NCBI GenBank assembly: GCA_903918045.1
Contig: CAIXCY010000154.1
Span: 1-64,000, forward strand
Direction of reading: 5' to 3'
From: an uncultured Bacteroidia bacterium
GTDB lineage: Bacteria; Bacteroidota; Bacteroidia; Bacteroidales; Prolixibacteraceae
Length of the DNA: 64,000 nucleotides
In this document: in pieces, positions 1-64,000 of the stretch
How positions within the stretch are numbered: position 1 is the stretch's first letter
How the letters are laid out: every line of letters starts with the position of its first letter
The notes under the pieces: model-generated
What the model was told of the DNA's origin: nothing
Database searches by the model: none
Seen by the model: only the letters and a program-made list of their open reading frames with translations
Translations under genes and position numbers: made by a program

Positions 1-1169
1 CGCGAGTAGACACAGTCGATGAAGTTTCGGAAATGGTCGTCACTCTTGTAAAGGTGAATTTCGGAAGGGGCGATCACGGTCTCTTTCAGACTTTCGGGAA
101 ATACCTGGTGGTTACCGCGGTTTGCCCTGGCCCATCCTTCAGTTCCCCGGAAGGTAACTCCGCCGACAACTTTATTTGAGATAATGAGTTTGACTCCGTT
201 TGCATAGATACATTCGAAGTAATATTCGGTGGCGGTATTCCAGATCGGATGCACTGCCCATTCGGCTTTTGCATTTTGAATCTTTACCGGTCCGGTTAGT
301 TCGGTATCCATTCCCCACTGGGCGATATCAGGGTGATGGCCACCCCAGTCGGTTACCTGTCCTCCTGAATAGTCGAGAACCCAGCGGAAATTGACATGTG
401 TCCGGGCCGGACAATAGGGGGCTTCGGGGGCAGGACCCAGCCAGGTGTTGTAATCGAAACCTTCGGGGACAGGAATCGTGTTTGTAAGATTACCTGTCCT
501 GCCATAATCGGGTGTTCCGGATGGAAGGCCGCATTCGACGGTTAATAGCTTTCCGATACGGCCATTACGCACAAGTTCGCAAACTCTTCTGAAATTTTCA
601 TCAGATCGCTGCTGACTTCCGGTCTGAAAAACTGTGCCATATTTCCTGACTGCATTGGCCATTGCCCTCCCTTCTGGAATTGTAAGGGCCAGTGGTTTTT
701 GGCAGTAAATATCTTTTCCGGCTTTGGCTGCCATTAACACAGGGATTGAATGCCAGTGATCCGGGACAACTACCTCCACAGCATCAACATCCTTTCGGGC
801 GATCACCTCCCTGAAATCTTCGAAGCCTTTGCATCCTTTGTAATTTTTGCCATGAAGCTGGGAATAGTATCCATTAACCAGATTAAGGCCAATGTCTCTT
901 CCGCCCACTCTTCCGTCCCAATAGCCGGTACTCTGCTTATTGACATCACAAATGCCTGTGATCTGAACGCGCTTATCGGTGAGGAAATCGTTTAGGTCAT
1001 TCATCGCCTGGTTTCCGGAGCCGATGAACATGAGGTTTACCCGGTCGGAGGGTGCAACATGACCGTTTTTTCCACGGGCGCAGGCTGAAATAATTGTTGG
1101 TACAGCAATAGCCCCGATTCCAATTGTGGAGGTGAGTTTAATAAAATTCCGTCTGTTGAGGCTGGTCAT
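1..1169 (-). CDS. Gfo/Idh/MocA family oxidoreductase, Tat lipoprotein (3' end cut by window edge)
   Basis: Reading the minus strand from the ATG at 1169 gives an open frame to the window edge (about 389 codons), so the C-terminus is missing. It begins MTSLNRRNFIKLTS, a twin-arginine leader, followed by a hydrophobic stretch and a lipobox-like IISAC with Cys30, so export and lipidation are likely. A dinucleotide-fold GSGNQ motif follows at about residue 50. The usual catalytic EKP is QKP here. The motif DYSGGQVTDWGGHH, typical of Bacteroidota members, lies in the C-terminal domain. The family performs NAD(P)-dependent redox chemistry on sugars; the substrate cannot be told from sequence. It is the last visible gene of the 1-6876 minus-strand cluster, separated from the ThuA gene by a 192-bp gap that holds an inverted repeat. 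Confidence 0.88.
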   Translation of the reverse strand, partial: MTSLNRRNFIKLTSTIGIGAIAVPTIISACARGKNGHVAPSDRVNLMFIGSGNQAMNDLNDFLTDKRVQITGICDVNKQSTGYWDGRVGGRDIGLNLVNGYYSQLHGKNYKGCKGFEDFREVIARKDVDAVEVVVPDHWHSIPVLMAAKAGKDIYCQKPLALTIPEGRAMANAVRKYGTVFQTGSQQRSDENFRRVCELVRNGRIGKLLTVECGLPSGTPDYGRTGNLTNTIPVPEGFDYNTWLGPAPEAPYCPARTHVNFRWVLDYSGGQVTDWGGHHPDIAQWGMDTELTGPVKIQNAKAEWAVHPIWNTATEYYFECIYANGVKLIISNKVVGGVTFRGTEGWARANRGNHQVFPESLKETVIAPSEIHLYKSDDHFRNFIDCVYS

Positions 1170-1222
1170 TTTTTTGGGTTTAGGAGGTATGAACGATCTG
1201 TTTTGGCGAAATCGATAGGCTG

Positions 1223-1348
1223 CTGGCTTTTGGCAACTGGCGGGCAGCAGTAAGTTCTTTATGGAGAGTCATTTATTTTTATTCATTTTCTGAAAAAGGT
1301 GACTCTCTTTTTGAAGCGTACTGCCAGCGGCCAGTTGCTAATAGCCAG
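1223..1348. repeat. Imperfect inverted repeat (REP/MITE-like), copy 1
   Basis: The left arm (1223-1271) and the reverse complement of the right arm (1300-1348) align over 49 bases with roughly 70% identity and share the core GCAACTGGC. The arms could form a long imperfect stem with an AT-rich loop. It fills the gap between two minus-strand genes. A related GGCTGGC/GCAACT core occurs at 16950-17066, so this appears to be a dispersed family. Confidence 0.6.
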
Positions 1349-1361
1349 GTAATTTTAAGTT

Positions 1362-2579
1362 TTATTTTGATGGTTGCAGACGGGCGAGTGCGTATTCGGC
1401 CACATCTTTTAGTTTTTCGTTTTTAGCGAGTTCTTTAATAACCGGGATACTCAAGTCAGAGCCCATCCAGCTGATTTCGCGCAGGAGTAATTTTTTCCCG
1501 TCTTCCGAAGCCTCAGAGCTTTCCAGTACTTTGATTATCTGTTTTTCAAACGCCTGATAGTCGGCGGGAGTTTTTGCCTCGTATCGGATATGACTTTGCA
1601 AGTCGGAATAATACTTGGTGCTTTTGGTTATATCGTATTGTGCAATTTTTGCAAGATCACCTTCAACAGTAAGAACTTTAAAATCGGGTCTTAATGATGA
1701 ACCAGTCTGAGTTGGAAAATCATAAGGCACTTTCTGGGTTACTTTTCCGGTAGCTGCCCATTCGGCTCCACGTTGGAATGTTGTAATAAATCCGACGCAT
1801 TCCAATGCAGGGCCGCCATCTTCATCGGCATGGCCCAGGGCGGTATGGAAAATTCTTCCTTTGCCGTAGCTCAGCGCCATCAGTAAAGGTTCGTCACGAC
1901 CTGTTCCACCCTTTGCGGTATCTGAATAGGCCGTTGCAAGGATCTCCATATTTTTTCCCGGTCCGCGTAGCTGGGCATAAAGTTCGTCAGCCCCATGGAT
2001 CCAATGTTTTGGTAAACCTTTGGTAATGGGATGTTCTGTGTTACGGGCAATCAACTCAAATTCATGTCTTTTACCATGGTTTCCGCCTCTTCCTGCAGAG
2101 GAGTCGATAATTAATGAATCATGTCTGTAGTACATGTACGGGCCGTCCTTTTCATTCCGGTCACCCCATCCGCCTAAACCGATCATCAGATTATACTCCT
2201 TCCATTCAGGAAAAGTATTATCCCCGGCATGATAGACAACCAGTCCACCTCCGTTATTGACATAATCAACAAAGGCACTCTTCGTTTTTTCTGACCATGA
2301 ATCTCCATTATAGTCAATTACCACTACGCTGTATTTCGAAAAATCGGGATTAAAGGTATTCATGTCGCCACCTTTATCAGGAGACTGCGCGATTTCAGCG
2401 GAGAAAAGGCCGGTTTGCTCGAGCAAATCCTTAAGAATTGGTGAACTTGATTTCCAGTGATGATTATTTTGCCCGGTGACAATTAGCGCTTTGTAAGCAG
2501 TCCCATTCTGTTTTTGGCATGCGTTGAAAACAGTTAATAATCCTGCAAAAATCAGTACAATCAGATATTGTTTCTTCAT
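1362..2579 (-). CDS. ThuA-like domain lipoprotein
   Basis: A 405-residue protein with a lipoprotein signal (hydrophobic stretch then FNAC, Cys21). Residues about 28-270 match the ThuA fold, a class I glutamine-amidotransferase-like domain seen in sugar catabolism clusters; recognisable pieces are ALIVTGQNNHHWK, GGGLVVYHAGDNTF and GKGRIFHTALGHADE. The C-terminal 100 or so residues are helical and HEAT-like. ThuA proteins are repeatedly found with Gfo/Idh/MocA oxidoreductases, as here (upstream gene ends 12 bp away), and are implicated in keto-sugar or trehalose/sucrose utilisation, but the reaction is not established. It is probably in the envelope, facing the periplasm. Confidence 0.85.
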   Translation of the reverse strand: MKKQYLIVLIFAGLLTVFNACQKQNGTAYKALIVTGQNNHHWKSSSPILKDLLEQTGLFSAEIAQSPDKGGDMNTFNPDFSKYSVVVIDYNGDSWSEKTKSAFVDYVNNGGGLVVYHAGDNTFPEWKEYNLMIGLGGWGDRNEKDGPYMYYRHDSLIIDSSAGRGGNHGKRHEFELIARNTEHPITKGLPKHWIHGADELYAQLRGPGKNMEILATAYSDTAKGGTGRDEPLLMALSYGKGRIFHTALGHADEDGGPALECVGFITTFQRGAEWAATGKVTQKVPYDFPTQTGSSLRPDFKVLTVEGDLAKIAQYDITKSTKYYSDLQSHIRYEAKTPADYQAFEKQIIKVLESSEASEDGKKLLLREISWMGSDLSIPVIKELAKNEKLKDVAEYALARLQPSK

Positions 2580-2591
2580 TTGAGTTTTAGA

Positions 2592-3902
2592 TTAAATTGT
2601 GGGTAAGCTCCATGGTTGACGGTAAGGTCTGCTCAGCAGGCGACTTGCGGCCGGATTTCCGATAATCTCCTCTTTCACAGGATCCCATTGGATTTTTTGT
2701 CCGGTTGTCATGGCTATTTCACCTAAGAGTGCTACAGAAATAGCGCGATAAGCGACTTCGATCGGTGCGATAGGTTCCTTACGGGATTTGACGCAGTCGA
2801 TAAAGTTTTGCCAGTGGTTGTCACTTTTATAGATCTGAATTTCATTAGGTCCAATCACCTCCTGGAGGATTTTGGGATCAGAAGCCTCTATTCTTCCGCG
2901 GTCAACATTAATCCATCCTTTTTCACCATACCATGTTGCACCGCCGCCATGAACCAGTCGGGCGCTGTTTGCTACCCTCATCTCAATACCATTGGCGTAT
3001 TTACACAGGAAGTCGTATTCAACCGGAACGTTGAAAATTCCATCTCTGGGATAAACACCTTCGCCCGAAATTTCAACCGGTCCGGTATGTTCAAGTTCTG
3101 CACCCCAGTTTGCGATATCGATGTGATGACCTGCCCAGTCGGTAAGTTGTCCACCTGAGTAATCGAGAATCCAGCGCCAGTCCCAGTGACTTACACCCCG
3201 GTAGGGAACTTTAAGTGCAGGTCCGAGCCACATTTCCCAGTTGAGTTCTGCGGGCACCTCTTTGACCGGAGGGGTTCCGATCCCTTTGTTACCATTGGGT
3301 AATCCAACTTCAATATGTGTTATTTTTCCGATTCGTCCATTTCTGACCAGTTCAACTGCGTGATGGAAGTTCGTCTGAGACCGTTGCCAGCTCCCAGTTT
3401 GCCAGATAATATTATTTTTCTTAACGGCACTTACAATCGTTTGACCATCTTTTATGGTGCGGCAGATCGGTTTTTCACCATAAACATCTAATTTTTTGTT
3501 GGCTGCTGCAGTATAAATTAGCCCATGCCAATGATCCGGCAAAGCGATAGAAACTGCATCCAATTTCTCTTTTTCAAGAAATTCGCGATAATCACCATAA
3601 ATACGGCAGTCCTTATTGTTGTTTGCCTTGTCAGCCAAACCTTTTGCATTTGCGGCATGGTTTGCATCCACATCACAAATTGCAACATATTGAACCTTAT
3701 TCCTGAGTTCAAGAAAATCCCTCATGTTGCTGGTTCCCTGTGAGCCGAGTCCGATGCCCCCCATTACAATTCTGTCACTTGGCGGAAGTTTGCCCCCCAT
3801 ACCTAAAGCAGTTGAAGGAATAATCTGTGGGATGATCAAAGCGCCGGTTGCTACGGTTGCTGATCGTTTCAGAAAATCCCTTCTTGTAGATTTGTCTAAC
3901 AT
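2592..3902 (-). CDS. Gfo/Idh/MocA family oxidoreductase with Tat signal
   Basis: A 436-residue protein. The N-terminus has a twin-arginine motif (TRRDFLKRS) and a hydrophobic segment ending near STALG, so it is probably exported folded. The dinucleotide-binding GGIGLGSQG lies at 48-56 and the catalytic EKP at 143-145. The C-terminal domain has DYSGGQLTDWAGHHIDIANW. The predicted role is NAD(P)-dependent oxidation or reduction of a sugar or glycoside in the periplasm, where the cofactor would have to be tightly bound, as in Zymomonas glucose-fructose oxidoreductase. It lies between a second Gfo/Idh/MocA gene (35 bp upstream) and the ThuA gene (12 bp downstream), an operon-like spacing. Confidence 0.9.
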   Translation of the reverse strand: MLDKSTRRDFLKRSATVATGALIIPQIIPSTALGMGGKLPPSDRIVMGGIGLGSQGTSNMRDFLELRNKVQYVAICDVDANHAANAKGLADKANNNKDCRIYGDYREFLEKEKLDAVSIALPDHWHGLIYTAAANKKLDVYGEKPICRTIKDGQTIVSAVKKNNIIWQTGSWQRSQTNFHHAVELVRNGRIGKITHIEVGLPNGNKGIGTPPVKEVPAELNWEMWLGPALKVPYRGVSHWDWRWILDYSGGQLTDWAGHHIDIANWGAELEHTGPVEISGEGVYPRDGIFNVPVEYDFLCKYANGIEMRVANSARLVHGGGATWYGEKGWINVDRGRIEASDPKILQEVIGPNEIQIYKSDNHWQNFIDCVKSRKEPIAPIEVAYRAISVALLGEIAMTTGQKIQWDPVKEEIIGNPAASRLLSRPYRQPWSLPTI

Positions 3903-3937
3903 TGTTGTTAATTTTAGTGGTTGTTAAGGATTGATTT

Positions 3938-5287
3938 TTAAATATGTGGGTCTGTTCCTGCGATTGGTGTTTCGAAGACCATATCTACAGGTCCAAATTC
4001 TATTTTTTTCGGTCCCAGATCCATATCTGATTTCATGATTGCATCCCAGGTGATCAGCTGTCCGGTATAGGCAGCGGTGCGTCCCATGATCGCGGTAAGG
4101 GTCGAAATAGCTGTCCGTTCGGCTTCATTTACGTAATTTCCCGTACGAATGGCATGAACCAGGTGCATGTGTTCCTGAACGTACGGGGATATTTTTAAGG
4201 TGTTCATTGTATTGCCGTTTTCGTCCTTCGGATATTCAAATTTCCATTTTATGCTGCCATCAAGGTTCCAGATTGTATTTATGCAATTGGTATACCCTTC
4301 CGTTCCATTGATCAACTCACCGGTTCCGTTGGCACAACTATCCAACTCACGACACATACTATGAGAGCTTACGCCGTTGCCATAGTCAAAGTCGATGCTG
4401 AAAAAGTCGTACTGATCGCCGGTTACCCTTCGTGCACGACCTCCGTAACCAATGGCCTTTTCGGGATGTTTTCCCATAAACCAGTTGATGACATCTATAT
4501 TATGTACGTGTGTATCAAGGATATGGTCGCCACAAAGCCAGCAAAAGTTATTCCAGTTCCGGATCATATACTCCATATCATTCCATCCGGTTTCACGGGT
4601 TCTGAACCATACGTGCTCCTGGTTCCAGAATGCTTTGGCTGAAGTTAATTTTCCTATCGCTCCGTTTGCAACCTGTTTGTAGGTTTCGATATAATCTTCC
4701 TGGTGACGTCGTTGTGTACCGGTAACCACGCAAAGACCGAGTGCTTCGGCTTTTTTTGCGGTAGCGATCATCAGACGTGCGCCGACGGGATCGACGCAAA
4801 CAGGTTTTTCTATAAAACAATGTTTTTTATTGGTAATAGCTTCGAGGAAATGTTCAGGGCGAAATTGAGGAGGGGTAGCCAGAATAACAACATCAATATC
4901 GGGCATTGCCATTAATTTCTTGTAGGCATCGAATCCTACAAAGCAATTTTCTGCCGGGATAGGAAGATCGAATGAGGCAAATCTTTTACGGCAATTGTCA
5001 ATTTTATCCTGAAAAACATCGGCAAGTGCAACAATTTCAAGGTCGGGACCCGCACTGATGAAATTTATGGCAGCTCCTGTTCCACGGTTTCCTGTACCGA
5101 CAAGGCCTGCGCGGAGCTTTCTCCCTTTTGGTGCACCTTTGAGAATCGGAGGTAATCCTAATGCAGAATTATCCAGTTTTTTTGAACATGAAGAGAGTAC
5201 AGCGCCGGCACCGGCAACACCTATTCCTGCTAAGACAGTTGCTCCGAGGAATTTCCTTCTGTTGATATTTTTTGAATCGTTTTCCAT
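3938..5287 (-). CDS. Gfo/Idh/MocA family oxidoreductase, Tat lipoprotein
   Basis: A 449-residue protein. It opens with a twin-arginine leader (NINRRKFLG) and a lipobox LSSC at Cys34, indicating a Tat-exported, lipid-anchored protein. The nucleotide-binding GLVGTGNRGTG is at about 61-71 and the catalytic EKP at 160-162. It differs clearly from its neighbour at 2592-3902, so it is not a recent duplicate. It is the second gene of the cluster, 29 bp downstream of the cytochrome-FGE fusion. Likely substrates are glycosides or oxidised sugars; the exact activity is unknown. Confidence 0.9.
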   Translation of the reverse strand: MENDSKNINRRKFLGATVLAGIGVAGAGAVLSSCSKKLDNSALGLPPILKGAPKGRKLRAGLVGTGNRGTGAAINFISAGPDLEIVALADVFQDKIDNCRKRFASFDLPIPAENCFVGFDAYKKLMAMPDIDVVILATPPQFRPEHFLEAITNKKHCFIEKPVCVDPVGARLMIATAKKAEALGLCVVTGTQRRHQEDYIETYKQVANGAIGKLTSAKAFWNQEHVWFRTRETGWNDMEYMIRNWNNFCWLCGDHILDTHVHNIDVINWFMGKHPEKAIGYGGRARRVTGDQYDFFSIDFDYGNGVSSHSMCRELDSCANGTGELINGTEGYTNCINTIWNLDGSIKWKFEYPKDENGNTMNTLKISPYVQEHMHLVHAIRTGNYVNEAERTAISTLTAIMGRTAAYTGQLITWDAIMKSDMDLGPKKIEFGPVDMVFETPIAGTDPHI

Positions 5288-5316
5288 ACTATTTTATTCT
5301 TTCATTTTTCATTCTT

Positions 5317-6876
5317 TCATTTAATACTATCCGCCTCACATACAACCCTGAAACCGTTGTCTATACAATCGGAGTACCACCAGACGCTCTTCGGCATCTG
5401 CGGATCGGTGGAGAGCCATGCCTGGGTTTTTGTGAAATCCCGCGCTGCACTTCTCACATCTTTGGCGTCGCTCTTGAATGAGCCGCCTCTGATCACATGC
5501 TCCAGACCCGACTCGGGACCCTTGGGATCAACTATCAGTCCGGTACCACTTTTGTAGGCATCGGGGGAATAGAAATCGGAACAAAATTCAGCGATGTTAC
5601 CCACCATATTTTTCAGGCCAAATGGGTTCTCTTTTACTTGTCCAGGGTCTTTAGTCTTTGAGGAACTGTTGACCATATAGACAACATGTGAATTTATATT
5701 CGTTGTGTCAGGCCCGAAGATTTTCCGGAGTAAACCTTTTGAGGTGAATTTTTTCGGATCCCCCTCAAAGAAATAGGGCGTTGAAGTGTTTCCGCGACAA
5801 GCGTATTCCCATTCGGCTTCGGTAGGAAGGCGGTATTTTTTGCCGGTGACTTTCGAGAGCCAAATGCAATAGGTATTTGCGGCTTTCCATGACATTGTGA
5901 TTGCAGGTCTTGTTCCTTTTCCCCAACCCTGATCGGGAGCTCCCCACGGTGGGGTAGGACCGGTAACTGCATCCACATTTTTATTTTGAAGAACCTGTCC
6001 TTCTGTTCTTCCCTGTGATGCAGTCGCCATAAAGAAGGCAAGGTATTCATTCCATGAGACTTCAACTTTACCCATCCAGAATTTCGAAATCTTAACTTTT
6101 CGCACCGGCCCTTCGTCAGGTTTTCGCAATGGCTCATTTTCGGGGCTTCCCATATTGAAGGTACCTTCGGGAATTGCCACCATATCAAAAGCAACCGTTG
6201 AGCCGGGGATTTTTTCTGTGAAATTTTCAAATTTTTCAACCCTGGTGGCATTGGTGAATTTTACCTCACTTGCTGCAGCATCAACCCCAAAATTTGCATC
6301 GTGCTCGTGTTTTGCATTTTTATCGAAGTGTCCGACATTCAGATGACAGTTTATGCAATTGGGTTTGGGCCCCTCCTTTGTCGGGTCTGGTGTGGCCTCC
6401 TTCGCGCTGATATAAGCCATGTGTGCATTACTCCCATTCACAGATAAGGTTGCGGGAAAGAGATTCGAATGGCATTTAATGCACGACGTTTCGTAGGTAA
6501 AACTTTTTGCATTTTCAAGCAGCCGTTTCGATTCCCAGTTTATCTTTGAACTGTCTTTAAACAGATATCCATAAACATCGGCAGCTCCATGTTTTGCTTT
6601 TGCGAGCAGGTAACCTTCACCTTGAGGTGGCAGGTGACATTCCACACAATGGACAGATACTCCGGTTCTGTTATTGTGATGCGGGGAGAGTTTCCAACTC
6701 TGTTCAGCCCAGGGGTGTACATGGCACGACATGCAATAAGTGTCTGTTGAGGTGTAGGTCAATACCTTGTTAAAGGTGCCAAGAACGACAAGGCATAGAA
6801 GGGCTCCGAAGGTCATCATCCAAATCCGGGACTTTGATCCGTTGATCGCCCGAAGAACAAAATTCTTAATCTTCAT
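5317..6876 (-). CDS. Tetraheme NapC/NrfH-type cytochrome fused to an FGE-like domain
   Basis: A 519-residue two-part protein. One N-terminal membrane helix (about 18-40) is followed by four CxxCH heme-binding motifs at residues 48-52, 77-81, 132-136 and 174-178, the arrangement of a NapC/NirT/NrfH-like quinol-linked cytochrome c. Residues about 210-515 form a formylglycine-generating-enzyme-like (SUMF1) domain: MVAIPEGTFNMGSPE, RLPTEAEWEYACRG, NMVGNIAEFCSDFY and VIRGGSF. The paired cysteines that follow RGGSW in active formylglycine-generating enzymes are absent (RGGSFKSDAKDVRSAARD), so sulfatase maturation is unlikely; a binding or scaffold role is more plausible. It is the first gene of the exported sugar-oxidoreductase cluster, which suggests electron transfer between the quinone pool and periplasmic redox enzymes. 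That link is inference. Confidence 0.85.
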   Translation of the reverse strand: MKIKNFVLRAINGSKSRIWMMTFGALLCLVVLGTFNKVLTYTSTDTYCMSCHVHPWAEQSWKLSPHHNNRTGVSVHCVECHLPPQGEGYLLAKAKHGAADVYGYLFKDSSKINWESKRLLENAKSFTYETSCIKCHSNLFPATLSVNGSNAHMAYISAKEATPDPTKEGPKPNCINCHLNVGHFDKNAKHEHDANFGVDAAASEVKFTNATRVEKFENFTEKIPGSTVAFDMVAIPEGTFNMGSPENEPLRKPDEGPVRKVKISKFWMGKVEVSWNEYLAFFMATASQGRTEGQVLQNKNVDAVTGPTPPWGAPDQGWGKGTRPAITMSWKAANTYCIWLSKVTGKKYRLPTEAEWEYACRGNTSTPYFFEGDPKKFTSKGLLRKIFGPDTTNINSHVVYMVNSSSKTKDPGQVKENPFGLKNMVGNIAEFCSDFYSPDAYKSGTGLIVDPKGPESGLEHVIRGGSFKSDAKDVRSAARDFTKTQAWLSTDPQMPKSVWWYSDCIDNGFRVVCEADSIK

Positions 6877-6947
6877 TGTTTATTAGGGTTCAATCCAAAA
6901 ACGCAAGTTAATATTCCTGTTCTGTTGCGTTATGTATATTGTGTTTT

Positions 6948-7051
6948 AACGACTATGTTTTTCTTCAAATCCGGACTCAATTTATTCCCAAATTAACCGA
7001 TATAGCTATTGTTAAAAATCCGTTCTGATCCGTTCTGTAAACATAGTCGTT
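6948..7051. repeat. Long-range 13-bp inverted repeat in the intergenic gap
   Basis: AACGACTATGTTT (6948-6960) is perfectly complemented by AAACATAGTCGTT (7039-7051); the second arm is followed by a T-run on the plus strand. The arms are about 78 bp apart and enclose a short direct repeat of CCGTTCTG near 7020-7037. The element lies between the 3' end of polA and the start of the cytochrome-FGE gene. It could be a small repeat element, an operator pair or a structured leader. No ORF or known RNA was recognised. Confidence 0.4.
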
Positions 7052-7112
7052 TTTTTATTTCACCCAACAAAGAATTTTCATGTTATATAACAGTTCTAAA
7101 AGAGGAATAAAA

Positions 7113-9890
7113 TCAATGGGCAAGAAGCCAATTTTCGGCTGCATCCATCTCAATATCAAGGGGTACATCCAACTTTACAGCATTCTCCATCTCCTGTTTT
7201 ACGATTGTTTTTACCGCTTCGAGTTCAGTTTTTAAGACATCAAAGTTTAACTCATCATGCACCTGAAGGATCATTTTTGAATGTAAACCCTTCTCTTCAA
7301 ATTGCTTATTGATGTTTATCATGGCAACTTTAATGATGTCAGCTGCCGATCCCTGAATTGGTGCGTTGATTGCATTTCGCTCAGCAAAAGCCCTCACTGC
7401 AGCATTTGCAGAGTTGATATCTGCAAGGTACCGTCGTCTTCCCATGATGGTTTCAACATAACCTCTTTCACGAGCCAGAACCAACTGACTGTCCATGTAA
7501 TTCTTGACCATTGAGAAATTGGCAAAGTAGTCATCGATAAGCTGTTTAGCTTCCCCCCTCGGAATATTCAGCCGTTGTGAAAGGCCAAAAGCTGAAATTC
7601 CGTAAAGGATTCCGAAATTGGCTGTTTTGGCTTTGCGCCGCATATCCGAAGTTACTTCGTCGAGGGGAACATTGAAAATCTTAGAAGCTGTAGCAGCATG
7701 AATATCCTCGCCATTGCGGAATGCCTCTGTCATTACGTGATCGCCTGAGACAGCTGCCATAATCCGGAGTTCAATCTGCGAGTAGTCAGCCGATAAAAAA
7801 GTATGTTCATTATCGCTTGGGATAAAGGCCTTCCGGATTTCGCGTCCGGCTTCGTCCCTGATTGGGATATTCTGCAGGTTTGGATTAGTGGAACTTAATC
7901 GTCCGGTGGCTGCAATGGTTTGATTGAATGAGGTGTGTAATTTTCCTGTCTTGGGGTTGATCAGTTTTGGCAATGCCTCAACATAGGTAGAGAGGAGTTT
8001 TTTTAATCCCCGATGTTCCAGTATCTTATTAATAATCGGATGTTTATCCTGCAAATTTACAAGGATCTCCTCACCGGTTGAGTATTGTTTTGTCTTGGTT
8101 TTCTTAGCTTTCGGATCGAGCATCAGCTTCTCAAAAAGAATATATCCGAGCTGTTTTGGCGATGAAATATTGAAATGCTCCCCGGCCAGTTCAATGATGC
8201 TGTTTTCGAGATCAACGATCTGATCACGTAAAATTACCGCATAATCATCCAGCACAATAGGATCAATTTTTAGTCCTGCCAGCTCCATTTGCACAAGGAC
8301 TTTTAGGAGGGGCATTTCAACCTGAGTGAATAGATTTTTTACTTCACTCTTTATGAGTTCCTGGTCCAGTAACGTCTTAAGCTGAAAGGTAATATCTGCA
8401 TCTTCACAAGCATATTCCTTGATCAGTTCCAGATCGACCTGGCGCATGGTCAACTGGTTTTTGCCCCGTTTGCCAATCAGTTCTTCGGTGGCGACTTTTT
8501 TATATCCAAGGTATATCTCACTCAGGTAATCGAGGTTGTGCCGAAGGTCAGGCTGAACCAGATAGTGGGCAACCATGGTATCGAAGTAATCACCTTTTAT
8601 TTGAATGTCATAATGTGAAAGGATCAGAATATCAAATTTCATATTCTGGCCGATTTTCAAAATAGATTCGTTGGCAAATACCCCCTTAAATTCCTGAACG
8701 AGGGTTAATGCTTTTTTCTGATCTGCCGGGACCGGCACATACCAGGCCTCTCCGGTTTTATAAGAAAATGACAATCCGACAAGCTGATCGGAATAGGTAT
8801 CCAAACCGGTTGTTTCAGTATCAAAACAAAACCCCTTTTGCTGTGAAAGTTTTGAAATCAGCTCGGTTATTTTTTCGGGTGAATCCGCAAGTTTATAATT
8901 GTGGTTTGATGATCTGATATCGGTGTGAACTCCCGGAACTTCAGTCTGGGTTTGTTCTCCCATGCTGAAAAGTGTCCCCTGCTCAAATGCCGGAGGAGGA
9001 GTTGGTTCTGCAACTTTTTTTGCTGCCGGCAGAATCCGCTCGGCCAGAGTTCGGAACTCAAGTTCAAGGAAGATCTCACGCAGTCTGTTAATGTCGGGGG
9101 CTGAGAGAATCAGATCTTCTTCATTAAACTCCACAGGTACATCGAGGATGATTTCAGCCAGTTTCCGTGACATCCGAACCTGTTCTTCAAATTGTTCAAG
9201 GCTCTCCTTCTGCTTTCCTTTCAATTTATCAATATTCTGATAGACCCCTTCAACGCTTCCATATTCACCTACAAGCTTCATGGCTGTTTTTGGACCAATC
9301 CCCGGGCAACCGGGAATATTATCGGCGGTGTCACCCATAAGACCCAATACATCAATAACCTGCAAAGGGTGCTGGATCTGAAAATTCTCGCATACCTGTT
9401 CCACTCCCAGGATCTCCATTTCATTTCCAGACCTTTTGGGTTTGTACATGAAGATATTTTTTGATACCAACTGGGCGTAGTCCTTGTCAGGAGTTACCAT
9501 ATAAACCTGGAAGCCCTCCTTCTCGGCGGTTTTAGCTAAGGTTCCGATTACATCATCGGCTTCAAAACCCTCTTTTTCGATAATTGGAATATGATATCCT
9601 TTGATGATTTCGCGGATATAGGGAATAGATTTCCGGATGTCTTCGGGCATTTCATCACGGTGGGCCTTGTATTCCGGGAACATATCGTGTCGGAAGGTGG
9701 GCCCGTGCATATCGAAGGCAATCGCTATATGGGTTGGCTTTTCTTTTTTGAGTATTTCTTCAAGGGTATTTACAAACCCCAGCATTGTTGAGGTATTGAG
9801 CCCTTTGGAGTTGACGCGGGGTGCATTAATGAATGCAAAATAGGAGCGATAAATCAATGCATAAGCATCAAGCAGAAACAATCGGTTCAT
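7113..9890 (-). CDS. polA: DNA polymerase I
   Basis: At 925 residues this is full length for the family. The N-terminal 5'-3' exonuclease (about 1-290) shows LFLLDAYALIYRSYFAF, AFDMHGPTFRHD and DNIPGCPGIGPKTA. The central 3'-5' exonuclease (about 340-510) keeps FDTETTGLD, so proofreading looks intact. The C-terminal polymerase domain carries SADYSQIELR, RRKAKTANFGILYG and the catalytic LQVHDELNFD near the end. It acts in Okazaki fragment maturation and repair in the cytoplasm. It is flanked by intergenic gaps and is probably transcribed alone. Confidence 0.98.
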   Translation of the reverse strand: MNRLFLLDAYALIYRSYFAFINAPRVNSKGLNTSTMLGFVNTLEEILKKEKPTHIAIAFDMHGPTFRHDMFPEYKAHRDEMPEDIRKSIPYIREIIKGYHIPIIEKEGFEADDVIGTLAKTAEKEGFQVYMVTPDKDYAQLVSKNIFMYKPKRSGNEMEILGVEQVCENFQIQHPLQVIDVLGLMGDTADNIPGCPGIGPKTAMKLVGEYGSVEGVYQNIDKLKGKQKESLEQFEEQVRMSRKLAEIILDVPVEFNEEDLILSAPDINRLREIFLELEFRTLAERILPAAKKVAEPTPPPAFEQGTLFSMGEQTQTEVPGVHTDIRSSNHNYKLADSPEKITELISKLSQQKGFCFDTETTGLDTYSDQLVGLSFSYKTGEAWYVPVPADQKKALTLVQEFKGVFANESILKIGQNMKFDILILSHYDIQIKGDYFDTMVAHYLVQPDLRHNLDYLSEIYLGYKKVATEELIGKRGKNQLTMRQVDLELIKEYACEDADITFQLKTLLDQELIKSEVKNLFTQVEMPLLKVLVQMELAGLKIDPIVLDDYAVILRDQIVDLENSIIELAGEHFNISSPKQLGYILFEKLMLDPKAKKTKTKQYSTGEEILVNLQDKHPIINKILEHRGLKKLLSTYVEALPKLINPKTGKLHTSFNQTIAATGRLSSTNPNLQNIPIRDEAGREIRKAFIPSDNEHTFLSADYSQIELRIMAAVSGDHVMTEAFRNGEDIHAATASKIFNVPLDEVTSDMRRKAKTANFGILYGISAFGLSQRLNIPRGEAKQLIDDYFANFSMVKNYMDSQLVLARERGYVETIMGRRRYLADINSANAAVRAFAERNAINAPIQGSAADIIKVAMININKQFEEKGLHSKMILQVHDELNFDVLKTELEAVKTIVKQEMENAVKLDVPLDIEMDAAENWLLAH

Positions 9891-9915
9891 GGCAAATAAT
9901 TAATTTAGAAGGAAT

Positions 9916-9923
9916 CAAAACTA
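9916..9923 (-). promoter_or_regulatory. Possible -7 box of the polA promoter
   Basis: On the minus strand this reads TAGTTTTG, matching the Bacteroidota -7 consensus TAnnTTTG, 26 bases before the polA start. No convincing -33 TTTG was found about 20 bases upstream, so this is weak. Confidence 0.3.
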
Positions 9924-10039
9924 CATAAAATTAAATTGAATTTTGTGTTTTGGATTGGGAAACCACCATCGCGCTGAAGTAAAATTAATGTTTACCTTTG
10001 GCCGGTTGTAAAATAGAGTAAGCATACAATTTTTAAAGC

Positions 10040-11014
10040 ATGTCATCTAAAGACCTGATAATTGCCCCAATTCGGGAGGAGCTTGTAAACTTTGAGCCGT
10101 TTTTTAAGAAAGCGACAAAGAGTGATTTGCCCCTTTTAAGTAATATCATCAACTATATTTTGCGTCGCAAGGGGAAACAGATGCGACCAATGCTCGTTTT
10201 TCTGACCGCTAAGTTGAATGGAGAATTCAATGAACGGACCTATCATGCAGCTTTGACGATTGAATTATTGCATACTGCTACCCTAGTTCATGATGATGTT
10301 GTGGACGATTCGTATCAGCGACGCGGTTTCTTTTCGGTGAATGCCGTTTGGAAAAATAAGATTGCGGTACTTGTCGGAGATTTTATTCTGGCAATGGGGA
10401 TGCTTTGGTCAATCGATCATAAAGATTACGATATACTTGGTCATATCAGCACAGCAGTTAAAGATATGAGTGAGGGGGAGATTCTTCAAATTGAGAAAGC
10501 CCGGAAGCTTGATATTACTGAAGAGGTTTATTTTGAGATCATCCGGAAGAAAACAGCATCGTTGCTGGCCACCAGTGCCGCAGTTGGAACATGTTCTGTG
10601 ACTGCTGACGCTCAAATTATTGAGCAGATGAGGCTGATGGGAGAATATGCAGGGATGGCTTTTCAGATTAAGGATGATCTTTTTGATTACCAGAAATCAA
10701 ACCTTATCGGAAAACCTACCGGGAATGACCTTCATGAAAAGAAAATCACACTTCCGTTAATTCATGCCTTAAACCATGTAGGAAGCAGCGAAAAATCACG
10801 AATTCTTAAGATTGTAAGAAAGCGGACAAAATCTGCAGATGACCTCCGTGAAGTGGGAGAGTTTGTAGGGTTAAACGGAGGCTTCACTTATGCTGAACAG
10901 ATTATGCATCAATATAAAGAGAAGGCTATCGGACAGCTCGCACTCTATCCCGATTGTGAAGTGAAAACAGCGCTTGTGGAATATATCAATTACATCATTT
11001 CGCGCGTAAGCTGA
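10040..11014 (+). CDS. ispB: Trans-polyprenyl diphosphate synthase
   Basis: A 324-residue isoprenoid chain-elongating synthase. The first Asp-rich motif is HDDVVDDS (about residues 83-90) and the second is IKDDLFDY (about 211-218); RRKGKQMRP is the family's isopentenyl-diphosphate-binding motif. These enzymes make the all-trans side chain of menaquinone in Bacteroidota. It is divergent from polA and convergent with deoC (3-bp gap to the deoC stop). The exact chain length cannot be read safely; the octaprenyl-type name is by homology. Confidence 0.93.
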   Translation: MSSKDLIIAPIREELVNFEPFFKKATKSDLPLLSNIINYILRRKGKQMRPMLVFLTAKLNGEFNERTYHAALTIELLHTATLVHDDVVDDSYQRRGFFSVNAVWKNKIAVLVGDFILAMGMLWSIDHKDYDILGHISTAVKDMSEGEILQIEKARKLDITEEVYFEIIRKKTASLLATSAAVGTCSVTADAQIIEQMRLMGEYAGMAFQIKDDLFDYQKSNLIGKPTGNDLHEKKITLPLIHALNHVGSSEKSRILKIVRKRTKSADDLREVGEFVGLNGGFTYAEQIMHQYKEKAIGQLALYPDCEVKTALVEYINYIISRVS

Positions 11015-11017
11015 ATT

Positions 11018-11887
11018 CTAAAAATAAATAATTTTTTCTCCTTTAATGGAGGTTAGCAGGTTATTTGCCAGACGGCTTGCTCCTATTCTGAAAAGCTTAT
11101 TATTCAGCCATTCATCTCCAAGTACCTCTTTTACGATTGAAATATAGATCAACGAGTCGGTAGTTTCAACAATTCCACCCGCCGCTTTAAATCCAACTTT
11201 TATACCGGTTTTTTGGAAATAGCTTTTTATGGCGTGACACATGACAAATGCCGCTCCAGGTGTGGCAGCCGGCTCCATTTTCCCGGTTGAGGTTTTGATA
11301 AAATCGGCACCACCCTCCATTGCCAAAAGGGAGGCTTTCCAGATATTAGAATAATTATTCAAGGCTCCGGTTTCAAGAATCACTTTTAGATGTGCGGTAT
11401 CACACGCTTTTTTTAAGGTTGAAACTTCATGAACCGCAGCGAGGTAATCCTCCGAAAGAAAATTTCCCAGGTTAAGTACAATATCAATTTCGTTTGCCCC
11501 TTTGCCTACTGCCATCATGGTCTCGAGCACTTTTACGTCCAGAAAAGTCTGTGAAGAAGGGAATCCAGCCGAGACTGATGCAAGCTGTACTCCGTTTGCC
11601 CGAAGTGACTTCTTAACTGATTCTACAATTGAGGGGTATACGCATATTGCTGCAACGTTGGGCAAACCGGGAAATGTCTCCGGGAAACCGGTAACCTTCG
11701 TAGCTATCTGCTCACCCTGAAGATAAGAGTCTGTTGAATTCAGTGTTGTCAGATCGATGCATGAGAGTGCCAGTTTATACCATTGATCGGTTTTAAGGTC
11801 GGCTGAACTTTTAGTAATGCCGGCAACTGCTTCATCTACATCATTATCGTTAAAGTTCTGATTTATTGTCTCGAATAAAAAGTTCAT
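11018..11887 (-). CDS. deoC: Deoxyribose-phosphate aldolase
   Basis: A 289-residue TIM-barrel aldolase that splits 2-deoxy-D-ribose 5-phosphate into glyceraldehyde 3-phosphate and acetaldehyde in deoxynucleoside breakdown. The Schiff-base lysine lies in DFIKTSTGK; KVGFKAAGGI and NEIDIVLNLG are further family motifs. Length fits the long (E. coli-like) form. It is the first of several minus-strand genes running to about 12.75 kb, but a 70-bp gap to the MazG-like gene makes a shared transcript uncertain. Confidence 0.95.
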   Translation of the reverse strand: MNFLFETINQNFNDNDVDEAVAGITKSSADLKTDQWYKLALSCIDLTTLNSTDSYLQGEQIATKVTGFPETFPGLPNVAAICVYPSIVESVKKSLRANGVQLASVSAGFPSSQTFLDVKVLETMMAVGKGANEIDIVLNLGNFLSEDYLAAVHEVSTLKKACDTAHLKVILETGALNNYSNIWKASLLAMEGGADFIKTSTGKMEPAATPGAAFVMCHAIKSYFQKTGIKVGFKAAGGIVETTDSLIYISIVKEVLGDEWLNNKLFRIGASRLANNLLTSIKGEKIIYF

Positions 11888-11957
11888 TGGGAGTTTTTTT
11901 GAAATTTTGTTGAGGTTGAGCGATTATTACAAAATTTAATATGACCTTATTTTATAC

Positions 11958-12299
11958 CTATCCGATCAATTTTTCATTATTCAAATGACGAAGTTGATCC
12001 CGATCAGTCTTTTTTGCAATATTTTTTGACAGCGCTTCAGTCAGGTCAACTCCAGTCTGATTGGCAAGGCATAGAAGCACCCAAAGTACATCGGCCAGTT
12101 CATCGGCCAGATTATCTTCGGCTTCACCTTTCTTAAACGATTGATCACCATATTTCCGTGCAATAACCCGCGCCACTTCGCCCACCTCTTCGGTTAGAAT
12201 TGCCATATTGGTAAGTTCGCTAAAATATCTCACGCCATATTTTGTAATCCAATCATGAACCGCTGACTGGGCATCACGGATTGTAATATCTTCTGTCAT
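11958..12299 (-). CDS. MazG-like nucleotide pyrophosphohydrolase
   Basis: A small (113-residue) all-helical MazG-type protein. The metal-binding pattern is visible as LTEEVGEVARVIARK and, downstream, DELADVLWVLLCL, the ExxE...ExxD arrangement. The family hydrolyses (d)NTPs to the monophosphate and pyrophosphate. Its start codon overlaps the dtd stop codon by 4 bp (ATGA type), so the two are translationally coupled. This fits a shared quality-control role, but the substrate is unknown. Confidence 0.9.
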   Translation of the reverse strand: MTEDITIRDAQSAVHDWITKYGVRYFSELTNMAILTEEVGEVARVIARKYGDQSFKKGEAEDNLADELADVLWVLLCLANQTGVDLTEALSKNIAKKTDRDQLRHLNNEKLIG

Positions 12300-12751
12300 A
12301 AATCTTTGTTTTTCGAATCAATAATTATCGTAACCGGACCATCATTAATCAGCTGAACCATCATCATGGTGCCAAATTCGCCGGTCTGAACCGCTCTGCC
12401 CAAATTTTCGGAGAGGGTTTGCACGAAATTGTTATAGAGAGGAACAGCTATTTCGGGAGATGCCGCATTAATATAGGATGGACGATTGCCCTTTTTTGTT
12501 TTGGCGTGAAGAGTAAACTGACTGACGGCAAGAATTTCACCATCAATATCTTTCACCGACAGGTTCATCACCCCCTGAGCGTCGTCAAAGATCCGGAGTT
12601 GAATAATTTTCTTGATGGTCCAATCCAAATCTTCGCGCGTATCTTCGCTTTCGAAACCCACCAATACAAGAAGCCCCTGCTTAATTGAGGATTTTAATGA
12701 ATCATCAATAGATACTGAAGCCTCTGAAACGCGCTGAATAACAACTCTCAT
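12296..12751 (-). CDS. dtd: D-aminoacyl-tRNA deacylase
   Basis: At 151 residues this is the standard DTD length. It begins MRVVIQRVSEASV and carries both signature elements: SQFTL (active site) and NDGPVT, the Gly-cisPro selectivity motif. It removes D-amino acids and glycine mischarged on tRNA. The downstream MazG-like gene overlaps it by 4 bp. Confidence 0.97.
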   Translation of the reverse strand: MRVVIQRVSEASVSIDDSLKSSIKQGLLVLVGFESEDTREDLDWTIKKIIQLRIFDDAQGVMNLSVKDIDGEILAVSQFTLHAKTKKGNRPSYINAASPEIAVPLYNNFVQTLSENLGRAVQTGEFGTMMMVQLINDGPVTIIIDSKNKDL

Positions 12752-12796
12752 AAATCAGATTTGAATTCAAATTTAACAAAATTTCAATTCGAAGGT

Positions 12797-13240
12797 TTAC
12801 ATCACCATTTTCATAAACCCAATAATGGCAATATAGCGGGCGATTTTTCCAATGATCATGAAAAACAGGGTAAAGAAGGGGGAGATGCGAAAGAAGCCTA
12901 ATCCAAGGATTACCACATCACCGATGATGGGAACAAACGAGAGGGAAGCTGCCACCGATCCATACCGCTTCAATCGGGGAAGGATGGCATGGATTTTTTC
13001 CGGTTTTACTTTAGCATATTTTTCAATCCACTCCATTTTGCCCAGATAGCCCAGGTAGTAAATTGATACTCCGCCTAAGGTATTTCCTGCAGTAGCCATG
13101 ATAAGAGAACTCGTTACATCAAATCCTGAATAAATCAGCAAGGAGAGGACCGCCTCTGAATTGAACGGGAAGATTGAACCCGAAAGGAAGCCGGCAAGGA
13201 AAAGCCCGAATAGCCCGTAATGGTAAAAGAAATCGATCAT
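12797..13240 (-). CDS. DedA/YqaA-like small membrane protein
   Basis: A 147-residue hydrophobic protein with about four membrane segments and the VTT/DedA-type features FLAGFLSGSIFPFNSEA and ATAGNTLGGVSIYYLG. The YqaA subfamily is this short. DedA proteins are implicated in lipid transport across the inner membrane; the role of YqaA-type members is less clear. It stands 45 bp upstream of dtd on the same strand. Confidence 0.85.
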   Translation of the reverse strand: MIDFFYHYGLFGLFLAGFLSGSIFPFNSEAVLSLLIYSGFDVTSSLIMATAGNTLGGVSIYYLGYLGKMEWIEKYAKVKPEKIHAILPRLKRYGSVAASLSFVPIIGDVVILGLGFFRISPFFTLFFMIIGKIARYIAIIGFMKMVM

Positions 13241-13270
13241 AAGGGGGGCAAAGGTAATCGATTTTATCCA

Positions 13271-13304
13271 AAAAATAAGGGAAGCAGTTTAATCTACTTC
13301 CCTT
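13271..13304 (-). terminator. Intrinsic terminator after hexokinase
   Basis: Read on the minus strand, AAGGGAAG (13304-13297) pairs with CTTCCCTT (13284-13277), an 8-bp stem followed directly by ATTTTTT. It lies 23 bp past the hexokinase stop codon. Confidence 0.75.
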
Positions 13305-13326
13305 TAATAGATTATATGATAGTAAA

Positions 13327-14535
13327 TTAAGAAAGAGCCGCAATTCCTGATCCAATCATATTCGCGCTTTCGATATTGGCAATATTCACTTTTATCTTTT
13401 TGTGTCCCATTTCGAAGATTAACTCTCTTAAAGTGCTTTTTACAATTTTATTATAGTCTTTACAACCTGAAACTTCGCTCCAGAAAAGGCTACCTTCAGC
13501 GGTTATCCTTACTTTTTTGATTTTTTTATCGTGTGTTGCAAGCAGGTCAACTAATCCGGCAAGAGATGCGGCAACTAATTTTGCAGACCGCTTATAGATC
13601 TCTTTTGCAACTTTTACCTGTTTCTTTTTATGCTTGTCAGATCCGTTTATAAGATCAGTAAGCGCTTTTCCATCAGTAGTTTCATCAAATCCATCTTCAG
13701 GGAATACCTCTCTGAGGATTTGTCCGATATACATTCCGGAAACTGCTTTTTCGAAGCGCTGGGCACCTTTATTATCCGATTTTTCATCAACAGCTTCATC
13801 ATATTTGGTCAGATGGGGCGGATTGAAATTGCCCGATTCGAGATTAACCGGTGTGAGCCCTTTCCAGTTCAGCGCGGGGTCGATTTTAGGGATTTGGTCG
13901 GCATTTACAAATGCAGCCATATTGGTTCCGGTTCCAACGATCAAACCGATATAAGCATCAAATTTCGGATTGGTTAATCCGGCAAAGAGGGAGGCAACGG
14001 TATCATTTATCACTTTTATCCCTGTAAATTCTCCTTTACCCTTGGCATTCAGGATATCCAGAAGCGGTTTCCCAACCGGATTCCCGATCATCTCTTTAAT
14101 ATCCATTCCTTTTGTCCAACGAATCAGTTCTGCATCGCCATTTGGCAAACATTCAGCCGGATAAGAAAAACAGTAGCCGATAGGCGCCTTAGCCGGTATT
14201 TCGATTTCATCGACAAATTCTGATTGTTTCGCTAAAAGATCCTCTTGTGAAAAGCCTTTGGTTGTAGTTGAGGAAAGTTCTCGGCCACTTGACTTTTCAG
14301 GGCTTATTGTGGCAACACCGTCAGCAAAATTAATGACTGCTGCACGATAATTCGTTCCGCCCCAGTCCAGAACAATGGCCTGTCCTTCAGCGCCAGCAGA
14401 GATGGGATGGATGTAAGTAGGGATACTTTTTACTTCGGTGTTGTCATTTTTTAAACCGGTGTTGATTTTTTCCCCAAGATTGAGGGCAATCTCTTTTAAT
14501 TGTGAAGTTTTGAGTTTGAATTCGTTCTTTTTCAT
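13327..14535 (-). CDS. Hexokinase (eukaryotic-type family)
   Basis: A 402-residue sugar kinase of the hexokinase family rather than the bacterial ROK/Glk type. The phosphate-1 loop appears as LDWGGTNYRAAV and the phosphate-2/adenosine region as GLIVGTGTNMAAFV; ...PIGYCFSYPAEC is the family's substrate-domain motif. It phosphorylates glucose or related hexoses with ATP in the cytoplasm. Bacteroidota commonly use this type. Its start codon directly abuts a 94-bp leader that is repeated ahead of ybaK (42693-42786), with a small ORF overlapping the start by ATGA. A terminator follows, so it is probably monocistronic. Confidence 0.93.
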   Translation of the reverse strand: MKKNEFKLKTSQLKEIALNLGEKINTGLKNDNTEVKSIPTYIHPISAGAEGQAIVLDWGGTNYRAAVINFADGVATISPEKSSGRELSSTTTKGFSQEDLLAKQSEFVDEIEIPAKAPIGYCFSYPAECLPNGDAELIRWTKGMDIKEMIGNPVGKPLLDILNAKGKGEFTGIKVINDTVASLFAGLTNPKFDAYIGLIVGTGTNMAAFVNADQIPKIDPALNWKGLTPVNLESGNFNPPHLTKYDEAVDEKSDNKGAQRFEKAVSGMYIGQILREVFPEDGFDETTDGKALTDLINGSDKHKKKQVKVAKEIYKRSAKLVAASLAGLVDLLATHDKKIKKVRITAEGSLFWSEVSGCKDYNKIVKSTLRELIFEMGHKKIKVNIANIESANMIGSGIAALS

Positions 14536-14624
14536 CCGTATATAATTTGTTTTTTAATTGCCGGATGGAACTCGCATGTGAAATATTCATCCGTATTTGT
14601 GTTTGCCGAACATGCTCGTTTCAT
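14531..14624 (-). repeat. 94-bp duplicated leader, copy A (upstream of hexokinase)
   Basis: This stretch matches 42693-42786 without gaps, 86 of 94 bases identical. In both places it ends exactly at the start codon of a minus-strand gene, yet the two genes are unrelated. Read on the minus strand it contains CGGATG and CATCCG arms enclosing a UUC/GAG inner pair, so a hairpin can form. The function is unknown: leader RNA, mobile promoter-bearing element or upstream ORF. Confidence 0.75.
14532..14624 (-). CDS. Possible 30-residue upstream ORF in the duplicated leader
   Basis: ATG at 14624 opens a 30-codon frame (starts MKRACSANTNTDEYF, ends KKQIIYG) whose TGA overlaps the hexokinase ATG as ATGA, so translational coupling is possible. 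The homologous leader before ybaK encodes a 28-residue relative (MKRASSANTNTDEYL...). Only two of the eight differences between the copies are synonymous, so selection on the peptide is not evident. It may be translated without a product-level function. Confidence 0.35.
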   Translation of the reverse strand: MKRACSANTNTDEYFTCEFHPAIKKQIIYG

Positions 14625-14687
14625 TATGATGATTTTAGATTTTTCCGTACAGTCAAAGATATTAAAAAGTAATGATATGCACAGCTA

Positions 14688-15194
14688 TTAGCCCTTATTG
14701 TTTTTAATGGTTCTCCAAGCTTTGAGCTTCGACTCCCATTTTATGGCATGTGCCGGACTTGTTGAGGGCATCACCTGATTTGACAGGATTACGTCCGAAA
14801 AATATTTTTTAAAGTATCCCTGTGCACCCTTTCCGTTGAAAATAATCCTGGAGATATTCTGATGAATTAATAAAAACTCCCTTAGATCATTCGGCTGTTC
14901 AGTTCGGATATCTATATCAAGACTGGAATGCCTGGTACATGTTTCCAATACATCCCAGAGGGCGATCCTATTTTGTAAAAGTAATTCTCTTCGGATCTGA
15001 TTTTCGTCTGAAAATGGGTGATTAAATAGTATAAACATAATCTTCCAGAAAGAATTTTGAGGGTGGGCATAATAGGCACCCTTTCTGAGCGATTCTTTTC
15101 CAGGCATTGTGCCTAAAATCAGCACCTTACTATGAATATTCGCGATTGGAGCAAAGGAATAAATTGGTGAATCAGATAACACCGTATTTTTCAT
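14688..15194 (-). CDS. DNA-deoxyinosine (hypoxanthine) glycosylase, UDG superfamily
   Basis: A 168-residue protein from the internal ATG at 15194; a frame extending to 15239 adds 15 non-conserved residues and was not preferred. It has the uracil-DNA-glycosylase-superfamily motif LILGTMPGKESLRKGAYYAHPQNSFW and a C-terminal VMPSTSPAHA, which match the family-6 hypoxanthine-DNA glycosylases. It should remove deaminated bases and start base excision repair in the cytoplasm. It stands apart from its neighbours. Confidence 0.85.
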   Translation of the reverse strand: MKNTVLSDSPIYSFAPIANIHSKVLILGTMPGKESLRKGAYYAHPQNSFWKIMFILFNHPFSDENQIRRELLLQNRIALWDVLETCTRHSSLDIDIRTEQPNDLREFLLIHQNISRIIFNGKGAQGYFKKYFSDVILSNQVMPSTSPAHAIKWESKLKAWRTIKNNKG

Positions 15195-15298
15195 CGAATT
15201 AATATAAAAAGGGAGTATGAACCCTGATGATAAGGTCAAAGATAAGGCATAAACGGAAAAGATAATTCCTAAAACCTTCAGAACGTGCTGATTTTATT

Positions 15299-15306
15299 TA
15301 ATTTTG
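15299..15306 (+). promoter_or_regulatory. Possible -7 box of the rbfA promoter
   Basis: TAATTTTG fits the Bacteroidota -7 consensus TAnnTTTG and lies 18 bases before the rbfA ATG. A -33 element is not obvious. Confidence 0.35.
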
Positions 15307-15324
15307 CATTAAATAAACATTAAA

Positions 15325-15666
15325 ATGGAACAGTATTCAACAAGACAAAATAAGATCGGAAGGTTAATTCAGAAAGAGTTGAGTGAACTTTTACGCCGTG
15401 ATACCAATATTTTAGCAAAGGGGAGGATTCTCTCTTTAACCATTGTGAGAGTTACACGCGATATATCTCAAGCTAAATGTTACCTGAGCATCTTCCCTTC
15501 AGCAGGTGCTGAGCAGGTACTTGCCGATATAAAACTGCATAAAAACAAATTAAGAGGTGAACTTGGAAATATTGTCCGATTTCAGCTGAGGCATGTTCCG
15601 GAACTTGAATTTTACCTGGATGACAGCCTCGATTACATCGAAAAGATTGATAAGCTTTTACATTAA
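15325..15666 (+). CDS. rbfA: Ribosome-binding factor A
   Basis: 113 residues, the usual RbfA length, with the KH-like fold. Recognisable parts are the start EQYSTRQNKIGRLIQKEL, VTRDISQAKCYLS and the C-terminal LRHVPELEFYLDDSLDY. It assists 16S rRNA 5'-end maturation of the 30S subunit and matters in the cold. A permease gene follows 35 bp downstream on the same strand. Confidence 0.95.
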   Translation: MEQYSTRQNKIGRLIQKELSELLRRDTNILAKGRILSLTIVRVTRDISQAKCYLSIFPSAGAEQVLADIKLHKNKLRGELGNIVRFQLRHVPELEFYLDDSLDYIEKIDKLLH

Positions 15667-15701
15667 GACCTCTCTTTAACCCCATCTGTTATTGTACAAG
15701 A

Positions 15702-16928
15702 TTGAACCTCTCGTTTTACATAGCGAAAAGATATCTCCTCTCGAAGAAGAAGACTAATCTAATCAATATCATTTCTTCCATTTCGGTGGCTGGCATGGTG
15801 ATTGGAACGATAGGATTGATTATCGGATTATCGGGCTTTAATGGTTTCGATAGTCTGATCAAATCGTTGTTTTCCTCCTTTGATGCTGATCTGAAAATTA
15901 CACTTGCGGAGGGTAAAAGCTTTAATGCTTATAATCAAGATTTTAAAGATATTCGCAAACTAAAGGAGATCCTGTTTTTTTCAGAAATTGTTGAGGATAA
16001 TGCGCTTCTAAGGTATGAGAATCGCCAGGTTCTGGCAACGATAAAAGGAGTAAGTGACGAGTTCAGTCAAATGACCGGGCTTGATACAATGATTGTGGAG
16101 GGATCGTTTAAACTCAAAGAGGAGGATAAGCAATATGCAGTTTTAGGACAAGGAGTTGCCTATTATCTTTCTGCGAGTCTTAACCTTATGAATCCAATCA
16201 ATATTTATGTCCCACAAAAAGGGAGAAAAGCGGCTCCATCTGTTACCGGGGGTTTTAATCAGGGTTATATTTATCCGTCGGGGATATTCTCTGTACAACA
16301 GGAGCTTGATTCAAAATATATGATTGTACCGATCTCATTTGCCAGGGATCTATTTGAAATGGCAGGTAAGGTTAATTCGGTGGAACTGAAATTACGGGAG
16401 GGTGCTTCAGTGAGTAAGGTTCAGGAATCGATCTCAGCCAAACTGGGCAGCCGCTTCATCGTAAAGAATCGCTATCAGCAGCACGATTATCTTTATAAAA
16501 CAATGCAGGGGGAGAAATATGCCGTTTACCTTATTCTTATCCTTATTCTGATTATAGCATCGTTCAATATTGTGGGATCGCTCACGATGCTGATTATTGA
16601 CAAGAAAGAGGATATTTCAATTTTGCAGAGCATGGGAGCAGACAGGGTGCTGATTCGTAATATTTTCCTCTTCGAAGGGTGGTCGGTGTCATTGTTGGGA
16701 GCGGTTATTGGAACGTTTATCGGAATTGCGATCTGTCAGCTTCAGATCACTTACGGATTGGTCAAGCTACAAGGCGGAGGTTCATTTATAATTGATGCTT
16801 ATCCGATGAAAATTATCCCGCTTGATATCCTGATGATATTCTGTTCCGTAGTTTTTATCGGTTTTGTCGCCGCCTGGCTGCCTGTTAAATATATTTCCGG
16901 GAAATTTCTTCACGAAGAGGCTCATTAA
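15702..16928 (+). CDS. LolC/E-like ABC transporter permease (FtsX family)
   Basis: A 408-residue protein beginning with TTG at 15702 (NLSFYIAKRYLLSKKKT). The architecture is that of LolC/LolE/MacB permeases: a membrane helix at about 25-45, a large periplasmic domain (about 50-270), then three membrane helices containing NIVGSLTMLIIDKKEDISILQSMGA, the cytoplasmic coupling region. These act with a LolD-type ATPase to release lipoproteins from the inner membrane. No ATPase gene lies next to it, so the partner would be encoded elsewhere. It is likely co-transcribed with rbfA. Confidence 0.88.
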   Translation: MNLSFYIAKRYLLSKKKTNLINIISSISVAGMVIGTIGLIIGLSGFNGFDSLIKSLFSSFDADLKITLAEGKSFNAYNQDFKDIRKLKEILFFSEIVEDNALLRYENRQVLATIKGVSDEFSQMTGLDTMIVEGSFKLKEEDKQYAVLGQGVAYYLSASLNLMNPINIYVPQKGRKAAPSVTGGFNQGYIYPSGIFSVQQELDSKYMIVPISFARDLFEMAGKVNSVELKLREGASVSKVQESISAKLGSRFIVKNRYQQHDYLYKTMQGEKYAVYLILILILIIASFNIVGSLTMLIIDKKEDISILQSMGADRVLIRNIFLFEGWSVSLLGAVIGTFIGIAICQLQITYGLVKLQGGGSFIIDAYPMKIIPLDILMIFCSVVFIGFVAAWLPVKYISGKFLHEEAH

Positions 16929-16949
16929 ATTGTGGGGCGGATGGTAACT

Positions 16950-17066
16950 GACGGCTGGCGGCTGGTAACTGGATCATCCATTTACAACGAAGGTTGTGTT
17001 TCTGAAGAATTAAAGGATTTCTGTTTAGAAAATACAGCCAGCTGCGAGTTGCTGGCAGCCAGAAGC
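16950..17066. repeat. Imperfect inverted repeat (REP/MITE-like), copy 2
   Basis: The left arm near 16953-16972 (GGCTGGCGGCTGGTAACTGG) resembles the reverse complement of 17038-17062 (core CTGGCTGCCAGCAACT). The same core is in the element at 1223-1348. It separates the convergent permease and response-regulator genes and could serve as a bidirectional barrier to transcription. Confidence 0.5.
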
Positions 17067-17109
17067 CTTTTGTATAAGTCACTTTTTCAATCAATGCCTG
17101 TTGACTTTC

Positions 17110-17790
17110 CTACTCAGTTTCTATAAATTGAAAGCCTATACCACGAACCGTCTCCAGAAATTCACCTTTACAATATTCTGAGAGTTTTTTGCGCAGATTC
17201 TTGATATGAACATCAATATAATTTGAATTGTAATTTTCCTCGATAATATCTCCCCAGATATGTTCTGAAATCTGAAGACGGGTTACCACCCTGTTCTTGT
17301 TGAGGATAAGGAAGCTCAGAATATCATATTCTTTTCGGGTTAGCGAAACCTGATTCCCATCGGAAGAGACGATTCGCTTATCCAGGTCGATTTCGAGTTT
17401 ATTAACGTTAATTATATTCGCCCTGATTCCATGTTTGCGCCTCATTACTGCCATGATGCGCGATTTCAGCTCGAGTAACGAAAATGGTTTGGGTAAATAG
17501 TCGTCGGCTCCAATATTAAGTCCTTTGATACGATCCTCCAGGGCACTTCTGGCAGATAGAATAATGACAGCAGTATTGCTATTATTTTTGACTGACTCCT
17601 TAAGCAGATCAATCCCGTCATAATCGGGTAATCCCAGATCGAGAAGTAAGAGGTCATAATTATTCGAGAAAAGTTTATCAGATGCAATCCTGCCGGTATG
17701 TGCCTCTTCACACGAGAATCCCTCCTTCTCCAGATAGCTTCTCACCTCTTTGGAAAGTGGAATCTCATCCTCAACAATTAAAACATGCAT
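17110..17790 (-). CDS. OmpR-family response regulator
   Basis: 226 residues from the ATG at 17790; the longer frame to 17850 adds 20 residues not typical of a receiver. The N-terminal receiver has VLIVEDEI, the phospho-acceptor region LLLLDLGLPDYDG and KPFSLLEL; the C-terminal winged helix shows LTRKEYDILSFLILN and YIDVHIKNLRKKL. It is divergent from, and surely paired with, the histidine kinase starting at 17904. Target genes are not apparent; the small secreted protein after the kinase is a candidate. Confidence 0.95.
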   Translation of the reverse strand: MHVLIVEDEIPLSKEVRSYLEKEGFSCEEAHTGRIASDKLFSNNYDLLLLDLGLPDYDGIDLLKESVKNNSNTAVIILSARSALEDRIKGLNIGADDYLPKPFSLLELKSRIMAVMRRKHGIRANIINVNKLEIDLDKRIVSSDGNQVSLTRKEYDILSFLILNKNRVVTRLQISEHIWGDIIEENYNSNYIDVHIKNLRKKLSEYCKGEFLETVRGIGFQFIETE

Positions 17791-17903
17791 TTTAAATTTT
17801 TTTATGCGAACTTGATTCATCAAACCTACATGAAAAAATCGAGATCTCACAATTAAATCAATATCCTTATCGTATTTTTATACCTTATTAGAAACCAATA
17901 ATT

Positions 17904-19253
17904 ATGATGAGACTTGAACTCAAGCTCGCTTTAATTGGAGCGCTTTCCAAAATAATGATCTTCTTTATCCTGCTAATACTTATGCAGCAGGTTATTGATA
18001 AGCAAGCTTTGCGGCAGACTGACCACGACCTGATTAAGATGAAGGATAAAACAATGGATATCGTGGGAAAGATCGGGATAAATTCTTTCCTGAACATTGA
18101 AAAAGACAGCGTTTATGCAAGCTATAATATGTTGAAGGATGAATACATTACAATTGACCTGGATACAAAAGAGAGTCTGGGGAAACTCGTATTTTCAGAT
18201 GAAGCCAGAGAGATTGAAGGTGACGATTTTGATTTCCGTATCCTTAATTACGGATTTGAGATTAATAATCAATATTACAATCTTGAAGTTGGTAAAAACA
18301 TTCAGCTGATTAATTCACTGAACAAAATGATGAAAAATATCTCTATCATCATCATACTTGTTGTGCTTTTAATTACAATAATTTTTGATGTGGGGATCAA
18401 TAAATACCTGCTGAACCCTTTGAATAAGATGATTATCCGAAAATTAAAGACAATAACAAGCCCCGAGACCTTCGATTTTTCGGAGCTGAAAAGTTCCACC
18501 TCAGATTTTGTCTATCTCAACAATGCTCTGAATGAATTGATGCACAAGGTGACAACGATTCTGAAAAATCAGCAGAAATTTACCGCTGATGTCTCACACG
18601 AACTGTTTACTCCGATATCGATCATGCAAACCAAACTTGAAAATCTGCTGACCTCAGCTAATTTGCCTGAAAAATTTGTTTCCAGTATTCTGGATCAGCA
18701 GAATAATCTGAACAGATTACAGCAAATTATTAAGGCTCTGCTTTTAATTGCCAGAATTGAAAATGATCAGTTCTCAAAAAATGAGACGATTCAGTTTAAA
18801 GAACTTGTGGATGAGATTATTCTCAATATCGAAGATAGGGCAGAGATGAAAAATATTACAATCGAAAATTTGGTTCACCCTAATGACACCTTATCCAATA
18901 TCAACAAATCGCTGATATATATACTGATGTTCAACCTTGTTTCAAATGCCATCAAATATAACAGAGATGGTGGAAGGATTCGGATTATCTGCTTTGAAAC
19001 AGGAAATACGTTTTGTATCGAAGTAATCGATAATGGGATTGGAATTGATAATGATCAGATCTCGAATATCTTTAATCGTTTTAAAAGAGTTGATTCTGCT
19101 TCAGGTGAGGGTTATGGTCTTGGTCTTTCCATCGTGAACAGTATCGTGGGTTTCCATAATGGCTTCATTGAGGTTCAATCTGTAAAGGGGGAGGGATCGA
19201 CGTTTAAAATTCAATTACCGTTAATAAATGTTAAAATTAATGCCATTGGATAA
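17904..19253 (+). CDS. Sensor histidine kinase
   Basis: 449 residues. Membrane helices at about 10-28 and 145-164 flank a roughly 115-residue periplasmic sensor of no recognised fold. The H-box is SHELFTPI with His232 (Phe where Arg is usual), the N-box NLVSNAIKYN, then IEVIDNGIGID and GEGYGLGLSIV for ATP binding. It phosphorylates the divergent regulator at 17110-17790. The 113-bp gap between the two genes holds both start regions. Confidence 0.95.
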   Translation: MMRLELKLALIGALSKIMIFFILLILMQQVIDKQALRQTDHDLIKMKDKTMDIVGKIGINSFLNIEKDSVYASYNMLKDEYITIDLDTKESLGKLVFSDEAREIEGDDFDFRILNYGFEINNQYYNLEVGKNIQLINSLNKMMKNISIIIILVVLLITIIFDVGINKYLLNPLNKMIIRKLKTITSPETFDFSELKSSTSDFVYLNNALNELMHKVTTILKNQQKFTADVSHELFTPISIMQTKLENLLTSANLPEKFVSSILDQQNNLNRLQQIIKALLLIARIENDQFSKNETIQFKELVDEIILNIEDRAEMKNITIENLVHPNDTLSNINKSLIYILMFNLVSNAIKYNRDGGRIRIICFETGNTFCIEVIDNGIGIDNDQISNIFNRFKRVDSASGEGYGLGLSIVNSIVGFHNGFIEVQSVKGEGSTFKIQLPLINVKINAIG

Positions 19254-19262
19254 ATCTTCATG

Positions 19263-19284
19263 ATTCCTTCATGATCGAAGGAAT
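19263..19284. promoter_or_regulatory. Palindrome between the kinase and the small secreted-protein gene
   Basis: ATTCCTTC and GAAGGAAT form perfect 8-bp arms around ATGATC. It lies 10 bp past the kinase stop and 37 bp before the next start. It could be an operator or a weak hairpin. Confidence 0.4.
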
Positions 19285-19320
19285 ACATTTGATCCGTAAA
19301 CAATATTAAAATTCTCTATT

Positions 19321-19557
19321 ATGAAAAAAGTACTTGCATTATTAAGTTTTGTATTTGTATTAGGTTTGATCTCTGTTAACGCTCAGGATGCACCTAAAAA
19401 AGTTGCTAAAAAAGCTCCTGCTAAAACTGAAGCAGCTGCTAAACCAGCCGCAAAAGCAGCTCCTGCAAAAGCAGCTCCAGCTAAAGCCGCTCCTGCAAAA
19501 GCCGCTGTAAAACCTGCAAAAAAATCTGCAAAAAAAGTTGCTGCAGCAAAGAAATAA
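19321..19557 (+). CDS. Secreted Lys/Ala/Pro-rich small protein
   Basis: 78 residues. A clear Sec signal peptide (MKKVLALLSFVFVLGLISVNAQ) is followed by a mature part of about 56 residues made almost only of Lys, Ala and Pro, with repeated KAAPA units and a KKSAKKVAAAKK tail. The composition is like histone H1 tails, but the signal peptide argues for the periplasm or surface. The product would be strongly basic and disordered, perhaps binding polyanions such as LPS, teichoic-like polymers or extracellular DNA; this is inference. It sits just downstream of the histidine kinase and has its own strong terminator. Confidence 0.8.
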   Translation: MKKVLALLSFVFVLGLISVNAQDAPKKVAKKAPAKTEAAAKPAAKAAPAKAAPAKAAPAKAAVKPAKKSAKKVAAAKK

Positions 19558-19571
19558 GCAGTAATAAATTA

Positions 19572-19610
19572 TAAAAAAACCGCAGATTGAATTCTGCGGT
19601 TTTTTTTTGT
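19572..19610 (+). terminator. Intrinsic terminator
   Basis: AAAACCGCAGA and TCTGCGGTTTT form a stable stem over a short loop, followed by a run of T. It ends the Lys/Ala-rich protein gene. As the T/A-rich flanks are symmetric, it may also serve metG from the opposite strand. Confidence 0.9.
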
Positions 19611-19665
19611 CTCTAAATTTCCATGTGGATAGGTTTCAGATTTTGAAACGGATGATAATTCTGGT

Positions 19666-21699
19666 TTATCTCACTTCTGAGCCCTCTTTAATCTTCTTAT
19701 CAGCAGTAACAAAGACCAGGGCTCCATCGGCATTTTCGGCCATAAGTATCATTCCTTGTGATTCGATCCCCTTTAGGTTTTTAGGTGCAAGGTTGACCAA
19801 AATAGAAACCTGCTGACCAATGATCTTTTCGGGTTCAAAGTATTCAGCAATTCCCGAAACGACGGTGCGCTTATCGATTCCGGTATCGATTGTGAGCCTG
19901 AGTAATTTTTTAGTTTTGGCGACTTTTTCTGCGGCAATAATTGTCCCGATACGGATGTCCAGTTTCGCGAAATCTTCATATTCAATGTTCTCCTTTGCAG
20001 GGCTTACCTGTGCCTGCTCCAGTTCATTCACTTTTTTTGTAGCTAGCAATTTATCTACTTGTGTCTGAATTGCATCATCTTCAATCTTTTCAAAAAGTAA
20101 TTCAGGCGTTTTAATTTTATGTCCTCCACTGATCAGATCGGTACGGCCGAGTTGATCCCAGTCCAATTTCTCAAGGTTCATAAATCCGCGCAGTTTCTCA
20201 GTCGTAAAAGGAAGAAAGGGTTCAAAAATGATTGTCAGATTGGCCGTAATCTGGAGGGCTGTATTCAAAATTGTTTTTACACGTTCAGGATCCGTTTTTA
20301 CAACTTTCCATGGTTCCATTTCAGCAAGATACTTATTACCAAGACGCGCCAGTTCCATAGCACCTTTCAAGGCTTCACGGAAATGGTAGGTATCGATTGA
20401 TTTCTCTACCTCCCGTTTCAAGTTTATTATTTCGTCGAGTGTTTGCTGATCATATTGGGTTAATTCTCCAGCAGCGGGGACTATGCCGTCATAGTATTTG
20501 TCTGTAAGGACTAAAGCTCTGTTCACGAAATTTCCAAAAATGGCTACAAGTTCGCTGTTATTCCTGGTTTGAAAATCCTTCCAGGTAAAGTCATTATCTT
20601 TTGTTTCCGGTGCGTTAGCGGTGAGGGTATATTTAAGTACATCTTCCTTTCCCGGAAAATCTTCGAGATATTCATGCAACCATACTGCCCAGTTTCGGGA
20701 TGTTGAAATTTTGTCCCCTTCAAGGTTGAGGAACTCATTGGCGGGAACATTTTCCGGCAGAATATACGAACCCTCAGCTTTTAAAACTACCGGAAAGATG
20801 ATGCAATGAAACACGATATTATCTTTCCCGATAAAATGTACAAGCTTGGTTTCCGGATCTTTCCACCATTTTTCCCAGTCAGGTGTAAGCTCCTTCGTGG
20901 CAGAGATATAGCCTATAGGAGCATCAAACCAGACATAGAGTACTTTGCCCTCAGCCCCTTCAACCGGGACCGGAATTCCCCAGTCAAGGTCGCGGGTAAC
21001 GGCACGCGGGTTTAATCCCCCATCAATCCATGATTTACATTGTCCGTAAACGTTTGGTTTCCATTCCTTGTGCTCTTCCAGAATCCATTCCCGCAACCAG
21101 GGTTCATACTTATCGAGTGGTAAAAACCAATGTTTGGTCGTCCTCATCATCGGCTTATTACCGCTCAGGACCGATTTGGGATCGACCAGGTCCGTTGCGT
21201 TAAGCGTACTTCCGCAGCTTTCGCATTGGTCACCATACGCTTTTTCATAATTGCATTTAGGACAAGTTCCCGTGATATAGCGGTCAGCTAAAAATTGGTT
21301 AGCCTCCTCGTCGTAAAATTGTTCTGATGTTTGTTCAATAAATGCCCCTTTATCGTAAAGTGTTTTGAAGATTTCAGAAGCTGTTTCGTGGTGAATCTTA
21401 GCGCTTGTGCGGGAGTATACGTCAAATGAAATGCCGAATTTTTCAAACGAATCTTTGATCATGCCATGGTATTTATCAACCACATCCTGAGGTTTAATCC
21501 CCTCTTTCTTAGCTTTAAGGGTGATCGGAACGCCATGTTCATCGGAACCACCGATAAAGGCAACCTCTTCGCCTCTGAGTCGCAGATAACGGGCATAAAT
21601 ATCTGCAGGAACATACACACCGGCCAGATGGCCAATATGAACCGGGCCATTAGCGTAGGGCAATGCAGAGGTGATCAGCGTTCGTTTAAAATTCTTCAT
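19666..21699 (-). CDS. metG: Methionyl-tRNA synthetase with C-terminal tRNA-binding domain
   Basis: 677 residues. The class I HIGH-type motif is in [14 protein letters not shown]; a zinc knuckle follows ([19 protein letters not shown]); the KMSKS-type loop is DKISTSRN. The C-terminal part, from about 575, is an EMAP/Trbp111-like OB domain ([17 protein letters not shown]). It charges tRNA-Met in the cytoplasm. A textbook Bacteroidota promoter lies 43-74 bp upstream. Confidence 0.98.
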
Positions 21700-21741
21700 T
21701 GAAAGGAAATTTCTTTAAAATATGGTTCCGAAATAGAGGTG

Positions 21742-21773
21742 CAAAGATAATACTAACCTGAACAAGAATCAAA
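21742..21773 (-). promoter_or_regulatory. Bacteroidota primary-sigma promoter for metG
   Basis: On the minus strand TTTG (21773-21770), a 20-base spacer and TATCTTTG (21749-21742) match the TTTG-N19-21-TAnnTTTG consensus exactly. The predicted start site is near 21735, about 35 bases before the metG ATG. Confidence 0.7.
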
Positions 21774-21914
21774 CTAACGTGAAAGTTAGATTTTTAGAAC
21801 GCGGTGGATGATAGAAATAAAAAAATTAAATAAATTTCAACTACTCTTTGGATAAACTAACCTATCTTTACCTGATCTGACTTCTCGCTGCATAATTAAA
21901 ATTGGAATTTCGTC

Positions 21915-23609
21915 ATGAAAAGTCTTTTTTTTCTGCTTGTGATCCTCTCCACCTCGCTTCAATGGTATATAGTTAAGGGGCAGACTTCTGTTGTACCCAG
22001 GGATGAAATGATCAGAATTCTGATATTTAGCGGGAGGAATAATCATGAATGGCAAAAGACAACTCCTTTGCTAGGGCGAATATTTAAAGATTCAAAGCTA
22101 TTTAATGTTTCAATAACAGAAAGGCCTGATACATTTTCATATCCTTTACTGAAGAAATTCAGGATAGTCATCAGTAATTGGAATACCTGGCCCGATAATA
22201 AATTGAGATTGAGCGCTCAATGGGAGCGTGATTTTATGAAATATGTGATTGAAGGTGGCGGAGTACTCTCATTTCATGCCGGAGCCTCCTCTTTTTATGA
22301 TTGGGAGCCTTATCACCAGATCGGAATTGGCCGATGGGGAACGGATACCCGTCACGGCCCCCGTGCAAAGGGACATGTTTATGGATTTGATCAAAACCAC
22401 CCGATAACCAAGGGAATGGGTGATTTTTATATTATGGACGAAATTTGGGAGAATAGTGAGATCTACCCGGAGGCAAAAGCGATTGGTAAATTATCAGCAA
22501 CAGAAGCAAAGGATGGTCATCCGATTGACGTTTCTGCTGTTTTTGTCAATCAGACCGGAAGGGGCAGAACATTCTTCACTACGCTGGGGCACGATGAAAG
22601 AGCGCTTCTTAATTCAGGATTTCAAACACTTCTGTTGCGTGCAGCCCAGTGGTGTGCAGGGAGTGAGGTCACAATCCCGGTTCCGGCATGCCTAGAAGTA
22701 TCGGATAACAAACTAAATTCAAAAGCCCATTTCAACTGGATAAGAACTGATACAACTGTCACCTTAAAAAATAATTCCGGGATTATCTGGCAGTATAACT
22801 ATAATAACCGGTTCGGAAAACCCTATTTTCATCCGCTTATTGTAAAAAACTCGGATCTGTCGTGTGTTTCTCCTCCTGATCATCCGTGGCATCTTGGACT
22901 TTGGTTTTCGTGGAAGTTTATCAATGGGATTAACTATTGGGAATATATGAACGGTTATAATTCGCCGGAAACCGGTTATAAATCAGAAGGAGTAACCCAA
23001 ATTACAGAAAAGAAGGTAGTTACCAATGCCGATTTTTCAGCTGAAATAGCCATGAAATTTAATTATCATCCTATTCAGGGGATTCCGGTTCTGGAAGAGG
23101 AACGTACCTTGCATGTTTCAGCTCCTTTACCGGATGAAAGCTATTTTATTGATGAAGAACACCTGTTCAAACCATTAGCAGATAGCGTATTGCTCGATAG
23201 AACGCCGATAAGTGGAGAACCGGGAGGCCAATCATGGGGAGGCTATTCGGGATTATCAGTTCGGTTTAATCAGGATTATACGTTGCCCAAAATAGTCTCT
23301 CCGCTTGACAGCGCAAACCTCCGCAAAGGAAACTGGCTCTATATGGGTTTTAATTCCATAATAAATGAGAAAGCTGGGATCTCAATCCTTCAACATCCGG
23401 AGTTCACTCCCGGCCCAACAAGATGGTATGTAATCAGCGATCAGAATGTGCCGTTTTATTATTTTAGTCCGGCAGTATTGTTTAACCGGAGCATTCTCCT
23501 TAAAAGGGGGGAGACACTGCGCCTGAATTACAGGATCTGGATGTTACCCGGTGAGATTTCAAAAGAGCGTTTGCAGCAGAAGTTTGACCAATATGTATCT
23601 ACAAAGTAA
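21915..23609 (+). CDS. ThuA domain fused to DUF6807 (PmoA-like) protein
   Basis: 564 residues with an N-terminal signal peptide (to about 23). Residues about 35-260 are a ThuA domain (RILIFSGRNNHEWQKTT, GGGVLSFHAGASSF, TFFTTLGHDERAL). Residues about 270-560 match the DUF6807/PmoA-like family, recognisable from HPLIVKN, DHPWHLGLWFSW and GYKSEGV; despite the old PmoA name this is not a methane monooxygenase. Both halves are typical of glycoside or keto-sugar utilisation clusters, and the next gene (59 bp on) is a Gfo/Idh/MocA oxidoreductase. Exported, role unknown in detail. Confidence 0.85.
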   Translation: MKSLFFLLVILSTSLQWYIVKGQTSVVPRDEMIRILIFSGRNNHEWQKTTPLLGRIFKDSKLFNVSITERPDTFSYPLLKKFRIVISNWNTWPDNKLRLSAQWERDFMKYVIEGGGVLSFHAGASSFYDWEPYHQIGIGRWGTDTRHGPRAKGHVYGFDQNHPITKGMGDFYIMDEIWENSEIYPEAKAIGKLSATEAKDGHPIDVSAVFVNQTGRGRTFFTTLGHDERALLNSGFQTLLLRAAQWCAGSEVTIPVPACLEVSDNKLNSKAHFNWIRTDTTVTLKNNSGIIWQYNYNNRFGKPYFHPLIVKNSDLSCVSPPDHPWHLGLWFSWKFINGINYWEYMNGYNSPETGYKSEGVTQITEKKVVTNADFSAEIAMKFNYHPIQGIPVLEEERTLHVSAPLPDESYFIDEEHLFKPLADSVLLDRTPISGEPGGQSWGGYSGLSVRFNQDYTLPKIVSPLDSANLRKGNWLYMGFNSIINEKAGISILQHPEFTPGPTRWYVISDQNVPFYYFSPAVLFNRSILLKRGETLRLNYRIWMLPGEISKERLQQKFDQYVSTK

Positions 23610-23668
23610 TTTTACAAATCCTGATATTATCTAAAGCTATTTATTAAATAACTTAATAACAATGTGAT

Positions 23669-25045
23669 ATGAAAATTGGTGAAAAAATTAGTAGTCAGAT
23701 TTCGCGAAGGAATTTTGTACAGCGTACTGTTAAGGGGGCAATTGGAGCCGCAGTATTACCAACAATTCTTGGTTCATGTTCAAACTGGAGAGGCGCCAAC
23801 GACCGTCTGGTCGTAGGGCATATTGGAGTTGGGTCACGGGGAACTGATGAACTAATGTCCTATTTCCTGCCGTTAAGGGAAGCGATGAATATTGCAGTAT
23901 GTGATACATTTAAAGGTCGTCGTGATTCTGTCGCGAGTAAAATCAACCAATTCTATAAACAGAATAACTTTACGACAAAGCAATGTTCAACCTACCTCGA
24001 TATGGATGAAATGCTTCAACGTAAGGATATTGATGCAGTTCATATTACGACACCAGATCATTGGCATTTGCTTGCCGCGATAAAAGCTGCGCGGGCCGGT
24101 AAACATATTATGCTTGCAAAACCACTTGGACTGAGTTATCCGCAAAGCCTAATGCTTGCAAAGGAACTCAAAGCGAATAATGTAAAGTTTCATTACGGGA
24201 CTCAACAACGCACTGTAGCGCACATGAAACTCGGATATGATCTGATTCGTAACGGAGCTATCGGTGAAATTGGAAGGGTCGATGTTTGGGCTCCCGGGAA
24301 AAATGAGGTCCCGGTTCCGGTTTGTAATGAGGTTCCGATTCCACCGGATTTTGATTTTGAACGATGGAGTGGGCCAGCCCCTTTAAGACCCTATTGTCCG
24401 GAGAGGGTTACAAATAACAGCTCATGGTTTAACAACGATTACAGCATTGGTTTTTTGGCAGGTTGGGGGGCCCACCCTCTGGATATATTGGTCTGGATAT
24501 TAAAGGATAAGGTAAATACAAAGTACAGTTGCCAGGGGAGTGGAGCGTATTGGCCTGCCGGGGGATTGTATAATAACATCCTCTCATGGGATGTGAACTG
24601 CAACTATCAGAATGGTCTTGAGCTTCATTTTGTAAGCACCGATGTTGCATTAAAAGGAATGCTTGATCACCGGATCCGGAAAGAGGGAGATGGGACAACA
24701 TTCTACGGTACAAAGGGTTGGATTTCACTGAGTCGTTCCTCAGCACAATCGGATATTCCCGAAATCGATCAAAAACTAAATAATTTTCCAAAACATCAAA
24801 ATGGTGGAATAGAGGGGGAAAATAACACCATGGGAAGACGGTTTCTGGCTGTAGCCCGGGGTAAAGAGGCAGAGCTTTGTCCACTCGATGAGGCAATGAT
24901 CTCCGATACAATCAGTCATATGGGAGATATTGCCATTCGAACCGGACGAAAGGTTACATGGGATCCGAAAGCCGGCGAAGTAGTTGGTGATATTGAGGCT
25001 AATAAATTATATATCAGGGATATGAGATCACCTTATTTGATGTGA
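23669..25045 (+). CDS. Gfo/Idh/MocA family oxidoreductase, Tat lipoprotein
   Basis: 458 residues. Twin-arginine leader SRRNFVQRT, hydrophobic segment and lipobox LGSC (Cys37). Nucleotide-binding VGHIGVGSRGTD is at about 49-60. The catalytic EKP is AKP here (residues 150-152), keeping the lysine. It pairs with the ThuA-DUF6807 gene upstream. Its overall plan resembles the member at 1-1169 (acidic residue of EKP lost in both), suggesting a shared subfamily. Confidence 0.9.
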   Translation: MKIGEKISSQISRRNFVQRTVKGAIGAAVLPTILGSCSNWRGANDRLVVGHIGVGSRGTDELMSYFLPLREAMNIAVCDTFKGRRDSVASKINQFYKQNNFTTKQCSTYLDMDEMLQRKDIDAVHITTPDHWHLLAAIKAARAGKHIMLAKPLGLSYPQSLMLAKELKANNVKFHYGTQQRTVAHMKLGYDLIRNGAIGEIGRVDVWAPGKNEVPVPVCNEVPIPPDFDFERWSGPAPLRPYCPERVTNNSSWFNNDYSIGFLAGWGAHPLDILVWILKDKVNTKYSCQGSGAYWPAGGLYNNILSWDVNCNYQNGLELHFVSTDVALKGMLDHRIRKEGDGTTFYGTKGWISLSRSSAQSDIPEIDQKLNNFPKHQNGGIEGENNTMGRRFLAVARGKEAELCPLDEAMISDTISHMGDIAIRTGRKVTWDPKAGEVVGDIEANKLYIRDMRSPYLM

Positions 25046-25070
25046 GCAATGATATAATTTTTTTTGCTGG

Positions 25071-25099
25071 TTCCCCGTTGTTTAAAAAACTGCGGGGAA
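25071..25099 (+). terminator. Probable hairpin terminator
   Basis: TTCCCCG and CGGGGAA form a 7-bp stem around an A/T-rich loop, 25 bp after the oxidoreductase stop. The following tract is only moderately T-rich (TCTTTGTTG). Confidence 0.5.
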
Positions 25100-25244
25100 T
25101 CTTTGTTGTATCAAATTTCAGACTGCCTTAGATGGTTCGTTACATTAATCCTTTGATTGTGTTCAAACATTTATTTAACTAGATTTGTTGTTTTATTATA
25201 AAATGTAAATTGTAATACAGTAGTTTAGATAAAATATCCCTCAA

Positions 25245-26036
25245 ATGAAAGTCCATATAAGTCTGATTATAATTCTATTATTAAGTGTTTTTTGTACCCG
25301 GGCTCAGGAGATATTTACACCCGCCTTGAAATCAAGTTCTGCATTTAATGCCGGTGAAAACCTCACTTATCAGATACGCTATGGCTTTATAGTTGGAGGC
25401 CTTACAACGTTCACCCTTTCAGAGGAGTTATACAATGAAAAGATAGTTTATCATGCCCGGGTTATCGGGGAGACCACAGGAATGGCCAACACCCTTTATA
25501 ATGTGAGGGATGTCTATGAAAGCTGGTTCGACAAGGAGACAAATCTTCCTTTTAAGCAGACCCGGGATATCAAAGAGGGACATTACACAAAATACAATGA
25601 GGTGACGTACGACCGGTTAAACAATACCGTTTCTTCAAAATTATCTGGTGTTCACACTGTTCCTGAAAAGATTCTGGATCTCACCTCCACTTTTTACTAT
25701 CTGAGACGCATCGATTTTTCAAAAATGAAAGAGGGAGAGGTGATTTTTGTGAATATGTATTTTGCCGATGAAATATTTCCTTTCCGGCTCCGGTTTAAAG
25801 GAAAGGAGACGATCAGGACTAAATTCGGGAAAATCAGTTGCATAAAAATTTGCCCGGTGGTGGAGGTTGGACGTATGTTTAAGACGCAGGATGATCTTAC
25901 TTTTTGGTTAACCGATGATGAGAACCACCTGCCGGTTTTGGTGAAAATGGATATTAGCGTTGTTGGCTCGGTAATGCTGAAACTTGTTAAATTCGAAAAT
26001 ACTGTAAATCAGATGGTTTTTTTTCAGGAGGAGTAG
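25245..26036 (+). CDS. DUF3108 family exported protein
   Basis: 263 residues with a signal peptide (cleavage near TRAQE). The pattern FNAGENLTYQIRYGFIVGG, DVYESWFDKETNLP and the final DENHLPVLVKMDISVVGSV is that of DUF3108, a beta-rich periplasmic domain related in fold to LolA-type lipid carriers. The function is not known. It precedes the UbiA/PKS operon by 132 bp, so a functional link is possible but unproven. Confidence 0.8.
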   Translation: MKVHISLIIILLLSVFCTRAQEIFTPALKSSSAFNAGENLTYQIRYGFIVGGLTTFTLSEELYNEKIVYHARVIGETTGMANTLYNVRDVYESWFDKETNLPFKQTRDIKEGHYTKYNEVTYDRLNNTVSSKLSGVHTVPEKILDLTSTFYYLRRIDFSKMKEGEVIFVNMYFADEIFPFRLRFKGKETIRTKFGKISCIKICPVVEVGRMFKTQDDLTFWLTDDENHLPVLVKMDISVVGSVMLKLVKFENTVNQMVFFQEE

Positions 26037-26168
26037 ATGTATTTTATATTTGGATAAATCCGAATACTCCTGTTCCGGAAGATTGCTGCGTGGATTAGTG
26101 CGATCTGAAAAGTGATCACTTTTCATTAAAACCATTTTGAATATATTTTGTTTAATGAATAAAAACTA

Positions 26169-27074
26169 ATGGACAAAATATTCATTCTATCCTGGTTTGA
26201 TAAAAATACAGTAAGACACCTGCGCTTGCCATTCTCGTTTTTCCTGATGCCTGTTTTTCTATTTGCATTAAGTCAGTCATTTTCTATTAACTGGCAAACT
26301 ACCGTTATTGCATTTGTTATTTTGCACCTCTTTATATTTCCCTCAAGCAATGGATATAACAGCTATCAGGACCGGGATGAGACCAGCATCGGAGGTTTAA
26401 AAAATCCACCTAAAGTTTCAGAAAACCTTTTTTATGCAACACTTTTTCTGGATGGGATAGGAGTCCTGACCGGATTTTTAATCTCTGCCAGTTTTTCTCT
26501 TTTCGTTTTAATATTTATCCTGATGTCAAGGGCCTATAGTTACCGAAATGTGAGATTGAAAAAATATCCTGTAATCGGTTTTTTAACCGTCTTCATTTTC
26601 CAGGGGGCATTTGTCTATTTAATGGCATCATCCGCGATTACAACCTTTTCGGTTACTTCGTATTTTACGATCAATAATCTCATTTGTATGAGTGTGGCAA
26701 GCTTTTTTATTGGGAGTATTTATCCGCTCACTCAAATTTATCAGCACGAGGCCGATAAAAATGATGGCGTAATCAGTATCAGCTATAAACTTGGGTATGT
26801 CGGTACCTTTATATTCTCCGCCTTGTTATTTTCTTTGGCATCCCTTTTCTTATTTTATTACTTTAATTTAAAGCATCAGCAAATTGCCTTGTGGCTGTTT
26901 TTAATTATAATGTTGCCTGTTATAGCTAAATTATCACTTTGGTTTAACAAGGTTCGAAGGGATACCTCTCACGCGAATTTTGAGAATACGATGACAATGA
27001 ACCTATTGACATCTACTTGTATGAATCTCTATTTTGTAGTGTTGATCTTAAACAATCATTTCACCTGGTTTTAA
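26169..27074 (+). CDS. UbiA-family prenyltransferase
   Basis: 301 residues with 7-9 membrane helices. The first Asp-rich motif appears as NGYNSYQDRDETSIGG and the second as YQHEADKNDGVISISYKLG, both in the expected loops, so it should be catalytic. UbiA enzymes attach a polyprenyl chain to an aromatic or other acceptor in the membrane. It is the first gene of a four-gene operon; the PKS start is 2 bp past its stop. A likely acceptor is the polyketide made by the next gene, though this order of steps is inference. Confidence 0.85.
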   Translation: MDKIFILSWFDKNTVRHLRLPFSFFLMPVFLFALSQSFSINWQTTVIAFVILHLFIFPSSNGYNSYQDRDETSIGGLKNPPKVSENLFYATLFLDGIGVLTGFLISASFSLFVLIFILMSRAYSYRNVRLKKYPVIGFLTVFIFQGAFVYLMASSAITTFSVTSYFTINNLICMSVASFFIGSIYPLTQIYQHEADKNDGVISISYKLGYVGTFIFSALLFSLASLFLFYYFNLKHQQIALWLFLIIMLPVIAKLSLWFNKVRRDTSHANFENTMTMNLLTSTCMNLYFVVLILNNHFTWF

Positions 27075-27076
27075 AA

Positions 27077-28177
27077 ATGAGCAAAATTATCTCCATTGGA
27101 ACGGCTGTTCCGCAATACAATACAAGCCAGGATAATATTTTGGGTTTCATGCAGGAGGCCTACGGAGATGATAATGCATCAAGAAAGTTGAATGTATTGT
27201 TCCATCACAGTGGGATAAATACCCGCTTTTCTGTGCTTCCTGATTTTGGGAAAAATGAATCTGCCGGTAATAATCTGTTTCACGATCAAGCTAAGCCGGG
27301 AATCGAAAAGAGGCTGGATGTATTTAAGGAGAATGCAATTTCGCTTGCTGCCTCTGCAATTGAGAATGCTCTGGAGAAACTGAATACAACCGTAAAAGAG
27401 TTCGGAATTACACACTTAATTACAGTTTCATGCACTGGAATCTATGCGCCGGGCATCGATTGCCAAATCATTGAAAAGTTTGAATTGCAGGCAGATATCT
27501 TTCATACCTCTGTTAATTTTATGGGGTGCAATGCGGCATTTCATGCATTAAAAATTGGCGATATGATTGCCAAAACGGAGGAGAATGCAAAGGTAATGAT
27601 CGTTTGTGTCGAATTATGTACCCTCCATTTTCAGCCTAAAAATAATCACGACAATCTGTTATCGAATACAATTTTTGGGGATGGGTCGGCCGCAGTTGTA
27701 ATTGTATCTGATTCAGCCGCAAGACTCAGCCATCAGAAGGGGATGACTATCAATGGGTTTTATTCACTTCTTTTAAATAAAGGGAAGGGACTGATATGCT
27801 GGGATATAACACCTGTTAATTTCGAAATGGTCCTCGACGCCGGAGTTCCTGATCTGATTGGTGCTGAAGTGAATGCGATTCTTTTAAATGCAGGAAAAAA
27901 GTTAAATATTTCCACCTCTGCAATTGGCAAATGGGCGATTCATCCGGGAGGGAAAAAAATTCTTGACACTGTAAAGAAGAAGTTACAGCTCAGTGACGAG
28001 GAGATGAAGTATTCGTACAACGTACTTGCTGACTATGGAAATATGTCGTCACCGACAATATTGTTTGTATTGAATGAGATCATGAATGGAGAACTACGGT
28101 CCGGAGAAACGATTTTTTCAATTGGTTTCGGTCCGGGTTTAAGTATTGAATCTGCCCTTTTTACCTATGACGAATAG
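27077..28177 (+). CDS. Type III polyketide synthase (chalcone/stilbene synthase family)
   Basis: 366 residues from the ATG at 27077; the longer frame to 27017 overlaps the UbiA gene and was rejected. The catalytic triad is visible: Cys119 in VSCTGIYAPG, His289 in AIHPGGKKILD and Asn322 in ADYGNMSSP. It should condense a starter acyl-CoA with malonyl-CoA into an alkylresorcinol, alkylpyrone or similar phenolic product. The following methyltransferase and flavin hydroxylase resemble the SrsA-SrsB-SrsC order in Streptomyces griseus, which yields alkylresorcinols and quinones. Confidence 0.92.
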   Translation: MSKIISIGTAVPQYNTSQDNILGFMQEAYGDDNASRKLNVLFHHSGINTRFSVLPDFGKNESAGNNLFHDQAKPGIEKRLDVFKENAISLAASAIENALEKLNTTVKEFGITHLITVSCTGIYAPGIDCQIIEKFELQADIFHTSVNFMGCNAAFHALKIGDMIAKTEENAKVMIVCVELCTLHFQPKNNHDNLLSNTIFGDGSAAVVIVSDSAARLSHQKGMTINGFYSLLLNKGKGLICWDITPVNFEMVLDAGVPDLIGAEVNAILLNAGKKLNISTSAIGKWAIHPGGKKILDTVKKKLQLSDEEMKYSYNVLADYGNMSSPTILFVLNEIMNGELRSGETIFSIGFGPGLSIESALFTYDE

Positions 28178-28892
28178 ATTTACCCATCGGTCAGACCAGA
28201 AGGAGTTGCTCGATGAGCTTAATATTCCGAAACGGTTATTATATAAAAATCTCAGGGAACTCGATATTCTCAATCGCTTTACTGGTGGCCATTCCATATC
28301 GTTAAAGGGGATAAAGCAACTGATTACCGATCGGCAGAAAAGCTATCATATTGTTGATCTTGGATGTGGTAGTGGTGATTCACTAAAGGTCATAGCCGAT
28401 TGGGCACGGATTCATAAATTTAATGTGCGCCTTACCGGAGTCGATATGAATGGCGATGCAATTGAATATTTGAAAATTCATTGTGTTAATTATCCTGAAA
28501 TATCTGGTTTTACAGGTGATTACCACGATTATCTGCAAAATAACAAAACAGTTGATATTGTGCTTTGTTCATTGTTTTGTCACCATCTTAGCGATAATGA
28601 ACTGCTGAGTTTATTCAACTGGTTCCGGGTTGAGGCCGGTGTAGGTTTTGTGATTAACGACTTAAAAAGAAACCGGCTAGCCTACTATTCTGCGTGGATT
28701 TTTACCCGGTTGTTTAACGGTACCAAACTTGCCCGAAATGATGGACCAATTTCGGTACTTCGGGGTTTTAAATTTAGGGAAATGGATCAATTATTAATCA
28801 AATCCTCCATTTCAAATTATTCGCTTAAGGAGCAATGGATATTCCGATTTTTAATTGTTGGAAAAACAGAGAACCATGAACGATATCCCTGA
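28167..28892 (+). CDS. SAM-dependent methyltransferase
   Basis: 241 residues from the ATG at 28167, overlapping the PKS stop by 11 bp. Motif I is HIVDLGCGSGDSL and the second acidic loop TGVDMNGDA, a class I Rossmann methyltransferase. Given its place between a type III PKS and a flavin monooxygenase, it probably methylates the phenolic product. It overlaps the next gene by 17 bp, so the cluster is translated as a coupled unit. Confidence 0.88.
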   Translation: MTNRFTHRSDQKELLDELNIPKRLLYKNLRELDILNRFTGGHSISLKGIKQLITDRQKSYHIVDLGCGSGDSLKVIADWARIHKFNVRLTGVDMNGDAIEYLKIHCVNYPEISGFTGDYHDYLQNNKTVDIVLCSLFCHHLSDNELLSLFNWFRVEAGVGFVINDLKRNRLAYYSAWIFTRLFNGTKLARNDGPISVLRGFKFREMDQLLIKSSISNYSLKEQWIFRFLIVGKTENHERYP

Positions 28893-30468
28893 TAATTCAA
28901 CCGATGTGCTGATTGTGGGCGCCGGTCCGGCTGGTCTGATGATGGCCTGCCAGTTGGCTATTCACCAAATACCTTTTCGAATCATTGATAAAAACAGCTC
29001 TTCGTCTCAAAATTCGGGTGCCCTGATTGTGCAGGCCCGAACTCTTGAAATTTTTGAACAGATGGGGATCGCCCGTGAAGCCCTTTCGGAAGGGGTTGTT
29101 GCCAGCAAGATTAACATCCTTTATAACGGTAAAAAAATTACAGCTACCAATATAAAAAATTTGGGTGGAACACTTTCCCGGTTCCCTTTTTTACTGATGC
29201 TTGAACAATCCAAAACGGAACAACTGTTACTTAACTTTATCAGGGATCGGGGATATTCGGTCGAAAGAGAGGTGCAACTTCGGAGTTTTAACCAGGAAGA
29301 TGGGCAGGTTACATCCATGGTCACCCTTCCGGATAGCGCTGAACAGATTATCCTTTCAAAATATATTATTGCAGCTGATGGAGCAAATAGTTCGGTTCGC
29401 AAAATCCTGAATATTCCGTTTGAAGGGAAAACTTACCCCAATTCCATATTTATTGTGGATTGTAAAGCCGATTCTGAATTAAGCCCCGACGAAATATCTT
29501 TTGCTTTTTCAAATTCTTCAGTTGCAGGTTTCTTTCCGATTAAAGGTTCCCGTTGGAGAATAGACAGTAACCTTCCATCGGAATATGAAAACCTGAAAAA
29601 ATTAACCTTTGATGTTGTCGAGAATAATTTTCAGGAATGGACAAAAATGAATATTCATATTCAAAGTCAGGAATGGTTTTCAGTGACCCGTTCGCATCAA
29701 AAATATGCTGCATCGGTTCGTGTTGATAACTGCTTTTTAATTGGAGATGCCGCACATGTGCATACACCGGTGGGAGCGCAGGGGATGAATACGGGTTTAC
29801 AGGACGCCTGTAATCTGGCGTGGAAAATTGCTTTTGTGATCAAACAGAAGGCTGAACCTTCACTTCTGGAATCCTACTCATCTGAACGGCTTGGTATTTC
29901 AAAAGGCTTTGCCCGTTATGCCGATGTTATTTTCAGGGTACTCACAAGCGGGAATATTGGGGTAAAGCTTTTCCGATCGTATGTTTTAAGATTTTTTTTC
30001 ACAATCATCTTCCCATTAATTTCAGGATGTAAAATCTTTCGGTACAGCTTCTTCAGATCAATATCTCAGATCGCAATTAATTATAGGTCGAGTATATTAT
30101 CTTATCCTGAATCACGGTTTAAGCTTTTTCATGCTTCTCCAAAGCCTGGTGACCGCCTGCCTTTTCTGATTCAGCCTGATGGTGAGAATAGGGCCCCGAT
30201 TTTTGAAAAACTGGATCCGACATCCCTTAACCTGATTGTTCTGGCGGATTCTTTGCCGGGTGAGTTGAAGCAAATCTCAGAACAATTTAAACTGGGTATT
30301 CTGTTGATACCAAATACTCCGGAAACCAGGTCCGTTTATAAGCAATTAGGAATAAAAAAAGCGGGCTATTACCTGATCCGTCCCGATGCGCATATTGCTT
30401 TGAAATCTCAAAATTTGGATATCCTTCAATTAAAAAGGTATTTAAATCAGATTAACTTTGCAATGTAG
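28876..30468 (+). CDS. FAD-dependent aromatic monooxygenase (PHBH/UbiH type)
   Basis: 530 residues from the ATG at 28876. The flavin-binding GxGxxG is DVLIVGAGPAGLMMA, the DG motif AADGANSSVRK, and the GD motif LIGDAAHVHTPVGAQGMNTG, as in p-hydroxybenzoate hydroxylase-type enzymes. The C-terminal thioredoxin-like tail (about 440-530) is seen in phenol hydroxylase relatives. It would hydroxylate the methylated phenol, giving a hydroquinone or quinone. Last gene of the operon. Confidence 0.9.
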   Translation: MNDIPDNSTDVLIVGAGPAGLMMACQLAIHQIPFRIIDKNSSSSQNSGALIVQARTLEIFEQMGIAREALSEGVVASKINILYNGKKITATNIKNLGGTLSRFPFLLMLEQSKTEQLLLNFIRDRGYSVEREVQLRSFNQEDGQVTSMVTLPDSAEQIILSKYIIAADGANSSVRKILNIPFEGKTYPNSIFIVDCKADSELSPDEISFAFSNSSVAGFFPIKGSRWRIDSNLPSEYENLKKLTFDVVENNFQEWTKMNIHIQSQEWFSVTRSHQKYAASVRVDNCFLIGDAAHVHTPVGAQGMNTGLQDACNLAWKIAFVIKQKAEPSLLESYSSERLGISKGFARYADVIFRVLTSGNIGVKLFRSYVLRFFFTIIFPLISGCKIFRYSFFRSISQIAINYRSSILSYPESRFKLFHASPKPGDRLPFLIQPDGENRAPIFEKLDPTSLNLIVLADSLPGELKQISEQFKLGILLIPNTPETRSVYKQLGIKKAGYYLIRPDAHIALKSQNLDILQLKRYLNQINFAM

Positions 30469-30544
30469 TCGTGAAGCGGGAGTTTCTGCACCCATTTGCG
30501 ATATCCGGATTTATCCGGGAAACTAAGAAAAATATTTGCATACT

Positions 30545-31159
30545 ATGGAACATTACTGGAGTTTTGCACTAACTGTCTTTATGGCCTTTTTTGCTATTAT
30601 GAATCCGCTGGTGAATATCCCTATTTTCGTTAAACTTACCGAAGGTATAAATGAGAAGAAAAAAAGGGGAATTGCAAAAACTGCCAATATCGTTGCCTTC
30701 CTTATCGTATTTGCTTTCATCGTGGCAGGAAAGTATATTTTCGAAATATTCGGATTAACTATCCCTTCATTTAAAGTCTTTGGAGGAGTTCTGATCTTTT
30801 ATATTGGATTTGATATGCTCCAAACGAAAAAAACAGCTACTCATCTGAAAGATAAACCTGCATTTGATGAGAGTATGGCGATCTCTCCATTGGCCATCCC
30901 CATCATGGCGGGTCCCGGAACCATTGTTACCGGAATGAATTTTGTAGTGAATGCTGACCTGCTTCAGGTATTTATCACGATCTTAATCTTTGCCCTGATT
31001 ATATTTTTCACTTACCTCGCCTTTATTTACAGCAACTATATAGTAAGGTTATTAGGCGAAAATAATCTACTGATCATCGGTAAAATTATGGGGATTGTCA
31101 TTGGAGTCCTTGGTGCGAATATGTTGATCGGGGGGATTAAACTGGCGTTTAATATTTAA
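30545..31159 (+). CDS. MarC/UPF0056 family membrane protein
   Basis: 204 residues from the ATG at 30545 (an upstream TTG at 30536 would add three). Six predicted membrane helices and the family pieces FFAIMNPLVNIPIF, SPLAIPIMAGPGTI and GANMLIGGIKL. MarC proteins are inner-membrane proteins of unsettled function, no longer thought to be multidrug pumps. 76 bp separate it from the PKS operon, and a REP-like palindrome begins at its stop codon. Confidence 0.9.
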   Translation: MEHYWSFALTVFMAFFAIMNPLVNIPIFVKLTEGINEKKKRGIAKTANIVAFLIVFAFIVAGKYIFEIFGLTIPSFKVFGGVLIFYIGFDMLQTKKTATHLKDKPAFDESMAISPLAIPIMAGPGTIVTGMNFVVNADLLQVFITILIFALIIFFTYLAFIYSNYIVRLLGENNLLIIGKIMGIVIGVLGANMLIGGIKLAFNI

Positions 31160-31190
31160 AAACCTGTCAGGTTTGTAGTCTTTACAAACC
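31160..31190. repeat. REP-like palindrome, site 1
   Basis: AAACCTGTCAGGTTT (31160-31174, 7-bp arms) is followed by a second small hairpin, GGTTTGTA with TACAAACC (31170-31190). The end of the transposase gene lies in this element. It also falls at the MarC stop, so it may act as a terminator for both. Confidence 0.75.
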
Positions 31191-31832
31191 CAACCATTTT
31201 TCTAAATCTGTCACATCTTTACGATTGTCATGAGCGTTTTTAAAGTTTGCCTCATTATCAAACCATCCGATAACTTCCTCGCGTTCCAAATGGGTCGGTT
31301 TAATCGAAATGCAAGTCAGATATGACGACCATGGATAATCCATTGCATATTCTGTAAATCCATGATGAACTGGGTTGTTGTGAATGTAAACGACTACAGT
31401 TTTAAAATAGTCGATATCAGTTATCTCCTTACGTTTGAAAGGACGTTCAAAAAGAGCGCCATGACGTCCGTAAGTTTTATTGAAACCTTTTGCATAGGCG
31501 TTAAACAGGTTCGAAAAATATTGATGGGGTTTCGGTGATTTAAAACCTGACGGTGACCTTAAACCTGACAGGTTTTCGAAACCTGTCAGGTTTGGAGGAA
31601 GTAAACCTTCGGGTTTTTTTATCTCCCCTTCTTCCTTTATTCGTACCAACAGATGGAAATGATTCCTCATCAATACCCAGGTAAATGTATCGGCTATTGG
31701 TGAGATATGTTTATCGTACAGATTGAGAAAATATTCATAGTTTTCTTTCACCTTAAAAAGATCACACCCATTTATTCCCCGGTTGTAGATGTGGTAGAAT
31801 TTCTGAAAAGTCAACTCTTCCAGTTGTTGCAT
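31182..31832 (-). mobile_element. REP-associated tyrosine transposase (IS200-like Y1_Tnp, RAYT)
   Basis: 216 residues from the ATG at 31832; the frame opens earlier at 31889, but those codons translate the REP palindrome itself. The family features are FYHIYNRGINGCDLF, the HUH motif region LMRNHFHLLVRI, and the later GRHGALFERPFKRKEI with the catalytic tyrosine in DYFKTVVVYIHNNPVHHGF. Such enzymes mobilise short palindromes rather than themselves. The matching palindromes lie at both ends and, unusually, inside the gene (31561-31593), adding an in-frame loop rich in Pro, Gly and Ser after the HUH motif. No terminal repeats of a full IS were seen. Confidence 0.9.
31561..31593. repeat. REP-like double palindrome inside the transposase gene, site 2
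   Basis: AAACCTGACAGGTTT and its complement AAACCTGTCAGGTTT are joined by TCG, a 33-bp palindrome of two palindromes. A degenerate extra piece (AAACCTGACGGTGACC) lies just left of it at 31543-31558. It is in frame within the coding sequence. Confidence 0.85.
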
Positions 31833-31847
31833 TGTGTTGTAGTTTAA

Positions 31848-31880
31848 AAACCTGACAGGTTTCCGAAACCTGTCAGGTTT
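31848..31880. repeat. REP-like double palindrome, site 3
   Basis: The same 33-bp element as at 31561-31593 with one base changed in the centre (CCG for TCG). It lies just upstream of the transposase start and 12 bp beyond the end of the restriction-modification gene. Confidence 0.85.
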
Positions 31881-31891
31881 GTTTGTCAAAT

Positions 31892-34642
31892 TTAATCAAA
31901 ATATTTGAATTCCTCAACCAACAACCTGTAGATCTCCTCTTTAACCTTTTTAGTTAGTTCCTGAATTTCGGTAAACAGATCATGAATATCTTTTAGCCCT
32001 TCATTTACGGCATATTTCTTCAGCTGTATTAATCCGGAATAGGGGGTCAGGTAATCTTCATAATCGAAATATTTAAAATAGGGTTCATCTTTTAACCCGA
32101 CATTTCGAAGGTATTGCCCTTTACAGTAATTCAGGTTCCAGGTTTTATAAAGTAGTTTTATTTTTTGAACCAGTTCATAAGCTATTCCATGATCAACCGT
32201 TATTTCCTGATCGAGCGTTGTTGCCCAGAATGACTCCTGGTTTGCCGGACAAAGTGGATTATCAATAAATATCTCAGGAGCTCCCGCAACCGGATTATCT
32301 TTTTCGAAGGTTGTTACTACACAACGGTTCTCGGCCAATACAAAGGCAAAACATAAAGAGTACCAATACGATGCCAAATCATTAGTAATATCAGGTTTCC
32401 AAATATCAGACTGATTTGCCCATAAAGGATATAGCCCATTTAAAGTCTTTGAAATAGCATACCATGAAAATGTTTTTTGAGAAGAAGTTAAATCATATGC
32501 ACAATAACTTTTTTGATCAGTTGGACCATTAAAACATTTCGATTTATTAATATCTAAAAAGCCGGTATCAAATCTAAACCATACTCTATTGGGTAAATTG
32601 GATAATCTTTGTGAATTGTCCTGTTTTACTCTAACTGGTGAAGCATCATCCATTAATCCTATAAATTCACCCATAGAAAGACCATATGTCTTCTTGTTTT
32701 GCCTCCTTTTATCAGTTAAAGGCAGACCCCCATATATTATATGGCTCCCAAGTTCTCGTTGTGTGGGGTCTCTTTTGAAATCGTACATCGTTTGATTGAT
32801 CCATTCCTTAATGGAGCCCATGGAATTATCTAACTTTACCGTTCTTTGATTGGTTAAATTCGTATCAAAAACTAAATTCAGTTCTTCATCGCCCAAATTC
32901 CAGTTAATATTGAGATCCTGATGTTTAAAATGTGAATAATCGGCTACTTCAACTTTATTTGTCCGGTTTTCATCGTAGTTGTATTTCCAGATGGTAAAAG
33001 CCAATGGCCATTTGCCCTGTAATTTAAAGAACTCGTTACTCGTTATAATAAATCCATCGAGATACGAAAAGTGTTTATCCCACTCTTTGCGGAAAGCAAC
33101 ATAGGTTGGGCGGGGTATGAGCCACGAGGTGGGGGTAAAAATCAATACCAACGATTCGGGATGTTCGGTACCCTGTGCCTTTAATTTCGAAATATTGAGT
33201 ATTTGTCCCAGGAAGGCGAGGTATCGTTCTTTACCGGCATCTTCGCCTGTTAATTCGAGTATAGAGGGATGAATCGTGTAATTGGCATTTGTATTATCGC
33301 GTGCTGATTCGTGTTCGTCGGTATTTTTGTAAGGGGGATTAAGGAGAAATGCGATCGGCTTATCTAACGCAAGGTTCTTCAATTTTAACTCCTTCTCCAA
33401 TTTACTCAGATAATGGTTTGCATCACAATCGAGGAAATTCAAACCTTCATTGTCGCTGGTTTTCGGGATTATTGTAAAGCCTGATTCGATATGCCAGGGA
33501 TCAATTTTCATGCGCCGTTCAATAATTCGAAGCAGGTCGGGTTGCAGTTCTGAAATGATTTTGTGTTTTAACTTACCACGCCAGCTCGAAATTAAATTGC
33601 CTGAACCACCGGCAGGATCAAAGAAAATGTATTGCTCGTCTAATTGTCCATTGATCACTTTTTGGGCATACCAAAGTGCGAATTTACTGAGGTTAATATC
33701 GGTAAAGAAGATACCGTGTTGTTTCACATATTCCGGATCGATACGCGAAATTACCTCATCGAAACGGCTGAAATAATAATCGACCGTTAACCCCGAACCT
33801 TCGTTTGTGAAAATATAACGTGTTTCAATAAATTTTTTAAATTCTTTAAATAAGATAGGGTCAATGGGTATTTGATCGCTGTTTTTCTGTCCTTTGAAGC
33901 CAACGAGGCAGATTTTATTCGAATTCTCGTTGTATGAAACGGTAGAGGTAATATCCCAGTATGCCACCATCGAATAGAATGCATGAACCGCGTCAATAGG
34001 GTGATCAAAATACTTTTTTAATAATTCGATGTGTTCAATGAAATTCCGGGTATTCATTTGGAGCCGTTCGACCCCCGGGTGTTTTAGAATACTTAAGATT
34101 TCGTGCAATTCGAATACGATACTTTTAGCTTCTCCGGCAAAATAACTCCCTTCCAGATCTTTGGGCTCAAGCCAATAGATGGCTGAATCTTTTATTAATT
34201 TCTTATTGAGCTGTGCAGTTTTCCGGGCATTTTCCCTGCCTGTAACATTTGGAGCAATTTGGGCATTTGCGGTATGTGCAAGAATTACGGCAAACTCGGG
34301 TAATTTATTTAGTCTCCAGATACCAACAAATTTATGAGCGATCACTACAATAACAGAATAGACCAGGCCATGTTTTTTATGATAATGCAAAGCCTGGTAA
34401 AAACCATCCAGCCAATCAGAATAGTGAGTCTTGGCCTCAACAATAATCTGCCCTTCAATATAGACATCAGCGCCACAGGCGTCCGATTCGATTTTAAATT
34501 TATCTCTGTAAAGTTTCTGGAATAGGGGGTACAATAAAGGTCGTTTGGCATCCTCGTTACTTTCGCTGTAGAGGTAATTTTTAAGCTGTTTTATCTCTTC
34601 TGTGAAAGTTACTTTACTTTTCGATCGCGATTGAATGGCCAT
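31892..34642 (-). CDS. Single-chain (type IIG-like) restriction endonuclease/methyltransferase
   Basis: 916 residues. The N-terminus holds a PD-(D/E)xK-type nuclease pattern: Asp59 in GADVYIEG and Glu69-Ala-Lys71 in IIVEAK. A central N6-adenine methyltransferase has motif I DPAGGSGNL (342-350) and motif IV NPPY (435-438). The last 350 or so residues would be the target-recognition region. Nuclease, methylase and specificity in one chain, with no separate R or S gene nearby, point to a stand-alone type IIG system. PglX-like phage-defence methylases are an alternative, but no BREX genes are present. It cleaves or marks DNA in the cytoplasm. The neighbouring REP transposase suggests an acquired island. 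Confidence 0.82.
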   Translation of the reverse strand: MAIQSRSKSKVTFTEEIKQLKNYLYSESNEDAKRPLLYPLFQKLYRDKFKIESDACGADVYIEGQIIVEAKTHYSDWLDGFYQALHYHKKHGLVYSVIVVIAHKFVGIWRLNKLPEFAVILAHTANAQIAPNVTGRENARKTAQLNKKLIKDSAIYWLEPKDLEGSYFAGEAKSIVFELHEILSILKHPGVERLQMNTRNFIEHIELLKKYFDHPIDAVHAFYSMVAYWDITSTVSYNENSNKICLVGFKGQKNSDQIPIDPILFKEFKKFIETRYIFTNEGSGLTVDYYFSRFDEVISRIDPEYVKQHGIFFTDINLSKFALWYAQKVINGQLDEQYIFFDPAGGSGNLISSWRGKLKHKIISELQPDLLRIIERRMKIDPWHIESGFTIIPKTSDNEGLNFLDCDANHYLSKLEKELKLKNLALDKPIAFLLNPPYKNTDEHESARDNTNANYTIHPSILELTGEDAGKERYLAFLGQILNISKLKAQGTEHPESLVLIFTPTSWLIPRPTYVAFRKEWDKHFSYLDGFIITSNEFFKLQGKWPLAFTIWKYNYDENRTNKVEVADYSHFKHQDLNINWNLGDEELNLVFDTNLTNQRTVKLDNSMGSIKEWINQTMYDFKRDPTQRELGSHIIYGGLPLTDKRRQNKKTYGLSMGEFIGLMDDASPVRVKQDNSQRLSNLPNRVWFRFDTGFLDINKSKCFNGPTDQKSYCAYDLTSSQKTFSWYAISKTLNGLYPLWANQSDIWKPDITNDLASYWYSLCFAFVLAENRCVVTTFEKDNPVAGAPEIFIDNPLCPANQESFWATTLDQEITVDHGIAYELVQKIKLLYKTWNLNYCKGQYLRNVGLKDEPYFKYFDYEDYLTPYSGLIQLKKYAVNEGLKDIHDLFTEIQELTKKVKEEIYRLLVEEFKYFD

Positions 34643-34848
34643 TTAATTAGCGTTTAGGTAGATATTTTGCAGGTTATACAAAACCGAAGCAAATTAACTC
34701 TTTAATGGATCAAAACAAATTTGTAATGGGTTTATATCATTAAAGATATGAACAATAATAATTGCATTCACAGAGTTGGTTTTTTCGAAAAAATTGTTAT
34801 ATTTTTGTATAGAGAGCGTTCTTTTTTTAGTTTAAATTTTTAAATGCT

Positions 34849-35475
34849 ATGTTTATGAATGCAAAAACTCTGGTTAAGCAGGCTATTGTAGCGCTAAATT
34901 TTCCTACTGCGATTAGTCCTTTTATTGTGTTTGCCAAGGCCATTTGCCAGGCAATGTTAAACAACCCCCTCTTCAAAGCTTCGGCAGAGAAAGTAACAAA
35001 ACTCAGCACTGACATTACCGCCCTTCTTGATGTCGAAACCGGATGTGCAACCAATCCACCCACAGCCACGATTGAATCCCGGAATGTTGCGCACGAATTG
35101 GTTAAAGCCGATCTTCGGGCACTTCGTATCGAAGTGCAGGTCATGGCAGATGGCGATCCTGAGAATGCGGCTGCAATTATTACGGCTGCCGGGATGTCGA
35201 TAAAGAAACTGAATCCACATGGCAAACAACAGAACAGTGCTCACGATGGCGCTGAAGAGGGTAGTGTCGACCTTACTGGTGAGGGTGCCGGTCCTCACGA
35301 ATGGCGTATGAGCGAGGATGGAACCAACTGGAGACTGATTCCTGCCAGCCGCACCTCTAAAACAAAGGTAAGTGGCTTAACTTCCGGGTGGGCTTATTTC
35401 TTCCAAAACCGTCAACTGTTAACCAATGACCTCAAAAGCGAGTGGAGTCAGAGTGTAAAAATCAGAGTAAGATAG
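34849..35475 (+). CDS. Hypothetical protein with C-terminal fibronectin-III-like segment
   Basis: 208 residues (ATG at 34849; another at 34855). The N-terminal 110 residues are helical and Ala-rich with no signal peptide (ending MADGDPENAAAIITAAGMSIKK). Residues about 130-208 read like a fibronectin type III-like module (EWRMSEDGTNWRLIPAS, GLTSGWAYFFQNRQL, SEWSQSVKIRVR). Similar-looking small proteins are common in Bacteroidota, but I know no function. It stands alone between the restriction gene and a long gap. Confidence 0.7.
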   Translation: MFMNAKTLVKQAIVALNFPTAISPFIVFAKAICQAMLNNPLFKASAEKVTKLSTDITALLDVETGCATNPPTATIESRNVAHELVKADLRALRIEVQVMADGDPENAAAIITAAGMSIKKLNPHGKQQNSAHDGAEEGSVDLTGEGAGPHEWRMSEDGTNWRLIPASRTSKTKVSGLTSGWAYFFQNRQLLTNDLKSEWSQSVKIRVR

Positions 35476-35961
35476 CTGATTAATAACACTTTGAATGATT
35501 TTCGGAGCATTTTTATTTGCTAAATAATATTTGCAAATAAGAGTGCTTCTTCTTTTATGCACGATATCATTTTATTTATCTGCAGAGGAATCAATCTCCT
35601 TTACAGAGGAGCCAATCTTCTTAACGGGGGAAATACGATTAACAAAGATGGCTCTGCTCTCATTATTCGAAGAAATAATCTTAACGCGAATGGAGTCTCC
35701 CCTATCATAAGATGTTCAACTCCCATAAGGAACGATTCAATGTTTATCATTTGCAGTAGCTTTCTTGAAATACGTATGAAATTTCATATTTTAATTGGCA
35801 GTGAGATGTGTGAATAATATAACTTTTCCTAAAAGTTCTGTAACATTCAGACCATTGTTTACCCGTAATTTTATTAAGTGTTAGGAGACTTTAATGCTTC
35901 AGTAATTAGTTCTAATTCACCCCATATTTTCAGCACATCAGATTATTTAATTCAAGCTACT
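35476..35961. other. 486-bp intergenic region with degenerate repeats
   Basis: A hairpin of TTATTTGC and GCAAATAA (35513-35540) follows the upstream gene. Next come two imperfect 21-bp units, 35581-35601 and 35602-35622 (17 of 21 identical), with a weaker third. A short open frame of 86 codons spans them (35557-35817), but its composition is not protein-like and nothing is recognised. The rest is A/T-rich and should hold the promoter of the next gene. Confidence 0.45.
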
Positions 35962-36852
35962 ATGAATCCGTATTCCAGGCATTTGGTAACCCTATTTGTA
36001 TTAATGGTGGTTTTTGTGATATTTCCAAAGCAGACATTCGCACAGCAGGAACCGGTCAATTTTCAGGTGTTCTATGATGAATTGAGCCCATACGGGCAAT
36101 GGGTCAATTATAAGAATTACGGATATGTTTGGATACCCGATGTCGGATCTGATTTCGCCCCCTATTCGACTGCCGGTTACTGGCAATTTACAGACTATGG
36201 CTGGACCTGGGTCTCTGATTATGAATGGGGTTGGGCCCCATTTCATTATGGCCGGTGGGGCTATGATAATTTTTACGGATGGCTGTGGGTACCCGGGAAT
36301 GAATGGGGACCATCATGGGTGAACTGGAGAAAGGCTGACGGCTATTTTGGATGGTCACCAATGGAACCCGGTTTAAGTCTTAGCGTTAGTTTTGGAAGAC
36401 CATATGATCGAAATCACGACCACTGGATGTTTGTCCGGGACCGCGATTTTGAAAGGCATGATCTATACAAGTACTCCGTTAACCGAAGCGAGAATGCCCG
36501 GATTGTTGGCAACTCCTCAGTGATTAATACAGCCTATATCGATAACAGAAATACAACCTATGTTGCCGGACCCGCCAGGGAAGATGTTCAGAGAGTCGTT
36601 GGACGTACGATAAAACCAATCACAATTCGGGAGAACAGCAGACCGGGTAAAGACCAGAACAACGGAGATTTGCGGATTTACCGACCAAAAGTTGAAAAAA
36701 GTGTTGGTAGCCAGAGCAGACCTGCACCAGGTAGAATTTCAGATCTGAATGATGTTAAAAAACCATCTGAAAGAAGGGGAATCGTTCAACCCCGTAGTCA
36801 GGAATCTCAGAACATTAACCCCGTTAATTCACAACCCGCTCAACAGCAGTGA
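35962..36852 (+). CDS. DUF6600-like Trp/Tyr-rich exported protein (interrupted by an in-frame stop)
   Basis: 296 residues from the ATG at 35962 (the frame is open from 35878 but the signal peptide begins here). The signal peptide runs to about QTFAQQ. Residues about 25-140 hold the Trp-rich YGQWVNYKNYGYVWIP, DYGWTWVSDYEWGWAPFHYG and WRKADGYFGWSPM pattern of DUF6600-type envelope proteins. The tail is Pro/Gln/Asn-rich and disordered. Translation ends at TGA 36850-36852, but the same frame continues to 37203 with the same repeat, so the product is probably a truncated version of a 413-codon protein. Confidence 0.8.
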   Translation: MNPYSRHLVTLFVLMVVFVIFPKQTFAQQEPVNFQVFYDELSPYGQWVNYKNYGYVWIPDVGSDFAPYSTAGYWQFTDYGWTWVSDYEWGWAPFHYGRWGYDNFYGWLWVPGNEWGPSWVNWRKADGYFGWSPMEPGLSLSVSFGRPYDRNHDHWMFVRDRDFERHDLYKYSVNRSENARIVGNSSVINTAYIDNRNTTYVAGPAREDVQRVVGRTIKPITIRENSRPGKDQNNGDLRIYRPKVEKSVGSQSRPAPGRISDLNDVKKPSERRGIVQPRSQESQNINPVNSQPAQQQ

Positions 36853-37100
36853 ACTGCTACACCTGCCAATAGTAATGCCAGGCAACAACCTGCGGAAGTG
36901 AAGACACCGAATAATCGGGTAAAAGCACAACCTGCTCCACAGCAGCGAACTGTTACACCTGCCAATAGTAATATCAGGCAGCAACCTGCGGAAGTGAAGA
37001 CACCGAATAATCGGGTAAAAGCGCAACCGGTGCAACAGCAGCGAACAGCTACTCCTGCAAGTAATAATATCAGGCAACAACCTGCAGCAGCAGCGAGGCC
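36844..37100 (+). repeat. 96-bp tandem repeat encoding a 32-residue Pro/Gln/Asn-rich unit
   Basis: Units begin at 36844, 36940 and 37036 (the marker CAGCAG-CGA-AC spaced exactly 96 bases). Each encodes a stretch like RQQPAEVKTPNNRVKAQP. The third unit diverges after about 60 bases. In the first unit the CGA codon is TGA. Confidence 0.85.
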
Positions 37101-37203
37101 GCAAAACAATATTAACCGCACCCAGCCACCAAACAGTTCAAAACCACAGAATAGAAATGCGAATGAACAACAAAAAGAATCGAGGCCGGGAAGGAACAAA
37201 TAG
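36853..37203 (+). pseudogene. Downstream remnant of the DUF6600-like gene, same frame after the stop
   Basis: The codons from 36853 to the TAG at 37201-37203 are in the same frame as the gene upstream and continue its repeat (TATPANSNARQQPAEVKTP...). A start at 36898 exists but yields only low-complexity sequence without a signal peptide, so it is not a separate gene. One C-to-T change explains the interruption; readthrough or a sequence error remain possible. Confidence 0.75.
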
Positions 37204-37231
37204 TAAAAAATTTAGTATATTTATATATAGC

Positions 37232-38521
37232 ATGACCGATAAGATGTTCAGGGGAAATGATTTAATATTATATCGAATCTTACTCTCTGTAGTTTTTGTT
37301 AGTTGTTTGGTAACCAATAGTTTTGCGCAACAACCGGAGAGGATGGAGGAGACTATGGTACAAAAATTCTATACCCTTAATCAAAACCCCCTTTTTTGGT
37401 TTTCATCCGATCAGAACATTCAAAAGGCAACCGAATGGCTGACAATGATAGCTTGCTCACGTGATTTGGGAATCATTTCAAATAAACTTCAATCCGATCA
37501 GATTCGGGTGGCATTGCTCACCAATAAGAATCTTGATTTTATTTACAAAGAGCAAAGAGACAGGCAAATAACAGGTTGGGTGTTAAATTTCATCAAAGAA
37601 CTTCATGAGGGAAATATCCGGTTTGCATATGATGGGGTAAACAGTAGCCGTGATTCTTTTTATATTGACCAATTACTCAATTCAAATTCCAGGGAATCGG
37701 TTTCGCAAATGGTATCACGTCTTGAGTGTCAGGATCATGATTACCAGAGATTGAAACAATTTCTGAACGACTCAATCGGGACAAAGGATACTATAAAGTT
37801 TAAAAAAGTTGTCGTAGCGATGAATTACCGGAGGTATTTGGTGGTGAATCATCCAAAAGAGTATATTGTTGCAAATATTCCGGCAGCGGAGGCAACCTAT
37901 TACTGCAATGATTCTCTTAAACTTAAGATGCGCGCTATAGTTGGTATGAAAACGTCTCCATCTCCAACTATTGCCTCCTACTTTACGAGTATCGTAACCT
38001 TCCCGCAGTGGAATGTGCCCCATTCAATTTCAGTTAGGGAGATCCTTCCCAAGGTGCAACTCAATGTTGACTATCTGGAAAAGAATGATTTTGAGGTCAT
38101 AGACATAAAAGGTAATTTAATTGAAGATTCCCTCATTGTATGGAAGAACTACAATAAAAACAACTTCCCTTATTTGTTCCGACAGGCTACCGGGCCCCGG
38201 AATTCTTTAGGCGTTCTGAAATTTAATTTACAAAGCCCCTTCAGCATATACCTCCATTCTACAAACTCGCAATCCTTGTTTGCCAGGGAGAACCGGTTTT
38301 TAAGTCATGGTTGCATCAGGCTTGAAAAGGCATTTGAATTAGCCAGATACCTGGCAGGAGACAAGATAGATATCAAGGAGTTAAAACGGGATAAGAAAAA
38401 TATGCAATCGAAAACGATACGACTACCTCAGAAAATCGGAGTTTTTATTGTCTATTTGCCGGTAACGGTGAGTGGTGATAAGGTGATTTTATGGCCGGAT
38501 ATCTATGGATTAATTAATTAA
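37232..38521 (+). CDS. L,D-transpeptidase (YkuD/YcbB type)
   Basis: 429 residues from the ATG at 37232; a longer frame overlaps the upstream remnant. A membrane-type leader (about 14-32, SVVFVSCLVTNSFAQ) exports it. The C-terminal YkuD domain carries the catalytic signature SHGCIRLEKA (Cys in GCIRL). The middle part (SVREILPKVQLN, GPRNSLGVLKF) matches YcbB/LdtD-like enzymes. It forms 3-3 peptidoglycan cross-links or attaches proteins to the wall, in the periplasm. A 28-bp gap follows the repeat-rich gene. Confidence 0.92.
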   Translation: MTDKMFRGNDLILYRILLSVVFVSCLVTNSFAQQPERMEETMVQKFYTLNQNPLFWFSSDQNIQKATEWLTMIACSRDLGIISNKLQSDQIRVALLTNKNLDFIYKEQRDRQITGWVLNFIKELHEGNIRFAYDGVNSSRDSFYIDQLLNSNSRESVSQMVSRLECQDHDYQRLKQFLNDSIGTKDTIKFKKVVVAMNYRRYLVVNHPKEYIVANIPAAEATYYCNDSLKLKMRAIVGMKTSPSPTIASYFTSIVTFPQWNVPHSISVREILPKVQLNVDYLEKNDFEVIDIKGNLIEDSLIVWKNYNKNNFPYLFRQATGPRNSLGVLKFNLQSPFSIYLHSTNSQSLFARENRFLSHGCIRLEKAFELARYLAGDKIDIKELKRDKKNMQSKTIRLPQKIGVFIVYLPVTVSGDKVILWPDIYGLIN

Positions 38522-38714
38522 GGAGGTGTCGTGAATATGGTAACCGGTAGGAGAACCTACCTTATGATTAACGAAATAGATGATTCGGTCCTGCTTCACC
38601 AGCAACCTGACCCGTTCGGGAAATCCCACATAATTGCACTTCAGGTATTTATTTTAAATTAAAACATTTATATTGAAAATTAATCGTATCTTGCGCCGAA
38701 TTAATTTTATAATA

Positions 38715-38906
38715 ATGAATAAAGGAACAGTTAAATTTTTTAATGACTCCAAAGGATTTGGTTTCATTAAGGACAGTGGATCAGACAAAGAGTATTTTGT
38801 GCATGTATCTGGTTTGAATGATGAGATCAGAGAAAATGACGAAGTAACTTTCGATCTTCAGGATGGAAAAAAAGGATTAAATGCCGTAAATGTTAAACTA
38901 GTATAG
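38715..38906 (+). CDS. Cold-shock protein (CspA family)
   Basis: 63 residues from the ATG at 38715. The OB-fold RNA-binding motifs are KGTVKFFNDSKGFGFIKDSG (RNP1-like) and EYFVHVSGL (RNP2-like). It is a nucleic-acid chaperone for cold or stress. The region before it is A/T-rich, as usual for a regulated leader, and an intrinsic terminator follows, so it is monocistronic. Confidence 0.95.
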   Translation: MNKGTVKFFNDSKGFGFIKDSGSDKEYFVHVSGLNDEIRENDEVTFDLQDGKKGLNAVNVKLV

Positions 38907-38933
38907 TTTATATAAAATAAGACATTTTTTGCC

Positions 38934-38965
38934 AAAAGCCTTACGTTGAGTGAGGCTTTTTTTTG
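38934..38965 (+). terminator. Intrinsic terminator after the cold-shock gene
   Basis: AAAAGCCT and AGGCTTTT arms enclose a loop and are followed by T8, 28 bp after the stop codon. Confidence 0.85.
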
Positions 38966-39160
38966 TCAAATTTTTTAAATAATGAATTTAAAAAAGATAA
39001 TTAGGTAATAGAAGCGATATAATGTCGTATTTATTTTTTTCTTATTTTCTGAAGGAAAGAAAATTGACACTTAAAATGGTGAAATCTCTTTATAAGGGGT
39101 TGAAAATTCCTGCTGATATTTTACTCGCCTAATACTTTGTTATAATCTGGTTTAATTTCA

Positions 39161-39928
39161 TTATCCTCTGGTAAATACAGGTCTCCCTTTTTCGGAAAGA
39201 TGGCTGTTGTAGCAGTATCCTTCACTGTCGAATGCCCGCAAATGCTCCTCCTCCTCTATCCCGTTTTGAAGTATAAAACGGGTCATCATACCACGTGCTT
39301 TTTTTGCAAAGAAAGAGACCATCTTGTAAATTCCCTCTTTCCCCTCTCTAAACTCAGGCGTTACGATTTCGGCTTTTAATTTTTTCTGATCCACAGCCTT
39401 GAAATACTCCACTGAAGCCAGGTTAATCAAAAGGTTTGAGTTGCTCTTATTCAGGTCCTCTCTAATCTTGGCTGTGATTTTCTTTTGCCAGAATTCGTAA
39501 AGATTACGGTTTTTACCAATTGCCAAAGTGGTTCCCATCTCGAGCCGGTAGGGACGGATCAGATCAAGAGGTCGGATCACTCCATAAAGACCCGAAAGAA
39601 TCCGGAGGTTCTCTTGTGCAAGTGTAATCTCCTTATCGGTGAGCGAATCTGCATCGAGACCGGTATAAACATCTCCCCGAAAAGCAAACAGAGCAGTCCG
39701 GGCACTCTCAGGTGTAAATTCAGGGCGCCATAAAAAATAGCGCTCCTGATTCAGCTGTGCCAGTTTAGGGCTGATATCCATTAGGTTCATCAATTGGTCG
39801 ACACTCAGTTTACGGAGCGGCTTGATTAAAACGGAAGCCTCTTTAACAAACTTTGGCTGTGTGGATACGATATTTTTAACAGGCTTTTCGAACTCCAGTG
39901 TCTTAGATGGCGAAATGACAATCAACAT
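39161..39928 (-). CDS. yaaA: Peroxide stress protein YaaA (DUF328)
   Basis: 255 residues. It begins MLIVISPSKTLEFEKP and contains FRGDVYTGLDADSL, LSGLYGVIRPLDLI and FFAKKARGMMTRF, all typical of YaaA. The E. coli protein limits intracellular iron during hydrogen peroxide stress and binds DNA. Stands alone on the minus strand, 33 bp downstream of the sugar isomerase gene. Confidence 0.93.
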   Translation of the reverse strand: MLIVISPSKTLEFEKPVKNIVSTQPKFVKEASVLIKPLRKLSVDQLMNLMDISPKLAQLNQERYFLWRPEFTPESARTALFAFRGDVYTGLDADSLTDKEITLAQENLRILSGLYGVIRPLDLIRPYRLEMGTTLAIGKNRNLYEFWQKKITAKIREDLNKSNSNLLINLASVEYFKAVDQKKLKAEIVTPEFREGKEGIYKMVSFFAKKARGMMTRFILQNGIEEEEHLRAFDSEGYCYNSHLSEKGRPVFTRG

Positions 39929-39961
39929 TAGTGTATTCTAATTAAATGCATTCTATGAAAC

Positions 39962-40867
39962 TTAGTAGCCCCATTTTTTCATAATTTTGAAGTCTTTCGC
40001 TACACTCTCAAGTGGTGTTATATTCTGATACGATTCCTGTTCAATGATATAGCAGAGGGTACCACCCATTTTTTTCCCAAGGTTTACTGCTTCCTGAGCC
40101 GGGATGATCCCCTCGCCAAGTATAGTGCTTTCGAATTTTTCGGCAGTTGTTACGGCAATTTCATCCTTCACATGCATCGATTCAAATCTTCCGGGATATT
40201 GACCTAAGATGTCAAGTGCCTTTGCTCCTGCGATATACATATTTCCAATGTCCAGTTGCATCACCACAAGTTTTGGATCCATCCGTTGCATCATGATATC
40301 AAAAACCTTGGTGTCGTTGAGTTTCTGACTGAATTCAAAAGAGTGATTATGGTAGCCAAATTTCATCCCTGATTTTTGACAAAGCTCTCCGCAAAGGTTA
40401 AAAAGATCCAGGAAACGGAGCATTTCGTCATAATTTGTTCTGACGCTCTGATCCATCGATGGGCTTATCACGTATTGCTGTCCAAGGTATGCTGCATCCT
40501 CAATGGTGTATTTCCACGAATCACTAAAGATTTTCTTCGCGGCATCCCAATGGGTTGGTCCCATTACGGTATGGCCCGATGGCATCTTCAATCCCAGGTC
40601 ATCGAGTATTTTTTTAAACTCAATGGCGCTGTATCCATAGAATTTGCGATCCACATAATTGGCATGTTCCACATTTTTATATCCGATCTTAGCCAGCTGG
40701 GTAAGTGTTCCAATCGGATCTTTTTTCATATCATCGCGTACCGAGTAGAGCTGGACCCCAACAATCTGAGACCGGTTTGGAGCAGCAATTGCTGATTTGG
40801 AAAGGAGGGTTGTGCCAGCCAGAAGAACCGCACTGTTTTTGAGAAATGTCCGACGAGAAGTTGCCAT
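39962..40867 (-). CDS. Tat-exported sugar phosphate isomerase/epimerase-like TIM barrel
   Basis: 301 residues. Twin-arginine leader TSRRTFLKNS and hydrophobic segment, likely cleaved after SAIA. The rest is an AP-endonuclease-2-type barrel: VGVQLYSVRDDM, KFGYHNHSFEF, VVMQLDIGNMYIAG and ESMHVKDEI, with metal-binding Glu/His/Asp visible. Family members isomerise or epimerise sugars or keto-sugars; several act with Gfo/Idh/MocA enzymes on 3-keto-glycosides. It is the third sugar-related exported enzyme type in the window and divergent from the URO-D family gene. Confidence 0.88.
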   Translation of the reverse strand: MATSRRTFLKNSAVLLAGTTLLSKSAIAAPNRSQIVGVQLYSVRDDMKKDPIGTLTQLAKIGYKNVEHANYVDRKFYGYSAIEFKKILDDLGLKMPSGHTVMGPTHWDAAKKIFSDSWKYTIEDAAYLGQQYVISPSMDQSVRTNYDEMLRFLDLFNLCGELCQKSGMKFGYHNHSFEFSQKLNDTKVFDIMMQRMDPKLVVMQLDIGNMYIAGAKALDILGQYPGRFESMHVKDEIAVTTAEKFESTILGEGIIPAQEAVNLGKKMGGTLCYIIEQESYQNITPLESVAKDFKIMKKWGY

Positions 40868-40979
40868 ATTAGAAAGATTTTAGATTACAAATATATGGTT
40901 TAAAAGTCATCCTATGTTTAATTTTGTATCTTATCTTTGAAGAATTGTCCTAAATAAGATTGATCTAATTCTCCGATTT

Positions 40980-42083
40980 ATGAATTCACGCGAACGGGTT
41001 TTAAGAGCGTTCAAACGTATTGATGGAGTTCCCGACCGGATTCCAGTTCAGTTTGATCTTTGCCGCACCCTATCTGATCATTTTGGTAAGATATTAAATA
41101 TTCCTGTCAGGTATACTGAGAATCTTTATGAAGATGTTACCTATCGCATAAGTGCAAACGAACTGCGTGTTGCTATGGGAAGTGATGTTGTGATTACCGG
41201 CGCTTCAGTATCGGATAATTATAAGATTGAGAAAGCTGATGACGGCACCTGGCTCAACGAATATGGTATGCGGATGCGTCAGGGTGATATCTATGTTGAG
41301 GTGGTTGACTATCCGTTAGCCAATGCAGAAACCAAAGCGGATATTGAAGCCTACCGGTTTCCTGATCCGATGGCTCCGGGGCGTTTCAGGGATACTGAAG
41401 CGCTGGCAAAAAAATATAAAAGTGATTATCTTATCATTGGGGATATCGAGGTTACTGTTTTTTCACTGGCACATCAGTTGGTGGGGATGGAGAAGTTACT
41501 GGTGGATATGATGATGGAGACCGAATATGTGATTCCGCTGTTCGAGGCATGTGCCGATTATCAGATCGAAATCGGATTAAAGTTAATTGAGGCAGGTGTA
41601 GATGCCATCTGGTTTGGAGATGATTTCGGGACACAGACAAGCCTGATAATGCCTCCAGAAACTTTCAGGGATCAATTGAAGCCGGTCTATAAACGGATGG
41701 TCGACCGCTTTAAGGAGGCCAAACCCGATATCATCCCGATTTTGCATTGTGATGGTGCCGTGGCCGATTTATTGGATGATATCCGTGAAATAGGTTTCGA
41801 AGTATTTAATCCCGTGCAACCCGGAGTTCCGGGTCATCTTCCTCTGGATATGAAAAATAATTTTGGGGATAAGTTCTCCTTTTGGGGAGCGATCGATCAG
41901 CAGGATTTATTACCAAACGGATCCGACGAAGAGTTGGAAAGGGATATAGTTGAAAAAATGAGCATTCTTGGAAGGGATGGGGGTTATATGATTGCTCCGG
42001 CTCATATCATTCAGCATGATGTTTCACCGGAGCGGGTTTTGTTTTTTATCGAGTTATGTAAGAGACATGGGGGAGGCTGTTAG
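40980..42083 (+). CDS. Uroporphyrinogen-decarboxylase/MtaA-family protein
   Basis: 367 residues, cytoplasmic. It starts NSRERVLRAFKRIDGVPDRIPVQFD and has the TIM-barrel pieces GVDAIWFGDDFGTQTSL, LHCDGAV and ISVQ-like GHLPLDMK; the HC pair and a C-terminal Cys (HGGGC) could bind zinc as in MtaA/CmuA-type methyltransferases. It is not the heme-pathway HemE, which has a different N-terminus. Such proteins occur in Bacteroidota sugar and demethylation clusters; the substrate is unknown. Divergent from the sugar isomerase. Confidence 0.8.
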   Translation: MNSRERVLRAFKRIDGVPDRIPVQFDLCRTLSDHFGKILNIPVRYTENLYEDVTYRISANELRVAMGSDVVITGASVSDNYKIEKADDGTWLNEYGMRMRQGDIYVEVVDYPLANAETKADIEAYRFPDPMAPGRFRDTEALAKKYKSDYLIIGDIEVTVFSLAHQLVGMEKLLVDMMMETEYVIPLFEACADYQIEIGLKLIEAGVDAIWFGDDFGTQTSLIMPPETFRDQLKPVYKRMVDRFKEAKPDIIPILHCDGAVADLLDDIREIGFEVFNPVQPGVPGHLPLDMKNNFGDKFSFWGAIDQQDLLPNGSDEELERDIVEKMSILGRDGGYMIAPAHIIQHDVSPERVLFFIELCKRHGGGC

Positions 42084-42108
42084 GCGATTAGACTGTTAGG
42101 CAATTAGG
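42077..42108. repeat. Short tandem repeat at the end of the URO-D gene
   Basis: CTGTTAGGCGATTAGA is followed directly by CTGTTAGGCAATTAGG, two 16-bp units differing at two positions. The first unit contains the stop codon. Confidence 0.6.
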
Positions 42109-42229
42109 CTTTAGGTTATTTGTTGGAATCTCTTTTCCTTTTCAAACAGAAATGCAGATTCTAACTGGTATGATTTGAATTTTGCAATAATCACTTTAAC
42201 TTTTACATTTGGTCCCGGGCTATTGCAGA

Positions 42230-42697
42230 TCAGGTTATAGCCCCTTTTTTTGCGTTACATGCAATCAATAAATCAGTTGGAGAGAGTCTGAGCTGCATTC
42301 CCCTGACCCCGGCGCTGATATAGATAAGAGCATGATTGAATGCTGATTCATCAATAAATACAGGAAATGGTTTTTTCATTCCAAGAGGTGAGCATCCCCC
42401 TCTGATATATCCGGTTAACGGTTCAAGTTCCTTCAGCTTTAGCATCGCCACCTTTTTGTTTGAACTGGCAATTGCTGCTTTTTTCAGATCAATCTCCTCC
42501 CCGCCGGGAATGATGCAGACAATATATCCATTTTTATCTCCCTCCAGAACAAGCGTTTTATATACCTGTATAATTGGGATTCCGGCAGTTTCTGCCAAGT
42601 GAATTGCACTTAGATCTGATTCATCAACGACATATTCAATAAGTTCATAGTGAATTTTTAGTCTGTCAAGAATTCTTGCTGCATTTGTTTTTTTCAT
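42230..42697 (-). CDS. ybaK: YbaK/EbsC-type Cys-tRNA(Pro) deacylase
   Basis: 155 residues. MKKTNAARILDRLKIHYELIEY, KTLVLEGDKNGYIVCIIPGG and GYIRGGCSPLGMKK are YbaK family signatures; the Lys-containing GGCSPLG loop is typical. It hydrolyses Cys mischarged on tRNA-Pro. Its start codon follows a 94-bp leader nearly identical to the one ahead of hexokinase. Confidence 0.93.
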   Translation of the reverse strand: MKKTNAARILDRLKIHYELIEYVVDESDLSAIHLAETAGIPIIQVYKTLVLEGDKNGYIVCIIPGGEEIDLKKAAIASSNKKVAMLKLKELEPLTGYIRGGCSPLGMKKPFPVFIDESAFNHALIYISAGVRGMQLRLSPTDLLIACNAKKGAIT

Positions 42698-42786
42698 CCC
42701 TATATCATTTGTTTTTTAATTACCGGATGTAACTCGCATGTGAGATATTCATCCGTGTTTGTGTTTGCAGAAGATGCTCGTTTCAT
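42693..42786 (-). repeat. 94-bp duplicated leader, copy B (upstream of ybaK)
   Basis: 86 of 94 bases match copy A at 14531-14624 with no gaps. On the minus strand the CGGATG/CATCCG arms are intact and the inner pair is CUC/GAG (UUC/GAG in copy A), so the hairpin is preserved. Its boundaries coincide with the start codon of the following gene in both copies. Confidence 0.75.
42700..42786 (-). CDS. Possible 28-residue upstream ORF in the duplicated leader
   Basis: ATG at 42786, TAG at 42702-42700, ending two bases before the ybaK ATG. The peptide begins MKRASSANTNTDEYL and matches the one upstream of hexokinase. Whether it is translated is unknown; see copy A. Confidence 0.3.
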   Translation of the reverse strand: MKRASSANTNTDEYLTCELHPVIKKQMI

Positions 42787-42860
42787 GGTATGATTCGATT
42801 ACATCGTTCAGAACAAAGTTTGTAATTTTTGATTAAAGTTAAGCATAGCTACAAATTGTT

Positions 42861-43772
42861 TTAAAACGCAAACGTCAGATGGACCATCCCCCTTAGCTTT
42901 ATTTTTGTCTGTAAGTCAGAGATATTTTGATCAATAGGGAGTTGAGCATTTATGCCAATACTGGTATTTTTGAATTTACTCTCTAATCCGGCAGCTACGA
43001 GCAAGGCATTTCCGCCTGTACTCTCAATTTTTAATTTGGCTAATTCGCTTTGCTGCAGGTTTTCGTACAGTAGGCCAATTGTTGGACTTATTGAATTACT
43101 TTTGAAGGGTATCGTACGAAAAGCAAATGCCGTTGCTGAAAACCGATTTCCAAAATGAAAGGATGCGGCCGATTGATTGATCTTGTAGTTAAGGTTACTT
43201 GCAATTCCCCAATTTTCAATCACAAGATTGTATGAAGTCGTTACCAAATAATCGATACTTCCGGTACCGGGTTGGCTATTCGCAGACGAAACAACCTCCG
43301 ATTGATCAATAGCATACAGCCCAGTAGGTAATTTCACACCAAATCCAAGCCAAAGCTGTTGTGAAATAGCATTCGACTCTTTTGTTAAAGAGAGTTTATC
43401 TAGAATCGAATAATTTCCGATTAATGTAAGGTCGCCTAACCCTTGATTGAGTCTATTCCCATCATCAGATTTCGAATGATTCACATTGTAAGGAAGAAAA
43501 ACCAATACCTGAAATCGTTGTTTGATTTTTATACCGCCCCAAAGTTCAGCTGTCTGGTAAAAGTCCTTGCTAAACTGTTTGTTATCAGATTTTAAGACTG
43601 TACTAAAACTCCGGAAAGAATATCGGGTCCCAATGAAGTATTTATTAAATTGGGGTGATGGACCCAAAAAATAATTCCCTGAACTGCAGCCACAGATATC
43701 GCAAGCCAATAGAGTTTTAAGGAGAAGCGAAAAGACAACCAGAAATGCTATTTTAAGTAAATATGTTTTCAT
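42861..43772 (-). CDS. Predicted outer-membrane beta-barrel protein with CDICGC motif
   Basis: 303 residues from the ATG at 43772 (a longer frame to 43868 lacks a leader). A signal peptide is followed directly by LLACDICGCSSGNY, a cysteine motif that I associate with Bacteroidota outer-membrane proteins near metal and efflux systems. The rest is alternating beta-strand-like sequence ending in MVHLTFAF, a C-terminal aromatic as in barrels. Divergent from the TetR-efflux operon (341 bp between starts). The function is unknown; metal or small-molecule passage is a guess. Confidence 0.65.
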   Translation of the reverse strand: MKTYLLKIAFLVVFSLLLKTLLACDICGCSSGNYFLGPSPQFNKYFIGTRYSFRSFSTVLKSDNKQFSKDFYQTAELWGGIKIKQRFQVLVFLPYNVNHSKSDDGNRLNQGLGDLTLIGNYSILDKLSLTKESNAISQQLWLGFGVKLPTGLYAIDQSEVVSSANSQPGTGSIDYLVTTSYNLVIENWGIASNLNYKINQSAASFHFGNRFSATAFAFRTIPFKSNSISPTIGLLYENLQQSELAKLKIESTGGNALLVAAGLESKFKNTSIGINAQLPIDQNISDLQTKIKLRGMVHLTFAF

Positions 43773-44042
43773 TTTTTGTGTTGTTTTAGTGAGGATGATG
43801 GATCCCACAATAATTAAAAGGTTGGGAATATTGCTTAATGAGTGTTTGTGAGCGACAGGGAATATCAAATGATTAATTCAAACAGCGCTAAAAATTTGTA
43901 CCTTATAGCTGATAAACAGTAGAATAATGTTCAAGATCAAATAAGGATCCTGCGTTTGTTATTTATTATTGTTGCAAATAAAGGTATAGTTTAAAGGAAA
44001 TAAAAATAGTCGTAATGGAAAACTTTAGAAACATTTAACATT

Positions 44043-44074
44043 AAGGAAACGTTTTAAGTGTAAAATGTTTCCTT
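44043..44074. promoter_or_regulatory. 32-bp inverted repeat: probable TetR operator
   Basis: AAGGAAACGTTTT and AAAATGTTTCCTT are inverted repeats with one mismatch over 13 bp, separated by AAGTGT. It lies 40 bp before the tetR-like start and overlaps a TTACTTTG sequence that could be the -7 box. The position suits autorepression of the efflux operon. Confidence 0.75.
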
Positions 44075-44113
44075 ACTTTGCATTCTGAAATGATTGATAA
44101 TTGAGAAAAGGCA

Positions 44114-44770
44114 ATGGATAATGAATTAGAAAGCCAGAATGAGAAGTGGGAGTTGATGCTTGAACAGATCAAGGTCCTGTTTTTTGAATATGGAATCAAG
44201 AACCTCAATATGGATGATATTAGCCATAAGCTAGGTATTTCGAAAAAAACCCTTTACAGGTTTGTAAAGAGTAAAGAAGATTTGCTTACAAGGCTTTTTG
44301 AGTATGATCAGAAAAAATGGGTTGAGTCGATGAACCTCCTTGCTTCCCAATCAGATAATGCCATTGAAACACTTTTTAAGGTTAGTCTCATGGTCTATGA
44401 GGAGATGAAACGGTTTAATCCGATGATTCTTTTTGAGCTAAGGAAATATTACGAATCGCTTTACAACGAGTTTCATAATCAAAGACTGGCAGTCATCTCA
44501 CGATCAATGACATTAAATCTGAAACGTGGAATCATGGAGGAACTTTATCGTCAGGATCTTAATAATGAGGCTGCTGTGGCTATATATATGAGTTATCTTG
44601 TTGAAATTCACAATAATGCTGAAGTGTGTAAAATTGCCAATGTCACCTTTGACGATCTGTTCAGGGTAATGTTTGAAAACCATATCCGAGCAATATCGAC
44701 CCCTCTTGGTGTTGCCTTTTTTGAAAAAAGGAAGATGGAAATTATTGAGTCATTAAAAAATTCTAATTAA
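44114..44770 (+). CDS. TetR/AcrR-family transcriptional regulator
   Basis: 218 residues. The N-terminal helix-turn-helix is FFEYGIKNLNMDDISHKLGISKKTLYRFVKSKEDLL. The ligand-binding part is all helical. First gene of the TolC-MFP-RND operon (14 bp before the TolC gene) and most likely its repressor through the palindrome at 44043-44074. Confidence 0.93.
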   Translation: MDNELESQNEKWELMLEQIKVLFFEYGIKNLNMDDISHKLGISKKTLYRFVKSKEDLLTRLFEYDQKKWVESMNLLASQSDNAIETLFKVSLMVYEEMKRFNPMILFELRKYYESLYNEFHNQRLAVISRSMTLNLKRGIMEELYRQDLNNEAAVAIYMSYLVEIHNNAEVCKIANVTFDDLFRVMFENHIRAISTPLGVAFFEKRKMEIIESLKNSN

Positions 44771-44784
44771 TAAATAAATTTAAG

Positions 44785-46125
44785 ATGTTATTGAAGAAAA
44801 TTCACATTATCCTGCTGATCTTTATCACTTTGGGAAGCATAAAGAGGTCAGATGCACAGGATTCTCTTCGCTTATCGCTGAATGAGGCATTGAAAATCGC
44901 TCAGGCAAACAATTTAACGATCAGGAATTCCCAGCTTGATCTGAAGAGCGCCCAAAAGAAGATCTGGGAAACCATGGCAATTGGGTTGCCGCATGTTGAT
45001 GGAACAGCCAAATACCAGTTTACGCCAACTGTGCCAACTTTGCCAGCTTCGAATTTTGATCCCAAGGCTGCCGCCGGGGCAGTGATTGAACTTGGTGTAA
45101 AACAGAATATTGTGTATGACCTAACGGTCTCGCAGTTGATTTTTAACGGGGCTTACCTGATTGGATTAAAGGCCTCCAGAGTGTATTATAACCTGTCGGA
45201 GGAGTCTCTCGAGAAGTCTGTTCTTGACATCAATGAGTCGGTGACCAATACCTATTATATGATCCTTGTAGGAGAGGAGAGTCGTAAGGTTCTAAAAGCG
45301 AACCTGGAGAATGTTGACAAGACCTCTGCCGATGTCAGGGAGATGTATAAACAGGGATTTGTAGAGAAGACGGATGTTGATCAGTTGGACTTGACTGCCA
45401 ATACAATCACGAATGCCATTTCACAAATTGATAATAACCTCGAAATGGGTAAGCGGTTATTGAAAATTCATTTGGGTCTGGCTGAAAATATCGGGATAGT
45501 TCTAACTGATCCGCTCAGGATGGAGGAGGCTCAGGTCACTTCACTAACTGCCTTGGCCCGTGAGCCCTTTATCCTGGAAAACAGTGTCGATTACAAAATG
45601 TTGTCTACCAATGAGTTGCTTGCAAAATATGATTTAAAAAGGGAAATCACCAATTATTACCCTACCATCAACGCATTTTACGATCATCAGGAGAAATGGA
45701 AAACTCCGGTTTTTGATTTCGCACCTAAGAATGTATTTGGGATCAACTTAAGTCTTCCAATCTTTAGCAGTGGCCAGCGTATGGCAGCGGTTTCACAGAA
45801 AAGGCTGACCTTTGAAAAGGCAATCAATAACAGGCTTTATGTTGGGAACACCTTATTAATGCAGTCCTCACAATGCCAGAATGATTTGCGTACCAAGCTC
45901 GATAAATTCCAGATTCAGAAAAAAAGCAAGGAGTTGTCAGACAATATTTACCAGCGTACGCTCGAAAAATACAAACAGGGGATCTCCTCCAGCATGGAGC
46001 TCATGACAATTCAGAATCAATATCTAAACAATCTTACAAACTATTATCAAGGCATTTACGATGTGGTAGGTGCACGCACCAAGCTCGAAAAATTATTCAA
46101 TATCAATCAGAAAATCTCAAAATAA
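44785..46125 (+). CDS. TolC-family outer-membrane efflux protein
   Basis: 446 residues with a signal peptide (to about SDAQDS). Two repeated helical halves of the OEP type: LSLNEALKIAQANNLTIRNS near the start and LEKYKQGISSSMELMTIQNQYLNNLTNYYQ near the end. It forms the outer-membrane tunnel of the RND pump encoded by the next two genes. Confidence 0.93.
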   Translation: MLLKKIHIILLIFITLGSIKRSDAQDSLRLSLNEALKIAQANNLTIRNSQLDLKSAQKKIWETMAIGLPHVDGTAKYQFTPTVPTLPASNFDPKAAAGAVIELGVKQNIVYDLTVSQLIFNGAYLIGLKASRVYYNLSEESLEKSVLDINESVTNTYYMILVGEESRKVLKANLENVDKTSADVREMYKQGFVEKTDVDQLDLTANTITNAISQIDNNLEMGKRLLKIHLGLAENIGIVLTDPLRMEEAQVTSLTALAREPFILENSVDYKMLSTNELLAKYDLKREITNYYPTINAFYDHQEKWKTPVFDFAPKNVFGINLSLPIFSSGQRMAAVSQKRLTFEKAINNRLYVGNTLLMQSSQCQNDLRTKLDKFQIQKKSKELSDNIYQRTLEKYKQGISSSMELMTIQNQYLNNLTNYYQGIYDVVGARTKLEKLFNINQKISK

Positions 46126-46132
46126 TCAGTAT

Positions 46133-47251
46133 ATGAAAAACATTATTTATGCTCTGGCAATCGCAGCCATCCTTAGTTCATGCGGCAATACTACCGATAA
46201 GAAGGTGGAATTGGAAAAATTAAAAGTTCAGCATAGTGAGTTGGCCGTGAAGATCGCCAAGCTTGAAGGGGAAGTTAATCCGGGTGGAAATCCTTCCGAA
46301 ATTAAATCGATTCCTGTAAAAATACAAGCAGTCTCAAATTGCATCTTTAATCACTATGTTGAAGTTCAGGGTGTTGTGGATGGAGATCAGAATGTTGCTG
46401 TAAGCCCTCAGATTAATGGGATCGTAACTGCTGTTTATGTGACAGAGGGGACGAATATTAAAAAGGGTCAGGTTCTGGCTGAGCTTGATGCGGCAGTATT
46501 AAAACAGTCACTCGATGAGGTGAAGACTCAGTACGACCTTGTCAGTAGTCTCTTTGTAAAGCAGAAAGCACTTTGGGATAAGAATATCGGCAGCGAAGTT
46601 CAGTTTCTTCAAGCCAAAACAAACAAGGAAGCGCTTGAGAATAAAATTAAAACACTTCAGGGTCAAATAGATATGGCCAAAATTATATCGCCGATTTCAG
46701 GAACTGTTGAAAGTGTTCCTTTGAAAGTGGGGCAAATGGCATCACCAGGAACTCCCACATCGGCTATCCGTGTTATTAATATGAATGTGGCAAAAATCAA
46801 AGCTGATGTTTCCGAAAATTACGCTTCGAGAATTCAAAACGGGAATAAAGTAATTGTTCGTTTTCCTGATCTTGGAACCGAAATCGAGAGCACCCTGTTT
46901 TTTGCAAGTAATTTTATTGATCCTACAAACCGCACTTTTCAGGTAGAATGTAAAATTCAATCCCATGAGGTTCCACTGCGCGCCAATATGATTGCTTATG
47001 TGAAGATTAAAGATTACACTAACGAAAAGGCTTTTTGTATCCCGGTGAACTTTATCCAGAGCAATAAAGAGGGAAAGTTTGTCTATTTGGCAGTACAAAA
47101 GAATAACCAGAATATTGCTACCCGTCGTGTCGTGAAGCAGGGAATGGATTATAACGGATCAGCTGAAATCCTTGAAGGATTGGGAGAGGGCGATAAAGTT
47201 ATTACTGCGGGTTTTCAGAGCCTGAACGAGGGCGTACAAATCACCTATTAA
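46133..47251 (+). CDS. RND efflux membrane-fusion (HlyD/AcrA-type) lipoprotein
   Basis: 372 residues from the ATG at 46133; a longer frame overlaps the TolC gene. Lipobox LSSCG (Cys17). A short coiled coil (KVELEKLKVQHSELAVKIAKLEG) precedes the lipoyl half-domains (VSPQINGIVTAVYVTEGTNIKKGQVLAELD) and the adaptor barrel. Eight bases after the TolC stop. Links the RND pump to TolC in the periplasm. Confidence 0.93.
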   Translation: MKNIIYALAIAAILSSCGNTTDKKVELEKLKVQHSELAVKIAKLEGEVNPGGNPSEIKSIPVKIQAVSNCIFNHYVEVQGVVDGDQNVAVSPQINGIVTAVYVTEGTNIKKGQVLAELDAAVLKQSLDEVKTQYDLVSSLFVKQKALWDKNIGSEVQFLQAKTNKEALENKIKTLQGQIDMAKIISPISGTVESVPLKVGQMASPGTPTSAIRVINMNVAKIKADVSENYASRIQNGNKVIVRFPDLGTEIESTLFFASNFIDPTNRTFQVECKIQSHEVPLRANMIAYVKIKDYTNEKAFCIPVNFIQSNKEGKFVYLAVQKNNQNIATRRVVKQGMDYNGSAEILEGLGEGDKVITAGFQSLNEGVQITY

Positions 47252-47270
47252 CCTGATTTAATTGTTAGTT

Positions 47271-50200
47271 ATGTCAAAAAGTAAACATAAAATAAAAGAG
47301 TTCCTCCCGACGAGTTGGGCAATTGATAATAAAACCAGTATTTATGTACTTGCGTTTTTGATATCCGTTCTGGGACTTATGAACTATGTCTTAATCCCGA
47401 AGGAGCAGTTTCCACAGGTGATTATTCCCTATATCGTGGTGAATACCCCCTATCCGGGAACCTCTCCTGAGGATATCGAGAATCTGGTGACCCGTCCGAT
47501 TGAAAAGCAGCTAAAATCGCTGGGGGATGTTAAGAAGATAACCAGTAATTCTGTGCCCGATTTCTCCTCTATTATTGTGGAGTTCGATCCCAAGATATCT
47601 ATTCCTGATGCTAAGCAGAGGGTTCGGGATGCCGTGGATAAATCGAAGACAGATCTTCCAAACGATTTACCCGATCAGCCTCAGGTGCTCGACATCGATA
47701 TTTCGGAGTTTCCTGTTATGTACATCAATATTTCAGGGAACTATAGTCTCGATAAACTCAAGAAATTTGCCGATGTTGCCCAGGATAAGATTGAAGGGGT
47801 GAAAGAGATCACACGTGTCGATATCGTTGGGGCCCTGGAACGTGAGATTCAGATCGAAGCCGATATTTTTAAGATGCAGGCTGCAAAGGTCACCTTTAGT
47901 GATATTGAGAGGGCTGTTGCCGGTGAGAATATTACCATATCGGGAGGAACGATCATTACCAACGGGACAAAAAACACTGTTCGGTTGAAGGGTCAGTTTC
48001 AAACGGTTAAGCAACTTAAGGATATCATTATCCACTCTTCAAGCGGAGCTTTTATCCGGTTAAGTGATCTTGCAGAGGTTAAAGACGACTTCAAGGAGCA
48101 GGAGAGCTTTGCCCGCCTTGACGGGAATAATGTGATCACCTTAAATGTAATTAAGAAAAGCGGCGCCAATCTGTTGGATGCTTCAGACCATATCAAGGAC
48201 ATTCTTGACAATGAACTTATCGGAAAAGAGTTTCCATCTGATCTGACCATGACTGTGACGGGGGATCAGAGTCGCTTTACCCGAAATACACTCGAAGAAC
48301 TTAACAATACGATTATCATCGGGTTTATCCTTGTGACTATTGTACTTATGTTTTTCATGGGTTTCACCAACTCCTTTTTTGTTGGTCTTTCGGTTCCGCT
48401 CTCCATGGCAGTGGCTTACCTTGTTCTTCCGGGGATTGGTTTCACAATGAATATGATTGTGATGTTCGGATTTATTTTTGCGTTGGGGATTGTGGTTGAT
48501 GATGCCATCGTGGTTATTGAGAATACCCACCGGCTTCATCGAAATAATCCGGATATAAAGGTTGCGGCGAAGATGGCTGCAGGAGAGGTCTTTATGCCAA
48601 TTTTATCAGGTACATTAACGACACTTGCTCCATTCTTCCCACTCGCTTTCTGGCCTGGAATTGTCGGACAGTTTATGCATTATCTTCCTGTAACACTTAT
48701 TATTACGCTGTTTGCATCGCTTTTCGTCGCCTATATTTTCAATCCTGTTTTTGCAGTTTCCTTTATGCAGCATGAATACGATGCTGACGCAGATACGAAG
48801 ACACTTTGGAGAAAAACCAGGAAATACCTGCTTGTGGTGTTTGTATTTGCTCTGATATTCTATGCCTTTAAGATGTTTGGTCTTGCCAATTTCCTTGTGT
48901 TTGCGATTCTTATGGTTGTTGCTTACGAATATGCCATACGCTTTTGGATTAAAGGATTCCAGGAAAAACTTTGGCCCTCGTTTATGGATCTGTATGAGCG
49001 CAGTATCCGGTGGGTACTCGGAGGCACGCGCGCATTATGGATGCTTGGCTTTATGATCGCCCTGTTCTTCTTTACTGTTTTTCTAACCGGAATTGTAAAA
49101 CCGAAGGTGCTGTTCTTCCCTGAAAATGACCCGAATAATGTTTATGTATATATCAAGATGCCTGGTGGAACTGATCAATTGGTTACGGACAGTGTCACTA
49201 AAATTGCGGAAAAAAGGGTTTATCAGGTTATTGGCAGAAATAACAAGGATGTAGAATCCATTATCTCAAACGTCACAATTGGCGTAGAAGAACAGGGATT
49301 TACAACTGCCGGAAAGCCTTTTAACAAGGGTAAAATTTCGGTCAATTTTATCGAGAATAAATTGCGAAGCACAGGTATATCTTCCACCAAATATATGGAG
49401 ATGATCAGGGCTGGTGTTGGAAATATTCCCGGAGCCGAGATTACTGTTGACAAGAATGGGAATGGTCCCCCAACAGGAAAGCCGATCAATATTGAGGTCA
49501 CGAGCCAAAATCTTGAAAACTTGATTGCTGATGCAACTGCATTTAGAGATTATATCGACTCTTTGAGGATTCCGGGTGTCGAAGAGTTGAAGACCGACTT
49601 TGAGATGAACTCACCCGAAATAATCATCGATATCGACCGTGAACGTGCCTTGCGTCAAGGGGTATCAACCGGTCAGATCGGTCTTGAAATCAGGACTGCC
49701 CTTTTCGGTAAAGAGGTTTCAAAATTCAAGCAGGATGAAGATGAGTATCCTATCACGCTGCGTTACCATAAGGCGACAAGGGATAATATCAATGCCCTGA
49801 TCAATTTGCAGATAACTTACCGCGACATGAATAGCGGATTATTGAGAAGCATCCCCTTGTCGACGGTGGCAAAAATAAATTATTCCACTTCGTATGCCGG
49901 GATCAAAAGGTTAAACCAGAAACGGGTAATTACAGTTTTTTCAAACGTCCTTTCAGGCTTTTCTGCCAATGATATCGTTCCAAGGATCAAGAAAGAGGCT
50001 GCAAAGTTTAGTGTGCATGAGGGTACAGAGTTTAAACTGACCGGTGAGCAGGAGGACCAGAATGAGACCTCATCGTTCCTTATGAAGGCGATGATCATTG
50101 CGTTGGGTATTATTTTCTTTATTCTTATTACCCAGTTTGGATCGATCAGCAAAACAATCATTATTCTAAGTGAGGTGATATTCAGTATTATCGGTGTCTT

Positions 50201-50672
50201 ACTTGGAGTGATTATCTTCCGGATGGATCTTGTGATTATGATGACCGGGCTTGGAGTTGTGGCCTTAGGCGGAATCGTGGTTCGAAACGGGATTTTGATT
50301 GTTGAGTTTTGTGATGTAATGATGAAACGGGGTTATAAAACCCGTGAGGCAATTATTCAGGCAGGGCGGACCCGTATTACACCGGTGGTCTTAACTGCAG
50401 CTGCAACAATGCTTGGTCTTATTCCCCTTGCAGTAGGTATGAACATCAACTTTGTGACCTTGTTTACCCAGTTAAATCCGCATATCTACTTTGGTGGGGA
50501 TAATGTTGCCTTCTGGGGACCTCTGGCCTGGACTATTATTTTTGGTCTAAGCTTTGCTACCTTCCTTACGTTGCTATTTGTTCCTGCCTTATATTATATG
50601 GACTATGTAGTGCGGTTAAAAATCAAACGGAGAAAGAACCTCAAACGGATCAAATTATTAAATCAGAACTAA
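47271..50672 (+). CDS. RND-family efflux pump (HAE1/AcrB-like)
   Basis: 1133 residues from the ATG at 47271 (TTG at 47262 adds three). Twelve membrane helices in the usual 1+5, 1+5 arrangement. Recognisable motifs are YPGTSPEDIENLVTRPIE, the helix-4 charge motif GIVVDDAIVVIENTHR, and the C-terminal GGIVVRNGILIVEF. It exports drugs, lipids or metals using proton motive force; the substrate is not evident. A terminator with a 13-bp stem follows. Confidence 0.95.
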   Translation: MSKSKHKIKEFLPTSWAIDNKTSIYVLAFLISVLGLMNYVLIPKEQFPQVIIPYIVVNTPYPGTSPEDIENLVTRPIEKQLKSLGDVKKITSNSVPDFSSIIVEFDPKISIPDAKQRVRDAVDKSKTDLPNDLPDQPQVLDIDISEFPVMYINISGNYSLDKLKKFADVAQDKIEGVKEITRVDIVGALEREIQIEADIFKMQAAKVTFSDIERAVAGENITISGGTIITNGTKNTVRLKGQFQTVKQLKDIIIHSSSGAFIRLSDLAEVKDDFKEQESFARLDGNNVITLNVIKKSGANLLDASDHIKDILDNELIGKEFPSDLTMTVTGDQSRFTRNTLEELNNTIIIGFILVTIVLMFFMGFTNSFFVGLSVPLSMAVAYLVLPGIGFTMNMIVMFGFIFALGIVVDDAIVVIENTHRLHRNNPDIKVAAKMAAGEVFMPILSGTLTTLAPFFPLAFWPGIVGQFMHYLPVTLIITLFASLFVAYIFNPVFAVSFMQHEYDADADTKTLWRKTRKYLLVVFVFALIFYAFKMFGLANFLVFAILMVVAYEYAIRFWIKGFQEKLWPSFMDLYERSIRWVLGGTRALWMLGFMIALFFFTVFLTGIVKPKVLFFPENDPNNVYVYIKMPGGTDQLVTDSVTKIAEKRVYQVIGRNNKDVESIISNVTIGVEEQGFTTAGKPFNKGKISVNFIENKLRSTGISSTKYMEMIRAGVGNIPGAEITVDKNGNGPPTGKPINIEVTSQNLENLIADATAFRDYIDSLRIPGVEELKTDFEMNSPEIIIDIDRERALRQGVSTGQIGLEIRTALFGKEVSKFKQDEDEYPITLRYHKATRDNINALINLQITYRDMNSGLLRSIPLSTVAKINYSTSYAGIKRLNQKRVITVFSNVLSGFSANDIVPRIKKEAAKFSVHEGTEFKLTGEQEDQNETSSFLMKAMIIALGIIFFILITQFGSISKTIIILSEVIFSIIGVLLGVIIFRMDLVIMMTGLGVVALGGIVVRNGILIVEFCDVMMKRGYKTREAIIQAGRTRITPVVLTAAATMLGLIPLAVGMNINFVTLFTQLNPHIYFGGDNVAFWGPLAWTIIFGLSFATFLTLLFVPALYYMDYVVRLKIKRRKNLKRIKLLNQN

Positions 50673-50717
50673 ATGTAAGTTTATTTCCGGATAATTCGTT
50701 TCTTTAATGGTGATTTT

Positions 50718-50776
50718 AAAGCCATGATTACGATATTTTCATTCCTGAATGGCGATATTTTAATCATGGCTTTTTT
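50718..50776 (+). terminator. Intrinsic terminator after the RND operon
   Basis: AAAGCCATGATTA (50718-50730) and TAATCATGGCTTT (50761-50773) make a perfect 13-bp stem followed by T-runs. The loop contains a second small stem, CATTC/GAATG. Confidence 0.85.
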
Positions 50777-50804
50777 GTGATACTAATACTTTAACCGACT
50801 ACCA

Positions 50805-52976
50805 ATGACGAAACGAACATATTTGATTAAGGGACAAATCATCTTTATATTGATCGGATTAATGTCACTGCCGGTCAGGTCGAATGCTCAGGTTCAGACC
50901 TTGCACTGGGCAAAAATGTCAGCCGGTGTGTGGGTTGCCAAAGCCGGTCATCCTGAATCTGTTAATTTCACAGCTGTTTCGGGGGTAAAGCCAAAGTTGG
51001 ATGCAATTAATGCAATGGCTGATGTCGCCTTCCCTCTTTCAGAAAATGAGATTAAGACAACTGTTTTTGACGGAAAGACCTACCTTCAGTTCCCGCTGGA
51101 ACCAGGTGAACAGATTTTTGGTCTGGGGCTGAACTTTCAGACAGTGGGGCAGCGCGGCCGGATTCTCCGGCTCCATATGGATCATTATAACGGGACTGAT
51201 AACGGGCGCAATCATGCACCCGTTCCTTTCTATGCCTCATCAAAAGGGTATGGTGTTTTTATTAATTCGGCCCGATATCTGGATATTTGGGTAGGCACTG
51301 CGGTAACCAGGGATAGTAAAGTTCCGATGGATTCCAGGGACCGGAACACGGATAAATCGTGGACTTCACAACCCTATTCTGATAATATCTCAGTTCTGGT
51401 CCCGGCTGAAGGGGTTGAAATCGTGGTTTTTGGTGGTCCGACGACCCTGGATGCGGTGAGCCGGTTTAATCTCTATAACGGCGGCGGGTGTCTTCCACCC
51501 AAATGGGGATTAGGATTCTGGCATCGGACTCCTACCTTATATTCAGACAGTCTTGTCTTAAATGAGGTCAAAGAATTTAAAAAACATCAGTTTCCACTCT
51601 CTGTCATCGGACTGGAGCCTGGCTGGCAAAGTAAATCATACCCTTGTACCTATGAGTGGGATAAGGGGCGATTCCCCAATCCCGAAAAATTTGTGTCTCA
51701 GCTTAAGGATCTCGGTATTCAGACAAATCTGTGGATGAACCCATATATTTCACCCGAATCTGAACTGATCAAAAAGCTAAAACCCTTTACTGCATCCTTT
51801 ACAGTTTGGAGTGGGTATATCCCTGATTACGGTTTACCTGAAGTGAATCAAATCATTGGAGATCATCTGAAAAAGCATCAGCTTGATATCGGGATCAGCG
51901 GTTTTAAGATGGATGAAAATGATGGCTTCGATGGTTGGCTCTGGCCCGATGTTGCCCGCTTTCCATCCGGAATTCCGGCAGAACAGATGCGGCAGCTTTA
52001 TGGCCTGATGATGCAGAAAATGACCACACAGCTTTACAGGGAGCAAAACAAACGGACTTATGGATTGGTCAGGGCATCGAATGCCGGAGGTGTCTCTTTC
52101 CCTTATGTGATCTATAACGACTATTACAGCCATCGGGATTTTATTACGGCCTTGATAAACAGTTCATTTATTGGTGTGCTTTGGACACCCGAAGTTAGGA
52201 GTTCACCGACTGCCGAGGAGTGGTTACGCCGCATGCAAACGGTGTGCTTTTCGCCATTGGCCATGCTTAATGCCTGGTCTGATGGTACAAAACCATGGTC
52301 GTTTCCTGAAGTGGAAAAGCAGGTGGCCGATGTTGCAAAACTTCGTATGCAGCTGATTCCCTATATTTATACCTGTTTTGCTGAATATGCCTTTTATGGA
52401 CGACCACCGATGCGTGCGATGAATCTTGTAGATGGTTTCACCACAGTTTCTGATAAGGTTGAAGGAAAGTTAAGTTCAACCGAAAATCCGTATGCAGAGG
52501 CAACCCGCAAAGAGATGAAGGATCAGTTTATGGTTGGGGATAATTTGTTGGTAGCACCGCTCTTTACCGGTGAAACTGAACGAAAGGTTGTACTTCCAGA
52601 AGGAAAATGGTTTGATTTTTATACCGGAAAGTTTGCGGGCGAAGCAGCGGTGATCAGCGTAACCCCAGGATTGGATAAAATCCCTGTATATGTGAGAGAT
52701 GGCGGAATAATTCCAATGTTTGAAGCTGATGGTAACTCCTTGAAATGGGGAGAGAAGAATAATCTGATTATCCGTTTCTATGGAGCCAAAGAGGCCTCTT
52801 ATAAATTGTATGATGATGATGGGGAGACCTTTGATTATGAGAAGGGGGCGTTTTCATGGAGGGAGATAAGTGTTATAAAAGGTAAAGATGGAAAACTCAA
52901 AGGTGCTGTATCAAAAACAGAAAACTCAAAACCTGATAATCTTGGAAGCGTGAAATTCAGATTTATGAGTGAATAA
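50805..52976 (+). CDS. Glycoside hydrolase family 31
   Basis: 723 residues with a signal peptide (cleavage near SNAQ). GH31 architecture: N-terminal beta domain (about 30-210), TIM barrel with PPKWGLGFWHRTP, VIGLEPGWQSKSYPCTYEWD and the nucleophile Asp370 in GFKMDENDG, then beta domains ending in YDDDGETFDYEKG. The usual general acid motif GDN is not seen; WTPEVRS (Glu463) occupies about that place, so this may be a divergent subfamily. It should cleave an alpha-linked glucoside, xyloside or related bond outside the inner membrane. No GH neighbours; the SusC/D pair lies 2.3 kb on. Confidence 0.92.
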   Translation: MTKRTYLIKGQIIFILIGLMSLPVRSNAQVQTLHWAKMSAGVWVAKAGHPESVNFTAVSGVKPKLDAINAMADVAFPLSENEIKTTVFDGKTYLQFPLEPGEQIFGLGLNFQTVGQRGRILRLHMDHYNGTDNGRNHAPVPFYASSKGYGVFINSARYLDIWVGTAVTRDSKVPMDSRDRNTDKSWTSQPYSDNISVLVPAEGVEIVVFGGPTTLDAVSRFNLYNGGGCLPPKWGLGFWHRTPTLYSDSLVLNEVKEFKKHQFPLSVIGLEPGWQSKSYPCTYEWDKGRFPNPEKFVSQLKDLGIQTNLWMNPYISPESELIKKLKPFTASFTVWSGYIPDYGLPEVNQIIGDHLKKHQLDIGISGFKMDENDGFDGWLWPDVARFPSGIPAEQMRQLYGLMMQKMTTQLYREQNKRTYGLVRASNAGGVSFPYVIYNDYYSHRDFITALINSSFIGVLWTPEVRSSPTAEEWLRRMQTVCFSPLAMLNAWSDGTKPWSFPEVEKQVADVAKLRMQLIPYIYTCFAEYAFYGRPPMRAMNLVDGFTTVSDKVEGKLSSTENPYAEATRKEMKDQFMVGDNLLVAPLFTGETERKVVLPEGKWFDFYTGKFAGEAAVISVTPGLDKIPVYVRDGGIIPMFEADGNSLKWGEKNNLIIRFYGAKEASYKLYDDDGETFDYEKGAFSWREISVIKGKDGKLKGAVSKTENSKPDNLGSVKFRFMSE

Positions 52977-53013
52977 ATATCCAGTGTTAGCAAGAGGAGG
53001 TCGCCAGGTTAAA

Positions 53014-53056
53014 GTCACCGGGAGAGTATTCATGATCTGAACACTCTCCCGGTGAC
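53014..53056. other. Long perfect hairpin after the GH31 gene
   Basis: GTCACCGGGAGAGT (53014-53027) and ACTCTCCCGGTGAC (53043-53056) are perfect 14-bp complements. The 15-base loop holds TTCA/TGAA, extending the stem by four pairs. No T-run follows, so it is not a classical terminator. It may be a small repeat element or an RNA stabiliser. Confidence 0.7.
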
Positions 53057-53186
53057 TCCTATGAATGAAAAATTCGGGAAAAATGAGTTTTAAATAATAG
53101 ATTACTTGTGTAAATTTTAAAACCAGACACTTTTTTATTTAAAACCTGAAAATTTTGCATTTTATATTCGGATTGCGAAATAAAAT

Positions 53187-53194
53187 TATCTTTG
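53187..53194 (+). promoter_or_regulatory. -7 box for the sigma-factor gene
   Basis: TATCTTTG matches TAnnTTTG, 23 bases before the sigma start. A correctly spaced -33 TTTG was not found. Confidence 0.4.
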
Positions 53195-53216
53195 TCACAA
53201 CTATCTCACCGGATTA

Positions 53217-53807
53217 ATGGAAACCAAACAAATAAATCAGGATAATAGGATCATTGATCAATTAAAAGGTGGTTCCAAAGAGGCCTTCCATATTTTGTAT
53301 GATAGCTATGGTCCAAAAATTCATGCGTTTGCATTATCCTATCTTAAAAACGGAGCCGATGCTGAAGAGTTGCTTCAGGAAGTGTTCTTAAAACTCTGGG
53401 ATATCCGCTCCACCCTCGATAGTTCAAAAAATATAAAATCTTTCCTGTTCAAAATCTGTATTAATTTAATCTATGATTTTATAAGACGGAAAAATATTGA
53501 GAAGGCCTATCTGGATTATTCCGAAAAAGATAGTCCGGTGTATAGCGATAATACGTGGCATGAAGTTATTTATAATGAGATGCTGGACAATTTGCAGCAA
53601 CTTGTTGCCAAAATGCCTGAACAGCGTCAGCGTATTTTTCGCTTAAGTAAGGAGGATGGTTTATCGAATGATGAGATAGCCAATCAACTTACCCTTTCGC
53701 GCAGAACAGTTGAAAATCAGCTGTATCGCGCGATTGCATCGCTGAAGGAGAAACTTGGAACCGGATCACTTGCCGCAATACTGTTCTTTTTTCTGCATTG
53801 CAAATAG
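53217..53807 (+). CDS. ECF RNA polymerase sigma factor
   Basis: 196 residues. Region 2 shows AFALSYLKNGADAEELLQEVFLKLWDIR; region 4 shows LTLSRRTVENQLYRAIASLKEKL. It belongs to the Bacteroidota ECF group that works with FecR anti-sigma factors and SusC-type receptors, matching the genes downstream. Unusually, 334 bp separate it from the FecR gene. Confidence 0.94.
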   Translation: METKQINQDNRIIDQLKGGSKEAFHILYDSYGPKIHAFALSYLKNGADAEELLQEVFLKLWDIRSTLDSSKNIKSFLFKICINLIYDFIRRKNIEKAYLDYSEKDSPVYSDNTWHEVIYNEMLDNLQQLVAKMPEQRQRIFRLSKEDGLSNDEIANQLTLSRRTVENQLYRAIASLKEKLGTGSLAAILFFFLHCK

Positions 53808-54141
53808 TACAGAGGTTCCCCAGCCTGCATGGTTTTTAACAATTTAACAGTATTTATACAGCCTATATCTCATTTTATAATTTAGGGATACAAAAGCTAT
53901 ATTAAACTTAGAATCCAACTTTCATAATTTGTTCCTGCCAGGAAATTGAATACCCGACCTTAACCTTATTCCCATATTGTTTGCTAAGATTGTCCCTTTT
54001 TATCTTTATACCTCCATTAATGGAATAGAGAAAAAACTGGAGTGATCAATTCATTGTTAAAAATTTAGTAATGAAAAAATAATAATTATTTCAAATGAGT
54101 AATTTTCATTGTTAATTCGTATTACCTCTAAAGCAAAAAAA
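53808..54141. other. 334-bp gap between the sigma factor and FecR genes
   Basis: No gene was found. The sequence is A/T-rich; a TATCTTTA near 54000-54008 resembles a -7 box and an interrupted A/T palindrome lies around 54071-54095. It probably holds a separate promoter for the FecR-SusC-SusD block. Confidence 0.4.
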
Positions 54142-55161
54142 ATGGATCAAATCCTACAAAATATAATCAGGGAAGGAAAGTCAGTTGATGCAACGCATGA
54201 GCAGGAGCAGGAGTATTTATCCCTGTTTCATAATCCGGAGCTTGAGTTTGACCTCAAAACCCAGCTTCTGGGAGAGCTTCATCAGACAGAAAATGAGGGT
54301 AATAATAAACTCTACTTTGATAATCTTTTCGAAAAGATCTGGCATAATCGGAGAATTGACATTTCAGATTCACATTCTAAAAACAGGCTTTTTATCAAAC
54401 TTGTTCAAATTGCCGCAGTATTGGTAACTGGTTTAATAATTGGTTATTTAATGAATTATTCCCTTACTCCAACTGCACCTGTTTATTACACTTCCATCGC
54501 TCCCAAAGGGTCGGTATCCGAAATGTACTTGCCTGATGGATCGCATATATTTTTGAATGCAGGGTCTGAGATAAAATATTCTGTCGAGGGTGCAAATGGG
54601 ATGCGGGAGGTTTTTCTGACTGGTGAAGCCTGGTTTCAGGTGGCAAAGATGAAAAGGAAACCATTTCTGGTACATACCCCTTTTTACGATGTTCAGGTAA
54701 CCGGCACTACCTTTGATGTGAAAGCCTACGCCATAGATAAAGAAGTGATTACCACCCTTGAAGAGGGGGCCGTTCATGTGACAGCATTTAAAAATTCGAA
54801 ATTCAATGAAGAGAAGGTGCTCATTCCCGGCGAACAGCTAATCTATAATAAGGAACTGAATAGTATCCAGGTGAGTGGGGTAAATACGAAGTGGTACACT
54901 TCATGGAAGGAGAATAAACTGATGTTTGTGAACATGAGTGTAAAAGATCTGAGAATATTGCTGGAGCGGAAATATGGTGTCGATATCGAGATCAGCGATA
55001 GTAGCATCCTGAAATACCATTATGATGGAACCATTAAAAATGAATCAATTCTGGAGGTACTTGAAATATTGAGACAAACCTTACCAATTAAGTATCAGAT
55101 TATAGGACAGAAAATTATAATTAATAAAGAGTTAAAGGTGAAAGGAGGGCGAATGAACTAA
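54142..55161 (+). CDS. FecR-family anti-sigma factor
   Basis: 339 residues from the ATG at 54142 (an upstream TTG frame was rejected). A short cytoplasmic N-terminal part, one membrane helix (about 80-100, AVLVTGLIIGYLMNYSL), then the FecR domain (APKGSVSEMYLPDGSHIFLNAGSEIKY, TGEAWFQVAKMKRKPFLVHT) and the C-terminal STN-like DUF4974 (KLMFVNMSVKDLRILLERKYGVDIEI). It relays the signal from the SusC-type receptor to the sigma factor across the inner membrane. Confidence 0.93.
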   Translation: MDQILQNIIREGKSVDATHEQEQEYLSLFHNPELEFDLKTQLLGELHQTENEGNNKLYFDNLFEKIWHNRRIDISDSHSKNRLFIKLVQIAAVLVTGLIIGYLMNYSLTPTAPVYYTSIAPKGSVSEMYLPDGSHIFLNAGSEIKYSVEGANGMREVFLTGEAWFQVAKMKRKPFLVHTPFYDVQVTGTTFDVKAYAIDKEVITTLEEGAVHVTAFKNSKFNEEKVLIPGEQLIYNKELNSIQVSGVNTKWYTSWKENKLMFVNMSVKDLRILLERKYGVDIEISDSSILKYHYDGTIKNESILEVLEILRQTLPIKYQIIGQKIIINKELKVKGGRMN

Positions 55162-55180
55162 ACTATTGTGAAAAAAAATA

Positions 55181-55245
55181 AGCCGGCGATGCTGTCACAT
55201 CAATCCGGCTCAATGCAATTAATAAATCGGTGCTGTCACACCAGG
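55181..55245 (+). other. SusC leader with hairpin and direct repeat
   Basis: AGCCGG (55181-55186) pairs with CCGGCT (55205-55210). A near-direct repeat, GATGCTGTCACATCA and GGTGCTGTCACACCA, lies at about 55188-55243. It is in the 114-bp gap before the SusC gene and may control its expression. Confidence 0.4.
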
Positions 55246-55275
55246 TAATGTTATTAATCAAACACATACAAAAAT

Positions 55276-58200
55276 ATGAAAAAAAACCAAATTGTATCCT
55301 CCCAACGAAGGAGAATGGGATATAAGCTAATTCTAAAAATGAAACTAACATTTATTGTTTTAATGAGTTGCCTGATGCAGGTTTCGGCAACAGTCTATTC
55401 ACAGACGACGAAATTTTCGTTTAATATTCAATCCAGGCAAGTGGTTGATGTGCTGAAGGAGATTGAGGAGAAGAGTGATTTTAGATTCTTTTATCAGCGT
55501 GAGCAAGTCGATGTAACCCGTAAAGTTGATCTCAATATCACGGATAAGAGTGTAGAGACAATTCTCGACGAACTTTTTAAAGAGCAGGGCATTAGCTATA
55601 AAGTGATGCCTGATAACTTAATCATTATTACTCCCGACAGTAATAAATTGGATAATCCTTCCAATAGTCAGCAGCAGAAAGCTGTTACTGGTAAGGTTAC
55701 TGACGCTGCCGGCACCCCCTTGCCTGGTGTCACAGTGTCAATCAAAGGGACTACTAATGGAACCATTACCGATGGCAGCGGAAATTATTCCCTTTCAAGT
55801 GTTCCTGCCGATGCAACACTTTCAATATCTTTTATTGGTATGAGATCCAGGGAAATTCAGATTTCAGGAAAAACACAGATTAATGTATCTCTGAGCGAGG
55901 ACGTTATTAAATTGGATGAAGTTGTGACAATTGGATATGGAACTGTAAAAAAATCGAATTTGACCAGTTCAATTTCTAAAATTACAAGTGATGCAATTCA
56001 AAACAGACCTGTTTCTACGTTGAGTGAGGTATTTCAAGGTCAGTTGGCAGGTGTTAATGCACAAGCTTCAAGTGGAGGTATACCAGGTGAGGATCTTACC
56101 ATACGAATCCGTGGTATCAATACAATTAATGGGAACAGCAGTCCTTTGTATGTAATAGATGGCGTTCCGCGCGATAATATGAGAGATATTAATCCTTCCG
56201 ATATTGCTACCATTCAAATATTAAAGGATGCGTCAGCCACTTCAATTTATGGTTCCCGCGGTGCAAATGGTGTTGTACTGATAGAGACCAAGACTGGTTC
56301 CGGCAAACCGACAATAACATTCGATTCATATTATGGTCTTCAGACTCCTGAGAAAAAGCTTGATCTTATGTCAGGACCTGAGTGGATCGCTTACCAGATG
56401 TATTACAGAAATGCATCGTATATCCGGGCAGGTGGTAAAATGAGTGATCCTATGTCTGCCAGACCTTCTGCTTTGCGAATTCCTGACTTCTGGAAAACGA
56501 CGACTGCTTTTACAGACTGGCAGAGTATAATATTGCGTACAGCTCCAATTCAGAGTTATGAAACTTCTGCTTCGGCAAGCAGTGATATGGGTAGTATTTT
56601 TACCTCACTTGGTTACCTGGATCAGCAAGGTATCATAAAGGCTACAGATTACAACCGTTACAATATTCGTATGAACGGAACGCTGAACATTGCCAGGAAT
56701 TTCAAGGTTGGGGCCAATATGTCATTCTCTAAGGCTACTCAAGGTGAGGGAAGCGCCAATTTAGGTGATCGTCAGGGGAAAGATTCACCTGTTCACCATG
56801 CCTTGATGATGTCACCTCTGCTGGCACCGGGTTCTACAGTAAGAACGGTAGCTAATAATTTTACAGGTGTACCTGTATCAACAATAACCTCTGATGATTG
56901 GGGAGCTAACTGGATTGATCCACTGGCTCAGTTGCAACAAACTCTTGACGAATCAAAAATTACACGCTTACAAGCTACCGTATGGGGTGAATGGAAAGTA
57001 CTCCCATCGTTGACGTATAAGATACAGTATAGTAACAACTATGATGGTATAACTTACGAATACTTTCAACCTGCATCGGTGAACAGAAGTGCTTACTTGT
57101 CGGCTGGTAACAGCTCTTCTTCGCGTTTAAATGATAATGTGCTCCAGAATATCCTAACTTTTGACAAGCAACTCGGGAAACATCATTTAAATGTACTGGC
57201 TGGACAAAGTACAGAGAAACAACAATATTACATTGCAAATTTAGTAGCATCCGGATGGCCTTATGAAAATATCACAACTCTGAATGTTGCTTCAACTGCA
57301 GTTACAGCATCCACCCAAAAGACAACCTACACAAATGCTTCTCTTTTTGGTCGTTTAAGCTATGAATTCATGGACAAATATCTTTTCACGGCCAGTGTAC
57401 GTCGTGATGGTTCCTCTCGTTTCGGTGCTGATGCAAAATGGGGAACTTTCCCTTCTTTGTCGGCAGGATGGAAAATTAATGAGGAAAATTTTATGAAAAA
57501 CATCAAGTGGGTTAATTTATTGAAGCTGCGTTCTTCTTTGGGAACTTCGGGAAATGACCGTATTGGTGATTATGCTTATTTGTCTCAACTAAGTACCTAT
57601 TATTCCGCTTTTGGTGGAACCAAACAATTGGGAGCAGCTGCTTCAAACATTGCAAATCCTGATTTGAAATGGGAAGAGACGCAGTCCTTTGATTTGGGTT
57701 TTGACTTGTCAGCGTTGCATAACCGACTGCAATTTAACTTTGATTATTACAAGAATGATACCAAGAACCTGTTGTTTAATGTTCCGGTACCCTACGCCAC
57801 CGGCTTCGAATCAACGCTGACAAATATCGGTAAGGTTCGTAACAGCGGGTGGGAAATTGATCTTACTACGCATAATATGGACGGAAAATTTAAATGGACT
57901 ACCAATTTAAATTTATCACACAATAGTAATAAAGTCCTTGAAATGGGGAAAAACACGAAACAGATTATCTCTTCAATAAATGGTGGACAATTTATCACAA
58001 AGGTTGGTGGCCAGGTTTCGCAGTTCTATATTTTACCTTCAAATGGGATTTTGACACCTGGTGACTTTGACGCCAGTGGTAAAGCCCTGGTCCCTATTAT
58101 GGCAGGGGAAGAAGTCGGTAACTTTAAATATGTGGATACCAATAAAGATGGCAAAATAAATTCAAGTGATTTTATCGCATACGGAAGTAACCTGCCTAAT

Positions 58201-58734
58201 TTGACTTGGGGTTTAACGAATAAGTTTTCATATAAGAATTTTGAATTAAGCGTTCTCGTGCAAGGTCAGACAGGCGGTGATATCTATAACCTTGGAGCCC
58301 GTCATATTGACGTTGGATATCCTGGACGTACATCATTCAGCCGTTGGGTTAGAACGTATAAACCGGCTTACTTACAAGATGCAATTCCGACAGAATATAA
58401 TACCGCCCACGGTATTGATATGTCATGGGACGGAAAAACGCAGAATACCTTCAATTTTGCCGATGATACAAATTCACGTGTTTACGATGCTACATACTTC
58501 AGAATCAAGAATATAACTTTAAGCTACAATATGCCTTCCTGGCTTCTTAAAAAGTTGAAAGTAGAAAAATTAAAGCTGTACGGTTCAATTGATAATGTTC
58601 ATACATTTAGTACTTACCCGGGTTTTACACCAGAGACAAGCAGTTATGGTAATGGAACTACACAGCTTGGCGTTGATTACAGTACGTATCCTCTTAGCAG
58701 AAGATTTACTTTAGGTGTCAATTTTACTTTCTAA
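55276..58734 (+). CDS. SusC/RagA-type TonB-dependent receptor with STN signalling domain
   Basis: 1152 residues (starts at 55276; the ATG at 55339 begins the hydrophobic leader and is an alternative). Domains in order: signal peptide, STN domain (about 48-118), carboxypeptidase-D-like domain (about 137-215, VTGKVTDAAGTPLPGVTVSIKG), TonB box region (LDEVVTIGYGTVKKSN), plug and 22-strand barrel. It imports oligosaccharides or other large ligands in complex with the following SusD-type lipoprotein. The STN domain indicates trans-envelope signalling through FecR and the ECF sigma factor upstream. Confidence 0.95.
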   Translation: MKKNQIVSSQRRRMGYKLILKMKLTFIVLMSCLMQVSATVYSQTTKFSFNIQSRQVVDVLKEIEEKSDFRFFYQREQVDVTRKVDLNITDKSVETILDELFKEQGISYKVMPDNLIIITPDSNKLDNPSNSQQQKAVTGKVTDAAGTPLPGVTVSIKGTTNGTITDGSGNYSLSSVPADATLSISFIGMRSREIQISGKTQINVSLSEDVIKLDEVVTIGYGTVKKSNLTSSISKITSDAIQNRPVSTLSEVFQGQLAGVNAQASSGGIPGEDLTIRIRGINTINGNSSPLYVIDGVPRDNMRDINPSDIATIQILKDASATSIYGSRGANGVVLIETKTGSGKPTITFDSYYGLQTPEKKLDLMSGPEWIAYQMYYRNASYIRAGGKMSDPMSARPSALRIPDFWKTTTAFTDWQSIILRTAPIQSYETSASASSDMGSIFTSLGYLDQQGIIKATDYNRYNIRMNGTLNIARNFKVGANMSFSKATQGEGSANLGDRQGKDSPVHHALMMSPLLAPGSTVRTVANNFTGVPVSTITSDDWGANWIDPLAQLQQTLDESKITRLQATVWGEWKVLPSLTYKIQYSNNYDGITYEYFQPASVNRSAYLSAGNSSSSRLNDNVLQNILTFDKQLGKHHLNVLAGQSTEKQQYYIANLVASGWPYENITTLNVASTAVTASTQKTTYTNASLFGRLSYEFMDKYLFTASVRRDGSSRFGADAKWGTFPSLSAGWKINEENFMKNIKWVNLLKLRSSLGTSGNDRIGDYAYLSQLSTYYSAFGGTKQLGAAASNIANPDLKWEETQSFDLGFDLSALHNRLQFNFDYYKNDTKNLLFNVPVPYATGFESTLTNIGKVRNSGWEIDLTTHNMDGKFKWTTNLNLSHNSNKVLEMGKNTKQIISSINGGQFITKVGGQVSQFYILPSNGILTPGDFDASGKALVPIMAGEEVGNFKYVDTNKDGKINSSDFIAYGSNLPNLTWGLTNKFSYKNFELSVLVQGQTGGDIYNLGARHIDVGYPGRTSFSRWVRTYKPAYLQDAIPTEYNTAHGIDMSWDGKTQNTFNFADDTNSRVYDATYFRIKNITLSYNMPSWLLKKLKVEKLKLYGSIDNVHTFSTYPGFTPETSSYGNGTTQLGVDYSTYPLSRRFTLGVNFTF

Positions 58735-58756
58735 CTAAACGTTAATATTATTCAAC

Positions 58757-60250
58757 ATGAAAACGATATCAAAAACAATTTTGATTTTTGTAACGTGTGT
58801 TTCGGGTTTGTTATTCCCGGGTTGCAAAGATTACCTTAATCCGAATCCGGAATCACTTTATACGACAAAGACGTTCTATACCTCCCAGACCGATTTTAAA
58901 TTGGCTATTTCTGCTGTTTATGCCAAACAGCAGGATCTTTACGATGGGCAAACAGGAATGTTACACTTTCTTATAGCACGAAGTGATGATTCCAATGCTG
59001 TCAATACAAATACATACTCTGATGGAGCTGATACTTTTACAGACACTTCTATCGGTCTCTGTACCACCAATGTCTGGCAAAGTTTGTATGTGATTATTGC
59101 GCGTTGCAACAGTATTTTAATTCGTATCGATAAAGTGCAATTTGACAATGCCACTACCCGGGATAATATAAAAGGGGAGGCTTATGCAATGCGTGCCTGG
59201 GCTTATGACAATTTGGGGAAATTTTTTGGAGGAGTACCATTGATTGTTGATGCTGAGTATACGGCTGCTGAAACCTATGCGATAAAACGTTCTTCACAGG
59301 ATGCAACATTTGCCCAGGCAGTAAGTGATTATAAGGCAGCAATTGCTATTCTTCCTGCAAATTGGGGTAGTACTGATGCCGGCAGGATAACAAAATACGC
59401 TGCTGATGCTGCATTAGGAAGGCTGTTTATGTTTATGAATCAGCCAGGTAATGCAAAATCATATCTTGAGGAAGTTATAAATTCCGGTATCTATTCACTT
59501 GCTGCTAATTTTGAGGATTGTTTCACTGATGCGTTTGATAATAATGTTGCTAAGGACCGTGTGTGGGAGGTTCAATATATTGGTGGATTGTCAGGTGAGG
59601 GGCAGACCTTTAGTGAAATGTGTATGCCGGAAGGTTACAGCGGAACCGAAGGATATGCTTTGCGTGGATCAAGTGCAGCATTACAAGTTTCAACAGATAT
59701 GGTAATTGGTTATGAAACTGGTGACTACCGTCAAACCATTGCCACTTCAAATCGGATTAAAGGTACTGGTGCAGCAGGTTATACCTGGTGTACAAAATTC
59801 AGTCGCCATTCCTACCAACCACAATCAGCTACCGATTGGGCTAACAATCTGCCTATTATACGTTATTCAGATGTTCTGTTGATGTCTGCTGAAGCCATTA
59901 ACGCCACTGAAGGACCTTCCTCAAAGGCTGTAGGCTATGTTGATGCAATAAGGAATCGCGCTAAGTTACCAGGCCTTACTCCTGCAGAGTCTGCATCTGC
60001 TGCTACTCTACTTACTGCTATCAAAAAAGAACGCAGGTCCGAATTTATGTTTGAAGGTTTACGCTGGTTCGATTTGGTTCGTTGGGGTGATTTTGTACCA
60101 GTCATGACAAATTTCCTTAACGAGTCAGACGAAGGGAACGGAAGATATGCACAAAATGTCCAATCTTTTCGTTCAATTTTTGCCATACCACAGGGTGAAA
60201 TTGACCGTTATCTTAATCCTGGTGTCATGTGGCAGAATACAGGTTATTAA
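58757..60250 (+). CDS. SusD/RagB-type nutrient-binding lipoprotein
   Basis: 497 residues. Lipobox LFPGC (Cys23) then KDYLNPNPESLY, the standard SusD start. TPR-like helices and the C-terminal YADVLLM-like ... LRWFDLVRWGDF and RYLNPGVMWQNTGY typical of the family. It caps the SusC barrel on the outside and binds the ligand. A strong terminator follows; no polysaccharide-degrading gene is attached, so the ligand cannot be read from the locus. Confidence 0.95.
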   Translation: MKTISKTILIFVTCVSGLLFPGCKDYLNPNPESLYTTKTFYTSQTDFKLAISAVYAKQQDLYDGQTGMLHFLIARSDDSNAVNTNTYSDGADTFTDTSIGLCTTNVWQSLYVIIARCNSILIRIDKVQFDNATTRDNIKGEAYAMRAWAYDNLGKFFGGVPLIVDAEYTAAETYAIKRSSQDATFAQAVSDYKAAIAILPANWGSTDAGRITKYAADAALGRLFMFMNQPGNAKSYLEEVINSGIYSLAANFEDCFTDAFDNNVAKDRVWEVQYIGGLSGEGQTFSEMCMPEGYSGTEGYALRGSSAALQVSTDMVIGYETGDYRQTIATSNRIKGTGAAGYTWCTKFSRHSYQPQSATDWANNLPIIRYSDVLLMSAEAINATEGPSSKAVGYVDAIRNRAKLPGLTPAESASAATLLTAIKKERRSEFMFEGLRWFDLVRWGDFVPVMTNFLNESDEGNGRYAQNVQSFRSIFAIPQGEIDRYLNPGVMWQNTGY

Positions 60251-60280
60251 ATAAATTCCATTAACAGCAAACCCATTTAC

Positions 60281-60320
60281 AGCAGGTTTATCAAAATCGA
60301 TAAACCTGCTGCTTTTTTTA
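60281..60320 (+). terminator. Intrinsic terminator after SusD
   Basis: AGCAGGTTTATC and GATAAACCTGCT form a perfect 12-bp stem over a short loop, followed by GCTTTTTTT. Confidence 0.92.
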
Positions 60321-60421
60321 GAGGTGTACATTCTTAATTTGAATTTCAGTGGAATTATTTTAAGTCTCAAATAAAAACTAACTACACTATAAATTATCAA
60401 ATAAAAGGCTAGCCAATTGTA

Positions 60422-60429
60422 TATATTTG
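60422..60429 (+). promoter_or_regulatory. Possible -7 box for the B12-binding protein gene
   Basis: TATATTTG fits TAnnTTTG, 41 bases before the ATG. No clear -33. Confidence 0.35.
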
Positions 60430-60469
60430 AAGTGTATTATCATGCGACTCCCCACTTAGAATAAATTGT

Positions 60470-61138
60470 ATGAAAAATGAAAACGCAGGTAGTTTCGCAG
60501 ATGAATTCCTTGCCAATTTACTTTTAGGAAACCGGATTAACTGTTCAATCATTGCCCGTAAGTATCTTGAGCAGAATCACACGTATCCTGAACTTTACGA
60601 AAATGTGATCAGAATTTCACTATACGAGGTTGGCCGGTTATGGGAGACCAATCAGATAAGTGTGGCTACCGAACATCTGGCCACCGCAATTACAGAAGGT
60701 ATTTTAAGCGAACTGTACGGGCAAATTATTTCGGACATGCCTGTAAACCGAAAAGTGGTGGTCGCGTGTGTTGAAAACGAACAACATCAGGTTGGCGCTA
60801 AAATGGTAGCTGATACCTTTACAATGAATGGCTGGGAAAGTTTCTTTCTTGGTGCCGGCATCCCTTCCGCCGATTTAATTCAATTCATTCACCAGACCAA
60901 TCCGGACTTGATTGCAATATCATTAAGTGTTTATCTGAATTTCGCCAATTTGCTAAAGCTTCTTGAAACCATACGTGAGGTGTTTCCCGATTTACAAATT
61001 ATTGTCGGAGGACAAGCCTTTCGTCATATTACACCTGAGATCGCTGCCAGATTGGGGAATACCTTAGTCTTTGCCGATTTACACCTTTTAGGGAAGTATA
61101 TTCAAATTTTGAATTCAAAAGGGGCTCATTCAATCTAA
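60470..61138 (+). CDS. Stand-alone cobalamin-binding protein with CarH-like Wx9EH motif
   Basis: 222 residues, cytoplasmic. The helical cap (about 10-90) holds Trp58, nine residues, then Glu68-His69, the Wx9EH signature of adenosylcobalamin photoreceptors such as CarH. The Rossmann B12-binding domain (about 95-215) has ExHxxG as E104-Q-H106-Q-V-G109, where His106 would be the lower ligand, plus SLS (151-153) and GG (180-181). No MerR-type DNA-binding domain is present and none is encoded next to it. A light- or cobalamin-responsive regulator acting through a partner is plausible; a B12-dependent enzyme subunit or carrier is the alternative. Confidence 0.85.
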   Translation: MKNENAGSFADEFLANLLLGNRINCSIIARKYLEQNHTYPELYENVIRISLYEVGRLWETNQISVATEHLATAITEGILSELYGQIISDMPVNRKVVVACVENEQHQVGAKMVADTFTMNGWESFFLGAGIPSADLIQFIHQTNPDLIAISLSVYLNFANLLKLLETIREVFPDLQIIVGGQAFRHITPEIAARLGNTLVFADLHLLGKYIQILNSKGAHSI

Positions 61139-61270
61139 AACAATGGTTTCAGGTTACGTGGTCTTTATTCCGCTCACTCATTTCAAAGAGGATTAAGCAT
61201 AATAAATTGTAATTTAGCCGGGTGCTAAAGCATAAAATAGAAAGTCCATTTAATTAAATATTCTTTTAAG

Positions 61271-62905
61271 ATGAAAAAAGTTCTGGCTCTGATCCTAATT
61301 GCTGTTGCCGCGATGGTGATGCTCTATGTTGGTATGCCTGTTATTGCTTATGGTTTCTGGGGATTGCCAATTGGAGTGGCTGCCCTGACGATGATCTGGA
61401 TTGCTTTAACCACCAATGTGATTCCGCAGTACAATGCAGGTGTTCAGACTTTTAAATTAAAATCGGGAGGTAAGATCACAACCGGTATTTTGGTTATTTT
61501 GTTTCTTTATTCGACGATTTTACCCATGCTTACCTCGATGCCTTTACTCCACACCTCCGAGTACCGGAATCTTATCGGGACCGTTGAGATTGGCGAGAAT
61601 CTTTCGACCCATATGGCTCCAATATCGATGGAAAAGGTGCGGGTTGTGGATCAGTCGCTTGCCAATATATTAGGAGATAAGGTATTGGGGGCACAACCTG
61701 CACTGGGAAGCCAGGTGCGTCTGGGTACCTTCAATATTCAAAAAGTCAGGAATAATCTCTATTGGGTAGCCCCGCTTCTCCATTCAGGGTTCTTTATGTG
61801 GAACCAGAATGAATTGGGGACCAATGGCTATGTAATGGTCAACGCTTCGAACGAACGCGATGTGAAACTGGTTCAGGAAGTTGGCGGAAAAAAGGTAAGG
61901 ATAAAGTATCAGTCTGAGGGTTACTTTAATGACTTTCTGGAACGTCATCTTTATATGAGCGGCTATTATAATGTCGGATTAACCGATTATAGTTTCGAAA
62001 TTGATGATGACGGAGTTCCGTACTGGGTGGTCACCAAATATAAAAAGACAATTGGATTTTTCGGTGAGAACGCAACTGGTGTTGTCTTGGTCAATACAGA
62101 GACCGGTAAATGCGACGAATATAGTATTGAAAACACGCCGGCATGGGTCGACCGTATTCAGCCCGATAATTTTATCGAAAATCAGTTGAACGACTGGGGA
62201 ACCTTTGTGAAAGGGTACTGGAATTTCTCAAATGAGAGTAAGTTGCAAACCACTCAGGGGCTCACCTTAGTTTATGGCGAGGATAACCGGTCTTACTGGT
62301 ATACCGGGCTAACTTCGGTTGGGGCCGATGAGGCAACGGTTGGATTTGTACTGGTGGATACCCGCACGAAAAAAGCGGTATGGTACAAGCAAAGCGGAGC
62401 CACTGAAGCGGCAGCCCAAAAGTCTGCGCGCGGTAAGGTTCAGGAGAAGCGGTTTTCTGCCTCTCAGCCGGTTCCCTACAACATTAACAATATTCCGACC
62501 TATGTGATGACGCTCAAAGATGACGGTGGTCTGGTAAAGATGTTTGCAATGGTCGCTATCGAAGATTACACGATTGTGGGGGTTGGCAATACGCTCACTG
62601 AAACCCTGATGGCTTATAAGAATGCCTTCAACATGGCCGGGAATAAAATTAACCCCAAGAGCAGTACGAAGAAACAGATCCTCAACTCGGTTGTTCAGCG
62701 TATCAATTCAGATATTAAAAACGGCAACAGCTTTTATTACTTTACCGTTGAGGGAAAGCCTAATATTTTTATTGGTTCATCACAGATCTCAAATGAACTT
62801 CCGGTAACTTTTGCCGGTGACAGTATTGCCATTAGTTTCGACGATGACACACAGGGATTGATTGATATTTCGAGTTTTAAAAACAGAAGTATCGGGAAGA
62901 GGTGA
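61271..62905 (+). CDS. Hypothetical membrane protein
   Basis: 544 residues. Three N-terminal membrane helices lie at about 4-24, 27-49 and 72-92. A large soluble region follows, without cysteine clusters or catalytic motifs I recognise; it contains repeated beta-type segments (FEIDDDGVPYWVVTKYKK, VVLVNTETGKCDEYS, VGFVLVDTRTKKAVWY) that look like a propeller or lipoprotein-type domain. Nothing in the neighbours explains it; it lies 133 bp after the B12-binding gene. I do not recognise the family. Confidence 0.8.
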   Translation: MKKVLALILIAVAAMVMLYVGMPVIAYGFWGLPIGVAALTMIWIALTTNVIPQYNAGVQTFKLKSGGKITTGILVILFLYSTILPMLTSMPLLHTSEYRNLIGTVEIGENLSTHMAPISMEKVRVVDQSLANILGDKVLGAQPALGSQVRLGTFNIQKVRNNLYWVAPLLHSGFFMWNQNELGTNGYVMVNASNERDVKLVQEVGGKKVRIKYQSEGYFNDFLERHLYMSGYYNVGLTDYSFEIDDDGVPYWVVTKYKKTIGFFGENATGVVLVNTETGKCDEYSIENTPAWVDRIQPDNFIENQLNDWGTFVKGYWNFSNESKLQTTQGLTLVYGEDNRSYWYTGLTSVGADEATVGFVLVDTRTKKAVWYKQSGATEAAAQKSARGKVQEKRFSASQPVPYNINNIPTYVMTLKDDGGLVKMFAMVAIEDYTIVGVGNTLTETLMAYKNAFNMAGNKINPKSSTKKQILNSVVQRINSDIKNGNSFYYFTVEGKPNIFIGSSQISNELPVTFAGDSIAISFDDDTQGLIDISSFKNRSIGKR

Positions 62906-62940
62906 TTTTATTATCTTATAAATCTGTTGTAGGCAGTTGA

Positions 62941-63040
62941 TATGGGTAGGAGATCAAAAGGAGTATAAAATATTTCGTCCTGGATGGGACGAAACCGTGC
63001 ATTACTTCTGTCTTCTACCCATATTTTATCCCTGACGGGA
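62941..63040. repeat. Nested hairpin element between convergent genes
   Basis: Outer arms TATGGGTAGGAGA (62941-62953) and TCTTCTACCCATA (63011-63023) match at 12 of 13. Inside lies TTTCGTCC/GGACGAAA (62973-62994), and just to the right TCCC-TGAC-GGGA (63029-63040). This looks like a dispersed structured repeat or a bidirectional terminator for the two converging genes. Confidence 0.65.
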
Positions 63041-63093
63041 TTGATTATCCATTTTTAAACGGTCATTAAGAATACAAATAAATAACTTAGATT

Positions 63094-64000
63094 TTACCTC
63101 CCAGTACTTAACAGTTCCTTAGTCGACAATAACCCGCATGCCGCATAAATATCCTGTCCACGTGATGCACGAATAGTGGTTGTGATATCCTTTGCTGTAA
63201 GCTGATCCCTGAAACTTGTAATTGTCTCTTCATCAGGACTCTCAAGAGGCGTTCCCGGCACCGGGTGAAAACGGATCAGGTTGATCCGACATCGGATTCC
63301 TGACAACAGTTTAGTCAGTTCACGAACGTGGTAAGGAGTATCATTTAGTCCTTTAAATAAAATATATTCGAACGATACACGGCGCTGGCGGCCGAAGTCC
63401 CAACCTTTAATCTCGTTGACGACCTCTGCAATCGGATAGGCAATCTGAACCGGCATAAGTTTACGGCGCTCTTCGTCAAATGGGGTGTGAAGACTGATAG
63501 CCAGATGCGCTTCACTCTCATTGAGAAAACGGATCATCGCAGGAATTATTCCAATCGATGAAACGGTAATGCGTCGCGGTGACATTGCAAATCCCCATTC
63601 GGAAGTCAGGATTTCGAGGCTCCTGAGTACAGCATCCAGATTATCAAAAGGTTCTCCCATTCCCATGTAGACAATATTTGACACTTCGCCATATTCTTCA
63701 ATGCTTCGGATCTGGTTTACGATCTCACCGGCAGTAAGCTGCCCCTGAAATCCCTGCTTCCCGGTCATGCAAAAGAGACATCCCATTTTACATCCCACCT
63801 GTGTAGAAACGCAGACAGTCTTACGGTCATCGTCGGGAATCATTGCCGTTTCGATAAACTTATTATGGGAAGTGGGGAAGAGGTATTTTTTTGTTCCGTC
63901 GATGCTTTCCTGAACTTTGGAAGGGCTCGACAGTCCGAATTCGTAGTTCTCATTGAGCAGATTCCTTGCCTTTATGGAGAGGTTACTCATTTCGTCAATC
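63094..64000 (-). CDS. rlmN: 23S rRNA/tRNA adenine-C2 methyltransferase RlmN (5' end cut by window edge)
   Basis: Radical-SAM protein with CKMGCLFCMTG (the CxxxCxxC cluster), MGMGEPFDN and SPRRITVSS motifs, and the C-terminal IRASRGQDIYAACG with the catalytic cysteine. RlmN methylates A2503 of 23S rRNA and A37 of tRNAs. An ATG exists at 63990, but the frame stays open to the edge and reads IDEMSNLS there, which is the internal family motif, so the true start lies outside the window and about 45-50 residues are missing. Confidence 0.95.
   Translation of the reverse strand, partial: IDEMSNLSIKARNLLNENYEFGLSSPSKVQESIDGTKKYLFPTSHNKFIETAMIPDDDRKTVCVSTQVGCKMGCLFCMTGKQGFQGQLTAGEIVNQIRSIEEYGEVSNIVYMGMGEPFDNLDAVLRSLEILTSEWGFAMSPRRITVSSIGIIPAMIRFLNESEAHLAISLHTPFDEERRKLMPVQIAYPIAEVVNEIKGWDFGRQRRVSFEYILFKGLNDTPYHVRELTKLLSGIRCRINLIRFHPVPGTPLESPDEETITSFRDQLTAKDITTTIRASRGQDIYAACGLLSTKELLSTGR

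Follow-up and report, generated by a model that had tools for sequence, protein, structure and literature searches.

In the window, i.e. the complete 64,000-nt stretch of DNA from an uncultured Prolixibacteraceae bacterium analysed here, two genes begin directly behind nearly the same leader, which raises the question of what kind of sequence can stand exactly in front of different start codons. A first-pass annotation had reported identity at 86 of 94 positions with no gaps, and this agrees with a repeat search of the window, in which positions 14528-14624 and 42690-42786 matched gap-free with 92% identity over 97 nt. In a DNA search of the own genome, copy 1 as query retrieved copy 2 at E = 3.7e-34, far beyond chance. 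Domain matches confirmed that the genes behind the leaders are unrelated, one encoding a hexokinase and the other a YbaK/EbsC-type deacylase. Position and match of the leader were as annotated, with the correction that both copies and both genes are located on the minus strand (Table 1). The match had also been said to end abruptly at the coding start; instead, both genes share a few further bases (ATGAAAAA), since the repeat is bounded at the 3′ end by ATGAAA, the hexamer with which each gene starts, and at the 5′ end by a second ATGAAA.

Table 1. Positions of the two element copies, their parts and the adjacent genes in the window.
Feature	Position	Strand	Remarks
Element copy 1, hexokinase start	14531..14624	-	94 nt including ATGAA at both ends; net unit 89 nt
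Copy 1, 5′ ATG	14622..14624	-	Place of the gene's old ATG, judged from empty orthologues
Copy 1, uORF from 5′ ATG (30 codons)		-	Its TGA overlaps the hexokinase ATG (ATGA)
Copy 1, predicted hairpin 1, 5′ arm AAC-GA-GCATG	14611..14620	-	Tandem G.A mismatch inside
Copy 1, predicted hairpin 1, 3′ arm CATGC-GA-GTT	14569..14578	-	
Copy 1, predicted hairpin 2, 5′ arm CATCCG	14562..14567	-	CAT alternatively able to pair with 5′ ATG
Copy 1, predicted hairpin 2, A-rich loop	14539..14561	-	Immediately 5′ of the start codon arm
Copy 1, predicted hairpin 2, 3′ arm CGGATG	14533..14538	-	Holds the hexokinase start codon (14533-14535)
Native promoter -7-like box TATCTTTG	14654..14661	-	5′ of copy 1; also present in element-free orthologues
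Hexokinase gene, 402 aa	13327..14535	-	PF00349/PF03727
Element copy 2, ybaK start	42693..42786	-	Hairpin 2 mismatched: CATCCG with GGGATG
YbaK/EbsC-type Cys-tRNA(Pro) deacylase gene, 155 aa	42230..42697	-	TIGR00011

The own genome (5.36 Mb, 281 contigs) contained 43 DNA matches at E ≤ 10, the weakest of them at chance level, and a covariance model built from 39 copies gave 35 matches at E ≤ 0.1 and 33 at E ≤ 0.01. When 60 relatives were included, 37 of 61 genomes had matches at E ≤ 0.01 and 24 had none; the richest had at least 64, 55, 49, 48 and 41 matches, these counts being lower bounds as at most 69 candidates were scored per genome. Across the phylum, 395 Bacteroidota genomes including the own were drawn evenly, with 10 candidates scored per genome; matches at E ≤ 1e-4 were present in 14 genomes, and four of these belong to other classes. 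Nine loci were read from this draw; in eight, an ORF of 179 aa or more opens directly at the 3′ ATG, in the ninth it does not. Among the matches listed from a strict-pattern search (80 of at least 118), those in named genomes had Bacteroidota titles and came from at least 37 assemblies, including the isolate Geofilum rubicundum JCM 15548 and MAGs assigned by title to Prolixibacteraceae, Dysgonamonadaceae, Odoribacter, Paludibacter and Lentimicrobiaceae. The pattern search also gave one viral contig match; the phage and plasmid collections searched contained no match. With about 35 copies in the genome and presence in 37 of 61 genomes, the repeat is not confined to two copies in one strain, the case which the first-pass annotation had named as speaking against it. 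A random duplication of two leaders, which it had held to be inadequate, is ruled out by the same copies in the own genome and in relatives.

No known counterpart was found in Rfam or in papers: the window had no match at gathering level, and nothing describing the element was found in the literature searches. Relaxed Rfam scans of window positions 14300-14800 and of five loci gave psbNH (10.6 bits), STnc240 (31.9 bits) and NsiR1 (24.9 bits), all below gathering level and off the listed element copies, one being near copy 1 on the other strand and two in the five loci.

For analysis of structure, 174 copies were used (217 listed matches minus 19 duplicates, 19 without a recognisable guide, i.e. 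the internal CAT, 3 not ending in ATGAA and 2 by length), only 23 of which are from the own genome. The order of the unit is ATGAAA, hairpin 1, TTCCAT and hairpin 2, whose closing arm contains the start codon of the gene, and the length from ATG to ATG is 88-92 nt in 129 of 174 copies. Hairpin 1 consists of an outer AAC/GTT, a tandem GA/GA and then GCATG/CATGC, GCCAT/ATGGC or other versions; one subfamily has Watson-Crick pairs instead of GA/GA (AATAGCC/GGCTATT). Hairpin 2 occurs as CATCTG/CAGATG, CATCCG/CGGATG, CATGTG/CACATG and CATACG/CGTATG with a loop that is A-rich as a rule. In two G019 copies (L312:4969-5107 and L315:6755-6894) the second loop is swapped for a longer one, and the A-rich loop is therefore not universal. 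The element ends ATGAAACGAG... and ...CNNATGAA are direct and not inverted repeats, and no terminal inverted repeats as in DDE-type MITEs were seen in the element alignments. A GT[AG]G foot was absent in the alignment, where ATGAAAC precedes hairpin 1 and TTCCAT precedes hairpin 2. Between hairpins 1 and 2, an additional CCCCGATGGATCGGGG hairpin is present in some copies. A hairpin like this was seen at the same point in both main subfamilies (L042, L043, L044, L050, L055, L058, L060, L061 and L062), a pattern that would result if another small repeat had inserted into the element and was then passed on together with it or through exchange.

The predicted folding is supported by covariation. 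Pairs 8-11 of hairpin 1, which were not used for register and belong to the unbiased pairs 6-11, were paired in 83, 84, 71 and 63% of the 174 copies versus 46, 47, 48 and 42% expected, while pairing at pairs 7 and 12 was no higher than expected. Pair 4 of hairpin 2 was paired in 94% versus 44% expected, a value biased upward, as are those of hairpin-1 pairs 1-3, because the guide was picked partly by these pairs and by hairpin-2 pairs 4-6. When the initial alignment of 39 copies was tested, all 500 shuffles gave a lower paired percentage and a lower covariation score; this did not apply to doubly changed pairs and pair types, two of the five covariation measures (145 and 494 of 500 shuffles as high), hairpin 1 being misaligned between subfamilies in this alignment. 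Minimum-energy folds of eight single copies (z from -0.9 to -2.4) contained both hairpins in five cases, the exceptions being window copy 2 with neither, L042 with the first only and L062 with the second only. For the internal CAT, pairing with the ATG at either end is conceivable; since the CAT and ATG bases are nearly invariant, this alternative pairing is without covariation support.

From the 3′ ATG, an ORF of at least 100 aa opens in 130 of 174 copies and one of 60-99 aa in three more. None of the other 41 falls within an ORF of 100 aa or more, and several of them lead a tandem as its first unit; here the next long ORF downstream runs in the same direction in 27 cases and in the opposite direction in 12, and is missing in two. 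As background, own-genome DNA taken around elements was used, in which the fraction of gene starts among non-genic sites was 0.35 (ATGAA) to 0.42 (ATGAAA); considering just the window, starts account for 22 of 46 non-genic ATGAA sites. Own-genome copies alone were at starts in 15 of 23 cases (p 0.003 to 0.02). This excess at start codons is moderate, and we read it as target choice plus selection and not as proof of start-codon recognition. Among the 130 copies followed by an ORF of 100 aa or longer, 118 have A as the sixth base, compared to 11 of 23 ATGAAN gene starts in the window. An additional copy precedes rpmH (52 aa, under the ORF length limit), an indication that the 3′ ATG can support strong translation.

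The reading frame of the first codon continues into the gene in 6 of the 133 gene-start copies; in the rest, it ends ahead of the gene's ATG or no more than a few bases from it. The resulting uORF resembles leader peptides with translational reinitiation, a system described in PMC4833913, in that it may end at the gene's ATG (TGA overlap in 43 of 133 copies). In contrast to such leader peptides, its length varies from 30 codons to 2 codons, so that neither a peptide nor a spacing is conserved, and the ATGA overlap is automatic when the frames fit. At the level of sequence, the repeat is established as a unit bounded by ATGAA(A) with two covarying hairpins, which stands before unrelated genes in tens of copies per genome in many genomes.

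For comparison of occupied and empty start sites, nine genes were picked from those own-genome copies that lead into an ORF of 100 aa or more, and part of their orthologue hits in 17 same-genus genomes was fetched. Rows were labelled filled or empty by hand and include repeat fetches of one site (L043/L173, L111/L172 and L062/L190). Filled rows were 3 of 18 for hexokinase, 1 of 17 for ybaK, 2 of 12 for the AHSA1-like gene of L039, 1 of 14 for the L068 gene (a weak copy, 30.0 bits), 2 of 9 for the L154 gene (one weak, 30.9 bits), 1 of 7 each for the L041 and L061 genes, 4 of 15 for the L043 gene (one insertion common to G000 and G010, each fetched twice) and 2 of 2 for the L062 gene (a single G000 copy fetched twice). 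L253 (a 51.7-bit element on the opposite strand, not at the start of the gene) and L180 (a 19-bit match) were counted as empty. Of the empty rows, 63 of 84 start with ATGAA; the main exception is the L043 family, in which 11 of 11 empty rows start with ATGCA or ATGGA, so that a prior mutation or an ATGAAA supplied by the element would be needed there.

Empty and filled sites differ by exactly one unit, around which UTR and promoter box align, most clearly for hexokinase and the L068 gene. The 15 element-free hexokinase orthologues consist of a TAYCTTTG box, about 25-35 nt and ATGAARAA, and in G000, G011 and G014 one unit is present between native UTR and ATG. Judged by these alignments, the unit stands in the compared loci exactly between the native 5′ UTR and the existing start codon, 3′ of the native promoter. 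The G014 hexokinase element belongs to the other main subfamily than that of G000, and the G000 copy is 98% identical to another G000 copy versus 95% to the G011 copy, which suggests separate insertions or conversion. Similarly, the AHSA1-like gene starts behind a subfamily 1 element in G000 but behind one of the AATAGCC type in G009; ten rows are empty. Tandem units share an ATGAAA (L132, L134, L135 and L147). In the loci set examined, orthologous pairs sharing an element were few (L019/L020/L320 and the window with L009), besides one paralogous pair (L049/L053), and two pairs had unlike elements (L138/L369, 69%; L136/L327, 58%). The few insertions common to relatives (L019/L020/L320; G000 and G010) indicate that not all insertions are young. 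The first-pass annotation would have counted a lack of conserved position in relatives against its reading; this lack largely holds, as most orthologues of the nine genes are empty with few shared cases, and is itself evidence for mobility. A conserved position before orthologues, as in a regulon leader, was accordingly not found in the nine genes apart from these cases.

Empty orthologues, differing subfamilies at two starts and the sharing of ATGAAA in tandems together point to a mobile element and probably not to a regulon. It is therefore likely that the repeat is a non-autonomous miniature mobile element of Bacteroidota that is aimed at ATGAA(A) and puts a new start codon in place. Its mobility and exact placement are well supported; it is very probably not a mobile promoter and probably not the leader of a regulon. 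This family of folded miniature mobile elements is new and widespread.

The first-pass annotation had offered two explanations, a mobile promoter or leader and a shared cis-regulatory RNA. The leader part of the former is borne out by unrelated genes, mostly empty orthologues and an exact insertion point. A repeat supplying its own transcription start would also be located 5′ of unrelated genes, as observed, but the promoter consensus used here (TAnnTTTG; PMC7366714), the only promoter type tested, was found inside the element in 0 of 133 gene-start copies, and well-aligned loci retain a TAnnTTTG-like box 5′ of the element, which makes a mobile promoter highly improbable. An exact TAnnTTTG was present within 120 nt upstream in only 23 of 133 gene-start copies, and the promoter is thus located for a minority. 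Where the native box can be aligned upstream, the unit is presumably transcribed as a leader. The folding expected of a cis-regulatory RNA is backed by covariation. A conserved riboswitch or protein-bound leader, spread by leader duplication and controlling a regulon, would account for the two hairpins, for the start codon in a stem and for the sense orientation of the majority of copies ahead of genes, and the excess of G.U over A.C at paired positions (78 versus 45) is a mild hint of RNA pairing. An ordinary regulon is contradicted by the non-conserved position: the downstream genes are unrelated, most fetched orthologues of the nine genes are without the element, tandem units share ATGAAA, 41 of 174 copies start no ORF of at least 60 aa, and the relaxed Rfam matches were weak and away from the copies. 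We consider this explanation improbable.

A further explanation is a REP/BIME-type repeat or an end pair derived from IS200/IS605, moved by a resident Y1 transposase (RAYT or subclass 1.2), which would give the same general picture as the miniature mobile element but as an ordinary REPtron. It is consistent with hairpins beside a short flanking target, with the presence of PF01797 (Y1) genes in 51 of 61 genomes, including all 21 with at least 10 element matches, and with Bacteroidetes subclass 2.6 Y1 genes, described in PMC6006769 as flanked by 'atypical secondary structures' with copies elsewhere. On the other hand, Y1/RAYT profile searches, flank scans and correlations in the 61 genomes linked no mobilising enzyme to the element. 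NF047646 (RAYT) matches were likewise present in 51 of 61 genomes (14 above the cut-off), and both Y1 and RAYT genes occur in element-free genomes too. Copies do not regularly flank these genes: of 48 distinct stretches surrounding Y1 genes, 4 contained the element (E < 1e-3), and of 30 surrounding RAYT genes none did (E < 0.3), frequencies that, without a formal test, are not clearly above element density, and one of the four positive stretches is L299, a Y1 gene with the element at its own start. Copy numbers correlated over 61 genomes (0.50 for Y1 and 0.63 for RAYT), as they did with genome size (0.54); within the 18-genome genus set, rho was 0.22 with p 0.38 for both. Moreover, two Y1 genes and the RAYT-like gene of the window carry other palindromes. 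Y1 or RAYT as linked mobiliser was therefore set aside, no clear link having emerged from searches, flanks or within-genus correlation, and we regard the REPtron explanation as rather unlikely. The left-end/guide junction gave 45 exact matches in 5 genomes, and all 30 inspected were complete short units. Four left-end-only BLAST matches were inspected for an enlarged autonomous unit; two were G019 units with the longer second loop, one was decayed and one (L314) had no recognisable second hairpin.

Both Y1 genes with other palindromes (that of L299 and a relative in L296) have a YIxNQ..HH motif and are flanked on both sides by a TACCGCTACGCGGTA-like repeated palindrome; the Y1 subclass with this motif is described in PMC6006769 as generally without typical terminal structures. 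The RAYT-like gene is located at 31182-31889 on the minus strand of the window (NF047646, 47.9 bits with a cut-off of 80), with AAACCTGACAGGTTT-type palindromes at 31561-31593 and 31848-31880 inside its frame, and is together with these likely an unrelated REPtron.

Several known repeats resemble the element in part. MITEs, ERIC, Correia and BOX/RUP are small non-autonomous interspersed repeats near genes. The element differs from them by its ATGAA(A) target, the exactly rebuilt start codon and alignments in which no terminal inverted repeats were seen. With REP/BIME and RAYT (TnpA-REP) it has in common short non-coding hairpin repeats in many copies, presumed to be folded single strands moved in trans. 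According to PMC6006769, REPs measure 21-65 nt and have a GT[AG]G foot; the element is longer (88-92 nt in most copies), consists of two dissimilar hairpins between terminal ATGAA sequences and occupies gene starts exactly, and no linked RAYT was found. IS200/IS605 elements are described as inserting site-specifically beside a short target, with guide-target base pairing next to hairpins (PMC6006769). Their ends and transposase-less derivatives are similar in the short adjacent target and the pairing beside hairpins; here, however, the target is the start codon, the same ATGAA is present at both ends, and one CAT could pair with either. Stem-loops of IS605 in Borrelia are also linked to genes, there at the 3′ ends of lipoprotein genes (PMC2775950).

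For the miniature mobile element, the following course of events can be proposed. The target would be ATGAA(A) itself, and the element may move as a folded single strand in which the internal CAT serves as guide for both flanking ATGs, cutting and joining being performed in trans by an HUH/Y1-type or similar recombinase. Upon insertion, the old start position would become the head of a short uORF, and the gene would be read from the 3′ ATG of the element, in the closing stem of hairpin 2 behind the A-rich loop. Loop and ATG may constitute a portable translation-initiation region, because copies before genes such as rpmH would otherwise be lost. As Met-Lys starts are common and insertions inside genes would be lost, surviving copies would accumulate at gene starts in sense orientation. 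Tentatively, and with somewhat less than an even chance in our estimate, these elements may represent a phylum-wide mobile class that uses the start codon as attachment site by CAT-ATG pairing, a rebuilt start and a portable initiation region.

Small mobile repeats are usually regarded as intergenic litter. The present family occupies the exact translation start and restores the start in many Bacteroidota. If the proposed course applies, it would insert nearly without damage at the 5′ edge of any Met-Lys gene, essential ones included, while the old start would turn into a uORF. The family would account for leader turnover between related species, provide a natural experiment in start-site replacement and point toward a recombination activity with ATGAAA specificity. 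A different repeat was observed at positions 36816-37103 of the window, where three 96-nt copies are arranged in tandem, the second and third with 86% and 72% identity to the first.
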